Shown here: positions 1 through 64,000 of the stretch, piece by piece | How the letters are laid out: every line of letters starts with the position of its first letter | How positions within the stretch are numbered: position 1 is the first letter of the stretch | Assembly (NCBI GenBank): GCA_934229385.1 | Contig: CAKQDH010000002.1 | Span: 1 to 64,000 of the forward strand | Direction of reading: 5' to 3' | Origin: an uncultured Oenococcus sp. | GTDB lineage: Bacteria; Bacillota; Bacilli; Lactobacillales; Lactobacillaceae | DNA length: 64,000 nucleotides | Notes under the pieces: generated by a model | Seen by the model: only the letters and a program-made list of their open reading frames with translations | Databases searched by the model: none | Told to the model about the DNA's origin: nothing | Position numbers and translations under genes: made by a program

Positions 1-75
1 TACTTCTGTTTTTGTCTCTTTAACCTAGCCTTTTATATATTAACTTCCCTTAGACCGAAGGTCAAGAGGAAATAA
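1..75 (+). CDS. 3' end of an unidentified membrane protein (partial)
   Basis: The first frame is open from the window edge to a TAA at 73-75. It gives about 24 residues: a hydrophobic stretch (Leu, Phe, Ile, Tyr) followed by a basic tail ending KVKRK. That is how many multi-pass membrane proteins end. It would run convergently into ltaS. The fragment is too short to name a family, and an open frame of this length can arise by chance. Confidence 0.3.
   Translation, partial: YFCFCLFNLAFYILTSLRPKVKRK
49..66. terminator. Small hairpin between convergent genes
   Basis: GACC and GGTC (53-56 and 60-63) flank a GAA loop, extended by CTT/AAG with one bulged base. It lies between the partial gene at the left edge and the end of ltaS. 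There is no clear U-run on either strand, so its role as a terminator is only inferred from position. Confidence 0.3.
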
Positions 76-93
76 AATTTAATTAAATTTATA

Positions 94-2307
94 TTATGGT
101 TTTGTTGGCAAACTTTCTTCTATTGACTGTGATGACCTATTTTCATTTTTCTCTTTTTGTTTTTGTTGTTTTAACAACTTCAAATCCTTTACTATTTGTT
201 TATGGTGCTTAATCATTATTTCTGAAGTTTGATAATCTTTAACAAAACTGCGCCCTTTATTTTTTGCATCCAATGAACTTGGTTCAATTTTTCTTAAACT
301 CGCAAGCTTATTTATAGTATTTTTATAGGCGTAATTAAAAGACTTTTTATTAACATTCTTAAAATCTGGATTTCTATAAAATCTTAATAGATCACCGTTG
401 ATTATTTTATCTGAATAAGTTAACTGCTTATTAACATATTTTTGAGAATTATTAATATATTCTTTATCCGCTCTTGGTAACTTATTATAGTTTACTCTTT
501 TTCCTGTATTGGTCTCCCAATAAGAACTATTCATTTTAATATATCTAGGAGTGACAAAATCTCCATTTATAAAACTTACCACTTGCTTGCGTTGTGAAGA
601 TAGCAAATCATTACCAAACTCCAAAAAATTATTAGAAGGTATTCCTAATAAATCTAATAATGTAGGTGCAACATCAATTTCCCCACCATAAGTATGATTA
701 ATACCACCTGGTAAATTATTTGCATGTATCATTAAAGGAACTTTTTGAAATTGAGCTAAGTCAAAATTATTAACTTTACCATTTTTTTTATCTAATAATT
801 GAGCAATTGCTGGTTTATGATTTTGAGAAATCCCGTAGTGATCACCATACGCATAAATTAAACTATTATTATACAAACCAGTTTTCTTTAGCCAATTTAT
901 AAATTCACCGAAAGCTGAATCAAGATAATGAGCTGTCTGAACATAATGGTCGACAGTTTTATCACCGGTTTTGGTGGAAGGGAATTGTCTAGAAATTTCT
1001 TTATTTACTTCATAAGGATAATGGTTAGTTAAAGTAATAATTTTAGCATAAAAAGGTTGAGGCAATTGTGAAATATATTTCGAGGTATCTTTCAAAAAAA
1101 TTTTATCAAGCATTCCATAACCTAAATTTAAGTTAGATTTATTAGAATTTTTATAAAAATTCTTGCTAAAAAAATATTGATATCCCCACGATTTATAAGT
1201 ATTGTTCCGATTCCAAAAGGTTGACACATCTCCATGAAAAGCAGCTGTTGAATATCCCCTTCTAGATAAAATTCCAGGAATAGAATTAAAAGTATTGCTC
1301 CTTCCATATTTCACCATCGCAGAACCAGAAGGCAAACCAAAAAGCGAATTATCAAGCATTGTTTCAGCATCAGAAGTTTTCCCTTGCCCTACTTGATGGT
1401 AAAAATTATCAAAAGACATAGTATGTTCATCATGATAAAATTTATTTAAATTTGGGGTTACTTCTTGCCCATTAACCTTAAGACCAATTAAAAATTGCTG
1501 GAAAGATTCCAAATGAAAAACAAAAACATTTTTTCCTTTATCAATACCAAAATATTTAGGATTATCAGAAGTATGGTTTTTTTTGATCCATTTTGCTATT
1601 GGCTTTAATTCTTTTTTATTAGCATTTTCCCTGTTTTCTCTCTCTTTATTATTTTGAAAAAAATTAATTGCAGCATATTCGTTCAACCCTAAATATTTTA
1701 CCGTATAATTATTATCAAAAGTTCTAGTTAAAAGTCCCGAACGACTGGCGCTTGCTAAACCATAAACTAGAAAAATAGAGATTACCCCAAATATAGATGC
1801 GAAAATGGCGTATCCTTTCATACCTTTGTGTGTAGATCTAATTTGTTTAAATATAATTAAAAAAGCTAATACTAAAATATCAAGAAAAACTAAGAAATCA
1901 GAAGGATGAATAATATTTAAAATAGACTTACCTAAATTCTCACCTACAGAAGTACCTGATGAAATAACTGATAAAGTAATAAAATCATTAAATTCTCTAT
2001 AATAAAGAATATTAGAAAAAAGCCATAAACTTTGAAAAAAATTAAAAAATATTATTATCCAATATCTTAAATAACCGCGAAAATAAAGACCAATACTAAA
2101 TAATAAAATTGCTGTCGGAAGAGGATTTAAGATTGCAATTAAAACTTGATAAGGTGTCTTAATATCAAGGTTAAAACTTACAAAATATTCTATAACGGTT
2201 TTTAATTCTAAAAAAAATAAATAAAATAGAAAAAAATAAAATAGAGGAGAAATATGAAAAGTGGGTTTTATTCCCTTAATTGTTCTAAAAAATCTTTTTA
2301 ACATCAT
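94..2307 (-). CDS. ltaS: Lipoteichoic acid synthase (LtaS family)
   Basis: Membrane enzyme that polymerises glycerol-phosphate, taken from phosphatidylglycerol, onto a glycolipid anchor outside the cell. The 737-residue protein has about five N-terminal transmembrane segments (roughly 20-35, 57-76, 82-101, 136-153, 167-185). An extracellular sulfatase-type domain starts near residue 258. The catalytic residues of the family are visible: E267 in ESFQ, the Thr nucleophile T311 in GQGKTSDAE, H429 in TNHYPY, and D489-H490 in YGDHYG. A long, charged, low-complexity C-terminal tail (about 640-737) ends the protein. The start offers two adjacent Met codons and only a weak ribosome-binding site. The gene lies 12 bp after a YkuJ-like gene and near a diacylglycerol glucosyltransferase, so the locus is devoted to lipoteichoic acid. 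Confidence 0.93.
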   Translation of the reverse strand: MMLKRFFRTIKGIKPTFHISPLFYFFLFYLFFLELKTVIEYFVSFNLDIKTPYQVLIAILNPLPTAILLFSIGLYFRGYLRYWIIIFFNFFQSLWLFSNILYYREFNDFITLSVISSGTSVGENLGKSILNIIHPSDFLVFLDILVLAFLIIFKQIRSTHKGMKGYAIFASIFGVISIFLVYGLASASRSGLLTRTFDNNYTVKYLGLNEYAAINFFQNNKERENRENANKKELKPIAKWIKKNHTSDNPKYFGIDKGKNVFVFHLESFQQFLIGLKVNGQEVTPNLNKFYHDEHTMSFDNFYHQVGQGKTSDAETMLDNSLFGLPSGSAMVKYGRSNTFNSIPGILSRRGYSTAAFHGDVSTFWNRNNTYKSWGYQYFFSKNFYKNSNKSNLNLGYGMLDKIFLKDTSKYISQLPQPFYAKIITLTNHYPYEVNKEISRQFPSTKTGDKTVDHYVQTAHYLDSAFGEFINWLKKTGLYNNSLIYAYGDHYGISQNHKPAIAQLLDKKNGKVNNFDLAQFQKVPLMIHANNLPGGINHTYGGEIDVAPTLLDLLGIPSNNFLEFGNDLLSSQRKQVVSFINGDFVTPRYIKMNSSYWETNTGKRVNYNKLPRADKEYINNSQKYVNKQLTYSDKIINGDLLRFYRNPDFKNVNKKSFNYAYKNTINKLASLRKIEPSSLDAKNKGRSFVKDYQTSEIMIKHHKQIVKDLKLLKQQKQKEKNENRSSQSIEESLPTKP

Positions 2308-2319
2308 TAAAAATTAGGT

Positions 2320-2589
2320 TTAAAAAGTTAATTTTAAATCATGTAAAACCTCATATATTTCAATAGATGCAAGGTCAATATTATCAAATTCATATATATG
2401 ACCATTCCTTAATTCTTTCAATAAATAAATTTGTTTTTCACTATCAAAAGTCGCTTTTACAAGGTTTATACCATATAATTCAAAATTCCTTATTTTAAAT
2501 CTGGATATAGATTGATCTTTTTCCATTGCATCAAGTCTCTTAATTATGGGTTCAATTTCAGAATTGTTTTTCGACACTATTTTTTTCAT
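2320..2589 (-). CDS. YkuJ-like small protein (DUF1797)
   Basis: An 89-residue protein resembling the Firmicute YkuJ/DUF1797 family: an N-terminal helix (EPIIKRLDAME), a central beta region, and the conserved C-terminal block YEFDNIDLASIEIYEVL that matches the family's PFDNIDxVSIEIFELL pattern. The family is a small cytoplasmic alpha/beta fold of unknown function. It lies 12 bp upstream of ltaS on the same strand and is probably co-transcribed with it. The family call rests on that C-terminal block, so alternatives are possible. Confidence 0.7.
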   Translation of the reverse strand: MKKIVSKNNSEIEPIIKRLDAMEKDQSISRFKIRNFELYGINLVKATFDSEKQIYLLKELRNGHIYEFDNIDLASIEIYEVLHDLKLTF

Positions 2590-2851
2590 AATTAGTTGGT
2601 ATTATATTACAAGTTAAAAATCACAAATATATATTGAAACAAAGAATAAAGTAACTAAAATTAAATTTTTATAAATTGAATGCTAATAATAATGTAGATA
2701 ACTCAATAAAAATTAACAATAAAAATTATATAATAAATAAAAAAATTATTCAGATTATCATTAAGTAAAAAATATAAAAAAACTAAATAAACACTAAAAA
2801 TTACTTATATTAACTAAATTAATATTTTCTTAAAATATTTATTATATAAAA

Positions 2852-4084
2852 TCATTTAAAAATATCTGTTCTATTATCGATATGGCCGCTATTATAGGGA
2901 AGATAGCCTAAATCATCCTTATTAAATTCATCTAAAATTCTTTTATAAAAATTAAAAATTCTCTTTCCAAAATTCTCAGAACTATTAATTTCAAGAATCT
3001 TTTTGCGACTTTTGTTTTCTTTTTTATAAAAACTATTTTTTAAATAACCTTCTATATAAGGTATCATTTGATTACTTCGAACAACAGTTTTACCAATAAA
3101 TCTATTTTCTGCAATTTTAGAAACAAAGGAATTGTTAATTGCTACAAAGGGAGTATTCGCGTTTATTGATTCTAAAAAGGTAAGTCCTTGAGATTCTGAT
3201 GTAGAAGTACTAACAAAAACATTAGCTAATTTATAATAAGAATAAATTTTGGAATGGTCAACCATTCCAACAAATCTAATATTATTTTTGATACCTAAAT
3301 CAGTTACATATTTCTCAAGGTTTTTTCTTTCAGGACCATCTCCAACAATGGTTAAAATGACATTGGAATAATCTTTTATAATGTAAGGTATCATTTTAAT
3401 AAGTTGATCAATACTTTTTTCACGGGAAATTCTTCCTAAATATAAAATAACTGGTTGTTTTTCTTTAATATTTAAACTTCTTCTTAATTTTAAAACTGAA
3501 TTCTTTGAATTTTTTTTTAAAAACGGTATTCCGGTTGGAATAATGGGCATTGAGCATTTTATCCCATAACCACGTAAAGTATCATAAACTCTTTTACTTG
3601 GAGCAACTATCCCATTAACCGATCCCAAAAATAAACGAGCAATTCTTTTAACCCCGTTAGCTTTAATTAAATGACCGCTCATTATATTTTGTGTATAATC
3701 TTGATACATTGTATGGTAGGTATGTATTTGTGGTACATTCAACTGGTGAGCAACTATTTTGCCTATTAGTCCGATACTAAATTCTGTTTGTGTATGCACT
3801 ATATCTAAGCTCAACATTTTAGCAATTTTAATTGCCTCAAAATAGCCTCTAAAAGCTATACGTCGATTTCTAGCTCCATAAAAAGGATAGGGAAATGATG
3901 AAAAACGATAGATATATTTTTCTTTCCCCTTATTATATTGAGAACGTTTTACTTTTGGGTCTGTTGTTGTAAAAATATATACGTTATTTCCCAACTTTCT
4001 TAATTCATAAGCAAGAATTGACACACTTGTACTAACACCCGATATTTGGGGAAAATAAGTATCAGTAAATAAGCCGATATTCAT
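2852..4084 (-). CDS. GT4 glycosyltransferase, probable diacylglycerol glucosyltransferase
   Basis: Cytoplasmic-face enzyme of GT family 4, retaining, GT-B fold. The N-terminus NIGLFTDTYFPQISGVSTS and the HTQTEFSIGL and HTYHTMYQDY blocks are those of the lactic-acid-bacterial alpha-monoglucosyl-diacylglycerol synthases (LafA/BgsB/IagA type), which make the glycolipid anchor of lipoteichoic acid. The donor-binding motif ESQGLTFLE (E-x7-E), about residues 295-305, is intact. Length (410) is normal for the family. The usual second glucosyltransferase (LafB/BgsA type) is not beside it. Nearness to ltaS supports the role; substrate specificity is inferred. Confidence 0.82.
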   Translation of the reverse strand: MNIGLFTDTYFPQISGVSTSVSILAYELRKLGNNVYIFTTTDPKVKRSQYNKGKEKYIYRFSSFPYPFYGARNRRIAFRGYFEAIKIAKMLSLDIVHTQTEFSIGLIGKIVAHQLNVPQIHTYHTMYQDYTQNIMSGHLIKANGVKRIARLFLGSVNGIVAPSKRVYDTLRGYGIKCSMPIIPTGIPFLKKNSKNSVLKLRRSLNIKEKQPVILYLGRISREKSIDQLIKMIPYIIKDYSNVILTIVGDGPERKNLEKYVTDLGIKNNIRFVGMVDHSKIYSYYKLANVFVSTSTSESQGLTFLESINANTPFVAINNSFVSKIAENRFIGKTVVRSNQMIPYIEGYLKNSFYKKENKSRKKILEINSSENFGKRIFNFYKRILDEFNKDDLGYLPYNSGHIDNRTDIFK

Positions 4085-4435
4085 AATCTCTATTATATAT
4101 ACTCATTTAAGCAAATCAAATTAACCAAAAATATAAATTGCTTATATCAAAAATAAATTTCTTATTTTTTTACCTATTATTTTCTAAAAAATATAATTTA
4201 ATTTTAAAGTTTAAACAAAAAAACACTCGTAAAAGTGCCTTTATTCTTGTAATAATAACAATCCTTAATCAAAATAAAGCTAATATTTAATAAAAAGTTT
4301 ATTCGTAATTTATAAAATACATTATTAATACCCTTACAACAACAATAATTATCTAGATTTTTACTTAATCTTCAAGTTCTATAAAAATCAACCTACTCCA
4401 ACTAAAAACATTTTTAAATTTTTAAACAATAAATT
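4085..4435. other. Gene-free AT-rich gap where ptsI would be expected
   Basis: About 350 bp downstream of ptsH hold no open frame of note. In almost all Firmicutes ptsH is followed directly by ptsI. Here only a weak terminator (4216-4241) and A/T-rich sequence are seen. Confidence 0.6.
4216..4241 (-). terminator. Weak intrinsic terminator downstream of ptsH
   Basis: On the minus strand CACT-TTTACG-AGTG is extended by two G-U and two A-U pairs and is followed by a run of seven T. It is about 200 bp beyond the ptsH stop, so it may close a longer transcript. Confidence 0.5.
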
Positions 4436-4702
4436 TTAATCTATTAACGATTGTTCTTTTAAAGTTTTCTCAACGCCATCTAAAGCTTTCTGGGCATCTT
4501 TACCGTCGGCCGTAATTTCTACTTGCGAATCTTTTCCAGCTCCTAAACTCATAACACCCATTATTGACTTTAAATTAACCTTTTTATTCTGATACTTTAA
4601 TGTTAATTCAGAACTAAATTCTGAAGCTTTTTGTACTAACATAGTTGCTGGACGAGCATGCAAACCAGTCTCTGCGCTAATTGTAAATTTTTTTGAAACC
4701 AT
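4436..4702 (-). CDS. ptsH: Phosphocarrier protein HPr
   Basis: 88-residue HPr. It carries the phosphorylated histidine H15 in GLHARPA and the regulatory serine S46 in KSIMGVMSLG, the target of HPr kinase/phosphorylase (hprK is present at 47.1-48.0 kb). HPr passes phosphate from enzyme I to sugar EIIs and, as P-Ser-HPr, acts as CcpA co-repressor. The gene is alone: ptsI does not follow it. The preceding region carries a cre-like site, so carbon control is plausible. With enzyme I missing from this locus, the protein may serve mainly in regulation; that is inference and depends on whether ptsI exists elsewhere. Confidence 0.97.
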   Translation of the reverse strand: MVSKKFTISAETGLHARPATMLVQKASEFSSELTLKYQNKKVNLKSIMGVMSLGAGKDSQVEITADGKDAQKALDGVEKTLKEQSLID

Positions 4703-4768
4703 TTTTCTCTCTTCCTATTTTAAATTAAATATTACCAAATTCCATTTTTACCATAACTAGGAGAAATA

Positions 4769-4782
4769 TACAAACGCTTACA
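4769..4782. promoter_or_regulatory. cre-like CcpA site upstream of ptsH
   Basis: TACAAACGCTTACA differs from the palindromic cre form TGTAAACGCTTACA at two positions, and the right half-site is perfect. It lies about 70 bp before the ptsH start. P-Ser-HPr/CcpA control of ptsH would be autogenous in part. This is a single-site match by eye. Confidence 0.45.
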
Positions 4783-4807
4783 AAAATTATGAAAACAAAA
4801 AGGAATT

Positions 4808-4990
4808 TTATTTTTGTTTACGCTTATAAATTATTTTTCCTTTCTTTTTAGCTACACCTTCAATCCCAGATTGAAAATTATAATTATTCCATATTTTATA
4901 AAAAGAAGGAAAACTTTCCGAAGTAACTTGAAAAGATTTAATTTTTCCTTTTCGTAAATTTTCAAGAAGTAGTAAAAAATTTTCTTTCAT
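4808..4990 (-). CDS. Small basic protein of unknown function
   Basis: A 60-residue frame rich in Lys (C-terminus KKKGKIIYKRKQK) with no Cys and no membrane segment. It lies between ptsH and the divergent clpE. The ribosome-binding site is poor (an AAAGG lies about 20 nt ahead of the ATG). I do not recognise a family. Its retention between two conserved genes in an otherwise gappy region favours a real gene, but it could be spurious. Confidence 0.45.
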   Translation of the reverse strand: MKENFLLLLENLRKGKIKSFQVTSESFPSFYKIWNNYNFQSGIEGVAKKKGKIIYKRKQK

Positions 4991-5196
4991 ACATATATAG
5001 ATAATAAACCTTTATTTTAATAATTTAAATTATTTACCGAGACCAGTTTAGTATTTATATTTTTTTAACATTTTAAATATTGATTTTTTTGTTTCTAAAC
5101 CAAGAAGACTATAGAAATATGAATTCTAAATCTTGTATATTAAAATTTAATATTTATAATTAAGAGAAAAATTAAAAATAAAAAAGTTTAAAAAAA

Positions 5197-5262
5197 TTTG
5201 ACCTTTCTTGACTAATACACTAAACAGCGTATAATTTAAATTGAAGGTCAGTAAAGGTCAAA
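5197..5262 (+). promoter_or_regulatory. clpE promoter with two CtsR boxes
   Basis: A sigma-A promoter TTGACT (5208-5213), 16-bp spacer, TATAAT (5230-5235). Two CtsR heptad tandem sites flank it. Box 1 (5197-5213, minus orientation) reads AGTCAAGAAAGGTCAAA and covers the -35. Box 2 (5246-5262) reads GGTCAGTAAAGGTCAAA just after the start site. Both fit the CtsR consensus RGTCAAA-NAN-RGTCAAA with one or two deviations. Two boxes bracketing the core promoter predict tight repression and heat induction of clpE. Confidence 0.88.
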
Positions 5263-5313
5263 CACCTTAAGAGATCTAAATCTAAGTTTTTTATTAGATA
5301 TAAAGGAGACAAA

Positions 5314-7395
5314 ATGGCTAACTACTATAATAATCCATTTGGTTTTGGAAATATGAGTATAGATGATATATTCCGTCAACTCAATGGGCAAATGGGTAAT
5401 ATGCAACAGCCAGGTAATGGCCAAAGAGCTGCCCAGTCTAGTAGAGGTAATGGAAATAATAATAATAAACGAAATGGCTTACTCGGTCAATATGGAATAA
5501 ATTTAACAGAAGAAGCTCGAAAGGGAAAACTTGATCCTATAATTGGAAGAGAAAAAGAAATTGAAAGAACGATTGAAATACTTAATCGTCGTAATAAAAA
5601 TAACCCTGTAATGATAGGAGAAGCTGGAGTAGGAAAAACAGCTATCGTTGATGGTCTTGCAGAGGCAATTGTAGCAAAGAAAGTACCTGAAAAATTATTA
5701 AATAAAGAAGTAATCCAATTAAATATGGTTTCTATGGTTCAAGGAACCAGTATGCGTGGGCAATTCGAATCTAGAATGCAACAATTAATGAAAGAAGTTG
5801 AGTCTAGAAAAGATGTAATTGTCTTTATAGATGAGATCCATGAAATCATGGGTGCTGGAAACGCTGAAGGAGGGATGGATGCAGGAAATATACTTAAACC
5901 TGCTCTAGCTCGTGGCGAATTTCAATTAATTGGTGCTACCACCCTTAAAGAATTCCGTAAAATCGAAAAAGATGGAGCTATCGCTAGAAGATTTCAGCAA
6001 GTAATGGTAAACGAACCTACTCCTGAACAAACTGTGGATATTTTGAAAGGGATTAGGAAAAAATACCAAGATTTTCATCATGTAACATATTCTGATGATG
6101 TCTTAAAAGCAGCTGTAAATCTATCATCTCGTTATTTAACGGATCGTTTTCTACCTGATAAAGCAATTGATCTTATAGATGAAGCGGGATCACGAAAAAA
6201 TTTACATCTTCAATTTATTAGTCCTGAAGATATTCAACAAAAGATAAATAATGCTGAAGCCTTAAAACAGCAATCAATTGAAAAAGAAGATTATGAAAAA
6301 GCCAGTTATTGGAGAGACCAAGTTGATAAATTGAAAAAACAAAAAGTAGAGGCAGAAAAACACCCAGATAATTCTAAAGATGCAGCTAAAGTTAAAGTTT
6401 CTGATATTACCCGGATTATTGAAGAAAAGACTAATATTCCAGTAGGTGAAATTAATAAAAGTGAAGCATCACAACTTAGAGATCTTGATAAAAAGCTTGA
6501 AAAACGTGTTATTGGTCAAAATCAAGCGGTAGAAAAGATTGCACAAGCTGTTAGAAGAAATCGAGTTGGTCTGACTAAAAGTACAAGACCAATTGGTTCA
6601 TTCCTGTTTGTTGGTCCTACTGGTGTTGGTAAAACAGAAACTGCAAGACAACTAGCAAGAGAAATGTTTGGTTCTGAAAAATCAATGTTCCGTTTTGATA
6701 TGTCAGAATATATGGAACCACAAAGTATCTCTAAATTAATCGGTGCACCTGCCGGTTATGTTGGATATGAAGACGCTGGACAATTAACTGAAAAAGTTCG
6801 TCGTCATCCTTATTCATTAATCCTTTTAGATGAGATTGAAAAAGCTCATACAAATGTTTTAAATGCTTTCTTACAAATCCTTGATGATGGCCGTCTAACC
6901 GATGCACAAGGAAGAACTGTAAACTTTAAAAATACAATTATCATCGCTACCTCTAATGCTGGTACCGGAGATACAGGATTTAATACAGTTGGATTTGGAG
7001 CTGAAGAAGCCTCAAATGAAATCTCTAAAACTAATCAACTAGTAGATAAATTAAAAAATTATTTTAAACCAGAATTCTTAAATCGATTTGATGCAATTGT
7101 TAAATTTAATAAATTAGGTAAAAAAGAATTAAAGCAAATTGTAAGCCTAATGCTCGGAGACATTAATTCGATGTTAAAGAATAAGGGCCTCAATATAAAA
7201 GTAGATGATAATGTTAAAGACAAATTGGTTTCTCTCGGATATAATCCAGATATGGGAGCTCGTCCTCTTAGAAGGGTTATTCAAGAAAAAATAGAAGATC
7301 CAATAGCAGATTATTATCTAAATAATCCAAATATAAAACAAATGAGAGCTTCAATGAATAATAAAGACCAAATAAGCATAATAGAAAATAGTTAA
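5314..7395 (+). CDS. clpE: AAA+ chaperone/unfoldase ClpE lacking the zinc finger
   Basis: A 693-residue Clp/Hsp100 ATPase that unfolds proteins for ClpP. It has two AAA+ modules (Walker A at 102-109, GEAGVGKT, and near 433-440, GPTGVGKT). A UVR-type coiled linker (around 312-345, [15 protein letters not shown]) and a VGFG loop near residue 559 for docking on ClpP are visible. These, and the sequence around NRRNKNNPV and [19 protein letters not shown] blocks, mark it as ClpE. Canonical ClpE begins with a four-cysteine zinc finger; this protein instead starts [12 protein letters not shown] followed by an Asn/Gly/Gln-rich linker, with no cysteines there. The ATG is preceded by AAAGGAGAC at ideal spacing, so the start is secure. 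ClpL is the alternative, but the linker and core look more like ClpE. Confidence 0.9.
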
Positions 7396-7417
7396 AAAAT
7401 ATAAACGAAATATAAAC

Positions 7418-7453
7418 GAAAAAGCGATGTTTATCAAACATCGCTTTTTTTTA
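7418..7453. terminator. Strong bidirectional terminator between clpE and pgk
   Basis: Perfect 10-bp stem AGCGATGTTT (7423-7432) / AAACATCGCT (7436-7445), loop ATC, with an A-run before and a T-run after. It serves the convergent clpE and pgk genes. An 11-bp direct repeat (AAATATAAACG twice) precedes it. Confidence 0.93.
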
Positions 7454-7502
7454 TATACAAAATACTTCAGAATACTTAAATTTAATATTTATTTTTTAAA
7501 AT

Positions 7503-8717
7503 TTACTTAGTTGAAATTGAAGCAATTCCTGGCAAAGTCTTGCCTTCTAAGTATTGCAAGCTAGCCCCACCACCAGTAGAAATGTGGCTAAACTCATTTG
7601 AAATACCTAATTGTGAAACCGCAGCAGTTGAATCTCCTCCACCTACGATAGTAGAAGCACCCTTGGAAGTAAGGGAACCAATAAATTTACCTATTTCAAG
7701 AGTCCCTTTAGAGAAATTAGACATTTCAAAAACACCCATAGGCCCATTCCAGACCACAGTCTTAGCATTTTTCAATGTATCCTGAAACTTTTTAATTGTT
7801 TTAGGACCAATATCAAGGCCCATCCATCCTTCATCTATATCTGAACCAAACGTTTTTGTAGAAGCATCGTTAGAAAAATCTTGGGCTCCCACAGTATCAA
7901 CTGGAAGAACGAGTTTATCTTTTGCATTTTCAATTATTTCTTTAGCCAACGAAATTTTATCCGGTTCAAACTTTGACTTACCAATATTATGACCTAGGGA
8001 CGAAAGAAAAGTATAGGCCATCGCGCCTCCAACAATAACTTTATCCGCCTTAGATAATAAATTTTTTATCACATCAATTTTATCAGAAACTTTAGCACCA
8101 CCTAAAACAGCAACAAATGGACGTTTAGGATTGTTAACAGCTACATCTAAATATTTAATTTCTTTTCCCATCAAAAATCCTGCTGCAGCTTGAGACACAT
8201 TAGAAGATATTCCAACATTAGAAGCGTGAGAACGGTGAGCTGTAGCAAACGCATCATTAACAAAAATATCATCACCCAGGCTAGCCCAATATTTACCTAA
8301 TTGCGGATCATTTCCTGATTCACGCTTTATATATTTGCCATTACTATCTACATCTTCAAAACGAGTATTTTCAACCATTAAAATTTCTCCGTTTTTAAGA
8401 TTAGAAATGGCTTTTTCTAATTTTGGTCCTTCTGTAACCCCCGGAAAAATTACTTTTTTATTAATTAGTTTGCTTAAACGCTCAGAAACAGGTTTTAAAC
8501 TCAATTTTGATTTATCATCTAATTTTTTAACTCTACCAAGGTGGCTAAAAAGAATAGCTTTTCCCCCATGATTGATTACATATTTAATCGTTGGCAAAGC
8601 AGCCGTTATTCTGTGGTCATCGGCAACAGATCCATTTTTTAATGGAACGTTGAAATCAACTCGCATTAAAACTTTTTTACCCTTTAAGTTAAGATCCTCT
8701 ACAGTTAATTTTGCCAT
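7503..8717 (-). CDS. pgk: Phosphoglycerate kinase
   Basis: 404 residues, normal length. Interconverts 1,3-bisphosphoglycerate and 3-phosphoglycerate with ATP formation in glycolysis. Family blocks are clear: the N-terminal MRVDFNVPL substrate loop, [20 protein letters not shown], the KVSDKI region and the C-terminal nucleotide loop [17 protein letters not shown] precedes the ATG. The gene is monocistronic here; the usual neighbours gap, tpiA and eno are not in this window. Confidence 0.98.
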
Positions 8718-9021
8718 TTTATCTCCTTGCTAATTAATAACTTATTTTTAAAAAATTATTGACTATTCAATTATAGTTTAATTTTTTTTTTATAAAAATT
8801 AAACTAATTTATTTAAATTAGAAATGTTATTTTTTAATATATATTTTTTTTATAAGCCTTCACCAATTCAATGAATTAACAAAACTTTATTTTCACAAAT
8901 TAAAAAGATATATTATTATTAATTATTATTTTAAAGATCATTCAAAGTAAATTAATAAAAAAATTATATCTAATAAATAAATACTAAATTTATAAAATAA
9001 TTTAATACTAAACAATTTATT
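8718..9021. other. pgk upstream region / glmS downstream gap
   Basis: About 300 bp of A/T-rich sequence. No gene is seen. The part next to pgk holds its likely promoter and an inverted repeat; the part next to glmS shows no convincing terminator. Confidence 0.55.
8770..8805 (-). promoter_or_regulatory. pgk -10 element with 12-bp inverted repeat
   Basis: On the minus strand a TATAAT (8770-8775) lies about 50 bp before the pgk ATG. Directly upstream is a perfect 12-bp inverted repeat, AGTTTAATTTTT (8775-8786) and AAAAATTAAACT (8794-8805), occupying the -35 position. No good -35 hexamer is visible. It could be an operator or simply an A/T palindrome. Confidence 0.4.
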
Positions 9022-10842
9022 TTATTGTACTGTAACAGATTTTGCTAAATTCCGCGGTTGATCAACATTTAGCTTTCTCCCAATTGCAACATAATACGCA
9101 AGGAGCTGAATCGGAATAGCCTCTAAGATTGGAGCGAACTTTTCCATTTCCCCAGACATTTCAGGTAAAATCAAATTATCGCCTTCCATAGACAAGCCCT
9201 TTGTAACAATAGTGATTGTTTTTGCCCCTCTAGCCAAAGTTTCTTCTAAATTAGAACGTGTTAATCCTGCTGTTTTATTTTGTGAAACCAAGGCAATTAC
9301 TGGCGTACCCTTTTCAACCAAAGAAATGGTACCATGTTTTAATTCTCCAGAAGGAAAAGCTTCAACTAACGTATAAGTTATTTCTTTTAATTTTAATGCT
9401 GCTTCTAAAGATAAATCGGCATCAGCGCCTCTACCTATATAAAAAACACGATCTGTATTAACTAAATATCGATCGGCTATATTTTTTATTTTTGTTTTAT
9501 TATCAAGAACTGACTGCATTTTTATTGCTAACTTACTTAATTGAGTACGTAAATCTCCATTGTCTTGGTTTGATAGAGCTGAAGCAAGAATAATTTGAGT
9601 AACTATCGCTGCAGTATAAGCTTTGGTAGAAGCAACAGCAATTTCTGGTCCTGCCATAATGGGTAATGAATAATCAGCTTCACGACATAAAGTAGAATCC
9701 AAAACATTAGCTATAGTCAAACTTTTATACCCTTGATGTCTAATTAAACCTAAAGATTGTCGACTATCTGCCGTTTCCCCAGACTGGCTAAGAAAAATAA
9801 AAAATGGATTTTTCGAAAGAAGAGGCTCATCATAAGCAAATTCAGAAGCAACATGGACTTCGGTAGGAATATGAGCCCATTTTTCAAAGAAACGTCTACC
9901 TATAAGCCCTGCATGATAACTTGTACCAGCAGCAATTATATATAACCGGTCTGCTTGTTTTATTGAAGATAATATATCCTTATTAATAATTGGTTTTTTA
10001 TCAGAAAAATAATGAGAAATTAATTCACGTATAACAATTGCTTGTTCGTTAATTTCTTTAAGCATATAAAAAGGATAAATTCCTTTCTTAGTAGCAGAAG
10101 GGTCAGCGTTTATATGAAAACTCTTTTTATCTACAATTTTATTTCCATTATCATCGTATAAATCAATTTTTTTATGTGATACAATAGCTATTTCACTGTC
10201 TCTAAGATCGATAAAATCTTTTGTAATATTAAGAGCAGCTAATGCATCAGATGTTACTACCTTAGCTTGTTTAGAAAAACCAATTAAAAGAGGACTTTTT
10301 GATTTCGCAACAAAAAGAACATTAGGATTATAGGAATCAATCATTAAAAAAGCATATGTAGAATCTTTATTTAACAAACTGATCATTTTACGAAAAGCAG
10401 ATAAAGTATCTAAACCGTTTTTTACAAATTTAGCCACCAGTTGAACTGCAACTTCTGTATCTGTCTGAGATTTAAGCTCAATATCCTTCAGATATTTTTT
10501 CTTTAATTGCAAATAATTTTCAATTACCCCATTATGAACAAGATAAAAACGTTTATCTTCACTTACTTGAGGATGAGCATTTTCAATACTAGGTTTGCCA
10601 TGTGTAGCCCATCGAGTATGAGCAATTCCCAACCTACCAAATATTTTATCAGGATAACTTTGAACTTTTTCTTTTAAATTTTTAACTTTTCCTTTTGATT
10701 TAATTAAAATATTTTTTTTATTTCGAATTTCAGGAATATAAATTCCAGCTGAATCATATCCCCGATATTCTAATTTTTCCAATCCAGAAACTAAAAAAGG
10801 CAAGGCGTTATTATCGCCTATATATCCAAAAATTCCACACAT
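9022..10842 (-). CDS. glmS: Glutamine-fructose-6-phosphate aminotransferase
   Basis: 606 residues. Makes glucosamine-6-phosphate from fructose-6-phosphate and glutamine, the first step towards UDP-GlcNAc for peptidoglycan. The N-terminal class II glutaminase starts at MCGIFGYIG, so Cys2 is the nucleophile after Met removal; I chose this ATG (10840-10842) rather than an in-frame one seven codons upstream because TGGAG lies at good spacing and the Cys must be N-terminal. HTRWATHG, SGELKHG and two SIS sugar-isomerase domains follow, ending AKSVTVQ. No glmS ribozyme is seen upstream. RapZ, linked to GlmS control in some bacteria, is present only as its C-terminal half at 45.1 kb. Confidence 0.97.
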   Translation of the reverse strand: MCGIFGYIGDNNALPFLVSGLEKLEYRGYDSAGIYIPEIRNKKNILIKSKGKVKNLKEKVQSYPDKIFGRLGIAHTRWATHGKPSIENAHPQVSEDKRFYLVHNGVIENYLQLKKKYLKDIELKSQTDTEVAVQLVAKFVKNGLDTLSAFRKMISLLNKDSTYAFLMIDSYNPNVLFVAKSKSPLLIGFSKQAKVVTSDALAALNITKDFIDLRDSEIAIVSHKKIDLYDDNGNKIVDKKSFHINADPSATKKGIYPFYMLKEINEQAIVIRELISHYFSDKKPIINKDILSSIKQADRLYIIAAGTSYHAGLIGRRFFEKWAHIPTEVHVASEFAYDEPLLSKNPFFIFLSQSGETADSRQSLGLIRHQGYKSLTIANVLDSTLCREADYSLPIMAGPEIAVASTKAYTAAIVTQIILASALSNQDNGDLRTQLSKLAIKMQSVLDNKTKIKNIADRYLVNTDRVFYIGRGADADLSLEAALKLKEITYTLVEAFPSGELKHGTISLVEKGTPVIALVSQNKTAGLTRSNLEETLARGAKTITIVTKGLSMEGDNLILPEMSGEMEKFAPILEAIPIQLLAYYVAIGRKLNVDQPRNLAKSVTVQ

Positions 10843-11201
10843 AAAAAACTCCAAAAATTTCAATATTTAGTTTTAATACTCAAAATAACCCTATTTACTT
10901 TAACGCAAATGAGACAAAATTTTTAAATTTAACCGTTTTGAATAATAAACGGTATATACCAAATAAATATATATTTACTGAGTTTAGTCATAATAAAAAC
11001 CTTCTTTTTTAAAAGAAGGTTTTTATTATTAATTATTATTAATAAATCTTTAATTCGTGGATTTTAATATCGAATATATAAACAAATTCACAAAAATTTA
11101 TAGTGTCTTTTAACCAAATTCTTTATTATTTAAGCAAAATATAAATTTATTATCTTATATTTTAATTAAAAAATAGTCACTAAAAAATTTTTTATTAAAG
11201 A
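10843..11201. other. glmS upstream / rpsI downstream intergenic region
   Basis: No gene. Contains an inverted repeat, ACCGTTT (10932-10938) / AAACGGT (10947-10953), overlapped by the palindrome GGTATATACC (10951-10960), about 90-120 bp ahead of glmS, possibly an operator. It also contains the rpsI terminator. Confidence 0.5.
10992..11027 (-). terminator. Terminator of the rplM-rpsI operon
   Basis: AATAAAAACCTTCTTTT and AAAAGAAGGTTTTTATT form a long stem with T/A runs on both sides, so it can act in either direction. It lies about 175 bp beyond the rpsI stop. Confidence 0.8.
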
Positions 11202-11594
11202 TTAACGTTTACTAAATTGAGGAGCACGACGAGCTTTTTTAAGACCATATTTTTTGCGTTCTACCATTCGTGAGTCTCTTGTTAATAAACCTGCAGTTTT
11301 TAAAGATGAACGAAAATCAGGATCTACTTGTAATAAAGCACGAGAAATGCCCAATCTAATGGCACCCGCTTGTCCGGAGAATCCTCCTCCATTTACATTC
11401 ACTTTAACATCATAATTATTTTCCGTAGAAGTTGCTTTAAATGGTTGTACAACAACTGCCCTTAAATTAGCAGCTGGTATATAGTCACTAAAAGAACGAC
11501 CATTAATAGTAACTTTTTGGTTACCAGGAATTAAACGGACACGTGCAACAGAATCTTTACGACGCCCTGTCCCTATATATTGAGTATTTGCCAT
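11202..11594 (-). CDS. rpsI: Ribosomal protein S9
   Basis: 130 residues, normal length. Small-subunit protein whose basic C-terminal tail reaches the P-site tRNA; the tail here ends [11 protein letters not shown] as expected. The N-terminal [16 protein letters not shown] block is typical. It follows rplM by 22 bp and is co-transcribed with it, as in nearly all bacteria. Confidence 0.98.
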
Positions 11595-11616
11595 TTCTAA
11601 TTCTAATATCCTTCCT

Positions 11617-12063
11617 CTAAATTATACTTTTTATATCAAGTTCTTTTGGCTTCTGAGCAATCTGTGCAATTTTTTCTTTACTCGTATAAACATGAAGCTT
11701 CAAACCCTGAACACGACCCAAACTATTTTTAGGCAACATTCCCTTTACTGACAATTCGATGAGTTTCTTTGGCTTTTTTTCTCTAAGTTCGCCTGCAGTT
11801 ATAGACTTTAAGCCTCCCGGATAATCTGTGTGGTGATAATAATACTTTTTATTTGCTTTATTTCCTGTTAAAGCAACTTTATCAGCATTAATCACAATAA
11901 CATTATCACCTACATCAACAGAAGAAGAATAAATCGGCTTATTTTTTCCTCGTAACACTGTAGCTACAACACTACTTAAACGACCTAAAGCTATTCCTTC
12001 AGCGTTAACTGTATACCATTTTTTTTCTATTTGATTTTTTTTAGTTAAAAACGTATTATGCAT
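11617..12063 (-). CDS. rplM: Ribosomal protein L13
   Basis: 148 residues. An early-assembling large-subunit protein. Blocks seen: [46 protein letters not shown] and the MLPKNSLGR turn. AAAGGA precedes the ATG. It is the first gene of the rplM-rpsI operon, with its own promoter and a structured leader (12092-12137). The N-terminal [13 protein letters not shown] is close to the usual Firmicute form. Confidence 0.98.
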
Positions 12064-12091
12064 ATTTACTATCCTTTTTACTACACAATTA

Positions 12092-12137
12092 AAAGTACCA
12101 GGGCATGGAGTAAATAAGGCCGTTTCTTATTGTACCC
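12092..12137 (-). promoter_or_regulatory. Probable L13 leader (autogenous r-protein motif)
   Basis: The 5' untranslated region of rplM holds a compact G/C-containing element, read on the minus strand as GGTAC...AAACGGCC...TCCATGCCCTGGTAC, in otherwise A/T-rich DNA. Its position, size and these conserved-looking blocks fit the L13 leader of Bacilli, to which L13 binds to repress its own operon. I cannot confirm it without a covariance-model search. Confidence 0.5.
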
Positions 12138-12158
12138 GTTTATATAACTATTGGTCAA
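12129..12158 (-). promoter_or_regulatory. rplM-rpsI promoter
   Basis: TTGACC (12153-12158) and TACAAT (12129-12134), spacer 18 bp. The -35 element lies inside the last codons of the SseB-like gene, so the two transcription units overlap. Confidence 0.65.
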
Positions 12159-12642
12159 GCTTTTTACTAGAAAAACTTAATACAAAATCATTACTTACCG
12201 GATTAATAAGTACATGTGTAATATTATCTTTAAGTTTCAATATGATATCTTTAATATCCTGAGAAGGTATCGCAGCAATTTGAATATTTTTTTGGTTATT
12301 ATAATTTTTCCCACTTATTGAAAAATACCACTTGCCAAGATGATTCCAATCAGTAAATATTGGTAAATATTTAACTGTCGGATAATTATTTTGAGATAAA
12401 AGAAAAAAATTTATTTGATTTTGTTTAAAGTGACGAACCTTTATTTTAGTTGGAACTAAAAAAGTTGCATCTTTAAGAAAATTATTTATATTATCGTTAT
12501 TTAAAGTTCCACTATCCAATGATTTCTGTAAAATAGGATTTGCTACTTTCTCAGTTTTTTTTGTTTGCAACCTATAAAATTGATTTAGTCCCTTTCGGGA
12601 AGGTTGTTTTAAAAAATTTTGTCCTTGTTTATATTTACTCAT
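12148..12642 (-). CDS. SseB-like N-terminal domain protein
   Basis: 164 residues. The order of motifs fits the SseB N-terminal domain family: an N-terminal helix NPILQKSLDSG, a strand FLVPTKI, then LPIFTDWNHLGKW (family LPxFTsxxElxxW), and the C-terminal VLINPVSNDFVLS. The family is linked to serine sensitivity in E. coli and to secreted effectors elsewhere, but its biochemical role is unclear. There is no signal peptide or membrane helix, so it should be cytoplasmic. It sits between truA and rplM, where many lactic acid bacteria have no such gene. Function is unassigned. Confidence 0.65.
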   Translation of the reverse strand: MSKYKQGQNFLKQPSRKGLNQFYRLQTKKTEKVANPILQKSLDSGTLNNDNINNFLKDATFLVPTKIKVRHFKQNQINFFLLSQNNYPTVKYLPIFTDWNHLGKWYFSISGKNYNNQKNIQIAAIPSQDIKDIILKLKDNITHVLINPVSNDFVLSFSSKKLDQ

Positions 12643-12868
12643 TTTTCTCTACCTCTATGACAACTATGAAAATAACTTTAAAATTTTAAAAAAGTACTTT
12701 TTATATTTATCTCATCCATTTAAATAATTAATAAATTTAAACAATACGTAAAGAAAAGATCTTATTAGAAGTAGAAACGCTTATCTAGAAAATCCCTTTA
12801 CTTTTTCACTTCCTCTTATATAATAACGGGTTAACTTATTTTAAGATAATAAATAGCAATTTTATTAT

Positions 12869-13618
12869 TTATCCATAATCAATTTTGTCTAAATATAAAC
12901 CTGAAGCCGGAGCAGTGAAAGTTGCTAATTTTCTATTTTTGGCTTTTATAAGGTGAGGTACATCGTTAATTTTTCTTCTTTTATTGCCAATTTCTAAAAG
13001 AACACCTATCATAATTCTGATTTGATTATATAAAAATGCGTTTCCTTCAAAAACAAATAAAATTTCTTTTTTTGATGGGCACTCTCTTATTTCTGCCTTA
13101 GTTATTTTCCTAATTTTTGAATATGATTGGTCTCCAGAAGCAGCAAAAGTAGTGAAATCGTGTTCACCTAAAAAAGTTGGTAAAGCCTTTTTTATTCTGT
13201 TAATATCCAAATTCCAAAAATAATGCGCCGTATAAAAGCGTTTAAAAGGATTAATGAACTGATTTCTAGAAATACGATATAAATACCTTTTTTTATGACT
13301 ATTTTTCCGAGCATTAAAAGCCAAGTTAACTTTTTGAACTTTTTTTACAAGGATATCAGCAGGTAAATTACTATTCATACCCATAAAAATATTTTTTTCA
13401 CTAAGCCCAAAAGGAAAAATAAAATTAATAACTTGGCCATTAGCATGTACGCCAGAGTCTGTTCGGCTTGCTCCTATTACTTTAATGTTCTTCTTAGCTA
13501 GTTTAGACAAAACTTTAACTAATTCATCTTGTACAGTTCTAATTTTATAATTTTTTTGGGTCTGAAAACCTCGAAAACCATGTCCATCATATGAAATTGT
13601 AACTTTATAATTTTGCAA
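12869..13618 (-). CDS. truA: tRNA pseudouridine(38-40) synthase TruA
   Basis: 249 residues, normal length. Converts U38-U40 in the anticodon stem of many tRNAs to pseudouridine. The catalytic aspartate is in the family block GASRTDSGVHANGQVINF. YDGHGFRGFQ at the N-terminus and FLYNQIRIMIGVLLEIG near the C-terminus are also typical. In Lactobacillales truA is normally the last gene after rplQ-ecfA1-ecfA2-ecfT; those three transporter genes are missing here. Confidence 0.96.
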   Translation of the reverse strand: MQNYKVTISYDGHGFRGFQTQKNYKIRTVQDELVKVLSKLAKKNIKVIGASRTDSGVHANGQVINFIFPFGLSEKNIFMGMNSNLPADILVKKVQKVNLAFNARKNSHKKRYLYRISRNQFINPFKRFYTAHYFWNLDINRIKKALPTFLGEHDFTTFAASGDQSYSKIRKITKAEIRECPSKKEILFVFEGNAFLYNQIRIMIGVLLEIGNKRRKINDVPHLIKAKNRKLATFTAPASGLYLDKIDYG

Positions 13619-14057
13619 TTCTCCAAAAAAATTATGAAAATAAAAATTTTTATAAAAAAATTTTACTTAATTTCTTCATAATGATTTTTTAAGATTTCTC
13701 TCAAACTTATTTAATAGCTTGATCGTATCTTTTTACCAAAAAACTTTTAAAAGTAAATACTATCCTCACTTAGGGCTTAATAACTAACTTAAAGTCTAAA
13801 TAATGACATTATTACTTATGAAATTTTTTCATAAATAAATTTTTTATCTTTTTCAAATTTCCTGATATCTTCTAATATATTAAACTTAAAATACAAAAAA
13901 ATGATTAATTAAAAAGAAGGTTAATAAACCCATACCCATACAATGGTAGATAAATTAAAATAAGAAAATATCTTTAATTTTTTGCAAAAATAACTTCTTA
14001 TTTTAATTAAAAAAGTAAATAAAAAACTCTTAAACTATAACCGTTAAGAGCAAGAAA
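13619..14057. other. Gene-free gap in place of ecfA1-ecfA2-ecfT
   Basis: About 440 bp with no credible open frame, holding only the rplQ terminator (14021-14050). The energy-coupling-factor ATPase and transmembrane genes that usually sit between rplQ and truA are absent. Confidence 0.6.
14021..14050 (-). terminator. Terminator of the spc/alpha ribosomal operon
   Basis: On the minus strand CTCTTAA, a 10-nt loop, TTAAGAG, then six T. It begins only 8 bp after the rplQ stop codon and closes the long ribosomal transcript. Confidence 0.85.
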
Positions 14058-14453
14058 CTAATTTACTAATTCTATTAAGGCTAAGGGTGCAGCATCACCA
14101 CGTCTATAGCCAGTTTTATAAATGCGAGTGTAACCACCTTTTCGTTCCTTAAATCGAGGTGCCACGTCGTTAAAAAGTGTTTTTAAAGCTTTCTGTTCAA
14201 CGACTTCTTCTGCCGTCTTAGCATTACGAATTTTATTTTCATCTTCAATATCTAATATATATTTAGCTGCTAGACGACGGGATGAAAGATCACCCCGTTT
14301 CCCTAAAGTAATTAGCCTTTCAACTTGCTTACGAACCTCTTTAGCTCGTGCAGTGGTAGTTTGAGCTTTTCCTTCTAAAATTAAACTAGTAGATAAACTC
14401 CTTAATAAGCTCTTACGTTGGGAACTGTTCCTTTGCAATTTCCGATATCCCAT
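14058..14453 (-). CDS. rplQ: Ribosomal protein L17
   Basis: 131 residues. Large-subunit protein near the exit tunnel. [19 protein letters not shown] and the C-terminal [25 protein letters not shown] are family signatures. Last gene of the ribosomal cluster, 31 bp after rpoA and directly followed by a terminator. Confidence 0.98.
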
Positions 14454-14484
14454 AATTAATCACCTCTTTTTTTAACCTATTAAA

Positions 14485-15435
14485 TTATTTAGAATTACTC
14501 TTTTCTTGTTTAAAAGATAATCCTCTTTCTGCTAATTTCTGAATTATTTCATCTAAAGATTTTCTACCTAAATTTCGAACTTCACTCATATCGCGTAAAG
14601 TACGATCAGTTAGATCTTCTACCGTATTTATACCAGCTCGTTTAAGGCAATTAAAAGAACGAACAGACAATTCTAATTCTTCAATAGGTTCCTTATTTTT
14701 TGAAACAGTTTTAACTGATTTAGGATCCACCATGGTCTCTTTTTTACCTGCTTCATTCATATTAGTAAAAATATCTAAATGATCTTTAAGTATCTTTGCG
14801 GCCAAACTCAAAGCTTTACTTGGAGAAATGGTCCCATTAGTCCAAATCTCAAAGGTTAGTTTATCAAAGTCATCTTGGTGTCCTACTCGTATTTTTTCTA
14901 CTTTATAATTAACTTTAGAAATAGGTGTATAGATAGAATCAATTGGTAAAACTCCTATACCTAAATCTAACTTGCCTTTATTTTCCTCAGCTGAATCATA
15001 TCCTCGACCTCTAATTGCGGTTAAGTTCATATGAACACTTTTACCTGCTGCCACAGTGGCAATATGAAGATCAGGATTAATAATTTCTACATCACTATCC
15101 CCTTGTATGTCACCAGCAGTTAATTCACCAGCTCCACTAAAATCAATTTCTAAATTTTTTTGTTCATCAGAATTAATTTTTAAAGCAACTTTCTTCAAAT
15201 TCAAAATAATCTGGGTGACATCTTCTTTCACGCCATCAATTGTGGTAAATTCATGAAGAACCCCATCAATTTGGACTGAATTTATTGCAGCACCTGGCAA
15301 ACTAGACAAAAGAATACGTCTTAAGGAATTTCCAATAGTTGTGCCATAGCCTCTTTCCAGAGGATTTATAACAAACTTCCCATATTTTTCAGATTCTTCA
15401 ACGGTTGAAACTGTAGGCTTTTGAAATTCAATCAT
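14485..15435 (-). CDS. rpoA: RNA polymerase alpha subunit
   Basis: 316 residues. The N-terminal domain (about 1-230) assembles the polymerase core: [29 protein letters not shown] short linker rich in Lys/Glu leads to the C-terminal domain (about 250-310), with [20 protein letters not shown], which binds UP elements and activators. The ribosome-binding site is carried in a 15-bp tandem repeat (15438-15467). Normal place between rpsK and rplQ. Confidence 0.98.
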
Positions 15436-15437
15436 AT

Positions 15438-15467
15438 ATGTGTATTTCCTCTATGTGTATTTCCTCT
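15438..15467 (-). repeat. Tandem 15-bp duplication of the rpoA ribosome-binding site
   Basis: AGAGGAAATACACAT (minus strand) occurs twice head to tail immediately before the rpoA ATG. Each copy carries an AGAGGA Shine-Dalgarno core; only the copy nearer the ATG is within usable range, and the other lies 15 nt further upstream. Confidence 0.9.
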
Positions 15468-15479
15468 TCTTAATATTTT

Positions 15480-15869
15480 TTATGCACGGCGTTGTTTCGG
15501 TGGGCGAGATCCATTATGAGGTACAGGCGTTACATCAGTAATAGCTGTGACTTTAAGTCCTGCTGAAGAAACAGCCCGAATAGCAGATTCTCGACCTGGA
15601 CCTGGACCTTTAACGTTTATTGAAACATTATGCATATTTTGTTCCATAGCAGCTTTTGCAGCCTGTTGACCAGCTAATTGAGCAGCATAAGGGGTGGACT
15701 TTCTAGATCCTTTAAAACCTAAATTACCTGCAGATGACCAAGATACAGCGTTACCAACTTTATCCGTAATCATTACAATTGTATTATTAAATGTTGAATG
15801 AATATGAGCTACGCCATTATCAATATTCTTTTTCGCACGACGTTTCCGGCTACTTCTACGATTTGCCAT
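15480..15869 (-). CDS. rpsK: Ribosomal protein S11
   Basis: 129 residues. Small-subunit platform protein. [20 protein letters not shown], the [13 protein letters not shown] block and the C-terminal [17 protein letters not shown] are canonical. Lies between rpsM and rpoA in the alpha operon. Confidence 0.98.
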
Positions 15870-15911
15870 AAATTTCCCTTTCTTAAATTTAAGTTATTAA
15901 ATACTTTTTTG

Positions 15912-16283
15912 TTATTGTTTTTTTCCAGTAACTACCTTTGCTGGTCCCTTAACAGTTCTAGCATTATTTTTGGTATGCTGTCCTCTTACTGGAAGTCCCC
16001 TTCTGTGACGAATGCCTCTATAAGAAGCGATTTCTTCTAAACTACGAATATTTAATCCAGCTTCTCTATGTAAATCGCCTTCCAAAACTAAGTTCATTTT
16101 ATTAATAGCAGCACGAATTTTTTCCTCATCTTCAGGACTTAGGTCCCGGACACGAATATCTTTACTAACTTTTGCTGAAGAAATAATTTTTTTTGCAGTA
16201 GAAATACCAATTCCATATATATATGTAAGACCAATTAAAATTTTTTTATCACGAGGCAAGTCAATACCTGCAATTCGAGCCAT
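15912..16283 (-). CDS. rpsM: Ribosomal protein S13
   Basis: 123 residues. Head protein of the small subunit contacting the P-site tRNA and L5. [15 protein letters not shown] at the start, the helix-two-turn-helix core with [10 protein letters not shown], and [27 protein letters not shown] at the C-terminus are typical. GGAGGGATC precedes the ATG. Confidence 0.98.
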
Positions 16284-16374
16284 AATGATCCCTCCTTTTT
16301 AATTAATTCAACTAATAATTGAATTTAAGAATAAAAAACAAATTATTAATATTTGATATTTAATCCCTTATTTC

Positions 16375-16491
16375 TTATTTACCTTGTCTTTGTTTATGCT
16401 TAGGATTGGAGCATATTACCATTACATGGCCATGACGTTTTATAATACGACAATTATCACACATTCTCTTAACAGATGGACGTACTTTCAT
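16375..16491 (-). CDS. rpmJ: Ribosomal protein L36
   Basis: A 38-residue gene read directly from the minus strand: it starts [14 protein letters not shown] and ends KHKQRQGK. The zinc-binding pattern C-x2-C-x12-C-x4-H is intact, so this is the zinc form. GGAGGTAAC precedes the ATG. It sits between infA and rpsM as expected. Confidence 0.97.
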
Positions 16492-16523
16492 TGTTACCTC
16501 CTTTTTCAAATTTACTAATTAAA

Positions 16524-16742
16524 TTATTTATGACGGTAGGTTATTCTGCCCTTTGTTAGATCATATGGGGACATTTCAACAGTGACACGATCGCCAACAA
16601 GAATTCTAATATAATTTTTCCTAATTTTACCCGACACTCCTGCTTGAATTTTAGCACCGTTTTGTAATTCCACAGTAAAATTAGCATTAGGTTTTGTTTC
16701 TTTAACAACACCTTCTATTTCTATTACATTGTTTCCTGCCAC
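16524..16742 (-). CDS. infA: Translation initiation factor IF-1
   Basis: 72 residues, OB-fold. Occupies the A site during initiation. [24 protein letters not shown] and the C-terminal [18 protein letters not shown] are the family pattern. GGAGG precedes the start. Conserved position between adk and rpmJ. Confidence 0.98.
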
Positions 16743-16819
16743 TAATTACCTCCAAAACTCCACAATTAACCGTTAAATTTTATCATTTTCAGTTAATAAT
16801 AGCAATGATTAATTATAAC

Positions 16820-17392
16820 TTATAAAGTTGAAATTGCTTTTTTCACTTTTTTATAAACGTCGTTAATTCCTGAATCACTTAAAATTGTATACAAACTATT
16901 TTCCTCTTGATAATAGGAAACAAGAGGCATTGTATGTTGCTTTGCTATCTCTATCCTATGAGATATAGTTTTAAGGTTATCGTCTTTTCTTCCGTTATTC
17001 CTATTTAACATACGTTCGGTTACAACTTTTTCCGAGGCTTTAAGGTATATAACAGCATCAATTTTACTTCCATATTTAGATAAAAAATTATCCAATGATT
17101 TTGCTTGATCTATATTACGAGGATATCCATCTAGAATAAAACCATTAGCCTTTAATACATCATTACCCCTAAGACGTTTATTAACAATTTTATTGGTTAC
17201 CTCATCGGGTACTAAATTACCACTGGTAATAATTTTTTTAACTTTTAAACCAAGAGATGATTTTTCTGAAATTTCGTTTCTAAAAATATCTCCTGTTGAT
17301 ATATGGGGTAAACTAAAATCATTAGATAATAAATCAGCATTAGTACCTTTTCCAACTCCTGGAAGACCTAAAATTATAAGGTTTCTAGACAT
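16820..17392 (-). CDS. adk: Adenylate kinase, short-LID form
   Basis: 190 residues. Interconverts ATP + AMP and 2 ADP. P-loop GLPGVGKGT at 9-17, AMP-binding ISTGDIFR and FILDGYPRNIDQA. After RMLNRNNGR, where most Firmicute enzymes (about 215 residues) have a four-cysteine zinc LID, there is only a short turn before KTISHRIE; no cysteines are present. Short-LID enzymes are known in other bacteria, so this is probably functional. The ATG directly abuts the secY stop codon (TGAATG), implying translational coupling. Confidence 0.95.
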   Translation of the reverse strand: MSRNLIILGLPGVGKGTNADLLSNDFSLPHISTGDIFRNEISEKSSLGLKVKKIITSGNLVPDEVTNKIVNKRLRGNDVLKANGFILDGYPRNIDQAKSLDNFLSKYGSKIDAVIYLKASEKVVTERMLNRNNGRKDDNLKTISHRIEIAKQHTMPLVSYYQEENSLYTILSDSGINDVYKKVKKAISTL

Positions 17393-18739
17393 TCAAATTT
17401 TACCTTCTTTCACTTGTTTTATATAAAAAGGATGCGATTTAATTAAGCCAGTATAATTTTTCTTTTGAGTAAGGCCCTCTAGCTGTCTCATAAGGTCAAC
17501 CGAGACTCCGATAGCAATTAAAAGACTAGTTCCTGCTAAACCAATTCCAGAATTATTACTAAAGAAGCCAAAATTCTGTGCAAGTAAAGGTATAACTGCA
17601 ACTAAGGCCAAAAGAATAGATCCAGGGCCAGAAAGATGGTTTAATAGTTTACTAAAAAATTGTTTAGTATCCTCTCCTGGACGAACTCCGACAATATACG
17701 ACCCTTGTTTTTGAAGATTATCAGAAGTTTTTTCAGGATTAACTTGTACAAAAGCGTAAAAATAAGTAAATAATATTATTAAAATCCCATAAAATGCAGT
17801 ACCTTGCCAAGTTTGCAAGCTAAAAATTTCACTTACAGGTCCATACCAACTTTTATTAGACCAAGAACCTACGAAAGCTTGTAAAATAGTTTGAGGGGTA
17901 GTAATTAAAGAAGAAGCAAAAATAACCGGAATAACCCCTGACACATTAACCCTTAAAGGCAAGAAACTTTCTTCGCCATAATCTCTTTCAGAACGAGTAT
18001 ATTGAATTCTTAAACGCCTTATGGCTCCATAAAACCATGTAACAGCAGCTACAGCAATTAATAAAGCAGCAATAATAACCGCGAATCTTAGAACACCATT
18101 AAAGCCATTTCCTTCGATTATATTATCTACAAACATATGCCAAAGACTAGGTATGATTTGGACAACTATTCCTGCAAAAATGATCATTGAGACTCCATTC
18201 CCAACACCTTTATCTTGGATTTGATCACCTAACCAAACCGATAGCATAGAACCAATAGTCATTATGGCTGCAATAGCAATAAAAGAACTATAACTTGTGT
18301 TTGCCAATAATTTTACGCCTGCAGGCCTCCCTAAAGCATTTAAACCGGCCGTAATTCCTAATGATTGAACAAAAGCTAAAATAATAGTTAAATAACGAGT
18401 AACTTGGTTAGTTTTTCTTCTACCAGTTTCACCTTGTTTTGACCACTCAACCAATTTTGGCACAATATCCATTTGCAATAATTGTATAATAATTTGAGCT
18501 GTAACATATGGGCTTACTCCTAAAGCAAACACAGAATAAGATGATAACCCTCCACCAGAAAACAGATTTAATATTGACAAAAGTGAAGTTTGATCCATTA
18601 ACCTAGTTAAGGCAGATACATTTATTCCAGGAACAGTTATATATGCACCAATCCTATAGACAAATAAAATAAATAAGGTCCAATATATTCTTATACGAAT
18701 TTCTTTTTGTTTAACTGCTTTTATTATTAAATCAAACAT
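17393..18739 (-). CDS. secY: Preprotein translocase subunit SecY
   Basis: 448 residues, ten membrane helices. The protein-conducting channel of the Sec system in the plasma membrane. Plug and first-helix region YRIGAYITVPGI, FALGVSPYVTAQIIIQLLQMD, and the C5 cytoplasmic loop with GIRPGEDT-like VGVRPGEDTKQF are recognisable. Conserved position between rplO and adk. Confidence 0.98.
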   Translation of the reverse strand: MFDLIIKAVKQKEIRIRIYWTLFILFVYRIGAYITVPGINVSALTRLMDQTSLLSILNLFSGGGLSSYSVFALGVSPYVTAQIIIQLLQMDIVPKLVEWSKQGETGRRKTNQVTRYLTIILAFVQSLGITAGLNALGRPAGVKLLANTSYSSFIAIAAIMTIGSMLSVWLGDQIQDKGVGNGVSMIIFAGIVVQIIPSLWHMFVDNIIEGNGFNGVLRFAVIIAALLIAVAAVTWFYGAIRRLRIQYTRSERDYGEESFLPLRVNVSGVIPVIFASSLITTPQTILQAFVGSWSNKSWYGPVSEIFSLQTWQGTAFYGILIILFTYFYAFVQVNPEKTSDNLQKQGSYIVGVRPGEDTKQFFSKLLNHLSGPGSILLALVAVIPLLAQNFGFFSNNSGIGLAGTSLLIAIGVSVDLMRQLEGLTQKKNYTGLIKSHPFYIKQVKEGKI

Positions 18740-18758
18740 TAAAATTTTTTATATCAAA

Positions 18759-19208
18759 TTAATTACTTTTAATTAATTTGATATTACCGCCTGTATCTTT
18801 AATTATTTTTTTTGCGTTTTTAGATGCTTTATTAACACTTATATTTAATTTCTTTTGTAACCTGCCAGACCCTAATAATTTAATTTTATTTTTCTTATTT
18901 CTAATTAAGCCGGCACTTTCTAAGGCAGAAGGATTAACTGTCGCATCATTTTTAAACTTATTCAGATCACCGATATTAACTACTTCAAACTCTTTACGAA
19001 AAAAATTATTAAAACCTCTCTTTGGTATTCTTCTAACTAAAGGCATTTGCCCACCTTCAAAATCAGGACGAAGTTTTTTACCTTCGCGAGCTTTTTGGCC
19101 TTTTTGGCCGCGCCCCGCAGTCTTCCCTTTTCCGGTAGAAAAACCACGTGCTTTTCTAACATGTTTCTTTCTTGACCCTAAATTAGGCTTAAGGTTTGTT
19201 AAATCCAT
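18759..19208 (-). CDS. rplO: Ribosomal protein L15
   Basis: 149 residues. The Gly/Arg/Lys-rich N-terminal extension (GSRKKHVRKARGFSTGKGKTAGRGQKGQ) threads through 23S rRNA; the globular end is normal. The start codon overlaps the rpmD stop by one base (TAATG), so translation is coupled. Confidence 0.97.
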   Translation of the reverse strand: MDLTNLKPNLGSRKKHVRKARGFSTGKGKTAGRGQKGQKAREGKKLRPDFEGGQMPLVRRIPKRGFNNFFRKEFEVVNIGDLNKFKNDATVNPSALESAGLIRNKKNKIKLLGSGRLQKKLNISVNKASKNAKKIIKDTGGNIKLIKSN

Positions 19209-19393
19209 TATTTATTTACCTCCTTTACTGAAATAAGGTGGGCTACTTTAAATATTGCTCCCCGAATAGAAGCATTATTTAATTGTATAACAGAAGAATG
19301 AATATGATTTAGACCTAATGATTTAATAATATTTCTTTGTTGAGGTTTACGATGAGTAACACTTTTTATTAAAGTAATTTTTAACTTAGACAT
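19208..19393 (-). CDS. rpmD: Ribosomal protein L30
   Basis: 61 residues. [26 protein letters not shown] is the L30 signature, with the conserved N-terminal strand and the loop before the first helix. Its stop overlaps the rplO start. Normal place between rpsE and rplO. Confidence 0.96.
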
Positions 19394-19410
19394 TTTGCCC
19401 TTCCTTATTT

Positions 19411-19902
19411 CTACAATTCGATGCCGCGTAATCTTTCAACTGTTTTTGCATCCTTTAATTTTTCTAAACCATTAAAAGCAGCTTTAACAACATTTAATGC
19501 CGTTGAAGATCCAAGAGACTTTGCCGTGATATCATCTACCCCGGCTAATTCCATAATAGGACGAACCGATCCTCCAGCTGCTACTCCTGAACCAGCCTCA
19601 GAAGGTTTAAGTAAAACTTTTCCTCCTCCATCTATGCCTAGAATACTATGAGGTATAGTTGTTTTAACCATTGGAACATTTATTAAATGACGTTTAGCAT
19701 TCTCTGAAGCTTTCCTAATAGCTTCTGGTACTTCTTGAGCTTTTCCTTTTCCGTAGCCAACATGTCCTTTATGGTCACCGACAATTACAAGAGCACTAAA
19801 ACGTAATCTCCGTCCTCCTTTAACAACTTTAGTAATCCGATTAATAGAAACTACGTTATCATCTAGATCACCAAGTTCATTAGGGTTAACATAATCTACC
19901 AT
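19411..19902 (-). CDS. rpsE: Ribosomal protein S5
   Basis: 163 residues. Small-subunit protein involved in decoding fidelity. [27 protein letters not shown] is the N-terminal double-stranded RNA-binding-like domain, and [27 protein letters not shown] the C-terminal one. Follows rplR. Confidence 0.98.
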
Positions 19903-19916
19903 TTAAAAAACTCCTT

Positions 19917-20273
19917 TCAAAATTTTAATCCACCTTTTCTGGCTCCATCTGCTACAGCCTTAACACGCCCGTGATATAAATATCCTCCACGATCAAAGAC
20001 CACTTTAGCAATGTTTTTTTCTTGTGCAGCTTTAGCAACTGATAAACCAACTTTCTCAGCTTGTTGTGTTTTATTTTCTTTTTGAGTATTTTCTTTTAGA
20101 GTAGAAGCACTTACTAAAGTTATCCCTTTATTATCATCAATTATTTGAGCATAAATATTTGAATTAGAGCGAAAAACATTTAAACGAGGACGACTCTGAG
20201 TACCAAAAATTGAACGCCTGATACGATTATGGCGGTTTTTCCGTACTTTATTTCTATTTCGTTTAATGATCAT
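19917..20273 (-). CDS. rplR: Ribosomal protein L18
   Basis: 118 residues. Binds 5S rRNA in the central protuberance. The basic N-terminus [16 protein letters not shown] and the C-terminal [28 protein letters not shown] are typical. GGAGG precedes the ATG. Confidence 0.98.
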
Positions 20274-20298
20274 TATACAACCTCCTTTTAACTATAAA

Positions 20299-20835
20299 TC
20301 ACTTACCAGATTTACCTTCCTTAAGGATTACTCTTTCTCCATCATAACGAATGCCTTTACCCTTATATGGTTCAGGTGAACGAGTATTATGAATTTCTGC
20401 AGCAAAATCTCCAACATCTTGCTTTGAAATACCCTTTATTGAAATATGATTAGCATCAGGAACTGATACTTCAATATCTTTTCGAGGACTAAATTCTACG
20501 GGGTGGGAAAAACCTAAAGTCAAAACTAATTTTTCCCCTTGAAGAGAAGCTCTGTATCCAACACCTACTAACTGGAGTTTTTTTTCAAATCCTTTAGTTA
20601 CACCCTCTACCATATTTGCTACATTAGCTCTAGAAGTACCATGTAAAGCTTTATTTTTATTAGAATCGTTTGGACGAGTAAATACAATCTCCCCTTTTTG
20701 GACTTTCACTGAAATAGGCTTTGATATAGTGTTAGTTAAACTACCCTTTTTACCTTTTACAGTAATAACTTGGTCTTTATAATTTACCTCAACACCTTCA
20801 GGAATTTTAATAGGTTTTTTTCCAATACGGCTCAT
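20299..20835 (-). CDS. rplF: Ribosomal protein L6
   Basis: 178 residues. Large-subunit protein near the factor-binding site. [17 protein letters not shown] at the start and [27 protein letters not shown] at the end are the standard signatures. Confidence 0.98.
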
Positions 20836-20873
20836 TTTTTTCTCCTTTCATAAATGAAATTAAATGAAAATAT

Positions 20874-21275
20874 TTACCAAATATAAGCAATTACTTCTCC
20901 ACCTATTTTTTTATCTCTAGCTTCTTTATCTGTCATTACCCCATCAGATGTTGATAATATTGCAATTCCTAAACCACTTAAAACTTTTGGAACTGCATCA
21001 GATTTTACATATGCCCTTAAACCAGGTTTAGATATACGTTTAATTCCAGTTATTATTCTTTCTCTATTAGGGCCATATTTTAAGTTTAACGAGATAAACC
21101 TTTGCTTATTATTAGAATTAGTAAATTGATAATTCCTAATAAACCCTTGATTTTTTAAAATATCTGCAATACTAACTTTCATTTTAGAAGCTGGAGCTTC
21201 TACCGTTTCATGGCGTACCAAATTAGCATTACGAATACGCGTTAAAAAGTCAGCAATTGGATCACTCATTGTCAT
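20874..21275 (-). CDS. rpsH: Ribosomal protein S8
   Basis: 133 residues. Primary 16S rRNA-binding protein. [16 protein letters not shown] and the C-terminal [26 protein letters not shown] are canonical. I kept the upstream ATG (adding MT) because AAAGGA is 8 nt from it and 14 nt from the second ATG. In most Firmicutes rpsN lies between rplE and this gene; here the 141-bp gap has no gene. Confidence 0.97.
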
Positions 21276-21416
21276 AACAATTTTCCTTTCTAACAGTTGT
21301 TGCGTAACAAGAAACTTTTTAGATGAACTATAAATCTGTTCTCTCTATTTCCTCTAAAAAGAGAACTTGTCCAGATAGCAATACTTTGTCAAATAATTAT
21401 AAAGTTTATTATTTTC

Positions 21417-21959
21417 CTATTTAGCAAACGGAAATCCTAACTGTTTCAAAAGTTCAAATCCTTCTTCGTCAGTTTTTGCAGTTGTAACAATTACAACATC
21501 CAGACCCCGAACGCGCTTGACATTATCATAGTTTATTTCTGGAAAAATTAACTGTTCTTTAATTCCAAGGGTATAATTACCTCTTCCATCAAACGATTTT
21601 GGTGAGATTCCATGAAAATCCCTAACTCTAGGTAAAGCAACATTGATTAATTTATACAAAAAGTCATATAAACGATTTCTTCTTAAAGTAACCTTGGTAC
21701 CAATACTCATACCAGTACGTAAATGAAAACCAGCAACCGACCTTTTTGCTTTTGTTATAATAGGCTTTTGGCCAGAAATTAATCTAAGTTCAGATACAGC
21801 TTCATCCAAATTATGGGAATTTTCTACAGCATCCCCGACTCCCATATTTAAAACAACTTTATTAAGTTTAGGAGCCTCAAATGATGAAGAATAGTTAAAT
21901 TTGGAAATTAGAGCTGGTTGAACTTCATTAACATATTTAAGTTTTAATAAATTATTCAT
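21417..21959 (-). CDS. rplE: Ribosomal protein L5
   Basis: 180 residues. Binds 5S rRNA and contacts S13 in bridge B1b. [33 protein letters not shown] and [18 protein letters not shown] are family blocks. Confidence 0.98.
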
Positions 21960-21977
21960 GAAAATGATTTCTCCTGC

Positions 21978-22247
21978 TTATTTTTTTGTATTTTTTTGTT
22001 TATTAACATTAGTAGATTTTTTTGAAGATGTAATCCGGGTAACGTTGGAAATATGTAAGGGGGCTTCCTCTTTTACTATTCCCTTTTTAGCTTTTTGATT
22101 TTGGTTAGCTTTTTGATGTTTGGTAATTTTATTAATACCTTCCACTACCACACGTTGTTTCTTTGGAAATGACTTAATAACTTTACCTTCTTTGCCTTTT
22201 TCTTTGCCAGCAATTACACGAATTTTATCACCTGTTTTAACCTTCAT
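21978..22247 (-). CDS. rplX: Ribosomal protein L24
   Basis: 89 residues, slightly short (commonly about 102). KVKTGDKIRVIAGKEKGKEGKVIKSFPKKQRVVVEG is the KOW domain that starts 50S assembly. The C-terminal zinc-ribbon-like part is replaced by a Lys/Thr/Ser-rich tail (SSKKSTNVNKQKNTKK). Confidence 0.96.
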   Translation of the reverse strand: MKVKTGDKIRVIAGKEKGKEGKVIKSFPKKQRVVVEGINKITKHQKANQNQKAKKGIVKEEAPLHISNVTRITSSKKSTNVNKQKNTKK

Positions 22248-22259
22248 TTCAATCTCCTT

Positions 22260-22628
22260 TTATAAAACTTCTGGCGCAAGACTAATGATACGCATATAAT
22301 TATTCCTACGTAGTTCCCTAGCAATTGGCCCAAATATTCTTGTACCGACAGGGGATTTGTCTTTATTAATAATAACAGCAGCATTTTCGTCAAATTTTAT
22401 ATATGAACCATCGATACGATGAATTCCGCTAACTGTCCTAACAATAACAGCTTTAACAATATCTCCTCTTTTAACCGTAGCACCAGAAATAGCCTGTTTT
22501 ACAGTAGCTACAATGGTGTCACCAATATTAGCAGTTTTTCTTCCTGATCCTCCTAGCACTTTTATAGTTAAAATTTCTCGAGCACCAGAATTGTCAGCTA
22601 CCCTCAAACGGCTTTCTTGCTGAATCAT
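22260..22628 (-). CDS. rplN: Ribosomal protein L14
   Basis: 122 residues, the normal length. [27 protein letters not shown] is the invariant start; ends [20 protein letters not shown]. Lies between rpsQ and rplX. Confidence 0.98.
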
Positions 22629-22680
22629 AATCTTACTCTCCTTTCAATTTATTTAAAATAAAGCTATATTTAATAAACTA

Positions 22681-22941
22681 TTAACGACTTTTTTCAGTTA
22701 CTTTAATTAGACGAAAATGTTTGGATGCCGATAAAGGACGAGTTTCCATAATTTCTACATAATCATTTAATTTAGCAGAATTATTTTCATCATGAGCCTT
22801 AAATTTTTTCGTACGGTTAATTCTTTTCTTATACTTGGGGTGGTTCTGATAAGCTTGGACTGCAACAACAATAGTTTTATTCATTTTGTTGGAAACCACA
22901 CGTCCTTGATAAATTTTTCTAGAATTTCTAGATTCACTCAT
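22681..22941 (-). CDS. rpsQ: Ribosomal protein S17
   Basis: 86 residues, OB-fold 16S rRNA-binding protein. [19 protein letters not shown] and [19 protein letters not shown] are family signatures. Confidence 0.98.
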
Positions 22942-22962
22942 AATTTAATCATCCCTCCCTTC

Positions 22963-23178
22963 TTATTTAGCTTTACTTTTTTCTTTAGCAATTTGTTGTG
23001 CTCTTAGTTCTGTTTTGATTCTTGCTATATTTTTTTTAACTATCGACAAACGGGCAGTGTTTTCTAACTGACCTGCAGCTTGTTGAAAACGAAGATTAAA
23101 AAGTTCTTTTTTAGATTCTTTTTCTTTCTTAAACAAATCCTGTTGCGACAATCCCTTTAATTTTGGAGTCTTCATCAA
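22963..23178 (-). CDS. rpmC: Ribosomal protein L29
   Basis: 71 residues, two helices, at the polypeptide exit site. [34 protein letters not shown] is the L29 core. Its ATG overlaps the rplP stop (ATGA). Confidence 0.97.
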
Positions 23179-23609
23179 TCAACTGCCCCCCTTGTTTTTT
23201 CTTCTACTTTACTAATAACTTTGGCTTTTACAGGTAATTTATGCATTGCTAAACGTAAGGCTTCATTAGCAACAGCTTCTGGGACTCCACCTACTTCAAA
23301 CATTACAGTTCCTCTTTTAGTTGGAGCAACCCATCCTTCAGGGGTACCTTTACCATTACCCATTCGTACACCAACACCTTTAGAAGTGTAAGATTTATGA
23401 GGAAAAATTTTAATCCAAATTTTGCCACCACGCTTCATGTATCGAGTCATGGCTATTCTCGCAGCCTCTATTTGTTGGGTCGTGATCCAACTGCTTTGTG
23501 TTGCTTGCAAACCATAATCTCCGAAAGAAACTTTATTATTTCTTGTAGCTTTACCTCTCATATGGCCACGATGAACTCGACGAAATTTCACACGTCTTGG
23601 AATTAACAT
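23175..23609 (-). CDS. rplP: Ribosomal protein L16
   Basis: 144 residues. Organises the A-site side of the peptidyl transferase centre. [21 protein letters not shown] and [24 protein letters not shown] are canonical. Overlaps rpmC by four bases and abuts rpsC. Confidence 0.98.
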
Positions 23610-24415
23610 TAGGATTTACCTCCTTCTACTTTTGAATGGCGGGTATTACTATTTTGTCTAGAATTTTGTCTAGGACGACGTGAACGACTATTACGACGTC
23701 TATTTTGTCTTTGCCGAGAACTACGAGAATTAGCAGCTTCAAGATCTTTATCTTCAAGAAAATGACCTCTTTCGGCATTACCTCTATAAATCCAAGTTTT
23801 AATACCAAGATGCCCGTAAGAAGTTTTAGCTTCGTTTCCAGCAAAATCAATATCTGCTCGCAAAGTATGCAAAGGAACAGTACCTTCTGTAAATTGTTCA
23901 GTTCTAGCCATATCAGCTCCATTTAAACGGCCAGAAACCATTACACGAACACCTTTGGCACCAGCTCTACGGGATCTTTGAATTGCCCCATGCATTGCTC
24001 GGCGAAAAGCCACTCTACGTTCCAGATCGGAAGCTATTTGTTGTCCAACTAAGTTTGCATTTAAATCTGGTCTCCGGATTTCAACAATATTTATATTTAT
24101 TCTTTTCCTACTTCCCTTATAAAGACTAGTTATTTTAGACAATTCTTTTCGTAAACGTTCGACATCAGAACCACCTCGACCAATAACTATACCAGGTTTT
24201 GCTGTCCTAATAGTAAGATTTAAACGTGTTGGTTCTGTTCTTTCAATAGTAATTTTATCAATAGAAGCATTTTTTAAATAATTATCAATATAATTACGAA
24301 TACGAATATCTTCTTGAAGATCGGGTACGAAACTTTTTTTATTTACGTACCATTTAGAATTCCAATCTCTTATAATGCCAATTCGAAAACCAACTGGATT
24401 TATTTTTTGTCCCAT
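23609..24415 (-). CDS. rpsC: Ribosomal protein S3 with long basic C-terminal tail
   Basis: 268 residues from the chosen start [13 protein letters not shown] (ATG at 24413-24415, with AAGGAAGG inside the end of rplV); an upstream in-frame ATG would add nine residues overlapping rplV and is not typical of the family. S3 lines the mRNA entry tunnel and has helicase activity. The KH domain ([13 protein letters not shown]) and C-terminal domain ([26 protein letters not shown]) are intact. After that comes a tail of about 56 residues very rich in Arg, Ser, Asn and Gln, longer than in most S3 proteins. Confidence 0.97.
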
Positions 24416-24416
24416 A

Positions 24417-24782
24417 TCAAGCACCTTCCTTTTCAGCAACAATTATTGTAATGTGACTCGTTCTTTTATTAATTGGTGAGGCCATTCCCTGTGCTCTAGG
24501 ACGGAAACGCTTTAATGTAGGGCCTTCATTAGCATAAGCTTCTTTTATAAATAAATCAGCCTTATCCAAAGCATAATTATTTTCAGCATTTGCAACCGCA
24601 GATCTTAGTACTTTATATATAGATTCAGTTCTCGAATTCGGTAAAAATTTTAATATCGCATAGGCTTCGTTAACATTTTTCTTTCGAACTGCATCCAAAA
24701 TTAACCTTGCTTTTCTAGGAGCTATCCGTACTTGAGAAGCAGTAGCTTTTGCAGATGTAATATTCTTAGCATTCTTAGCCAT
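24417..24782 (-). CDS. rplV: Ribosomal protein L22
   Basis: 121 residues. Its extended loop lines the nascent-chain tunnel. [16 protein letters not shown] and the C-terminal [24 protein letters not shown] block are typical. Its stop lies one base before the rpsC start. Confidence 0.98.
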
Positions 24783-24792
24783 ATTTTACTCC

Positions 24793-25071
24793 TTACTTTC
24801 TTGTTCTCCTATCTTCACCAGCATGGCCCCTAAAAGTTCTGGTTGGTGCAAATTCACCTAATTTATGACCAACCATATCGTCTTGAATATAAACCGGAAC
24901 GTGCTTACGACCATCATAAATAGCAATTGTAAAACCAATAAAACTAGGAAAAATTGTTGATCTACGAGACCATGTTCTAATAACCGGTTTTTTCTCTTCA
25001 TTTTTATATTTATTTATTTTTTTTAAAAGCGATGAATCTGCAAAGGGACCTTTTTTTAAACTCCGACTCAT
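24793..25071 (-). CDS. rpsS: Ribosomal protein S19
   Basis: 92 residues, head of the small subunit with S13. [18 protein letters not shown] and [26 protein letters not shown] are the standard blocks. Confidence 0.98.
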
Positions 25072-25088
25072 TTATTTCCTCCTATTAA

Positions 25089-25928
25089 TTATTTAGTTTT
25101 ACGTCTACGAACTATAAATTTAGTTGATGGTTTATTATTATTTCGAGTTTTCTTACCATAGGTTCTTTTGCCCCATGGGCTCATAGGGCTAGGATGACCT
25201 ACAGGGGCTTTACCTTCACCACCACCATGAGGGTGATCATTAGGGTTCATTACAGATCCACGAACATGAGGTGTTTTACCACGCCAACGGGAACGGCCAG
25301 CTTTTCCCCACATAATTAATGAATACTCAGAATTACCAACTGATCCGATTGTAGCTCTTGCCTCTCCTAAAATCATACGGACTTCACCAGAAGAAAGACG
25401 GATAGTTATATATTTCCCGTTTTCTTCCTTACCCAATATTTGTGCTGATGCGCCCGCAGAACGAACCAATTGTCCGCCCTTTCCAGGCTTTAACTCTATA
25501 TTATGAACAAGCGTTCCCTCAGGTATATTTTTTAAAGGCAAAGCATTACCAACTGTTATATCAACATTTGGACCAGATTTAATTTTATCTCCTACTTTTA
25601 ATCCCTTTGGCTCCAAAATATACTTTTTTGTACCGTCTCCATAAATAATTAAAGCTATATTTGCACTCCTATTAGGATCATACTCAATCGCCTTAACAGT
25701 AGCATAAGAATCATCTTTATTACGCTTAAAATCAATAATCCTATACTTCTTTTTGTGACCGCCACCATGATGCCTAACAGTCATATGCCCATACGCGTTG
25801 CGAGCACCTGTCCTTTTTCTTACGGCTAATAAAGACTTCTCGGGCTTTTTATTAGTAATATTAGAAAAATTAGAACCACTCATACGACGACGACCATTAG
25901 TTGTAGGCCTAAACGTTTTTATAGCCAT
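25089..25928 (-). CDS. rplB: Ribosomal protein L2
   Basis: 279 residues. Needed for subunit association and peptidyl transfer. [21 protein letters not shown], the SH3-like core and the conserved [20 protein letters not shown] near the C-terminus with the essential histidine are present. Confidence 0.98.
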
Positions 25929-25931
25929 GTT

Positions 25932-26243
25932 TTATTTCCCTCCTTTATTTTTGTTATTTTGATTTTTAAAAATCTCTATTGCTTTAGAACTAGGAGTTAA
26001 ACTAACAATAGCTTTTCTTCTTTTGGGTTTATATCCTTCATATCTACCCATACGTTTTTTCTTGCCATGAATATTTAAAACATTAACTTTTTTAACTTTT
26101 ACGTCAAAAATTTCTTTTATTGCTTTTTTAACATCTAATTTTGTAGCTTGACGATTAACTTCAAACTGATAAACTTTATCTTCATTCTTACTGGTAGAAG
26201 CTTCAGTAATAATAGGTCTTAAAATAATATCTCTTGCTTGCAT
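25932..26243 (-). CDS. rplW: Ribosomal protein L23
   Basis: 103 residues, exit-tunnel docking site for trigger factor and SRP. DIILRPIITEASTSKNEDKVYQFEV and the KVKKVNVLNIHGKKKRMGRYEGYKPKRRKAIV block are typical. Its start overlaps the end of rplD. Confidence 0.97.
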   Translation of the reverse strand: MQARDIILRPIITEASTSKNEDKVYQFEVNRQATKLDVKKAIKEIFDVKVKKVNVLNIHGKKKRMGRYEGYKPKRRKAIVSLTPSSKAIEIFKNQNNKNKGGK

Positions 26244-26869
26244 TAGTTTAAAGCCTCCTGAACTTTAAGAGCGGCAGATTTTTCAAAAATCAGTGTCTGA
26301 GCTCTTAAAATATCATAAACATTAATTCCTTCAATAGAATTAAGCTTTATATTTGCTAGATTATGAGCTGATAATTCAATATTTTTATTAGTACCATCAA
26401 GTACTAATAAAATATTCTTTTTCGGTTTTAATTTCTTTAAAATATTATTTAAAAAATTTTTAGTTGAAGGGGAAGCCAAATATAATTTATCTACTAAGAT
26501 CAATGCATCATTAGCTAATTTATCAGAAAGAACGCTTTTAAGGGCAAGCCTGTACGCTTTTCGATTAATTTTATATTTATAAGACCGTGGAGAAGGCCCA
26601 GTTGCTACTCCACCACCACGCCATTGTGGAGCCCTGATACTACCTTGCCTAGCATTACCTGTACCTTTCTGACGCCATGGTTTTTTTCCTCCACCAGAAA
26701 CAGCTGATCTATTTTTAACTGAATGTGTGCCTTGTCTTTTTGAAGCTTGTTGCATTAAAACCGCATCCGTAACCACATCTTTATTTACTTTAATACCAAA
26801 AACAGAATTAGATAATTCTACGTCACCAGTTTTAGAGCCATCTTGTTTAAATAAAGGTATTTTTGCCAT
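26243..26869 (-). CDS. rplD: Ribosomal protein L4
   Basis: 208 residues. Its central loop (KKPWRQKGTGNARQGSIRAPQWRGGG) lines the exit tunnel. In some bacteria L4 represses the S10 operon through its leader; a structured leader is present here ahead of rpsJ, but no L4-specific motif was identified. Confidence 0.98.
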   Translation of the reverse strand: MAKIPLFKQDGSKTGDVELSNSVFGIKVNKDVVTDAVLMQQASKRQGTHSVKNRSAVSGGGKKPWRQKGTGNARQGSIRAPQWRGGGVATGPSPRSYKYKINRKAYRLALKSVLSDKLANDALILVDKLYLASPSTKNFLNNILKKLKPKKNILLVLDGTNKNIELSAHNLANIKLNSIEGINVYDILRAQTLIFEKSAALKVQEALN

Positions 26870-26910
26870 TATGTTTCTCCTTTCTTAATTTTATTAATAA
26901 ATCTTGCTTT

Positions 26911-27603
26911 TTAATTTTTATTCTCATTTGAAGATGAAGCTTTCTTCTTTTTACTTTGACCAACAAGCTTTATATCTTGATGCTTAAAAGGCTTAACGGT
27001 CGATTTAATAGTTATAAAACTATTATTTGCTCCTGGAACGTTTCCCTTAATAAGTAACAAATTTTTTTTAAGGTCAATACCAGCTATTAATAATTTTTGA
27101 ACAGTCCTTAGGTTTCCACCCATTTGGCCTGGAAGCATTTTTCCTTTAAAGACTCTATTAATAATTGCTCCCATTGACCCAGAACGTCGATGGTAACGAG
27201 AACCATGTGATGAAGGACCAGTGGATTGGCCCAATTTTTTAATAGGGCCTTGATATCCATGACCCTTAGTGATGCCTTGAATATCTACATAATCTCCTGA
27301 TTTAAAAATACTAAGCTTAACTTGATCGCCTAATTTATAATCGCCCTCAAAGCCACGAAATTCACGAATGTAGCGCTTAGGGACCACATTAGCCTTTTTT
27401 GCGTGACCTTGCTCAGGTTTTTTATAAGCGATTTTGCGTTTATCAAAAACTCCAAGTTGGATAGACGAATATCCATCATTTTCTTGAGTTTTTACTTGTA
27501 AAACTGTATTAGGTAAAGCTTCTATAACAGTAACGGGAATAAGCTCACCATTTTCAGTAAAAACCTGAGTCATACCGATTTTACGGCCTAAGATACCTTT
27601 CAT
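26911..27603 (-). CDS. rplC: Ribosomal protein L3
   Basis: 230 residues, about 20 longer than usual because of a Lys/Ser/Asn-rich C-terminal tail ([15 protein letters not shown]). [15 protein letters not shown], the long loop with [13 protein letters not shown], and [10 protein letters not shown] are canonical. Confidence 0.98.
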
Positions 27604-27633
27604 TATTTTCTCCTTAATTTATACAAAAATTTT

Positions 27634-27942
27634 TTAAAGTTTTATTTCAATAGCTACACCAGCAGGTAAGGATAATTTCCTTAATGAATCAACAGTTTTA
27701 TCAGTTGGATCAACCACATCAATTAATCTTTTATGGGTTCGCATTTCAAATTGTTCCTGAGAATCCTTATGTTTATGAGGAGAACGCAAAATTGTATAAA
27801 TAGTTCTTTCCGTTGGGAGGGGAATCGGACCTACAACTTGGGCTCCTGTTCGTTTTGCAGTCTCAACAATTTTTACTGTTGATGTATCGATCGTTCTATG
27901 CTCATAAGCTTTCAAACGAATACGAATTTTTCTTTCTGCCAT
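27634..27942 (-). CDS. rpsJ: Ribosomal protein S10
   Basis: 102 residues. First gene of the ribosomal cluster. [25 protein letters not shown] and [25 protein letters not shown] are family signatures. Preceded by a structured leader of about 190 nt. AAAGGAATT precedes the ATG. Confidence 0.98.
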
Positions 27943-27957
27943 ATTAATTCCTTTCGT

Positions 27958-28145
27958 TGATTTTTAAACCAGCTTGTCTTGTTCGAAGATAATCCTCACG
28001 ATGCCATGGCAACGGCTCCGAGAGTTTCCTGATCTCGAACACATGCCCTTAAAAAAACTTAACGTGCTCTTAAAAAAGCATAAAGAGCCTTCAAAGCATA
28101 AGAAAGGCATACCTATAAAATGATACAGCAAAAAAAATTTAAAAA
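27958..28145 (-). promoter_or_regulatory. Structured S10-operon leader and promoter
   Basis: A G/C-richer stretch ahead of rpsJ. On the minus strand a possible promoter TTGTTT, 17 bp, TATCAT lies at its upstream edge. The leader then contains: GCCTT/AAGGC; GCTCTT/AAGAGC followed by a T7 run (attenuator-like); a long-range helix TGTTCGA (28035-28041 region) with TCGAACA (27980-27986); and an alternative hairpin CGAGA (28033-28037 region)/TCTCG (28019-28023) that shares three bases with the long helix, so the two cannot form together. An autoregulatory role is inferred. Confidence 0.55.
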
Positions 28146-28183
28146 CAACAGAAAAGTTTAAATGATAATTCTATTATAATTTT

Positions 28184-30070
28184 TTATAAAAATTTGGTAA
28201 TAGAATGGATTATTAATCTAGTCATTTGTTCACTACCTTGAGGTTGGGGGTGAACTTTATCTGAAGAAAGCAAATTAAGATGTTTATCTATAAAACTATA
28301 CCAATCAACTACATGAAAAGAATGATCTTTTTTTTGTTCATCATTCAAAAGATTGTTATTATTTTTAATCCACGGTTTATCATTAGCAAAAGAATTAACC
28401 CAAAAAACAGGCCTATTTCCAGCAATGCTTTTAACCTGTTCTAAATTTTCTTTTGATATGTCACCATTTGTTCCAATCATTATTAAAATAATTGGTTGTA
28501 ACTTTTTAGAGCTTTTTAAATTCTGCAAAATGCTAATAGCGTCTTGAGTATGCATACCTACTTTCGCATTAATATTAGTATTAGGGATAACTTTTTGAAT
28601 ATCAGGTCCGACGTCAAGCATCAACGAATCCCCAATAGCATTTATTTTAATTCCTTGGGCTTTATTAATTTCATGTTTATTAAGAGAATAAGAGGACTCT
28701 AACCCCTTTTCTTTTTTATTTACTGTACTATTAGAACTGTTCGCATGGGAAGAAAGGCTGGGACTATTTTTTACTTTCCTATTAGCCTTCTGTATTTTTT
28801 TCGAATTATTTCCTAAACGTTTTTTTAATTGATCAGCTTGCTTTAAATGAGTAGCATTTCTAGAAAAAAATCCAGAAATTGAAAAAATAATTGAAAATAA
28901 AAATAAAAATAAAAGAATAAAAGAATAAAAGTTAACACCTAGCTTTTTTTTAAAACCATATATTCCAAAACGAAATGGCATTTCAATATATCTATAAGAT
29001 AAATCTGCAACAAAAACAATAAAAAGCAAAGCACATAAATGCATTAAAAATATCACAAAAACTGAATTTTTATATATAAAATGATCAAAAATTACAAGCA
29101 CTGGTAACTGATAAAGATAAATTGAATATCCTCTTGATCCTAAGTAAATAAACAATCTATTTCCTAAAAACTTTGAGAGTACAGTTGATTTATTAACAAC
29201 AAAATAATATATCATCAAAGAACATACAATACTTAAAAGCTGCATCCCTAAATAATAAGTCCAAGCCTTAGTACCGTCTGCTATTCCAAATATAATAAGA
29301 AAAATGATAAAAGATAAAATTAATATATATTTTTTAAAGTTAGCTAAAAATCGCTGAATGTTATAAATAAGTTTTGGTCTATAAGAAGATTTACATAAAG
29401 AGATAAAAATAGCTACTAACCCACCAAAAATAAAGGAAAAAAGGCGGCTGTCTGTTCCGTAATAAGCTCTATTAGTAGAAGTAGGTGAAAAAAGAAACGA
29501 AAAAAGAAAAGAAGAAACAATTATTATTCCTAAGGGGCATACCAGAGAAAACTGCCACCATTTTCTATCAGCTACCCAGAGAATTGCATATAATAATATA
29601 GGCCAAATTATATAAAATTGTGCTTCTAAAGAAATGGCCCAAAGATGGGTAAAAATCATCCAATGATTTCCTGAAGCAAAATAAGATACAGAATGAAAAA
29701 TTTGGTACCAATTATTAATATAAAAAAGGTTACTAAAAAAGTTTCCGCGAATCCCGTATAATGCATTTGGAAAAAAAAGGTAAGAAGAAGCTGTGGAAAT
29801 TATTAGCATCATAAAAAAAGCGGGATATAAACGCCAAAAACGCCGTTTATAAAACTGCCAAAATTCAAATTTTCCCTTATTTGCTAATTCTCTTAGGATT
29901 TTTCTAGTCATAAAAAAACCGGTTATAACAAAAAAAACTGTTACACCAGCAAAACCGCCAACAAAAATATTGGGCCAAAAATGAAAAAGAATTACCCCAA
30001 TAACCGCTATCGATCTTAATCCTTCTATTTCTTTAAAAAAACTTTTTCTTGAATTTTTAATTTTCTCCAT
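28184..30070 (-). CDS. oatA: Peptidoglycan O-acetyltransferase (OatA-type)
   Basis: 628 residues. The N-terminal acyltransferase-3 domain (about 1-380) has ten or so membrane helices and begins EIEGLRSIAVIGVILFHFWP, the AT3 start with the conserved Arg and His. After a Ser/Asn-rich linker comes an extracellular SGNH hydrolase domain from about residue 475: nucleophile S482 in GDS, and D604/H607 in SDKVHP. This two-domain form transfers acetyl to the C6 hydroxyl of muramic acid and confers lysozyme resistance. It stands alone between the S10 operon and aspS. Acetylation of another cell-surface polymer cannot be excluded. Confidence 0.87.
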   Translation of the reverse strand: MEKIKNSRKSFFKEIEGLRSIAVIGVILFHFWPNIFVGGFAGVTVFFVITGFFMTRKILRELANKGKFEFWQFYKRRFWRLYPAFFMMLIISTASSYLFFPNALYGIRGNFFSNLFYINNWYQIFHSVSYFASGNHWMIFTHLWAISLEAQFYIIWPILLYAILWVADRKWWQFSLVCPLGIIIVSSFLFSFLFSPTSTNRAYYGTDSRLFSFIFGGLVAIFISLCKSSYRPKLIYNIQRFLANFKKYILILSFIIFLIIFGIADGTKAWTYYLGMQLLSIVCSLMIYYFVVNKSTVLSKFLGNRLFIYLGSRGYSIYLYQLPVLVIFDHFIYKNSVFVIFLMHLCALLFIVFVADLSYRYIEMPFRFGIYGFKKKLGVNFYSFILLFLFLFSIIFSISGFFSRNATHLKQADQLKKRLGNNSKKIQKANRKVKNSPSLSSHANSSNSTVNKKEKGLESSYSLNKHEINKAQGIKINAIGDSLMLDVGPDIQKVIPNTNINAKVGMHTQDAISILQNLKSSKKLQPIILIMIGTNGDISKENLEQVKSIAGNRPVFWVNSFANDKPWIKNNNNLLNDEQKKDHSFHVVDWYSFIDKHLNLLSSDKVHPQPQGSEQMTRLIIHSITKFL

Positions 30071-30135
30071 TTAAATAAAAATTCCCTATAATAATAAAAA
30101 ATAACATTAAAAATCAAAAAATTATATTTTCTAAA

Positions 30136-31914
30136 TTATTTTTTAAAATTTAAAATACCTAATTCAGACAATTGTCTTTTAGAAACTTTAGTAGGAGCAT
30201 TAGTCATTGGCTCTGTAGCATTGGAATTCTTTGGAAAAGCGATAACTTCCCTAATATTTTCACTCTTTGATAGAAGCATAGCAAAACGATCTAAACCAAA
30301 AGCAATCCCTCCCATAGGAGGAAAACCATATTCCATAGCATCTAATAAAAATCCAAAAGATTCCTGAGCTCTCTTTTCTGTAAATCCCAAGGCTCTTAGC
30401 ATCTTCTTTTGAATATTTACATCATTAATACGAACCGACCCTGAAGCTAACTCATAACCATTCAATACTAAATCATAAGATTGAGCATGAGCTAAATGAG
30501 GATTTTCTCCCTTATTTAAATAGTGAAGATCTTCTTTATTCGGCATGGTAAAAGGATGATGAGCAGCAATCCATTCTTCAAATTTTTCTGAATATTCAAA
30601 TAACGGCCAATTAACTATCCATGAAAATTTCCAACTATTATTATCTATTAAATTAAGTTCTTTAGCAACATATTTACGAAGATAACCGAGGCTTTCTGAA
30701 ACAATTGAAAATTTATCTGCTACAAAAAATATTAGATCATTTTCTTCTAATGATAAACGACTGATCAAATCCGATTTAATTTTTGTTAAAAATTTTGCAA
30801 TTGGTCCCACAAATTTTCCGTTTTGAAATTTTACCCATGCTAAACCTTTTGCTTTAAACCTTTTTATATAATCAGTTTGCTTATTTATTTTTTTTCTACT
30901 AAAAGCATTAGCTCCATGAGGAGCTACAATAGCTTTTACAACCCCACCTTTTTTTAAAGCAGAAAGAAAAACACCAAAATCGGTTTTATTTGCAATGTCA
31001 GAAATATCCTGTAATTCAACATTAAAACGAAGATCAGGTTTATCACTGCCAAAACGTTTCATAGCTTCGTCCCAAGTAAGAATAGTGATTGCTTTAGGAT
31101 TTATATGAATTCCTAGAACGTCAAACATTACTTGGGTAGCCCACTTATTTACAAGAGATAAGATTTCCTTTTGGTCCATAAACGAAGTTTCCATATCTAA
31201 CTGTGTAAATTCGGGTTGGCGATCTCCTCTTAAGTCCTCATCTCTAAAACATCTAGCTATTTGAAAATAACGATCAAAGCCGGCTCCCATAAGCAATTGT
31301 TTAAAAAGTTGAGGCGACTGAGGTAAAGCATAAAAGTTCCCTGGGTATATTCTTGATGGAACCAAATAGTCACGCGCGCCCTCAGGAGTGCTTCTTGCTA
31401 AATAAGGGGTTTCAATATTAATAAAATTATTCTTTTCCATAAATCGAAATGAAGAACTGATAATTTTAGAACGTAAAATTAAATTTTTTTGCATTTCGGG
31501 ACGACGCAAATCCAGATATCGATATTTTAATTTAACTTTTTCACTTACATCAATATTATCTTTAATATCGAATGGCAAATTTTTAGATTTTGCTAAAATT
31601 GTTATATTTTTTACTAATATTTCAACCTTTCCTGTTTTCATAGAAGGATTAACATCATTAGATTTTCTTAACGAAACAAGACCGTTTATAGAAATAACAT
31701 ACTCATTACGAACTTTTTTAGCAATTTTAAAAGCATCATTAGAAATTTTGCTTGAAAATGTTAATTGCAATATTCCTTTTATATCTCGTAACTCTATAAA
31801 AATAAGTTTGCCTAAATTCCTTTTCTTTTGGACCCAACCTTTTAAAGTTATACTTTTTCCGGCCATTTTTTCGTTAACTAATCCAACATAAGAAGTCCTA
31901 GAATTATTAGTCAT
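30136..31914 (-). CDS. aspS: Aspartyl-tRNA synthetase
   Basis: 592 residues, class IIb. N-terminal OB-fold anticodon domain (SITLKGWVQKKRNLGKLIFIELRD), then the catalytic core with motif 2 (FRDEDLRGDRQPEFTQLDMETSF) and motif 3 (GIAFGLDRFAMLL), and a GAD insertion between. The start overlaps the hisS stop (ATGA), so hisS and aspS form a coupled operon, as usual in Firmicutes. Whether it also charges tRNA-Asn cannot be told from this window. Confidence 0.98.
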   Translation of the reverse strand: MTNNSRTSYVGLVNEKMAGKSITLKGWVQKKRNLGKLIFIELRDIKGILQLTFSSKISNDAFKIAKKVRNEYVISINGLVSLRKSNDVNPSMKTGKVEILVKNITILAKSKNLPFDIKDNIDVSEKVKLKYRYLDLRRPEMQKNLILRSKIISSSFRFMEKNNFINIETPYLARSTPEGARDYLVPSRIYPGNFYALPQSPQLFKQLLMGAGFDRYFQIARCFRDEDLRGDRQPEFTQLDMETSFMDQKEILSLVNKWATQVMFDVLGIHINPKAITILTWDEAMKRFGSDKPDLRFNVELQDISDIANKTDFGVFLSALKKGGVVKAIVAPHGANAFSRKKINKQTDYIKRFKAKGLAWVKFQNGKFVGPIAKFLTKIKSDLISRLSLEENDLIFFVADKFSIVSESLGYLRKYVAKELNLIDNNSWKFSWIVNWPLFEYSEKFEEWIAAHHPFTMPNKEDLHYLNKGENPHLAHAQSYDLVLNGYELASGSVRINDVNIQKKMLRALGFTEKRAQESFGFLLDAMEYGFPPMGGIAFGLDRFAMLLSKSENIREVIAFPKNSNATEPMTNAPTKVSKRQLSELGILNFKK

Positions 31915-33176
31915 AAAAAGTCCTTTCTAGATAATTTATCTAAATAAATCTCCTTTTGCTTACCATCTGACATTCTTTTCAAAGTAATATTATGATTACT
32001 AATTTCTTTTGTACCTATTACTACAGAAAAACGAGCTTTACTACGATTAGCAGATTTAAATTGAGATTTAACAGACTTATTATTATAATCTAACAAAATA
32101 GACAAATTAAACTTTTCTCGTAATCTATGAGCTAATTTATTTACAAAGCTTATAGCAATTTTATCGGCACTAATAATATATAAATCAGGTACTTTAGAGT
32201 TATTAAAATTATTTTCTATTTCTTCTAAACGTTCTAAACCAATACCAAATCCTATAGCAGGTGTATCAGGTCCGCCAAAATCTTTTACCATACTAGAATA
32301 ACGTCCTCCACCACAAATTGTCGCAGAAGATTGTAATGCCTTGTTTAAAGTTGTAATTTCAAAAATTGTGTGATCATAATAATCTAACCCTCTTACCAAT
32401 TTTTCATCAATTTTATAATCAATATCTAAATTACTTAAAGCATTTAAAAAGTTTTCAAACTGTACTCGAGAATCTTTATCTAAATAATCAAAAATCTTCG
32501 GAGCTTCATTTAAAATTTTTTGATCATTATTATTTTTTGAATCAAGAATTCTTAACGGATTAATATTTAATCTACGTTTGGAATCATCACTTAAATCATT
32601 TTTATACGAAGATAAATATTTAACGAGCGCATTTCGATATGAATAGCGAGATTTTTTATTTCCTAAAGTATTTACATTTATTTCTAAGTTACCTATAGAA
32701 AACTCAGAAAAGAAATCTAAAGCCATTTGTATTATTTGTGCATCAAGATATGGTGAATTAGAACCAAAACTTTCTACACCCAATTGATGAAATTCACGTT
32801 CCCTGCCAGCTTGTGGACGTTCATAACGAAAAAAGGGGCCTAAATAATACAAATTAACTGGCTTGTCATATTCTGGGCCATAAAGTTTATTTTCAACGTA
32901 GGCTCTTACAGCTCCAGCTGTTCCCTCAGGTCTAAGAGCTATATGCCGACCTCCTTTATCATAAAAATCATACATCTGTTTACTGACAATATCAGATGAG
33001 TTACCAGAAGATCGTGAAAAAAGATCATAATTTTCAAAAATAGGCAGCTCTATTTTTCCAAACATATACCTATGGGAAAAAATTTTTTCTGTAACTAAAT
33101 TTACCCTTTTCCAAAAAATTTGTTTTGAAGGTAAGATATCTTCTGTGCCTTTAGGTCTTCTAAATTTTTTTGACAT
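31911..33176 (-). CDS. hisS: Histidyl-tRNA synthetase
   Basis: 421 residues from MSKKFRRPKGTEDILP, the usual family start; another in-frame ATG six codons upstream is possible. Class II core: motif 2 (RYERPQAGREREFHQLGVE), the histidine-specific loops LVRGLDYYDHTIFE and GGGRYSSM. The C-terminal anticodon domain ends the protein. Neither start has a Shine-Dalgarno sequence and a -10-like TAAAAT lies 5 nt before the upstream ATG, so the message may be nearly leaderless. No T-box is present in the 61-bp divergent spacer. Confidence 0.96.
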   Translation of the reverse strand: MSKKFRRPKGTEDILPSKQIFWKRVNLVTEKIFSHRYMFGKIELPIFENYDLFSRSSGNSSDIVSKQMYDFYDKGGRHIALRPEGTAGAVRAYVENKLYGPEYDKPVNLYYLGPFFRYERPQAGREREFHQLGVESFGSNSPYLDAQIIQMALDFFSEFSIGNLEINVNTLGNKKSRYSYRNALVKYLSSYKNDLSDDSKRRLNINPLRILDSKNNNDQKILNEAPKIFDYLDKDSRVQFENFLNALSNLDIDYKIDEKLVRGLDYYDHTIFEITTLNKALQSSATICGGGRYSSMVKDFGGPDTPAIGFGIGLERLEEIENNFNNSKVPDLYIISADKIAISFVNKLAHRLREKFNLSILLDYNNKSVKSQFKSANRSKARFSVVIGTKEISNHNITLKRMSDGKQKEIYLDKLSRKDFL

Positions 33177-33237
33177 ACATAGAGATTTTAACACTCAAAA
33201 ATAGAAAAAAAATCAATTATTTTTATATAATTTTCTT

Positions 33238-34104
33238 GTGCAAAAAAGAAAAATTGAAAAAATAACTCTTACTTTTATTCCAATCATTTTTATTTTTCTA
33301 TCAATTATATTTATCGCTTTAATTTATTATTCAAATTCTATTAAATTAAAAAATGATCAGTTAAATTTATTCGAAAAGCCAAATCCAAAATATAAATATT
33401 TAGGAAAAACCAAAAAAAATGAGCGCTTTAAAATCCTTAAAAAATCGAATAATTGGCTAAAAATAAAATCATATAACCAAAATACTAAGGGATGGATAAC
33501 AAGTTGGAACCTTAAAAATGATAAAAAAGAAAAAGAAAATGGGAAGATTGCTGACGCAACTATAGTATTAGATCCTGGTCATGGAGGAAAAGACACGGGG
33601 ACTTTAGCGCTGCAAAATACTAAAAAGAGAAAATATTTTGAAAAAACTTATACTTTAGAAATTGCTAAAACAGTTAAAAAATTTTTGGAAAAAATGGGTG
33701 CTAGAGTGATTCTTACTAGAGACAAAGACCGCTCATTGTACCTTGCAAAAAGAACTCATATTTCGAAAAAGAATCGAGCAAATATATTCATAAGCTTTCA
33801 TTTTAACCACTATGCTATAGATAATGGAGCTAGTGGCGTTCAAACCTTTTATTATCACAAAAAAATAGGAAATTCCTATAAACTAGCAAAAATAATTGAT
33901 AAAAATTTTAATAATTTACCTTTAAAAAATCGTGGAACAACTTTTGGAAATTTTTATGTAATAAGAGAAACTGTTCAACCATCTATTCTCCTTGAAATGG
34001 GCTATATGAACAACAAAAGAGATCTTAAAATAATTAGAGAAAAAAAGTACCAAAAAAAAATAGCTACTGATATAAGTCAGACTTTAAAAAAATGGTTTAA
34101 TTAA
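33238..34104 (+). CDS. N-acetylmuramoyl-L-alanine amidase (Amidase_3)
   Basis: 288 residues. An N-terminal membrane anchor (about 9-31), a short SH3b-like wall-binding domain (about 40-95), then a zinc amidase domain from residue 107. Zinc ligands and catalytic residues are all visible: H115 in LDPGHGGKDTG, E135, H188 in FISFHFN, E253 in LLEMGYMNN. It cleaves the lactyl-peptide bond of peptidoglycan, outside the membrane. The gene starts with GTG, has no Shine-Dalgarno, and a TATAAT lies about 7 nt upstream, suggesting a leaderless mRNA. In related bacteria an amidase also sits beside hisS, but usually on the same strand; here it is divergent. Confidence 0.88.
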   Translation: MQKRKIEKITLTFIPIIFIFLSIIFIALIYYSNSIKLKNDQLNLFEKPNPKYKYLGKTKKNERFKILKKSNNWLKIKSYNQNTKGWITSWNLKNDKKEKENGKIADATIVLDPGHGGKDTGTLALQNTKKRKYFEKTYTLEIAKTVKKFLEKMGARVILTRDKDRSLYLAKRTHISKKNRANIFISFHFNHYAIDNGASGVQTFYYHKKIGNSYKLAKIIDKNFNNLPLKNRGTTFGNFYVIRETVQPSILLEMGYMNNKRDLKIIREKKYQKKIATDISQTLKKWFN

Positions 34105-34143
34105 TTTTTATTTATTTTTTAAATTTTATTAATATATTTTTTA

Positions 34144-36390
34144 TCAGTTAAATGATCTGGAAACTCCATATATATCAGTAATACCGGCAATGGAATCCAT
34201 TATATGTTGAAGCTGATGCACGTTTCGAACACCTATTGCTAATTTAATAATCCCAATTCCATTTTTTTTATTATGAGCAGAGATAGAATTTATATAATGA
34301 GTATTAGAACTTGCGGAACGTACGACATCATTTAACATTCCAGGACGATCTGTACCTTCAACCATAATGTCTGCATCATAATTTGGTTTTGTACCCTCTG
34401 GCACATTCCAATTTACTTGCATTATCCTTTCTTTATTTTGAAGAGATTTCTTAATATTAGGACAAATTATTCTGTGCACCGTCACCCCACGTCCCTTAGT
34501 TACATAACCTATGATCTTATCACCAGGGACAGGGGTACAACATTTTGACAAATGGATAAGCATAGAATCTATTCCTGAAATAGTTATATCTTCTTCTGGA
34601 TTATTAGCAGTATTTTTAATGTGGCGTTTCTTTATTAAGTGCTCACTAGCATCATTTTCACCAGACATCAAAGCTTTTTGAACTTTGTTGGTCTCTTTTT
34701 CTTCTTCTTTTTGTCTTATTGATTGTGTTAAACGATTCGCAACTTGTGTTAAGGAAACTCCTCCATAACCTAATTCTGCCAGTAAATCATCCCCAGAAAA
34801 TATATGCATTTCATTAGCTATAGAAGTAAGTTTTGCTTCAGTCATTAATTGATTAGCAGGAAATTGATTATCCTGTAAATATTTTTCTAGTGCCTGCCTT
34901 CCTGCTTCAATGTTGGTAGATCTAGCTTGTTTTCTAAAATAAGATCTAATTTTATTTCGAGCTCGTCTACTAGCAACTAAATCTAACCAATCACGAGAAA
35001 CTTTGGGGCTTGAAGACGTATTAATCTCAACAATATCACCTGTTTTAATTTCATAATCTAAAGGAACAAGTCTACCATTAACTTTTGCCCCCTCTGTATG
35101 TAGACCAATATCTGAATGAATTGCAAAAGCCATATCGATTGGTGTAGATCCAACAGGTAATTCAATAACATCGCCACGAGGAGTAAAAGCATATACACGG
35201 TCAGAAAATAAATCTCCCTTAACAGTATCAACAAATTGTTTAGCGTTAGTAGCTCCTTCTTGAAGCTCTATTATCCCTTGAATAGCATTTAAATGCTGCT
35301 GATCCTTGTTTCCGATTTTAGCTCTCTTACTTGAACCTTTATTCTCTTTATAAGCCCAATGAGCAGCAACCCCTAGTTCAGCAACTTTATGCATGGCAAA
35401 AGTCCTAATTTGAACTTCTAAAGGTCTACCGCCAGGACCAATAATAGTTGTATGAAGAGATTGATAACCGTTTGGCTTTGGTAAAGCTATATAATCTTTA
35501 AAACGTCCTGGCAGTGGCTTCCATTTAGCATGAATTGTTCCCAATGCTAAATAGCATTCTGTAACTGAATTAACCAATACCCGAATTGCTAATAAATCGT
35601 AAATTTCGTGAAAACGTTTGTGTTTATCGTTCATTTTGCGATAAATAGAATATATATGTTTTGGCCTACCTGAAACCTCAAATTTTTTTATTTTAAGTCT
35701 CTTGATAGCTTTTTTAATTTCTTTAGAATCTTTTAAAATTTCTTGATCTCTTTCTTCCCTTCGAGTATGCATCATCCTAGCAATTCCATAATATGCTTTA
35801 GGATTCAAATAACGTAAACTTAAATCTTCAAGTTCCCATTTTATATTTGCCAAACCCAAACGATGGGCAAGAGGTGCATAGATATCAAGAGTTTCACTAG
35901 CAATTTGTTGTCGTTTTTTTGTAGGTTGAACCTGTAAGGTTCGCATATTATGTAACCTATCTGCTAATTTAACAATGATGACTCTGATGTCTTTAACCAT
36001 AGATAAAAGCAATTTTCTATGATTTTCGGCCATAATCTCTTCTCTAGATTCATAATGTATTTTTCCTAGTTTTGTAACCCCATTTACAATATAAGCAACA
36101 TCATCGCCATACTTTTTCTTAATCTGATCAAGAGTAGCTGGTGTGTCTTCTATTACATCATGTAAAAAACCAGCTATAATAGTATTAGTATCCATTTTTA
36201 AATCAGCCAATATACCAGCTACTTGGATAGGATGAAAAATGTAATCTTCACCGGTTTTTCTCTTTTGTCCAGTATGCATTTTTTTTGCAAAATAAAAAGA
36301 AGAGTCAATTAATTTAACTTGCTTGCTCGTCAAATATCGAGAATAAATTGTATGAACATCTTTAAAAGAACGATTTTTTATTTCTGCCAT
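34144..36390 (-). CDS. rel: Bifunctional (p)ppGpp synthetase/hydrolase
   Basis: 748 residues, full length. N-terminal HD hydrolase domain with intact motif GFLHDVIEDT, so it should degrade as well as make the alarmone; then the synthetase domain (YDLLAIRVLV, KPNGYQSLHTTI), TGS domain (RVYAFTPRGDVIELPVGSTPIDMAFAIHS), a zinc-finger region with CCTPVPGD, and a C-terminal ACT domain. Mediates the stringent response on stalled ribosomes. The usual dtd partner is not next to it. Confidence 0.96.
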   Translation of the reverse strand: MAEIKNRSFKDVHTIYSRYLTSKQVKLIDSSFYFAKKMHTGQKRKTGEDYIFHPIQVAGILADLKMDTNTIIAGFLHDVIEDTPATLDQIKKKYGDDVAYIVNGVTKLGKIHYESREEIMAENHRKLLLSMVKDIRVIIVKLADRLHNMRTLQVQPTKKRQQIASETLDIYAPLAHRLGLANIKWELEDLSLRYLNPKAYYGIARMMHTRREERDQEILKDSKEIKKAIKRLKIKKFEVSGRPKHIYSIYRKMNDKHKRFHEIYDLLAIRVLVNSVTECYLALGTIHAKWKPLPGRFKDYIALPKPNGYQSLHTTIIGPGGRPLEVQIRTFAMHKVAELGVAAHWAYKENKGSSKRAKIGNKDQQHLNAIQGIIELQEGATNAKQFVDTVKGDLFSDRVYAFTPRGDVIELPVGSTPIDMAFAIHSDIGLHTEGAKVNGRLVPLDYEIKTGDIVEINTSSSPKVSRDWLDLVASRRARNKIRSYFRKQARSTNIEAGRQALEKYLQDNQFPANQLMTEAKLTSIANEMHIFSGDDLLAELGYGGVSLTQVANRLTQSIRQKEEEKETNKVQKALMSGENDASEHLIKKRHIKNTANNPEEDITISGIDSMLIHLSKCCTPVPGDKIIGYVTKGRGVTVHRIICPNIKKSLQNKERIMQVNWNVPEGTKPNYDADIMVEGTDRPGMLNDVVRSASSNTHYINSISAHNKKNGIGIIKLAIGVRNVHQLQHIMDSIAGITDIYGVSRSFN

Positions 36391-36722
36391 AGCATAAATA
36401 ATACCTTTTTTAATTATTAATTTCTTTTAATTATTTTAATTAAACTAAAATATAATAAAATAACTACTTATATTTATTTATTTAAATACTAAATATTAAA
36501 TCTAAGTAAAAAAATAATATTGTTAAAATATCAAATTCTCATAAATTTATTAAATAATAATCTAAAAAAAATTTACAAATAGTAAAATAAATTATCTTAG
36601 AGATACATATTCAAGTTAATATAAATTTGAAAAAATTATTAGAATAAAAAAACAATTAACAAATAAAATCTAAAAATAAATAAAAATATTTTTCTAATTA
36701 TATATCATAAAATATATAATAT
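36391..36722. other. Gene-free A/T-only gap upstream of rel
   Basis: About 330 bp, nearly all A and T, without open frames, hairpins with G/C stems, or recognisable regulatory sites beyond the likely rel ribosome-binding site (AAAAAAGG). Confidence 0.6.
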
Positions 36723-37490
36723 TTAGCCTAATTCTATTAAAAAGCTAACACAAGAAAGCAAATAAAGAGGAGCCGTTTCTGACCTTAAAATTCTAGGTCC
36801 TAAACCAACATTTAAAAATCCTCTTTTTTTTAATTTATACACTTCTGATTTAGTTAACCCTCCTTCAGGACCAAAAATAGCTATTAATTCTTTTTTATTA
36901 GCGTCTTTGCAAAAAGTATTTAAAGCCTTAAAAAGATTTGCCTTTTCCCCATTCTTAGCAGATTCTTCCCAAGCAACAAGGCCAATTTGTTGATGATCAC
37001 AAACATTTACTTTCCTTACAAAATCGGGTTCATATGTTAAGGACGGTACATAATCACGATGAGATTGTTCCGCTGCACCCTTGATTATTTTTTTTAATCT
37101 TATTTCTTTATTTTTTAGATGTTTATAAGAATTTATTTTTACAACACTGCGTTGAAAACTACTTAAAATGATTTCACTTACACCTAATTCAGTTGCTTTT
37201 TGTACAAGAAAATCAAGATGGCGATTCTTTAAAAAGGGGACTACAAGTGATACCTTTTTTGGGATTTCATTATGAAAAAACATCTTCTTTATGGGTAAAA
37301 AATCAATTTTTTGTTTAGAGATTTTTTTAATCTTCACTAAATATATTTGTTTTTGAAAAACTAATTCCAAAAAAGAATTCTCCTTCATTCTTAAAACATC
37401 TTTTATATGATGAAAAGCGTCAGGATTATTTTTTTTTGTTATAAATTTTTTTATAAAAGCATCATTTTCAAGAAAAAAACGAACAGTCAT
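36723..37490 (-). CDS. rsmE: 16S rRNA m3U1498 methyltransferase RsmE
   Basis: 255 residues. SPOUT-class enzyme methylating N3 of U1498 in 16S rRNA. N-terminal PUA-like part (HHIKDVLRMKENSFLELVF), then the knot domain with KATELGVSEIILSSFQRSV, the IFGPEGGLTKSEV SAM loop and LGPRILRSETAPLYLLS. prmA, its frequent upstream neighbour, is not here. Confidence 0.95.
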   Translation of the reverse strand: MTVRFFLENDAFIKKFITKKNNPDAFHHIKDVLRMKENSFLELVFQKQIYLVKIKKISKQKIDFLPIKKMFFHNEIPKKVSLVVPFLKNRHLDFLVQKATELGVSEIILSSFQRSVVKINSYKHLKNKEIRLKKIIKGAAEQSHRDYVPSLTYEPDFVRKVNVCDHQQIGLVAWEESAKNGEKANLFKALNTFCKDANKKELIAIFGPEGGLTKSEVYKLKKRGFLNVGLGPRILRSETAPLYLLSCVSFLIELG

Positions 37491-37543
37491 AAAATCATCT
37501 CTATCGAAGTAATAATTAATTACAACATATTTAATTAATAAAA

Positions 37544-39379
37544 TTATCTATTCTCTTCATCTCTATTCTTCAATATTGACATAAAAGCTTTTTGAGGTAT
37601 TTTAACTTTTCCAAAGGATTTCATTCTAGACTTACCAGTTTTCTGTTTTTTTAATAATTTTGCTCTACGGTCAGGATCCCCTGTATGAATTCTAGCAGTC
37701 ACATCTTTACGGTAAGCTTTAATATTTGTTCTAGAAATTATTTTGGCACCAACGGCAGCCTGAACGGCAATTTCAAAATTTTGTCGAGGGATGGTTTTTT
37801 TTAGTCGATTGGTAATAAATCTCGCTCTTGTAATTGCTGAATCTTTATATGCAACAAAACTTAAAGCATCAATTCTTTTATGATTTAATAAAATATCAAC
37901 CCTTTGCAAATTAGAAACCTTATAGCCTAAAAAGTCATAATCAATACTTGCATAACCTTTAGTTGCAGATTTCATTTTATCAAAAAAATCAAAAATAACT
38001 TCTGATAATGGTATTTTATATTCAATATTAACCCGATTATTATTCAAATATCTCATCGTCTGGAAAACTCCTCTTTTATTTTGAGAAAGCTCCATGGCTG
38101 GGCCTACAAACTGGTTAGGCACCATAATAGAAAGGTTTACGATAGGTTCTTCAATTTCTTTAATAAAATTTGCTTCTGGAAAATTAGCAGGATTAGAAAT
38201 CATTTTATAATTATCATTTTCTAACCAAACTTTATAAGTAACTGTAGGGGCAGTAATGATTAAATCTAAGTTAAATTCTCTTTCTAAGCGTTCTTCAACA
38301 ACATCTAGATGCAACAAACCGAGAAAACCTACTCTAAAACCGAAACCTAAAGCCGAAGATGTTTCTGGTTCAAATTCAATACTGGCGTCATTTAACGAAA
38401 GTTTTTCCAGAGCATCTTTAAGATCATCAAACCTTCTGTTGTCAGTAGGATATACACCAGCATAAACCATAGGTTTCATAGGACGATACCCCTTCAAGGG
38501 TTTTATAGCAGGGGAGTTAACTTTTGTAATTGTATCTCCGGGGCGAGCCATATGAACATCTTTTATAGAAGCAGTTAGATATCCTACATCGCCAGCAATT
38601 AATTCGCTTTTCCTTTTAGGCCCCATGGAAAAAACCCCTAATTCAGTTACTTCATAAACACCCTTTGAATTCATTAATTTAATTTTATCTCCCACATGAA
38701 CTGAGCCATCTTTTACTCTGACAGAGAGCACAATTCCTCTATAAGCATCATATTTTGAGTCAAAAATTAAAGCTTTAAGAGGGGATTCTAACCTGCCTTT
38801 CGGAGCTGGGATTAGTTTAACAATCTTTTCTAAAAGCTCTTTAACACCTAAACCTGTTTTCGCAGAAACGTTAATTGCGTTTGAAACATCTAAGCCAATA
38901 TCTTCTTTAATTTCTTTTTTTGTTTCCTTTATATCAGCAGAAGGCAAATCAACCTTATTAATCACAGGAATTATTTTAAGATTATTATCAATAGCAATAT
39001 ATGAATTGGCTATAGTCTGAGCCTGCACTCCTTGAGTAGCATCTACTACTAAAAGAGCCCCTTCAGCAGCAGCTAAGGCTCGAGAAACCTCATAAGAAAA
39101 ATCTACATGACCTGGCGTATCAATTAAATGAAAAATATAACGATGCCCATCTTTTGAATCGTAATGAACTTCAACAGAATTCATCTTAATAGTTATTCCC
39201 CGCTCTCTTTCTAGGGGCATATCATCAAGGATCTGATTTTTCATTTTTCTTTCTGAAACTGTATGAGTCAGTTCAAGTATTCTATCTGCTAAAGTAGATT
39301 TTCCATGATCTATATGAGCAATAATACTAAAATTCCTTATGTATTTTTGTCTTTCTAATTGTTTTTTTAAATCTGCCAT
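37544..39379 (-). CDS. lepA: Elongation factor 4 (LepA)
   Basis: 611 residues. Translational GTPase linked to ribosome biogenesis and back-translocation. G1 [14 protein letters not shown]3 [13 protein letters not shown]4 NKVDLP, and the LepA-specific C-terminal domain ending [23 protein letters not shown] are clear. Confidence 0.98.
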
Positions 39380-39407
39380 TTTGTTTAAAAAATTATATTT
39401 ATTTTTA

Positions 39408-40442
39408 TTAATTATCTAAATCTGTTTGGTAAGGTATTTTCAAATGCTTATAAGCTAGAGGCGTTGCTATTCGTCCTCGAGCCGTTCTTTGCACAAAACC
39501 ACTTTGTAAAAGGTAAGGTTCAACCATATCCTCAATTGTTTCCGAATCTTCTCCTATATTTGAAGACAAACTATTTAACCCAGCTGGGCCTCCTTGATAT
39601 TGATCAATTAAAGTTTTTAGATAATTCAAATCAATTTCATCTAATCCGTGACTATCAACGTGAAGCTTTTTTAGCGCTTTATTAACTATTTTCTTATTAA
39701 TAGTATCATCTCCACTAACTTGAGCGAAATCTCTAACTCGTTTTAAAAGTCTATTAACAATCCTCGGCGTTCCGCGTGATCTTAAAGCCAACTCTTCAGC
39801 TGCATCTTTATTAATAGAAGAATTAAAAATTTTTGCTGATCTTTCAACTATTAGAGAAAGATCTTTAACCGGATAAAAACGCATATGAGAAACAATTCCA
39901 AAGCGTTCACGTAAAGGAGATGATAACATGCCTGCTCTAGTTGTTGCTCCTATTAAGGTAAAAGGAGGTAAGGGAAAATGAACAGAATGAGACGTTTCAC
40001 CCTGACCTATTACAATATCTACATAAAAATCTTCCATTGCAGAATAAAGAACTTCTTCTACTGATCTTGGAAGTCGATGAATTTCATCAATAAAAAGGAT
40101 ATCACCAGGATCAAGTTCATTTAACAATGCAACCAAGTCTCCTGTTTTTTCAATAGCTGGTCCCGAAGTTATTTTAATGCTACTGCCCATTTCATTAGCA
40201 ATTATATTAGCTAAGGTAGTTTTACCTAATCCAGGTGGCCCATATAATAAAACATGGTCAAGAGGTTCCTTACGTTGTTTCGCGGCTTTAAGATAAATAG
40301 AAAGTTGACTTTTGAGTTCTTCTTGACCAATATATTCATGCAAATATTTAGGGCGAAGGGATAATTCAGAATCCGTATCTTCTTTATTTGTCTTAGAGTT
40401 TAAAATTTTTTTTTCTTTATTATCAGAATTATTATCATTCAT
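39408..40442 (-). CDS. ruvB: Holliday junction helicase RuvB
   Basis: 344 residues. AAA+ motor for branch migration: Walker [14 protein letters not shown], Walker [12 protein letters not shown], sensor [18 protein letters not shown], and a C-terminal winged helix ([37 protein letters not shown]). Overlaps the ruvA stop by four bases (ATGA). mutS-mutL, which commonly precede ruvA in lactobacilli, are absent. Confidence 0.98.
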
Positions 40443-41026
40443 TTAGTTAAAATCTTAAGTCCTTTATGAATATATTTATCTGTAGACATTTTTCCAAATT
40501 TTTTTAGAGAATTGGCAACATTTTTAGTTTCTTTTTTAGAAAAACCAAGTGCAGAAAGAGCATCCACAGCCTCTTTTAATTGAGTAGAATAATTCTTTGA
40601 ATTATCTTTTTTCTGAATGTTTGGGTTAGAAAAAATTGACATTTTGCTCCTTAAATCAAGAACAATTTGTTGCGCGGTTTTTTTACCAATACCAGGAAAT
40701 TTAGTTAAATAACTTACTTTTCCATTTTGTATAGCATCAATTAAGCCAGATTGATTACCTGTAGCAAGAATAGATAAAGCAGCTTTAGGGCCAATTCCAG
40801 AAACATTTAAAAGCTTTTTAAATAAATTCCTTTCTTTTTCTGTTTTAAAACCATAAAGGCTCTGTTCATCGTCTCTAATAATTTGTTCAACATATACCAC
40901 AACTTTTTCTTTAGAACGAAATTCATAAGGGTTTGGAGCAAATATACGGAAACCTATGCCGTTAACATTAAGAGAAAAATATCCTGCAAAAATATTTTCA
41001 ATAGTTCCTTCAAAAAATTCATACAT
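40439..41026 (-). CDS. ruvA: Holliday junction-binding protein RuvA
   Basis: 195 residues. OB-fold start ([28 protein letters not shown]), two helix-hairpin-helix motifs ([16 protein letters not shown] and [19 protein letters not shown]) that grip the junction, and a C-terminal RuvB-contact domain. Coupled to ruvB. Confidence 0.97.
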
Positions 41027-41082
41027 ACAAAAATTATAGCGATATTAATGAATATAACAAAATTTTATAGACTAACTCAAAA

Positions 41083-41994
41083 TTATTTTCTAACCTTATT
41101 TCTATTTAGAAAAGAAGCCAAATTTTTATAAAATGCTTCCGGATGATCAACTGCATGATGATGCCCGCCGTTTCTATTTACAAATAACTCTGAATTAGGA
41201 ATGGCTTTAGCAGTTTCCTTCAAAGACCAAACAGGCATCGTATCTTTTTCACCTACCGTTAACAATACTGGTATTTTAATCTTACTCAAGCGAGGTCTAA
41301 TATTCCAGTTTTTTAAAGTTCCCGTAACTACAAATTCATTATTTCCTTGAAAATGATTATAAACATCCGTAGATAATAAATTCATGCCAGCATCAGGATC
41401 ATAATTAGGAGTCCTGTCTATATTTTCCTTATAAAGTTTAATTAAATCTTGATGGTATCGACTATCGGAAAAATTACGCTTACTTTCAATTTTTTTCATA
41501 TAGCCCACTTCATTTTTTCCAAGTAAATCAAGCCGTTCCTGATTAACTGAAATAACATAATCTTTTATATTATCAGTCATAGAATAAACTATAGATCCCT
41601 TAAGATGTTCTGGATGCACTAAAGAATATTCATAAGTTAAAATTCCTCCCCAAGAATGTCCTAATAAATAAAAATTATCAATTCCCATTAAAGATCTTAC
41701 TTCTTCTAATTCATCCAAATAATAACGATAATTTAGAAATTTATTAACATTTTCTTGTTTACTAAAATCAGGTGACTCTGACCAAAAAGAACCTAACTGA
41801 TCATAAGTAAAAACTTCTACATCCATCCCAACGTATTTTCTAAAATTTTCAGCCCAAGGCCAAAATTCTGACGAATTTCCCCCTGGACCTCCATGTAAAG
41901 CTAATAACTTAATTGAAGAATTTGGATTTCCAAATGATGCTGACCAAATATCATAGCCGTTTTTTAAATGAAGTATTTTGGTTCTATGTTCCAT
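41083..41994 (-). CDS. pip: Proline iminopeptidase (PepI-type)
   Basis: 303 residues, alpha/beta hydrolase. Oxyanion region LALHGGPGG, nucleophile S114 in LGHSWGG, acid in VGEKDTM and histidine in GGHHHAVDHPE. The DQLGSF block after TY is diagnostic of the proline iminopeptidase/tricorn-associated group. It removes N-terminal proline from peptides, useful in peptide-rich environments. Cytoplasmic, no signal peptide. Specificity within this group varies. Confidence 0.85.
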   Translation of the reverse strand: MEHRTKILHLKNGYDIWSASFGNPNSSIKLLALHGGPGGNSSEFWPWAENFRKYVGMDVEVFTYDQLGSFWSESPDFSKQENVNKFLNYRYYLDELEEVRSLMGIDNFYLLGHSWGGILTYEYSLVHPEHLKGSIVYSMTDNIKDYVISVNQERLDLLGKNEVGYMKKIESKRNFSDSRYHQDLIKLYKENIDRTPNYDPDAGMNLLSTDVYNHFQGNNEFVVTGTLKNWNIRPRLSKIKIPVLLTVGEKDTMPVWSLKETAKAIPNSELFVNRNGGHHHAVDHPEAFYKNLASFLNRNKVRK

Positions 41995-42529
41995 TAACTT
42001 TTTCCCTTTAGACCAAATTAATTAAATAAGAAATAATCATAATTTGTTTTCTCATATTTATTAGGATTTTAAAAAAATTTGATAATTATGCCCTTACTTA
42101 TTATTTCTGTTATAGAGCAAATATTTATCTTTTTTTACTTTAAACATTATAATACTAGGTTTATTTTAACATTTATGTTTAATAATTTTATAATTAAAAA
42201 ACTAATAATAGTCTTTGAGTAAAGTTTATAGTTATTATCTCGAATTTTAGAAAATTTTTATATTTTATAAAACAAATAGAAAAAAATTTTACATAAATTA
42301 AATTTTTTTACTTAAGGTTTCTTATTTTAATCCAAATTTTAATATATTTTTTAATAATATTAATAAAATAATATTTTTATGCACAGATAATCTTTTATCT
42401 AAAAAATTAATTAAATTAGCTAAATTATAATCTTGTTAATATAAAATTTTATTATTGATTTTGTAAATAAAAAAAGCCCTTTTCGAGCTTTTAAACAATA
42501 ATATAATATTAACATAGATAATTTATTTA
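41995..42529. other. Long A/T-rich gap between pip and clpP
   Basis: About 530 bp with no open frame. The only clear structure is the clpP terminator at 42465-42492. The pip promoter should lie in the part nearest 42000, but no convincing -35/-10 pair was picked out. Confidence 0.6.
42465..42492 (-). terminator. clpP terminator
   Basis: On the minus strand AAAAGCTC, loop GAAAA, GGGCTTTT then more T: an 8-bp stem with one G-U pair and a U-run, about 40 bp after the clpP stop. Confidence 0.88.
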
Positions 42530-43126
42530 TTATTTTTTTGATTTTTGCTGATTAACAAGAATTTTATCAATAAAACCATAATCAAGCGTTTCTTTTGCAT
42601 CCATATAATGATCCCTTTCGGTATCTTTTTGGATACGCTCAATTGGCTGACCAGAATTATTAGAAAGGATTTTATTCATTTTGGTTCGAGTCCTTAATAA
42701 TTCATTAGCGATAATACTCATATCAGTTTGTTGAGTACCTGCTCCAGCACCACCCATTGGCTGATGAATTACATATTCAGCATTTGGTAGTAAAAATCTT
42801 TTTCCTTTCGTACCGGAAGAAGCGATTATTGTTGCCATTGAAGCAGCTATACCCATCACAATAGTTTGGATATCAGATTTAATAAAATTCATTGTATCAA
42901 CAATCGCTAGTCCAGCAGTTACTGATCCTCCTGGGGAATTAATATACATATAAATATCTTTCGAAGAATCTTGAGCATCTAAAAATAAAAGTTGAGCAAC
43001 TATACTTGTCGACATTTGATCCTCAATTTCTCCTTGAACTAAGATGATTCTGTCTTTTAATAAACGACTAGGAAGATCATAACTTTCACGACCGTTCGCA
43101 GTTTGTTCAATAACTCCAGGCCACAT
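42530..43126 (-). CDS. clpP: ATP-dependent Clp protease proteolytic subunit
   Basis: 198 residues. Tetradecameric serine protease chamber served by ClpC, ClpE and probably ClpX. Catalytic triad S96 (GIAASMA), H121 ([10 protein letters not shown]) and D172 (RDHYMDA) is intact. GGAGGTTTT lies before the ATG. Its promoter overlaps a CtsR box at 43173-43189, so it is in the CtsR regulon with clpE. Confidence 0.98.
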
Positions 43127-43159
43127 ATATGAAAAACCTCCTTAATTTTTTCATTATCT

Positions 43160-43189
43160 AGTATAATCCATTGGTCAAGAAAGGTCAAA
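43160..43189 (-). promoter_or_regulatory. clpP promoter with CtsR box
   Basis: -35 TTGACC (43183-43188), 17-bp spacer, -10 TATACT (43160-43165), read on the minus strand. A CtsR tandem site GGTCAAGAAAGGTCAAA (plus strand 43173-43189) covers the -35 and most of the spacer. The site overlaps the last codons of whiA, which precedes clpP. Confidence 0.9.
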
Positions 43190-44131
43190 CTTTTTTTGTG
43201 AACTACCAGCAATCTTCATCAGCTTTCTCATACGATGATTTACCCCAGATTTAGTTATTTTATAACCCGTTAATTTTGATAATTCTTTTAAACTAGAATC
43301 AGGGTTATTTAGACGTAAAGTAGCTACTTTCTTAAGCTTAATAGGAAGTTGTTTTAAAATCCCTTTATTTTTTAAAACTTTCATAGCGATTAACTGCTTA
43401 TTAGCTGCTTTAGACATACGTGAAGCATTTGCACTATCGGCATTAACTAATCTGTTAGCTGAATTTCTCATATCTGCTATAATACGAAAATCTTCAAAAC
43501 TAAGCATTGAATTTGTTGCTCCGATAAGAGATAAAAAATCCGATATTTGCTCGCTAGCTTTAATATAAACAACCCTTTTATTTCTTCTATAAATTAATTT
43601 AGAATCTAAATTAAAAGGAGAACTATTTATTATTCCTGAAATTTTCCCAATAATAGCTTCATTAGAAGAAGAAATTTCAAGATGATAATCTTTTGAAATA
43701 GGATCATTCATAGAACCTGAAATCAAAAAAGCCCCCCTTAAAAAACTTTTTTTTTGTTTACTGCTAGTTAAAAACTTTTTAGGTATCATACTTTGCTCAA
43801 AAAAAGGTTTTATTGAAAGATCATGCAAAATAAAATCCACACTTTTATTAGAAACAATTAAAACATAACGATGAGATCCTTCTTTCTGAATTTTACTATT
43901 TTTCTGAATATCAATTTTAATATCTGGATTATAAATTTTTTCTAGCAATTTATAAGTTCTTACCGCAACAGCAGGATTTTGGGTTTGAATTTCAAACTTA
44001 TTTTTCCACTTTTTGTTTCCTAAAGCATAAAAACCATTCAAACGTAAAATAGCAATTAATTCAGACTTATCATCATGTAAATTTATTGGTAAAATTGATA
44101 TTTCTTTTTTTATACGTTGTGTAAAAGTCAT
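43175..44131 (-). CDS. whiA: WhiA-type DNA-binding regulator
   Basis: 318 residues. The N-terminal LAGLIDADG-homing-endonuclease-like domains (LRLNGFYALG..., FLRGAFLISGSMNDP) lead to a C-terminal helix-turn-helix (LSKLTGYKITKSGVNHRMRKL). In Firmicutes WhiA affects cell division and chromosome segregation. Start overlaps the yvcK stop. The stop lies inside the clpP CtsR box. Confidence 0.95.
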   Translation of the reverse strand: MTFTQRIKKEISILPINLHDDKSELIAILRLNGFYALGNKKWKNKFEIQTQNPAVAVRTYKLLEKIYNPDIKIDIQKNSKIQKEGSHRYVLIVSNKSVDFILHDLSIKPFFEQSMIPKKFLTSSKQKKSFLRGAFLISGSMNDPISKDYHLEISSSNEAIIGKISGIINSSPFNLDSKLIYRRNKRVVYIKASEQISDFLSLIGATNSMLSFEDFRIIADMRNSANRLVNADSANASRMSKAANKQLIAMKVLKNKGILKQLPIKLKKVATLRLNNPDSSLKELSKLTGYKITKSGVNHRMRKLMKIAGSSQKKFDLS

Positions 44132-45105
44132 TAAACATTATTACCAAGAATATCTAAAATTTTTTTCGTTATTTTTTTACCATTATGAAAAGCACCTTGA
44201 TTTCGCAAAGTTAAAAAATTACCTGTAATAGATTTAATACCTAACTTTTGGTCTTCTCTTTTATCAATTTTTACCTGAGTAGAAATCTCAGACCATTTTT
44301 TAAAATCTATATAATCTTTTGGTATTACAGTACTATTAGTTAGAGCATAATCCACAATTCCGGGGTATACATTATTATAAATCGCTTTAATATGGCTTGC
44401 GTCTGTATATCCATCTGTTTCTCCTCGTTGTGTCATTATATTAGTTATAAAAATTTTTTTAGCAGAACTATTTTTAACTGCATTTCCTACAGAAGGAACG
44501 ACTAAATTTGGAAGTATAGAAGTAAAAAGGGAACCGGGGCCAAAGATAATTAAATCAGCGTTATTAATCGATAACAATACCTCAGATGAAGTAGTTGGTA
44601 TTTTACCACTTTCTGTAGTAATAAAAAGCTTTTCTATTTTTTTATGAGCTGATGTTATTTCATGTTCTCCTCTTCCTTTAGAACCATCAGAAAAATTAGC
44701 ATGAAGTACTAAGGGCACATTAGAAACAGGGTATACTTTTCCGGCTATCATTAAAAACCTACTTAACTTTTGGATACTTTCAAAAATGTCCCCAGACATT
44801 TCTGTCATTGCAGCAATAATTAAATTACCCAAAGCATGATTGGCTAACTGTTTATCTGAACTAGAAAAACGATGTTGAAAAATATCAAGACTTTCATCTG
44901 GCAAAAGGGATAGAGCAACTAAAGCATTTCGGATATCTCCAGGCGGAACCATATCCATACAATTTCGTAAAACTCCTGATGAGCCGCCATCATCAGCAGC
45001 AGTCACAATAGCGGTCACCTCAACATTACTATCACGTAAGGGCCTTAAAATAACCGGTAAACCAGATCCCCCACCAATAATAACTATATTTTTTTTTCGG
45101 TTCAT
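44131..45105 (-). CDS. yvcK: YvcK/GlmR-type UDP-GlcNAc-binding regulator
   Basis: 324 residues, CofD-like fold. VIIGGGSGLPVILRPL and VTAADDGGSSGVLR near the N-terminus and FGPGSLFTSILPNL form the ligand site. In B. subtilis YvcK/GlmR binds UDP-GlcNAc and stimulates GlmS, directing carbon to the cell wall. glmS is in the same window. Normal rapZ-yvcK-whiA order, except that rapZ is truncated. Confidence 0.94.
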   Translation of the reverse strand: MNRKKNIVIIGGGSGLPVILRPLRDSNVEVTAIVTAADDGGSSGVLRNCMDMVPPGDIRNALVALSLLPDESLDIFQHRFSSSDKQLANHALGNLIIAAMTEMSGDIFESIQKLSRFLMIAGKVYPVSNVPLVLHANFSDGSKGRGEHEITSAHKKIEKLFITTESGKIPTTSSEVLLSINNADLIIFGPGSLFTSILPNLVVPSVGNAVKNSSAKKIFITNIMTQRGETDGYTDASHIKAIYNNVYPGIVDYALTNSTVIPKDYIDFKKWSEISTQVKIDKREDQKLGIKSITGNFLTLRNQGAFHNGKKITKKILDILGNNV

Positions 45106-45116
45106 TTTTTAGTTTT

Positions 45117-45536
45117 TTAACTCCTTATCCTTTCTATTTCTCTATAAAGAGACTTTTTTAAGTCTCTATGTTTTATTTCAACATCGTATCCTTCTCCCTT
45201 TAAATCTTTTCCTAAACGCTCGGCAAAAGCTACAGATCGATGTTGACCTCCTGTACATCCAAATGCAACAATTACAAAAGGATCTACATCACCTCCTGAA
45301 TTTTCTTTTTTTATAGCCAGCGGAAGGAAGAAATCAATCGTTGCTTTTAACTTATTATAAAAAATATTGGAATTCGGAGAACACATTATATAATCATAGA
45401 CTTTTTTATCTAACCCTGTTAACAAACGCATTCCTTTTTGCCAATAAGGATTTCTTAAAAAGCGCATATCAAAAACAACTGAGGCCTTCGGTATTTGGCC
45501 ATATTTATACCCAAAAGAAATAACTTTAATCTTCAT
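45117..45536 (-). CDS. Stand-alone C-terminal domain of RapZ (ATPase half missing)
   Basis: 139 residues. The start, MKIKVISFGYKYG, corresponds to about residue 150 of full-length RapZ/YvcJ (about 290 residues), and the remainder covers the whole C-terminal domain: VVFDMRFLRNPYW, GLDKKVYDYI, and the strongly conserved FGCTGGQHRSVAFAERL. In E. coli this domain binds RNA and glucosamine-6-phosphate. The N-terminal P-loop ATPase (GMSGAGK...) is absent; only 91 bp separate this gene from galU, so there is no room for it. There is no strong ribosome-binding site, but the frame is clean and the conserved residues are kept, which suggests a functional domain rather than a remnant. Confidence 0.88.
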   Translation of the reverse strand: MKIKVISFGYKYGQIPKASVVFDMRFLRNPYWQKGMRLLTGLDKKVYDYIMCSPNSNIFYNKLKATIDFFLPLAIKKENSGGDVDPFVIVAFGCTGGQHRSVAFAERLGKDLKGEGYDVEIKHRDLKKSLYREIERIRS

Positions 45537-45627
45537 ACTTTAATAATTATAATGATTACAAATTTTAAAGATCAATTAATTCCTTAAAATTAAAATTATT
45601 AAACTAATAAAAACTATTTAAATAACC

Positions 45628-46503
45628 TTAAAGCTTATTCTTCAATCCCTTAAGATATTGACGTAATTGAACTTTGGTATCTGGATGTTCAAGTCCAATT
45701 TCTATATTAGCCTTTAAAAATCCAAATTTAGATCCAATATCATACCTTTTACCAGTATATTCATGAGCATAAACATGTTCTTTATAATTCAAAGATTCAA
45801 TAGCATCGGTTAGTTGTATTTCGTTACCCTTACCTGGAGCAGTATTTTCAAGGGTTTTAAAAATCGTAGGGGTAAAAACATAACGCCCAATTATTGCTAA
45901 ATCTGAAGGAGCGTTTTGTGGACGAGGCTTTTCAACAAAATCACGGACTTCATATAGTCCTTCCTTAATTTTCTTATCTGGATTTATTACACCATAACTA
46001 GCAGTTTCTTCATGAGGTACTTTCATAACAGCTATAGTAGATTGTTTAACATCATTGTACCTACTAATTAGTTGCTTTGTTAAAGGGGTTTTATCTTCGG
46101 CTATATCATCCCCTAACATGACAACAAACGGTTCATCATTAACAAAATCTTCTGCTTTTAAAACAGCATCTCCTAACCCTTTTGGGTATGACTGTCTACA
46201 ATAATAAATATTTAAGCCTGTAGTTTCTTGAACTAATTTCAGAAGTTTAGTTTTGCCTTTAGCAGATAAATTTTCTTCTAATTCTACATTGGAATCAAAA
46301 TGATCTTCTATAGAACGTTTTGATTTTCCATCAACAATTAAAATATCTCTAATACCAGATTGTAAAGCCTCATCAACAAGAAATTGAATAGTAGGGGTAT
46401 CAACTATTGGTAACATTTCTTTTGCTAACGCTTTAGTAGCTGGCAAAAATCGTGTTCCAAGGCCTGCTGCTGGAATTACTGCTTTCCTTACTTGTTGTTT
46501 CAT
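45628..46503 (-). CDS. galU: UTP-glucose-1-phosphate uridylyltransferase
   Basis: 291 residues. Makes UDP-glucose for glycolipids, lipoteichoic-acid anchor and wall polysaccharides; it would supply the glucosyltransferase at 2.9-4.1 kb. [31 protein letters not shown], the [13 protein letters not shown] and [15 protein letters not shown] blocks are canonical. GGAGG precedes the ATG. trxB and gpsA, its common neighbours, are missing. Confidence 0.97.
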
Positions 46504-47094
46504 TGAATTATTCCTCCGTACTAAGCGATTTTTTGTTTAGTCTTAAACATCCTCATATTTTGGTTCACTATAAATTTAAGTATAAAATAAATGACTATTA
46601 AATATAAAATAAAAAATTACATAAGGACTTCTTATCTCATATTAGCATTTTTTAATATCAAATAGTAATTTGTATAAATTATTAAACAAAAATTATTAGA
46701 ACGATCAGTAAGATTATTTAATAAACCAAATATTTAAATTTATTTAATTTTAAATAATTTCATTAAATTTAAATTTGCCATTTTACTAGATATCTTTTAA
46801 TAAAACTTTATTTAAATAAAAATTTAAATAAAACTAATATCGGCATAAATTCTAATACAAACCTAACTAAATTGATCTCATTAGTTTAAATTTATATACC
46901 TTTCATAAATCTAAAAAGAACATATTAATAAGCAAAACAAAACTTTTAATCTCTTCTTAAGTTTTAAAAGAAATTAATTTAATCTTGTTAAAATTTCTTC
47001 TTATTATCAAAAAAATTAGGATTTATAACAAATTTTTAATTTAAAACATAAAAAACCTAATTTTTTACTATTTTTTAGTTTTTTAATCAATGTT
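46504..47094. other. Gene-free gap in place of lgt and gpsA
   Basis: About 590 bp with no credible coding frame. In many lactobacilli hprK is followed by lgt and gpsA before galU. Here only the hprK terminator and short A/T palindromes are seen. Confidence 0.6.
47009..47066 (-). terminator. hprK terminator
   Basis: An 11-bp perfect stem, AAAAAATTAGG (47010-47020) and CCTAATTTTTT (47056-47066), with a 35-nt A/T loop. On the minus strand it ends in a T-run. It begins about 30 bp after the hprK stop. Confidence 0.6.
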
Positions 47095-48048
47095 TTAGTC
47101 TTCTCGCTTCTCGCCTTCTTTAATTAATTTGCTTTGTCTTTCTTCTAAAGTTTTTAAAGCGTCAAATCCCATCCCATCGGTTCTATACTTTACAGCAGCA
47201 GCATCAATAACACTAGAAGTATTTCTGCCTGGAGTAACCGGAAGTATCATTTTAGGAATTGAAATTCCAAAAATCGTAAATTTATGTGCAGAATTTCCTA
47301 AACGATCAAAATTTTGTACACTTTCATTCGAACGTTTTAAATCAATATTTAAAGAAATCGATGTATGATCTCGAATTGAAACAGCTCCATAAGTTCGAAG
47401 AATATCGATAATCCCAATTCCTCGAACCTCTAACAGGTTTGTCAAAACCTTAGCAGGGACACCAACAAGTCGCTGTTCATCTTGGGCATAGATATCAACT
47501 CTATCATCTGCAATTAAGCGTGCTTTACCTTGTTGAATTAATTCTAAAGCTGATTCTGATTTTCCTATCCCAGGATCTCCAGTTAATAAAACACCAATAC
47601 CATTGATATCTATTAAAACACCATGAACACTTTTTCTTTCGGAAAGTTCTGAACCTAAATAATAAGTCATGTTCGAAAGTAAGCGTGATGATGCTAAAGA
47701 ACTTCTTAACACTGGAATATGATACTTTTTAGCAATTTCAATTAGCTCTGAAGGAACTTTTAAATTAGTTGAAACTACAAAAGCCGGAGTTACTGAACTT
47801 GCTAATTTATTGAAAATAAATCGTCTTCGTTCAGAAGAAAGAGTTTTTAAATATTGTGTTTCATTAACTCCAAAAAGCTGAACACGACGCGGTTCAAAAT
47901 ATTTTAAAAAACCTGTTAATTGTAAACCAGGACGAGCAATATCAGGGATAGTAATTTCCCTATTAAGATAGTTTTCTCCCCACGCAACTCTTAAAGTAGT
48001 ATTCTCAACTAAATTATGGACTGTAACTACTCTATCTTCTAATGACAT
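47095..48048 (-). CDS. hprK: HPr kinase/phosphorylase
   Basis: 317 residues. Phosphorylates and dephosphorylates HPr Ser46 according to glycolytic state. The P-loop is GDPGIGKS (157-164; the usual form is GDSGIGKS) and the signature LEVRGIGIIDILRTYGA is present, as is VHGVLID before the P-loop. HPr itself is encoded at 4.4 kb. With ptsI missing from its usual place, regulatory phosphorylation of HPr may be the main remaining job. Confidence 0.96.
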   Translation of the reverse strand: MSLEDRVVTVHNLVENTTLRVAWGENYLNREITIPDIARPGLQLTGFLKYFEPRRVQLFGVNETQYLKTLSSERRRFIFNKLASSVTPAFVVSTNLKVPSELIEIAKKYHIPVLRSSLASSRLLSNMTYYLGSELSERKSVHGVLIDINGIGVLLTGDPGIGKSESALELIQQGKARLIADDRVDIYAQDEQRLVGVPAKVLTNLLEVRGIGIIDILRTYGAVSIRDHTSISLNIDLKRSNESVQNFDRLGNSAHKFTIFGISIPKMILPVTPGRNTSSVIDAAAVKYRTDGMGFDALKTLEERQSKLIKEGEKRED

Positions 48049-48159
48049 TTTTCCATTTCCTTATTTTAAAAACATAAAAAATTAACTTATAATTAAAAAT
48101 AATTACTATTTAAACATATATAACTAATATAACTAAATTTATTTACAGATAAATAAAAA

Positions 48160-48849
48160 TTAATCTACAAAACTAGATGACCCTGGGTTAAGATCTATAA
48201 TTTTACCGTTATGTTTATATACAAGCCACTCGATAATATCAGTAGCTTGATCAGCCGTTCTTTTTAAAAAACCAATTACATAAAGATAATCTCCACCCGT
48301 ATCAATCATATTAGGGTTGTCCCTCATATAAATTAATACATTTTCGCGAATTGAAGATGATAATTCACTAACTTCTTTATACATCTTAAGAATTTTTGAT
48401 ACTTGATCTACTGAATCTGAAACATAAGCATCTAAAGATCTATCAACAGTTTTTGTGGCCATAAAACCCATTTCTGAAATTTTCCTTTCAATTTTTGGAA
48501 TTCTTTTATCACTTTGTTTACGATTATGGATTCTAATCGTAGATTGAGCAATATCTCTAGCATGGTCTCCCATTCTCTCCAAAATTGAAACAGCCTTTAA
48601 AATGGTAACAACTTCTCTAAGATCAGTAGAAACAGGCCTATAAAGAGCAATCATTTCAAAAGTTCTTTTTTCAATCTTAGCTTCTCTATCATTTATCTCA
48701 TGATCTCGGTTAATAATCTCTCGTGACGTTTTTTCATCATGGGCTATAAAAGACATCACAGCTTTATCTATTGTTCGCGAAACCATGTTACCCATTTTTT
48801 TAAATAAAATATCGAGGTCTTGCATTTTTTCATTAAAAATATTACTCAT
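48160..48849 (-). CDS. phoU: PhoU phosphate-uptake regulator
   Basis: 229 residues from MSNIFNEKMQDL. I chose this ATG (48847-48849) because AAGGAG lies just upstream; a longer in-frame version would overlap pstB by 17 bp and has no such site. Two three-helix PhoU repeats with E/D-rich metal sites (ERMGDHARDIA, KRTADQATDIIEW). It damps Pst uptake. Last gene of the pst operon. No phoP/phoR genes are seen in the window. Confidence 0.96.
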   Translation of the reverse strand: MSNIFNEKMQDLDILFKKMGNMVSRTIDKAVMSFIAHDEKTSREIINRDHEINDREAKIEKRTFEMIALYRPVSTDLREVVTILKAVSILERMGDHARDIAQSTIRIHNRKQSDKRIPKIERKISEMGFMATKTVDRSLDAYVSDSVDQVSKILKMYKEVSELSSSIRENVLIYMRDNPNMIDTGGDYLYVIGFLKRTADQATDIIEWLVYKHNGKIIDLNPGSSSFVD

Positions 48850-48886
48850 TAGATCTCCTTTAAAATAATTAATAAATTCTTTAGTA

Positions 48887-49648
48887 TTATCCAAAACGGC
48901 CATTAACGTAATCTTGAGTTTCTTTTTTTCTTGGATTTAGAAAAATATCACGAGTTTCTCCTACTTCAATAAGCCGCCCCTGGTTAAAAAAAGCAGTTCG
49001 TTGGCTAATTCTAGATGCCTGTTGCATATTATGTGTAACTATAATAATACAATATTTATCACGTAAATCTAGTAAAGAATTTTCAACAGAACGTGTAGAG
49101 ACAGGATCTAAAGCACTTGTTGGCTCATCTAAAAGCAAAATATCCGGTTTAGTAGCCAAAGCCCTCGCAATACTAACTCTTTGTTGCTGACCACCAGAAA
49201 GGCTTAAAGCATTTGAAGAGAGATGATCTTTCACTTCATCCCAAAGATCGGCTTGCCGCAAAGCCCTTTCAACTTTTTGGTTTAATAATTTTTTCGGAAT
49301 ACGTTTCCCTAATTTTAAACCAAAAGCTACATTATCGTAGATACTAAAAGGAAAAGGTGTTGGTTGTTGAAACACCATTCCCATTCTTTTTCTTAAATCA
49401 ACAAGATCAACTGACTTTGAATAAACATTTTTATTATGGAATAAAAATTTTCCCTCAACAGTAACACCAGGTGTTAAATCATGCATCCTATTTATTGTAC
49501 GTAAATAAGTGGTTTTTCCTGAACCAGATGGGCCTATTAAAGCCGTTATTCCAGTTCTTTTGAAATTTAAATTTATATCATGAAGGGCTTCTTTTTTCCC
49601 ATAAAATAATTTAACATTTGATGTCTTTAAAACAACATTATTTTCCAT
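48887..49648 (-). CDS. pstB: Phosphate ABC transporter ATPase (first copy)
   Basis: 253 residues. Walker [13 protein letters not shown], signature [17 protein letters not shown], Walker [15 protein letters not shown], switch His in [10 protein letters not shown]. Tandem pstB genes are common in lactobacilli. Its ATG overlaps the stop of the second pstB (48 residues in the N-terminal part differ clearly between copies). Confidence 0.96.
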
Positions 49649-50511
49649 TAACCAAATTCCCCTGAAACGTAATTATCCGTTAATTTAACTTTAGGCCTTG
49701 TAAAAATTTTCCGCGTTAAATCATATTCTATTACCTTTCCCATATGGAAGAAAGCTGTATAATCACCAATTCTCGAGGCTTGTTCTAAGTTGTGAGTAAC
49801 TATAATAATAGTATAATGTTTTTTTAATTCCAGCATAGTTTTTTCAATTTGCATTGTAGAAAGAGGATCTAAAGCACTTGTAGGTTCATCCATTAAAAGA
49901 ATATCTGGTTTTAAAGCCAAAGCCCTCGCAATTACTAAACGTTGAGCTTGTCCTCCTGAAAGAGCAAAAGCAGATCTATTTAAATCATCTTTTACTTCGT
50001 CCCACAAAGCTGCCTGCTTTAAAGACGATTCAACTATATTATCTAATTGGCCCTTTTTATATTTTTTTCTTTGTTTTAAAGCAAAAACAATATTGTTATA
50101 AATAGATTTAGCAAAGGGATTAGGACGTTGGAAAACCATTCCTATATGTCTTCTAACTTGATAAATATCAATTTTGTTCGAATTAATATCTAAGCCCCTA
50201 TACATAATTTTTCCACCAACATTTGCAATATCATCGTTCATACGATTTAAACATCTTAAAAAGGTGGACTTCCCAGAACCAGAAGCTCCAATTAAACTAC
50301 TAATCTTAAACCTTGGAAAAGACAAATTTGTTTTTTTTAAGCCTACTTTATTTCCATAATTAACTGAAAGATCTTTAGTTTTTAAAGCCAATTCATGATG
50401 AGCGGGGTCAGGGCTATAAATATAAGTATTATACTTTTTATTATTCTTTTTAAAGATTTTTTCCAAATTAGGAGCTACATTATTATGGTTTACTTCATTT
50501 TTTTTCTTCAT
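49648..50511 (-). CDS. pstB: Phosphate ABC transporter ATPase (second copy)
   Basis: 287 residues, about 35 more than its neighbour owing to a charged N-terminal extension ([15 protein letters not shown]...). Walker [13 protein letters not shown], signature [17 protein letters not shown], Walker [21 protein letters not shown] switch. Paralogue of the downstream pstB; the two may form a heterodimer. Confidence 0.96.
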
Positions 50512-50514
50512 AAT

Positions 50515-51417
50515 TTATTTCTCCTTATTAGATCCCGCAGTCATTTTTTTATACAATTTATTTCCTAAAAATCTTGCAAAAAAATTAAAGATTAAAATAA
50601 ATATTACCAATACAGCGGAAGTACCGGCAGAAACTGCTGTTGCATCTGGCATAGTACCTTCTGAATTAACTTTCCAAATATGAACAGCTAAATTTTCAGC
50701 TGGTCTCATAGGATTTAAAGGACTTGAAGAATTCAAGGGGTTCCAGTTTAACCAGTTTAATTGTGGGGCCGACTGACCAGAAGTAAAAAGTAAACATGCG
50801 GCTTCTCCAAATACACGCCCAGCCGATAAAACCACTCCCGTTATAATTGATGGGATTGCAATAGGCAAAACTATTTTGATAGTTGTTTCCCACTTAGAAA
50901 TGCCTAAAGCTAAACCTGCTTCTCTTTGTAAATTTGAAACTGCCCTTAAAGAATTCTCAATTTGACTTGTTAAAAGTGGTAAATTAAAAAAAGTAAGGGC
51001 AACAGCGCCCGAAAGGACAGAAAAACCAAAGTGAAATTTAAGGACAAACAAAAGGAAACCAAATAATCCAACAACTATCGAAGGAAGAGAACTTAAAACT
51101 TCAATAGCAGAACGAAAATATCTAATAAAGTTAGATTTTTGGTTCGCAAATTCCACCAAATATATAGCTGAAAATAAAGAAATAGGAAAAGAAATTAGCA
51201 GTGACAAAACTAATAGGTAAAAAGAATTAAATAGTTGATCTGATATACCCCCTCCTGCCTCGAATGCTGAAGAATGGCTTGTTAAGAAATGAAAACTTAA
51301 ATGCGGTAAGCCCTCAAATAAAATAACCATTAGTAATGATAATAAGATTAAAATAACGACAACTGAAAAAAAATAAATTATTCCTAATGATAATTTGCTG
51401 GTACTTTTTGGGTTCAT
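50515..51417 (-). CDS. pstA: Phosphate ABC transporter permease PstA
   Basis: 300 residues, six membrane helices, with the binding-protein-dependent transport EAA-type loop around LQREAGLALGISKWETTIKIVLP. Overlaps pstC by one base. Pairs with PstC to form the channel. Confidence 0.95.
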   Translation of the reverse strand: MNPKSTSKLSLGIIYFFSVVVILILLSLLMVILFEGLPHLSFHFLTSHSSAFEAGGGISDQLFNSFYLLVLSLLISFPISLFSAIYLVEFANQKSNFIRYFRSAIEVLSSLPSIVVGLFGFLLFVLKFHFGFSVLSGAVALTFFNLPLLTSQIENSLRAVSNLQREAGLALGISKWETTIKIVLPIAIPSIITGVVLSAGRVFGEAACLLFTSGQSAPQLNWLNWNPLNSSSPLNPMRPAENLAVHIWKVNSEGTMPDATAVSAGTSAVLVIFILIFNFFARFLGNKLYKKMTAGSNKEK

Positions 51418-52373
51418 CAGTTCCCCCCTTGATTAATATTTGTTCTTTTCCCAATATAATGGACTAATGAATTAAAGAATAAAGACATCAATAGTAACAA
51501 CATAGCTAAAGTCCATAAAGCATCATTTTGAGGGGATCCGTCAGTAGTGTTCCCAATACCTTCTGTTAAAACTGAGGTTAATGTAGAAGCAGAGGTTAAC
51601 AAACTCTTTGGCATAACTGTAGAATTACCAACTACCATTTGAACAGCCAATGCTTCTCCGAAAGCACGAGCCATACCAAAAACAATTGCCGTCAAGATAC
51701 CAGGGGTAGCTGCTCTTAAAATTACTTTATAAATTGTTTGCCAACGAGTTGCCCCAATAGCTAGAGAAGTTTCTTTATAAAAAGAAGGAACATTATTTAA
51801 AGCATCTACTGTTAAAGAAGTAATTGTCGGCAAAATCATAACAAAAAGAACAATTGTACCTGCTAGGATACTTGAACCAGAACCTCCAAAAGAATTTCTA
51901 ATAAAGGGCACAATTATTGTTAGCCCTATAAATCCATAAACTACTGAAGGAATACCCACTAAAAGCTCTATTACAGGTTGCATTATTTTTTTGCCCCAAG
52001 AGGGCTGCAATTCAACCATAAAAAGAGCGGTCGCTATAGCAAAAGGGGTAGCAATTAACGCACTAAGAATGGTTACAGAAAAAGAGCCCACAATCATAGG
52101 CAAAGCGCCAAATTGAAGATTCCCGTTAATATCTTTTGAGTTAGGGCTCCAATTAGTACCAAAAATGAACTTAAAGGGGTTAATTTTATCTAAAGTGAAG
52201 CTCATTAATCCTCTGGAGATGACAAAATATAAAATAGCAAAAACAACTAAACCGATTAAAACCAAGAAAAACAAACTAAGTGATTTACCAAATATATCTT
52301 TTTTGGAGGAAACAGACGTTTTCAAAAGTGATTCTTTTATAGGATCTTGTCTTGTGCCAACCTTCTTTTTCAT
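51417..52373 (-). CDS. pstC: Phosphate ABC transporter permease PstC
   Basis: 318 residues, six membrane helices after a 25-residue cytoplasmic head. EAA loop near YKETSLAIGATRWQTIYKVILR and the Arg/Glu pair in GMARAFGEALAVQMVVGN, known to matter for transport. Its start overlaps the pstS stop. Confidence 0.95.
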   Translation of the reverse strand: MKKKVGTRQDPIKESLLKTSVSSKKDIFGKSLSLFFLVLIGLVVFAILYFVISRGLMSFTLDKINPFKFIFGTNWSPNSKDINGNLQFGALPMIVGSFSVTILSALIATPFAIATALFMVELQPSWGKKIMQPVIELLVGIPSVVYGFIGLTIIVPFIRNSFGGSGSSILAGTIVLFVMILPTITSLTVDALNNVPSFYKETSLAIGATRWQTIYKVILRAATPGILTAIVFGMARAFGEALAVQMVVGNSTVMPKSLLTSASTLTSVLTEGIGNTTDGSPQNDALWTLAMLLLLMSLFFNSLVHYIGKRTNINQGGN

Positions 52374-53269
52374 TTATTTAATACCTCGCCCTTAAAATTT
52401 TTCGTTACATGCATACTCTTAATAGGTATATAACCTAACTTTTTTACAACATCTTTTTGAATTTTAGGAGATTTAAAAAATTTGATAAACTTAGCTACTT
52501 CGCCACTTGCCTTTTTATTAGTATACATATGCTCATAACCCCAAATTTTCCATTTATTTGACATAACATTTTTCGGTGTAGGTTTGACGCCATCTATTTT
52601 TAAAGGGCGAACCCTTTCACCAGAAATGTAATAAAAAGTCAAATACGAAATAGAACCAGGTGTTTTAGAAACTATCTTTTGAACAGTCCCATTTGAATCT
52701 TGTTCCTGTGATTTTACAGCATTTTTCCCTTTTAATATTGAATCCTCAAAAACAGCCCTAGTTCCTGAACCAGATGCCCTATTAATCACACTTATTGGTA
52801 GATTTGGCCCTCCTATTTGTTTCCAATTAGTAATTTTTCCCCTAAAAATATTTTGAAGATTTTTAGTAGAAATATTTCTAATATTCAAACTTTTGTTTAT
52901 TACAGGAGCGATACCTACTACGGCTACTTTATGGTCAACAATTTTTCTTGAATTTATATTTTTAAGCTCTTGAGAAAAGATATCAGACTCACCAATTTGT
53001 GCAGCCCCTGATGATACTTGCGTTAAGCCAGTACCAGAACCGCCACCTTGCACTGTTAGGGAAACATCATTATTTTTTTTCATATACAAAGCACTTGCTC
53101 TTTCAGATAATGGCTGCATAGCAGTTGACCCAACCATTAAGATATTTTTTGCAGTAGAAGAAGCATTATTATTTTTAACATTGCTTGTCAAACTTCTGTG
53201 AGTCGATCCGTAGATTAAAGCTATAAAAATAACTAAAATTACACTAAACCTAATAATTATTTTTTTCAT
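52370..53269 (-). CDS. pstS: Phosphate-binding protein PstS without lipobox cysteine
   Basis: 299 residues. N-terminal hydrophobic segment (about 8-21), then a mature domain starting near VGSTAMQPLSERAS, with phosphate-loop residues in GSGTGLTQVSSGAAQIG and RASGSGTRAVFED. PstS in Gram-positives is normally a lipoprotein with a Cys at the end of the signal peptide; this protein contains no cysteine at all, and the position reads LIYGSTHRS. It may remain tethered by an uncleaved signal anchor or be secreted. The ribosome-binding site is weak. First gene of pstS-C-A-B-B-phoU. Confidence 0.94.
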   Translation of the reverse strand: MKKIIIRFSVILVIFIALIYGSTHRSLTSNVKNNNASSTAKNILMVGSTAMQPLSERASALYMKKNNDVSLTVQGGGSGTGLTQVSSGAAQIGESDIFSQELKNINSRKIVDHKVAVVGIAPVINKSLNIRNISTKNLQNIFRGKITNWKQIGGPNLPISVINRASGSGTRAVFEDSILKGKNAVKSQEQDSNGTVQKIVSKTPGSISYLTFYYISGERVRPLKIDGVKPTPKNVMSNKWKIWGYEHMYTNKKASGEVAKFIKFFKSPKIQKDVVKKLGYIPIKSMHVTKNFKGEVLNK

Positions 53270-53901
53270 AATTAATCATATCTACTTAACAAGAAATCAT
53301 TGCTGGAATATTTTATTTGAATAATATAAAAACCAAAAACCATTCTAATAATCTTTTATTGTTTTTGCTCATATATACTAAATTTAATTAGTTTAACCAA
53401 GTGTTATTTAGAATAATATAATTTTTCTAATAGAAAATTGGGTTAAAAAACTTAAATTCAGCTTAAGATTAATTTCTAATTATTAATAGAGATTAGTATC
53501 GATTCCGCTTTTCATTAATAAAAAAACATTTTTTCTTTATCTTATCTTTTTAAAACAATATATAAAAAAATAAATTTTGCTATTTATAGATTAAGAAACT
53601 TATGTCAAATAATATTAATATTTTTATAAGCACTTATAAAACACTTGAATCGACAACTAAGACTTATTACAGTCACCTTGACCTAGAGCTATAGAAGATA
53701 TTTATATTTTAAATTAGTACTCATATAAAATGTACTACTAAAAGTAACTCCTATAGAAACCAACCAATAATATCCTCATTATTAGTGAAAACTCCCTTTT
53801 TGTCCTAAATTTGTCAAAATATCCAATTTACGGAATCCATACTCCGCACTTATAAGATAACATAAAACTTTTATTTCATATTATTAGCGAAAATAAATAA
53901 A
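53270..53901. other. Gene-free gap between prfB and pstS
   Basis: About 630 bp without an open frame. In related bacteria this interval often holds ftsE, ftsX and phoP-phoR. A minor hairpin (CGGA/TCCG near 53833-53848) could end prfB. A TTGACA with a poor -10 at about 53560-53600 is a possible but distant pstS promoter. Confidence 0.6.
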
Positions 53902-55020
53902 TTAATTTGGTTTTCTTTTTGAAAACTTCCATTTTAAATAAGAATAAATAAACGGGTCTAAATCACCATTCATTACACTTTCTGTATTACCAGTTTCATA
54001 TCCTGTTCGTAAATCTTTAACCATGCGATAGGGCTGAAAAACATAAGAACGAATTTGGGAACCCCAAGCCCCCTCTAATTTTATTCCTTCTATTTTTGCA
54101 CGTTCTTGTTCTCTTTTATTTTCTTCTCTTTCATATAATTTAGCCCTTAGCATTTTCATAGCTATATCCCGATTTCCATACTGGGTTCTTTCTACTTGAG
54201 AAGAAACAACAATTCCTGTAGGCAAATGGGTAAGTCTAACAGCTGTAGATACCTTATTTACATTTTGACCGCCAGCACCACCGGAACGGTAAACATCCAT
54301 TTTAACATCGTGGGGATTTATTTTTATTTGTATTTCATCATTATTAAGTTCAGGCATAATATCTACAGAAACAAAAGAGGTATGCCTTCTTCCCGCTGAA
54401 TCAAAGGGGCTGATGCGTACAAAACGATGAACTCCTTTTTCACTGCGCAAAAGACCATAAGCATTTCTTCCAATAACCCTTAAAGTTACAGCATCAAGAC
54501 CAGCAACTTCAGCCGCTTCATAATCCATTAATTTTGCTTTAAAATTATGAGATTGGGCCCACCGTGTATACATTCTATACAAATTTCCGGCCCAATCAGA
54601 AGATTCGGTCCCTCCTTCTCCAGGATGAATTTCTAAAATAGCATTATTTCTGTCATATTTCCCATTTAATAATTGCGTAAGATTATAATTTTCTAAAGAT
54701 TTTTTTGTATTATTTATTTTTTTATCTAACTCTGTGTGGAGTCCTGGATCATCTTCTTCTTTTAAAAGATCTAAAATTGTTTTTAAATCTTGAACTTTCT
54801 TTTTTAAATTAATAAATGAATCACGACGGGTTTTCATATCATTCGTTTGATCAATTATTTTCTGAGCAGCTTTATTATCATCCCAAAAATCAGGGTGTAG
54901 CATTTTATTTTCATTTTCTGCAATTCTTTCATCTAATTCTTTAAGATCTAAAGCCTGCCTAAAACCTTCTAATTGGGTGACCATATTATTAATTATTTTT
55001 TTTCCTTTAGATAGTTCCAT
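53902..55020 (-). CDS. prfB: Peptide chain release factor 2, no programmed frameshift
   Basis: 372 residues in one uninterrupted frame. RF2 recognises UGA and UAA. The GGQ hydrolysis motif ([15 protein letters not shown]) and the SPF stop-codon tripeptide ([14 protein letters not shown]) are present. Most bacterial prfB genes contain an in-frame UGA at about codon 25 that requires a +1 shift. Here the region FRQALDLKE is read straight through (GCTTTAGATCTT), with no UGA, so feedback control of RF2 by frameshifting is lost. Confidence 0.97.
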
Positions 55021-55596
55021 AAACGATTATTCCCCCCTTTTAAAAAATAAAGAAAATTTTTTAACCTCTTTTATATTCATATAAAAAATCATTAAAAAAA
55101 ACTAAATATACCAGCTCCCCTACCCTGCAGGGGTTTTACAATATTATTTTAAATTAAAGAAATAAAATAAGTAAAGACTAAGGAGCTGCTAATAATCATT
55201 GTTGTAAACAGAAATATCCTTTCAGGTACAAAGAAATACTTAAGCTAATGTATAGCCATTATAATATTTACTTTGGCTCTCTTAGTGACATTAAAGATAT
55301 AATATTTTACACAGAATAAACTAATCCAAATATTCTTAACTTTTTAATTATTTTTATATGAATCCAAAAAACTTAATTTAATATTAAATAAACTTCTTTT
55401 CATTTACTTTTTTAAACAAAAAAATGCTAAATTATTTTAAGAATTTAAAAAAATATGATTAAAATTTTAGTAAATTTAAGAGTTTTACACTACTAATTAA
55501 TTTAATAGAATAACTAAAAATAATAATATGCAAACTATAATATTAAATTCAAATTATTTTTTATACCAAATTTTTACAATCCGCTATTTAAAAAAA
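55021..55596. other. Intergenic gap with a G/C-rich structured patch
   Basis: About 575 bp, no gene. A patch at roughly 55110-55195 stands out: CCCCT/AGGGG (palindromic core CCTGCAGG) and a longer-range CAGCTCC/GGAGCTG pair about 75 bp apart. It may be a small RNA or terminator. No promoter was identified. Confidence 0.4.
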
Positions 55597-55684
55597 TGGA
55601 TGGAGAGAGATTCGAACTCTCGCGCCGAATACACGACCTATCGGTTTTCTAGACCGACCCCTTCAGCCACTTGGGTATCCATCC
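55597..55684 (-). tRNA. tRNA-Ser (anticodon AGA)
   Basis: 88 nt, class II. Acceptor stem GGATGGA/TCCATCC (7 bp), D arm CCCAAGTGGCTGAAGG of serine type, anticodon stem TCGGT/ACCGA, loop CTAGAAA giving anticodon AGA (55648-55650), long serine-type variable arm, T arm GAGAG-TTCGAAT-CTCTC. Discriminator base is A, and CCA is not encoded (T-run follows). Bacterial serine tRNAs for UCN usually have GGA or TGA anticodons; AGA implies A34, which would need conversion to inosine to read several codons. Confidence 0.93.
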
Positions 55685-56225
55685 AGCTTAATAAGCACAT
55701 TCATTATTCTAACATAATTATTTCGTGTTAAAACGAGATTCATAATTGTTTTAAAAAATAATATCGCTTGGTTTAAATAAAAAGGATTTATATTTATTAA
55801 GTAAAATTATAAAATTTTAATAAATAATATCCTCATGATCTGTAACACAATAATTAAGTTCGTTTATTCTTATTTTTAATTTTAATATATTAAAATATGC
55901 TATTAAAAATGCTTTGAAAAAAACTTTATTACACTTATGATGCTCAATTTAACTATTTTAAATATAGAATTCTAAGCAAATCTAACCCAAAATTTAAATT
56001 GTATTCAATTATTCTTCTTGGGAATATATAAATACAATTTATAAATTTTTAACATTATTATTTATCTCTTGAGTTTTCGCTTACATTTTTAATTAATTCA
56101 ATGAAAAAACTTTTGGCCTCTTTAGCCATCCTATTTATTACTTAATATAAGAAATGGTGCCTTCTTAATTTAAGTTTAAGATTGAACAACCTTAAAGATA
56201 TTTAAAAATTTAAACTTTAAAAATA
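55685..56225. other. A/T-rich gap upstream of tRNA-Ser
   Basis: About 540 bp with no gene. Holds the tRNA promoter region (a TAGAAT lies about 30 bp upstream of the tRNA) and a weak terminator (56104-56128) for the glycosylase gene. Confidence 0.5.
56104..56128 (-). terminator. Weak terminator after the UDG-family gene
   Basis: On the minus strand TGGC-TAAAGAG-GCCA followed by AAAG and a T6 run. A short stem, about 100 bp beyond the stop. Confidence 0.4.
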
Positions 56226-56753
56226 TTAAATTTTTCCATCCAAAGCCTTTTTTAATAAACTCCATCTTTCCATAAAGATTGGTTTTTTTTGCATAGCACA
56301 GTTTGCTGGAGAAGTAGAAGGCAAATAAATAGCTTTAGACCCAACTTTATTAGAAATATTGTTGTTAAAATACAAATAAGATTTCTTACCTTCTGCGAAA
56401 AAATATTTAATTTTAGAATTTAAAACAATTTTAGAAAAATCATTAAAAATTGGGTTTTTAATTGTCGAATCTTTTGAACCGATAATATCCGCTTCTTTAA
56501 TTGTTAACCAAATAGCCATATGATTTTTTAAAACAAATCTTTTTCTTGATGCGATATTCTTCTTTGGTTCTTTTTGACCTAATGCTTTGGACAAAGTTTT
56601 CCAAAATATATTTCGTGGGCTTCCATAAAAAAAGCCAAAAGAAATTGATTTTGGGGATGGTAAACTACCCAATAAAATAACCCTAGAATCCTTATTATAA
56701 AGAGGTTTCCAAGGGTTAATAACATGTTTATAATTTTGTTTTTTTATTTTCAT
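56226..56753 (-). CDS. Probable DNA-deoxyinosine glycosylase (UDG family 6)
   Basis: 175 residues. Motif A region VILLGSLPSPKSISFGFFYGSPRNIFW (residues 25-51) is that of the hypoxanthine-DNA glycosylase branch of the uracil-DNA glycosylase superfamily, with a serine/asparagine pattern distinct from family 1-5. LPSTSPANCA near the C-terminus is the second motif. It would remove deaminated bases (hypoxanthine) from DNA. Monocistronic, with gaps on both sides. Its retention is notable in a genome that appears to lack mismatch-repair genes at their usual site. Confidence 0.82.
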   Translation of the reverse strand: MKIKKQNYKHVINPWKPLYNKDSRVILLGSLPSPKSISFGFFYGSPRNIFWKTLSKALGQKEPKKNIASRKRFVLKNHMAIWLTIKEADIIGSKDSTIKNPIFNDFSKIVLNSKIKYFFAEGKKSYLYFNNNISNKVGSKAIYLPSTSPANCAMQKKPIFMERWSLLKKALDGKI

Positions 56754-57044
56754 AATAAAAGTAATAATAATATATGCTAACTACCATTGATTAAAATTCA
56801 TAATTTATGGATTTTAATATCAGAAAATGTATGGATATCCACCACCCACTTACATAATCTGGTTTCTAAATGTATTTCTATACCCCAAAATAACAGTAGT
56901 TATTAAAGCTGAATGCTCCTTATCTCACCTATAGTGATTAATCTAATTTTTGCCAAACTTTTTATAAAAAATAAATAATAAAAACTTTCTTATATCTAAA
57001 CTTAAAATTTTAATTTAAAATTATTTTAATAAAATTATTAGTTT

Positions 57045-57506
57045 TTAATACTGTTTACTTTTAAGAAACCGCTTCAAGAATAAAAGCATCCTTTTATGAG
57101 ATTCAAAATGAATATTAGGCAATTTATTTAAAGCAAAATAAGCAATATTAGTCGTTTCCTCTTTATCAAAATCTGGCAATTTATCTTTAACTTTAGTAAT
57201 TAAATAAAAGGGAGTAAATACCTGAGTTTTATCCCCATTAGGATATTTAAAAAATTCTTGATCAAAATTTTTTAAAAATTTGTAATTAATTACTTCTAAA
57301 CCAGCATCTTCTTTAAACTCCCTTTTCAACGTTTCAGGAGCAGTTTCCCCATATTCCATATATCCACCAGGGAGGCCCCATCCGCCAGTGTCGGCTCTTT
57401 CCTGAAGCAATACTTTTTTATTTTTTATATAAGCACCACCAACGCCTACCATTATTAAGGGCATATGGCCAACCTTTTTTCTTATCTCCTTAATATAATC
57501 ACTCAT
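57045..57506 (-). CDS. Nudix hydrolase
   Basis: 153 residues. The Nudix box runs from G48 to L70: GGYMEYGETAPETLKREFKEDAG. It matches GX5EX7REUXEEXGU except that the last Glu of REUXEE is Asp. The flanking QERADTGGWGLPGGYMEYGET is typical of the ADP-ribose/house-cleaning branch. Substrate cannot be told. It lies 23 bp after clpC on the same strand, probably in the same transcript. Confidence 0.85.
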   Translation of the reverse strand: MSDYIKEIRKKVGHMPLIMVGVGGAYIKNKKVLLQERADTGGWGLPGGYMEYGETAPETLKREFKEDAGLEVINYKFLKNFDQEFFKYPNGDKTQVFTPFYLITKVKDKLPDFDKEETTNIAYFALNKLPNIHFESHKRMLLFLKRFLKSKQY

Positions 57507-57529
57507 AATTATTTTGAATTTATCTTTTT

Positions 57530-60040
57530 TTAGTTACTTTTATTTTGAAGTTTTACTATTTGTTTACTATTCTTCCTATTTTTATTCCCTTTATAAATAT
57601 AAAGCTTAATTTTCTTATTTTTAACTCCAATAGTAACTGAATCTCCGGATTTAATTCTGCCGCTTAAAAGAGCATCAGAAATCTTATCTTCTACTGTGTT
57701 TTGAAAAGCACGGCGTAAAGGACGAGCACCATATTCAGGATCATAACCCTTATTAGCAACAAGATTGCTAGCTGCACTACTTATTTTAATATTAATTCCC
57801 TTTTCAGCAACACGCTGTAAAACATCCTTACTTATCAAGCGAACAATTTTATTAAGCTCATATCTTTTAAGAGAATGAAAAATAATGATTTCATCAATAC
57901 GATTAAGAAATTCTGGACGGAAATGTTCTTTCAGAGCACCATTAATCTCTTCAGACATCGCCTTATAATTATCTTGAGGTTCGACAGCTCCAAAACCGAC
58001 GTGTTTATTATCACGTAATCTAGTCGCTCCTAAATTGGAAGTCATGATAATAATAGTGTTTCTAAAATCAACTCTTCTTCCCTTAGAATCCGTTAAATAC
58101 CCATCATCAAAAACTTGCAACATTAAATTGAAAATGTCTGGATGGGCTTTTTCTGCTTCGTCAAGTAAAACAACAGAATAAGGATGTTTACGAACTCTCT
58201 CAGTTAATTGGCCACCTTCATCATAACCTACATAACCGGGAGCTGAACCTATTAACCTTGAAGAAGAATAAGATTGCTGATATTCTGACATATCAATTCT
58301 TATAATATTATCTTCAGAATCAAACATGGCTTCAGCAAGAGCTTTAGCAAGTTCTGTTTTGCCGACACCGGTAGGACCAAGAAACATAAAAGTACCAATT
58401 GGACGGTTAGGATCCTTTAAACCAGACCTTGCACGCCTAATAGCCCTTGAAACTGCAGTTATAGCTTCTTCTTGTCCAATAATCCTACGATGAAGTATTC
58501 TTTCTAAATCGAGAAGTCTTTCTGACTCACTTTTATTTAGTTGCCTTACGGGGATACCCGTTTGTTGCCCAATAACATCAGCAATATCTTCAGGACCCAC
58601 AGTTAAGCTATATCTATTCTTTTTATTTGCATTATTTCCATTTATTAATGTATTAGTGTTAATAACTGCAAGTTCTTTTTTTGTTTTAACTTCTTGCTTC
58701 CTTATTTTAGAAGCTCTATCAAAATCTCCATTTGAGATAGATTGGTCTAGTTTTTCACTAAAATCTGATAATTTCTTCCCCAAATTAAGTTTTTTATCTT
58801 CTGGTTGAACAGAGTCTATTCTCAATTTGGCTGATGCTTCATCCATTAAATCAATTGCTTTATCAGGTAAATAGCGATCTGTTATATACCTTGAACTTAA
58901 TTCTACAGCAGACCAAATTGCCTTATCAGAAATATTAACGTGATGATGTTCTTCATAACGAGGACGAAGACCCTTTAATATTTTTACTGAAACATTTTTA
59001 TTTGGTTCATCCACAACAACTCTTGCAAAACGTCTTTCTAGAGCCTCATCTGATTCAATATGCTTCTGATATTCATCAAAAGTTGTTGCACCTATTGTCT
59101 GTAATTCTCCTCGAGCTAAAGCAGGCTTTAATAAATTCGAAGCATCTAAAGCTCCTTCTGCTCCTCCAGCACCAATAAGTGTATGAAGTTCATCAATAAA
59201 TAAAATCACATGACCGTCTTCATTAATTTCATTAATGATTTTTTTTAAACGATCTTCAAATTCTCCTCTATACTTAGTACCAGCTATTAATGCCCCCATA
59301 TCTAAAGCCATTAAACGTTTATTAGATAAATCAAAAGGTACTTCACCGTCAACAATTTTTTTGGCTAGTCCTTCTGCAATAGCTGTTTTTCCAACACCGG
59401 CTTCACCAATTAAAACAGGATTATTCTTAGTTCTTCTACTTAAAATTTGAATAACTCGATGTATTTCTTTTTCACGTCCCACTACTGGATCAATTTCATT
59501 ATTTTTAGCTAAAGAAGTTAAATCCCGTGACATATTGTTTAAAGTGGGAGTCCCGGCAGAATTACTTTTTCTATTTCGAGCAATTCTATTTCGATTTGGA
59601 TTAACACCTATTTTGTTATATATAGATTGGATCAAATCTTGAAGTCTAACGTCTAAACTTACCAAAATTCGAGAACTTAAAATAGATTCATCACTTAATA
59701 AAGCTAATAGAAGGTGCACCGTTTCAATTTGTTTTGAACCCAGACTTTGTGCTTCTAAAGCAGCATTTTTTAAAATTTCTTGGGCTTTTGGAGAATAAGC
59801 CAAAAAACCAGAATTAACTTTATGATGAGTTCCATACCCTGTGAATTGCTCAATTTCATTTTTAACATCTTGATCCGAAACATTATAATCCCGCAAAATC
59901 TTACTTGCGAGACCATCTTTTTCAAGCGCTAAAGCTAAAAGTAAATGTTCTGAACCCACAATTTCATGTTTAAAATATTTTGCTTGTTCTTGAGCAAGAA
60001 TAAGAACGTTTTTTGCATTTGGACTGTATTGATTATTCAT
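57530..60040 (-). CDS. clpC: Clp protease ATPase ClpC
   Basis: 836 residues. N-terminal Clp repeats (about 5-145), D1 with [11 protein letters not shown] linker (around 430-460), D2 with GPTGVGKT, and VGFG before the C-terminal part for ClpP binding. Unfoldase for ClpP, and quality control of heat-damaged proteins. Follows ctsR by 2 bp. McsA and McsB genes, which sit between ctsR and clpC in Bacillus, are absent, as usual in Lactobacillales. Confidence 0.97.
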
Positions 60041-60042
60041 AA

Positions 60043-60516
60043 TTATTTTGTACTTTCAAACCTAAGTCTATTAATCATACCAGAAAGGACACGTGCCCTT
60101 ACTGTATTTTCTGTTATTTTATCAGATATTTTAAGAGAATGTTTATCAATAGCAGAAGAGATTAAATCTGCTTCTCTTCTACTTATTACTTGATCATTAA
60201 AAAGGGCAATTATAATCCTCTCAGCATTTTTCTGCCCAATAGAATCGCCTATATAGTCAATTAATTCATCTAAAACTTTGGTGTCATCAACTAAATCAAC
60301 ATGCTCAATTTTTATATAACCACCACCACCTCTTTTGGATTCAACAATATAACCGTTTTGTAAAGTAAACCTAGTATTTATAACATAATTAATCTGGCTT
60401 GGTACGACAGCAAAACGATTAGCAATTTCACTTCTTTTTATTTCAGCGATTTCATCTTCTTGGAGGATACCCTTTAAATATTTTTCTATTAAATCTGAAA
60501 TATTCGTTTCTGACAT
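60043..60516 (-). CDS. ctsR: Class III stress-gene repressor CtsR
   Basis: 157 residues. Winged helix-turn-helix (about 1-75) with the tetraglycine loop RGGGG at 62-66, the heat sensor in B. subtilis, and a C-terminal dimerisation domain. Represses clpE (two boxes) and clpP (one box) in this window. No CtsR box is visible upstream of its own operon, which is unusual. Its promoter may use TATAAT about 70 bp upstream (reading CTATAATAG on the minus strand). Confidence 0.96.
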   Translation of the reverse strand: MSETNISDLIEKYLKGILQEDEIAEIKRSEIANRFAVVPSQINYVINTRFTLQNGYIVESKRGGGGYIKIEHVDLVDDTKVLDELIDYIGDSIGQKNAERIIIALFNDQVISRREADLISSAIDKHSLKISDKITENTVRARVLSGMINRLRFESTK

Positions 60517-60946
60517 AATAAATCATTCCCTAATTATAAACTACTTCTCTCTACTACTTACCTCTATTATAGATTGATTTTATAATAAAATCTAATTATG
60601 ATAACTAATAAAATAATTTATTTTAAAATTTATATCTACATTTAATTTATTTATTTTATTAATTTTTTAAATTTTTTGCAAAAAAATAGTAATTTTTATG
60701 CAATTTAAATTAAAAAAATTATCTTTTTTAAATTTTAAATATTCAAAATTTCATTAATCATCCATTAATTATTTATTTAAGCTTTTATTTTAAAGATCAG
60801 GTTAAGAATAAATTATTCAATTAAATAAACTTTTTTAAAGAAGAAAAAAATATATTAAAAGTTTATAGTCAGTTTTCTTACCCAAAAGGACCCTTTTTTA
60901 TTTTATTAAATATTAAAAGGGTTCAATAAAAATTCTTAAATAAAAA
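60517..60946. other. ctsR upstream region and tmRNA downstream region
   Basis: About 430 bp, no gene. Near 60890-60922 an ACCCTTTT/AAAAGGGT inverted repeat with an A/T loop of 17 may end the tmRNA. No heptad CtsR site was found ahead of ctsR. Confidence 0.5.
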
Positions 60947-61303
60947 TGGAGTAGATGGGAGTCGGACCCATGTCCAAGTTATCCAATCATATAAATTTCT
61001 ACACCCGTAGTCAGCAAAAGAAATTCGCTGCTAAAAAAGTTGCTAACTTCTCAATTAACAGCTAGTTCAATTTAGTTTCACCTAATAAATCTTGAACAAA
61101 TTCATTAAGCTGATCCACTCTTATAAAACCTTAATGCTACCGTGGAAAATAACAAAAAGATTAGCTTCTTACAACTACTTTAGGCAGCTGCAAGTGCATA
61201 AGATTTTTGATTATTTTTTGCAGTTAAATTCTGCAGCTTTTTACCCAGCTATGGGAGGCGCAATTTATATTTGTAATAACCTGTCGAATTCCGGAACTAC
61301 CCC
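60947..61303 (-). ncRNA. ssrA: tmRNA (ssrA)
   Basis: 357 nt. The 5' GGGGTAG pairs with CTACTCC at the 3' end (one G-U), and the T-arm-like part reads GGGTCCGACTCCCA. The tag frame (61180-61221, minus) starts at GCA and translates AKNNQKSYALAAA then TAA: 13 codons, with an extra Ala compared with the usual ...ALAA ending. CCA is not encoded. A likely promoter (TTAGCA, 17 bp, TATAAT) lies in the short space shared with the divergent tRNA-Glu. It frees stalled ribosomes and marks products for Clp proteolysis. Confidence 0.96.
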
Positions 61304-61368
61304 TTTTTAAAACTTACAAATTTATTATAACATGTTTTATTTTTTTGCTAAAATAGATAGAGTGTTTT

Positions 61369-61440
61369 GGCTCTATGGTCAAAAGGTTAAGACGTCGCGT
61401 TCTCATCGCGGAATTATGGGTTCGATTCCCATTGGAGCTA
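61369..61440 (+). tRNA. tRNA-Glu (anticodon CTC)
   Basis: 72 nt. Acceptor GGCTCTA/TGGAGCT with G1-U72 and one more G-U, D arm with GGTCAAAAGGTTAAGAC, anticodon stem TCGCG/CGCGG, loop TTCTCAT giving anticodon CTC (61402-61404), T arm ATGGG-TTCGATT-CCCAT. Discriminator A; CCA not encoded. Most low-GC Firmicutes read both Glu codons with a TTC anticodon; CTC is a GAG-only supplement. A -10-like TAAAAT lies 17 bp ahead. Confidence 0.93.
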
Positions 61441-61463
61441 TTATTTATTAAAAATAGATGTTT

Positions 61464-62537
61464 TCAAAATAGATTCTCAATAACCTTGTTAGTAAATTGA
61501 GTAGTAGTAGCTTTTCCACCTATGTCAGGGGTTTTAATCCCATTTTTTAAAACTCTTAAAGTCGCTTTTTTTATTTTTTCCGAGAGTCCATATAATCGCT
61601 GATCATGCTTATAATTTCCTAGCCATTTTAACATCATAGACACTGAAAATAACATACTGGTAGGATTAGCAATATTTTTTCCAGCAATATCAGGAGCAGC
61701 TCCATGAGATGCTTGAGCCATAACCTGATGGGAACTAGAATTAATAGAACCGGATAAACCTAATCCACCAATTAACTGCCCTATTTCATCCGATAAAATA
61801 TCTCCAAATAGATTTTCTGTTACAAGACAATCAAATTGTTGAGGATTTTTAATTAAAGCGGCTGCTGCTGCGTCTACATGCATCGTGTTAATTTTTACAT
61901 CGGGATAATATTTCCTTCCTATATTTTTAACTGTTTTTATAAAAAGTTGCCCGCTATATTTAATAACATTTGCTTTATGAACAATTGTAAGTTTCTTTTT
62001 TCTTTTTTCAGTCAGCTTAAAAGCCTCATAAGCTATTCTTGCAATCGCCTTTTTTGTAAACACCCCAATTGTCAAAGAAACATTAGAAGTTGGCATTTCT
62101 TCCCCACTTCCCCTATACATATTTCGGTCAGACAAAAAACCTTCTGAATTTTCTCTAATAATTATTAAATCAACATTTTTTACTAAACTTTTTACCCCTG
62201 GAAGCGAAAAACTAGGTCGAATATTAGAAAATAAATCAAAATAATGCCTTAATTCTCCACTAGGGTTTCTTTTTTTATCTCGCTGACCAGAAGGATAAGA
62301 AGCGTTATCATGAGTTCCCATAATCCAAGCATCAACGTTTTTTAAACCTCTTTTAGTTTTTTGGGGAACTGGATCATGATATTTTTTAATCCCTTCCCAT
62401 CCCATTGGAAATTCTTCGAAATTAAAATTAATTTCAGAATTAAATTTAAGAGTAGCTCTTAAAACGTTTACTGTAGAATTAACTATTTCTGGTCCAATAC
62501 CATCACCTTTTAATATTCCCAGTGTATACTTTGTCAT
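61464..62537 (-). CDS. Isocitrate/isopropylmalate-family dehydrogenase
   Basis: 357 residues from MTKYTLGILKGDGIGPEI. I chose this ATG over an upstream TTG six codons earlier because GGAAGA is suitably placed. Beta-decarboxylating dehydrogenase fold: GDGIGPEI, substrate Arg in the NIRPS region, the lysine in VHKANVIK, metal aspartates in NLFGDILSDEIGQLIGGLG, and nucleotide loop HGAAPDIAGKNIANP. It differs from true LeuB (no leucine genes nearby) and could be an isocitrate, tartrate or D-malate enzyme. Together with an amidohydrolase and an AEC permease it may use an organic acid. Family firm, substrate unknown. Confidence 0.85.
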   Translation of the reverse strand: MTKYTLGILKGDGIGPEIVNSTVNVLRATLKFNSEINFNFEEFPMGWEGIKKYHDPVPQKTKRGLKNVDAWIMGTHDNASYPSGQRDKKRNPSGELRHYFDLFSNIRPSFSLPGVKSLVKNVDLIIIRENSEGFLSDRNMYRGSGEEMPTSNVSLTIGVFTKKAIARIAYEAFKLTEKRKKKLTIVHKANVIKYSGQLFIKTVKNIGRKYYPDVKINTMHVDAAAAALIKNPQQFDCLVTENLFGDILSDEIGQLIGGLGLSGSINSSSHQVMAQASHGAAPDIAGKNIANPTSMLFSVSMMLKWLGNYKHDQRLYGLSEKIKKATLRVLKNGIKTPDIGGKATTTQFTNKVIENLF

Positions 62538-62596
62538 TTTATTATGTTCTTCCAAATAAACAACTTAAAATTTTTAGTTATTAAAAATTGAATTAG

Positions 62597-63370
62597 TTAT
62601 TTTAAATACCAATTTATACCATTTTGGTACAGCACTCTGTTTATAGCTCTTTCGTCATTACCTAAAGCAGTTTTAATTAAATCAATGTCTTTAAGAGAAA
62701 AAGGATGCTTTGTTCTTGTACCAGGGAAATCGGTGGCAAAAATTAAACCTTTAGGGTTTACTTGATAAAGTTTAGGCAGTAATTCTTTAATTTCAGATCT
62801 ACTATACTGAACTCTGCCAAAACCAGAAACACGAATGGCAACCCCATGGCCTAAAAGTTTCGTTAAAGTAGAAAGCGGAGCCTTAGTCATACCTAGATGA
62901 TCAATAGAAACTTTAGGTAAAGACAAAATAAGATCGATTAAATCACTGTTTGCTTTAGCTAAATCCAGGTATATTTCCGTTCCCCAACCAAATTTAAAAT
63001 AAACTCGCTTAGCTATCTCTTTAATCTCAGGTAATGATTCCTTTATACCACGATACATTGGGAAACGAATTCCTCGAATGCCAATCTCAGATAAAAACTG
63101 AAGATCTTTATCTGAGATATCTTTAGAGATTCTAGTAATACCAACAAAGTTTTTGCCTAATTGAGATAAATCTCCCTTAAAATGATCTTGATTGTCGCCT
63201 TGAAAAGTTCCCTGAACCTCAGCCCCTCCTAAAGGCTGTAATCCCATACTTTTCAAATATTTTTTATATTGATCTACATTATGATAATTAGGTAAAAAAC
63301 CGTTATTTTTTATAATTGAATAATGAGGATCAATTATATGAAAATGTGCATCAAAAATTTTTTGTGCCAT
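62597..63370 (-). CDS. Amidohydrolase family 2 protein (TIM-barrel metal hydrolase)
   Basis: 257 residues from MAQKIFDAHFHI; I chose this start because metal-binding DAHFHI should be near the N-terminus and AGAGAG is upstream, although the frame stays open further upstream through a decayed gene. Barrel and ligands: DAHFHI, VSIDHLG, and the C-terminal ATDFPG aspartate. This pattern resembles lactonase/decarboxylase enzymes such as the pyrone-dicarboxylate hydrolase group. Close to the dehydrogenase (59 bp), so a shared pathway on organic acids is likely. Substrate unknown. Confidence 0.78.
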   Translation of the reverse strand: MAQKIFDAHFHIIDPHYSIIKNNGFLPNYHNVDQYKKYLKSMGLQPLGGAEVQGTFQGDNQDHFKGDLSQLGKNFVGITRISKDISDKDLQFLSEIGIRGIRFPMYRGIKESLPEIKEIAKRVYFKFGWGTEIYLDLAKANSDLIDLILSLPKVSIDHLGMTKAPLSTLTKLLGHGVAIRVSGFGRVQYSRSEIKELLPKLYQVNPKGLIFATDFPGTRTKHPFSLKDIDLIKTALGNDERAINRVLYQNGINWYLK

Positions 63371-63428
63371 AAATCGTTCTCTCTTTCTTAGTTTAAACAT
63401 ATTGTCTTGTTCGATTTCTTTCATAAAA

Positions 63429-63800
63429 TCAATTGGCATAGCTCCTCCAACGGAAAAAAAAAGGGGGGGAGATACCAGCTGATAGATCGCCAATAATGGT
63501 ACAAGTAAACAAGACTACTGCTGAAATTCCTGTAACATAACTGAACCGACAATGGGAAACAACATCGGAGCTGCCACAAAAAGTATTCATAACTGCAGCT
63601 GTAAACGTAAAGATAGTAAACAAAACTGAGATAAAACCCACGTCAATACTTTTATCCCAAAAAGTTAAAGTAGCATTTTTAGGAAACACTAGATGAAAAA
63701 TCGGGGAAACAATAAAATAATCATAAAAAATAAAATCAAATAGATATTTAGTTTTTGTTTTGAATTAAATTTTTTGGTTTTTCGAGCTTTAATTCTTCCC
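63429..63800 (-). pseudogene. Decayed membrane-transporter fragment
   Basis: Hydrophobic coding-like sequence split over frames. A basic stretch and helix (RIKARKTKKFNSKQKLN then YLILFFMIILLF) lie in one frame near 63700-63790. Shifting frame gives IFHLVFPKNATLTFWDKSIDVG, another hydrophobic run, and ends IIGDLSAGISPP at a run of C7 T9 (minus strand). A further shift there would lead to SVGGAMPIDFMKE. No start codon with a ribosome-binding site precedes it. The helix-then-short-loop pattern recalls ion-transporter superfamily permeases, but I cannot name the family. Confidence 0.45.
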
Positions 63801-63816
63801 CTTAATAATTAATTAT

Positions 63817-64000
63817 TTAATTAACAAGATACATGAAAAAGCTTAATGTAACAAAAGCAAAAGCAGTACTGCCTAATTGAATTGATGCTATTTCAGATTC
63901 ATTAGTTTTATATTTAATTGCTAGGCTAGTTGGCATAGTAGCAGTTGGTATAGCCAAGGTTAAAATAACTATTTTACGAAGATTAAGTGGAGAACTTGTC
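63817..64000 (-). CDS. AEC-family permease, C-terminal part (cut by window edge)
   Basis: 60 residues are visible, open to the window edge, ending in TAA at 63817-63819. They read as two C-terminal helices of an auxin-efflux-carrier type transporter: LTLAIPTATMPTSLAIKY then ASIQLGSTAFAFVTLSFFMYLV. AEC permeases move malate and other organic acids in lactic acid bacteria (MleP belongs to this family). With the downstream amidohydrolase and dehydrogenase, it may belong to an organic-acid utilisation operon. Confidence 0.7.
   Translation of the reverse strand, partial: TSSPLNLRKIVILTLAIPTATMPTSLAIKYKTNESEIASIQLGSTAFAFVTLSFFMYLVN

Follow-up and report, generated by a model that had tools for sequence, protein, structure and literature searches.

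How UCU and UCC are read by a bacterium whose serine tRNA carries the anticodon AGA, and whether its A34 is converted to inosine, is the question raised by a tRNA gene of an uncultured Oenococcus sp. The gene occupies positions 55597–55684 on the minus strand of a stretch of 64,000 nucleotides (contig CAKQDH010000002.1), which is termed the window. A first-pass annotation had recognized a tRNA-Ser(AGA) at this place, omitting the strand. It had rightly described A34 as rare outside tRNA-Arg and linked its expansion to Firmicutes. For decoding, it offered two possibilities, acceptance of the tRNA by TadA or a reading of UCU only. An A34 tRNA-Ser(AGA) of this kind is already described in O. oeni; the original work is reportedly that of Rafels-Ybern et al. 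from 2018 and 2019.

The annotation of the gene itself held. ARAGORN called a complete tRNA-Ser, and the Rfam family RF00005 matched the same positions on the minus strand with 56.6 bits (E 1.5e-9). The anticodon A34-G35-A36 lies at 55648–55650, read from 55650 to 55648. Its loop, CTAGAAA, is enclosed by perfect 5-bp stems (TCGGT/ACCGA). The molecule shows the cloverleaf, the long variable arm and the pairs G1-C72 and G2-C71 of a type II tRNA-Ser; base 73 is A in place of the discriminator G73 of the E. coli rule, and the gene lacks an encoded CCA. When 11 serine tRNAs were aligned, 98.9% of the cells were paired on a cloverleaf that was drawn by hand, variable arm included, on these same sequences. 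Shuffled alignments yielded a mean of 77.4%, and 0 of 500 reached 98.9%. Changes on both sides occurred in 19 of the 25 pairs. A chance hairpin is ruled out by the Rfam match, the pairing test and the occurrence in relatives. The single base by which the gene differs from tRNA-Ser(AGA) of O. oeni and other Oenococcus genomes changes a U-G pair of the variable arm into U-U; all remaining pairs are intact, and the anticodon arm is identical to that of O. oeni. A sequencing error at A34 is very unlikely, because the base is common to five Oenococcus genomes with tRNAs identical in 87 of 88 bases. The locus is a true, conserved serine tRNA gene, and it is probably functional.

Two neighbouring genes on the minus strand place the host. 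The downstream neighbour is prfB (53902–55020; Pfam PCRF and RF-1), encoding release factor RF-2, and clpC (57530–60040, assigned by Pfam) forms the upstream flank of a conserved block. The ClpC of the window is 77–78% identical to those of five Oenococcus genomes. Its RF-2 shares 71–74% identity with the same five genomes of the genus and 65–66% with the two others, G065 and G066. The ClpC tree places the window, which sits on a long branch (0.32), within the Oenococcus clade (support 100/100), while the position in the RF-2 tree (branch length 0.4) is not resolved. The GC content of the window is 0.302, compared with 0.381–0.415 in the four of five close relatives measured; G066 has 0.324. 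Judged from these sequences, the window comes from a divergent, AT-rich bacterium of the Oenococcus lineage. The tRNA is nearly frozen although RF-2 and ClpC lie on long branches, which argues for selection and function.

The order clpC, tRNA-Ser(AGA), prfB on one strand is shared by the window, O. kitaharae (G002) and three further genomes (G031, G063, G064). In O. oeni (G001), the tRNA and prfB are located on a common contig and strand, and clpC on a different contig. The block is much shorter in the window, since the spacings in the four relatives are far longer: 1.8 kb against 6.5–12.1 kb between clpC and the tRNA, and 0.6 kb against 11.9–28.8 kb between the tRNA and prfB. The flanks of the tRNA gene in the window (55021–55596 and 55686–56225) each comprise more than 500 bases without an ORF of at least 80 aa.

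Some features of the neighbourhood are recorded apart from the tRNA. The prfB of the window is a single reading frame without a UGA frameshift site at its start. The RF-2 proteins of O. oeni and G064 likewise align from residue 1, and prfB of G063 retains the site AGGGGGT..CTTTGAC. The autoregulatory frameshift seems to be lost in part of the Oenococcus clade. A tmRNA with the tag AKNNQKSYALAAA is encoded at 60944–61303 on the minus strand and adjoins a tRNA-Glu(CTC) at 61369–61440. A scan of viral contigs with the CtsR of the window found no relative.

The distribution of tRNA-Ser(AGA) was surveyed within the family and beyond. Five of seven genomes of the genus Oenococcus (G001, G002, G031, G063, G064) carry it, each with 87 of 88 bases as in the window. 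The basal G066 has tRNA-Ser(GGA), and the fragmentary G065 has neither AGA nor GGA, GCU being the sole serine tRNA seen. On the strength of the identity and the gene order, the window gene is regarded as the orthologue of the Oenococcus A34 tRNA-Ser(AGA). A pattern scan of Lactobacillaceae found the AGA pattern in 19 of 397 genomes. Ten of these possess a real tRNA-Ser(AGA), namely the five of Oenococcus and five others (G021, G045, G118, G220, G366); the matches in the remaining 9 were not called as tRNA by ARAGORN. In a sample of the class, a stricter AGA pattern, which itself misses the Oenococcus form, matched 2 of 398 genomes. One match (L327) is no tRNA. The other (L328, positions 1501–1558, in the Bacilli genome G558) is the truncated 3′ half of an AGA serine tRNA, with an intact tRNA-Ser(UGA) upstream of it; it seems to be the remnant of a decayed copy. 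A degenerate serine-like tRNA was observed in G021 (L329, 124–215, minus strand; 59 bits), which also carries a tRNA-Ser(AGA). It has an acceptor stem like that of a UGA gene and no readable anticodon.

The serine anticodons of the ten carriers are the same throughout: AGA, UGA, GCU and CGA. G066 has GGA, UGA, GCU and CGA, and lacks AGA. No tRNA-Ser(GGA) was found in any of the ten, with the limit that a strongly diverged GGA gene could escape the search. In O. oeni and O. kitaharae, GGA is absent from sets of 43 tRNA genes. The serine sets of the other eight carriers were derived from a model search (150 candidates scored per genome, loci for 30 matches each) combined with pattern scans, the CGA gene of G366 coming from a pattern scan. 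As a control, the serine model detected the ordinary GGA genes of Lactobacillaceae in 3 of 3 cases tested, with 64–71 bits. The matches to the model of at least 60 bits that were left aside are the CGA gene of G366 and an 81-base match in G118, which scored like a tRNA-Tyr there. The other odd-sized matches that were followed up in G063, G064 and G031 (L334, L341, L342) are not tRNAs. The same applies to nine loose matches to a GGA pattern in eight carriers (none in G001 and G064); this pattern is too loose for counting GGA genes across the family, as it matched 347 of 397 genomes.

The supposition of the first-pass annotation that tRNA-Ser(GGA) might be missing is therefore borne out in the O. 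oeni and O. kitaharae sets and matches the searches of the eight further carriers. Its companion, a missing tRNA-Ser(UGA), fails, UGA being present in the relatives. Since GGA was not found in the ten carriers while the basal G066 has it beside prfB, the A34 serine tRNA appears to fill the GGA slot, and GGA is presumably absent from the window organism itself. O. oeni is reported to have four A34 tRNAs in all, those for Arg, Leu, Thr and Ser (PMC8072771); the tRNA set of this species agrees with that count.

Codon use was compared between UCC and other C-ending codons, counted in mechanically called ORFs of 150 aa or more. Among the UCN codons of the window genes, UCU is the most frequent (486 of 896). 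The share of UCC in UCU plus UCC is 64/550 (0.116). The corresponding C share is 0.120 (186/1548; Fisher p 0.88) in the Ala, Pro and Val boxes, whose label as U34-only boxes is verified only for O. oeni and O. kitaharae, and 0.127 (479/3757; p 0.49) in two-codon boxes. An avoidance of UCC is not seen in the window; its frequency matches that of the other C-ending codons. Among the relatives, the UCC share lies above Ala/Pro/Val in O. oeni (272/684, p 0.001) and G064 (p 0.006), level with it in G063, and slightly below it in G031 (p 0.034) and the GGA-bearing G066 (p 0.026). The relatives show no uniform trend that would point to difficulty in decoding UCC.

With UCC in normal use, the codon has to be read by A34 itself, through A34-C wobble, or by tRNA-Ser(UGA). 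A34-C reading is plausible because the unmodified A34 of tRNA-Arg serves CGC in vivo in Bacillus subtilis lacking yaaJ, where frameshifting is reported to increase at CGC and to be highest at CGA (PMC10454642). A reading of UCC by tRNA-Ser(UGA) is plausible because boxes without G34 or A34 tRNAs work in O. oeni: Ala and Pro have U34 and C34, and Val has U34 alone. The same anticodons were found for these boxes in O. kitaharae.

The preferred interpretation, held with good confidence, is that of a functional tRNA-Ser(AGA) of the Oenococcus lineage which has replaced tRNA-Ser(GGA) as reader of UCU, with A34 most likely unmodified. Charged with serine, it would take the place of tRNA-Ser(GGA) and read UCU through a Watson-Crick pair with A34. 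UCC would fall to A34-C wobble, to a tRNA-Ser(UGA) with modified U34, or to both. Inosine formation by the TadA of the lineage, yielding a tRNA for UCU, UCC and UCA, would also fit the normal use of UCC. A match to TadA was obtained in 15 of 15 genomes. The 14 proteins read (the match in G065 was left unread) contain the TadA motifs HAE and PCxxC. With TadA present in relatives, loss of the enzyme gives no argument against editing. The proteins seen are those of relatives, and the window lineage is divergent in the ClpC tree. Moreover, tRNA-Leu(AAG) is reportedly edited in O. oeni and Streptococcus pyogenes, so the specificity of TadA can widen. Against editing, two of the four A34 tRNAs of O. 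oeni are described as modified (PMC11066159), and in another report I34 is present in tRNA-Arg and tRNA-Leu and not in tRNA-Thr and tRNA-Ser (PMC8072771). An unmodified A34 is the best inference for the window, because the O. oeni counterpart with the same anticodon arm is the one reported without I34. Base 36 may matter as well: it is A here, and G36 is present in both anticodons for which editing has been reported (ACG and AAG). Inosine in the window tRNA is thus judged unlikely. Of the two possibilities named in the first-pass annotation, neither fits the O. oeni case, where a third answer is reported, an unmodified A34 (PMC8072771) combined with a normal use of UCC.

Decay of the gene, or lack of its expression, with a normal tRNA-Ser(GGA) doing the decoding, would agree with the loss of one variable-arm pair that O. 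oeni retains. It would also agree with the signals around the gene, where no terminator-like site was detected and the 8 promoter-like sites are similar in number to those of shuffled sequence (mean 5.3, sd 2.5). In favour of a functional gene, one promoter-like site (TTAACA, 17 bases, AATAAT) ends at 55703, 19 bases ahead of the first base of the tRNA at 55684. Moreover, every other pair is intact, 87 of 88 bases have been kept across a divergent lineage, and GGA was not found in the five close relatives, which makes a decayed copy very improbable. Still harder to sustain is a change of amino acid, in which A73 and the long variable arm would turn the tRNA into a leucine acceptor and UCU would partly be read as leucine. 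In E. coli, G73 acts as an antideterminant against LeuRS; serine identity is conferred mainly by the variable arm, and the importance of G73 in E. coli is moderate (PMC9976931). Given this moderate importance, G73 was not treated as defining the family. The first-pass annotation had noted the discriminator A as differing from the usual G, but the base is not special to this gene. In Oenococcus it recurs in the serine tRNAs with anticodons UGA and GCU, and G066 has it in tRNA-Ser(GGA), so that SerRS very likely accepts A73; the other Lactobacillaceae serine tRNAs read have T73 or G73. The pairs G1-C72 and G2-C71, reported as conserved in most bacterial tRNA-Ser (PMC9976931), are retained, and a leucine reading would fall on the commonest UCN codon of the window genes. 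An altered amino acid as a consequence of the missing G73 is rejected. By comparison of the sequences, the non-G discriminator is a trait of the lineage and gives no evidence for altered charging.

The origin of the AGA genes probably differs among the carriers. In G366, base 34 is the sole difference between the AGA gene and a UGA gene of the one genome; G220 shows one further change. In these two, A34 clearly arose when U34 changed to A in a copy of the UGA type. G021, G045 and G118 likewise have AGA genes with UGA-like bodies, with more differences. For Oenococcus, location favours the GGA gene as the ancestor, and sequence favours a body of the UGA type. The tRNA-Ser(GGA) of G066, immediately upstream of prfB, has a short D loop, the start GGAT and A73, all as in the window tRNA. 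The window tRNA shares 70 identities with the UGA tRNA and 64 with the GGA tRNA of G066, and in its body it agrees with the UGA tRNA found in many lactobacilli. Either the slot received a UGA-type copy, in which base 34 then changed, or remodelling affected the GGA gene itself. The AGA genes of the other carriers likely have independent origins. These five genomes represent at most four lineages, G366 and G220 being sisters in the ClpC tree. A stretch in G185 (C3:123965–124006), known from a pattern match only, resembles a tRNA-Ser(GGA) with a GCU-type body, hinting that, within the family, other serine tRNAs have supplied a new occupant of the GGA slot on more than one occasion.

The nearest known system remains the tRNA-Ser(AGA) of O. 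oeni, from which the window differs in its separate, AT-rich host lineage and the one base of the variable arm. Those of the five other Lactobacillaceae resemble it in the presence of AGA with GGA not found, and differ in their UGA-like bodies, a D loop longer by two bases and T73. The tRNA-Leu(AAG) of Streptococcus and O. oeni is likewise reported as an additional A34 tRNA beside tRNA-Arg(ACG) that replaces a G34 tRNA in Lactobacillales; in contrast, it serves the leucine box and is edited by TadA to I34 (PMC11472039, PMC13249217, PMC8072771). An unmodified A34 used in decoding, as proposed for the window, is described for tRNA-Thr of Mycoplasma, which differs in its reduced genomes and in the amino acid (PMC11066159). 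As far as seen, what is new is the divergent host lineage, the evidence from gene order, the lack of GGA in every one of the ten carriers and the origin of such genes, probably more than once, in other lactobacilli. A literature search found neither A34 serine tRNAs of lactobacilli beyond O. oeni nor their repeated origin; the latter may be contained in the 2018 and 2019 work of Rafels-Ybern et al.

In the additional A34 tRNAs of Firmicutes, bacteria offer a counterpart to the step that made eukaryotes dependent on inosine. The replacement of a G34 by an A34 serine tRNA, with UCC normally used, provides a natural test of unmodified A34 against modified U34 for reading C-ending codons. With the window, the case of O. 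oeni gains one divergent lineage, and the five other lactobacilli in which no GGA was found make the case comparative. It is tentatively proposed, with a chance somewhat short of even, that the G34 serine tRNA was lost several times in the Lactobacillaceae, the window lineage included, and replaced by a UGA-derived A34 tRNA that works without inosine as a stable reader of the pyrimidine box in free-living bacteria. If true, A34 would be a workable end state and not merely a step towards I34.
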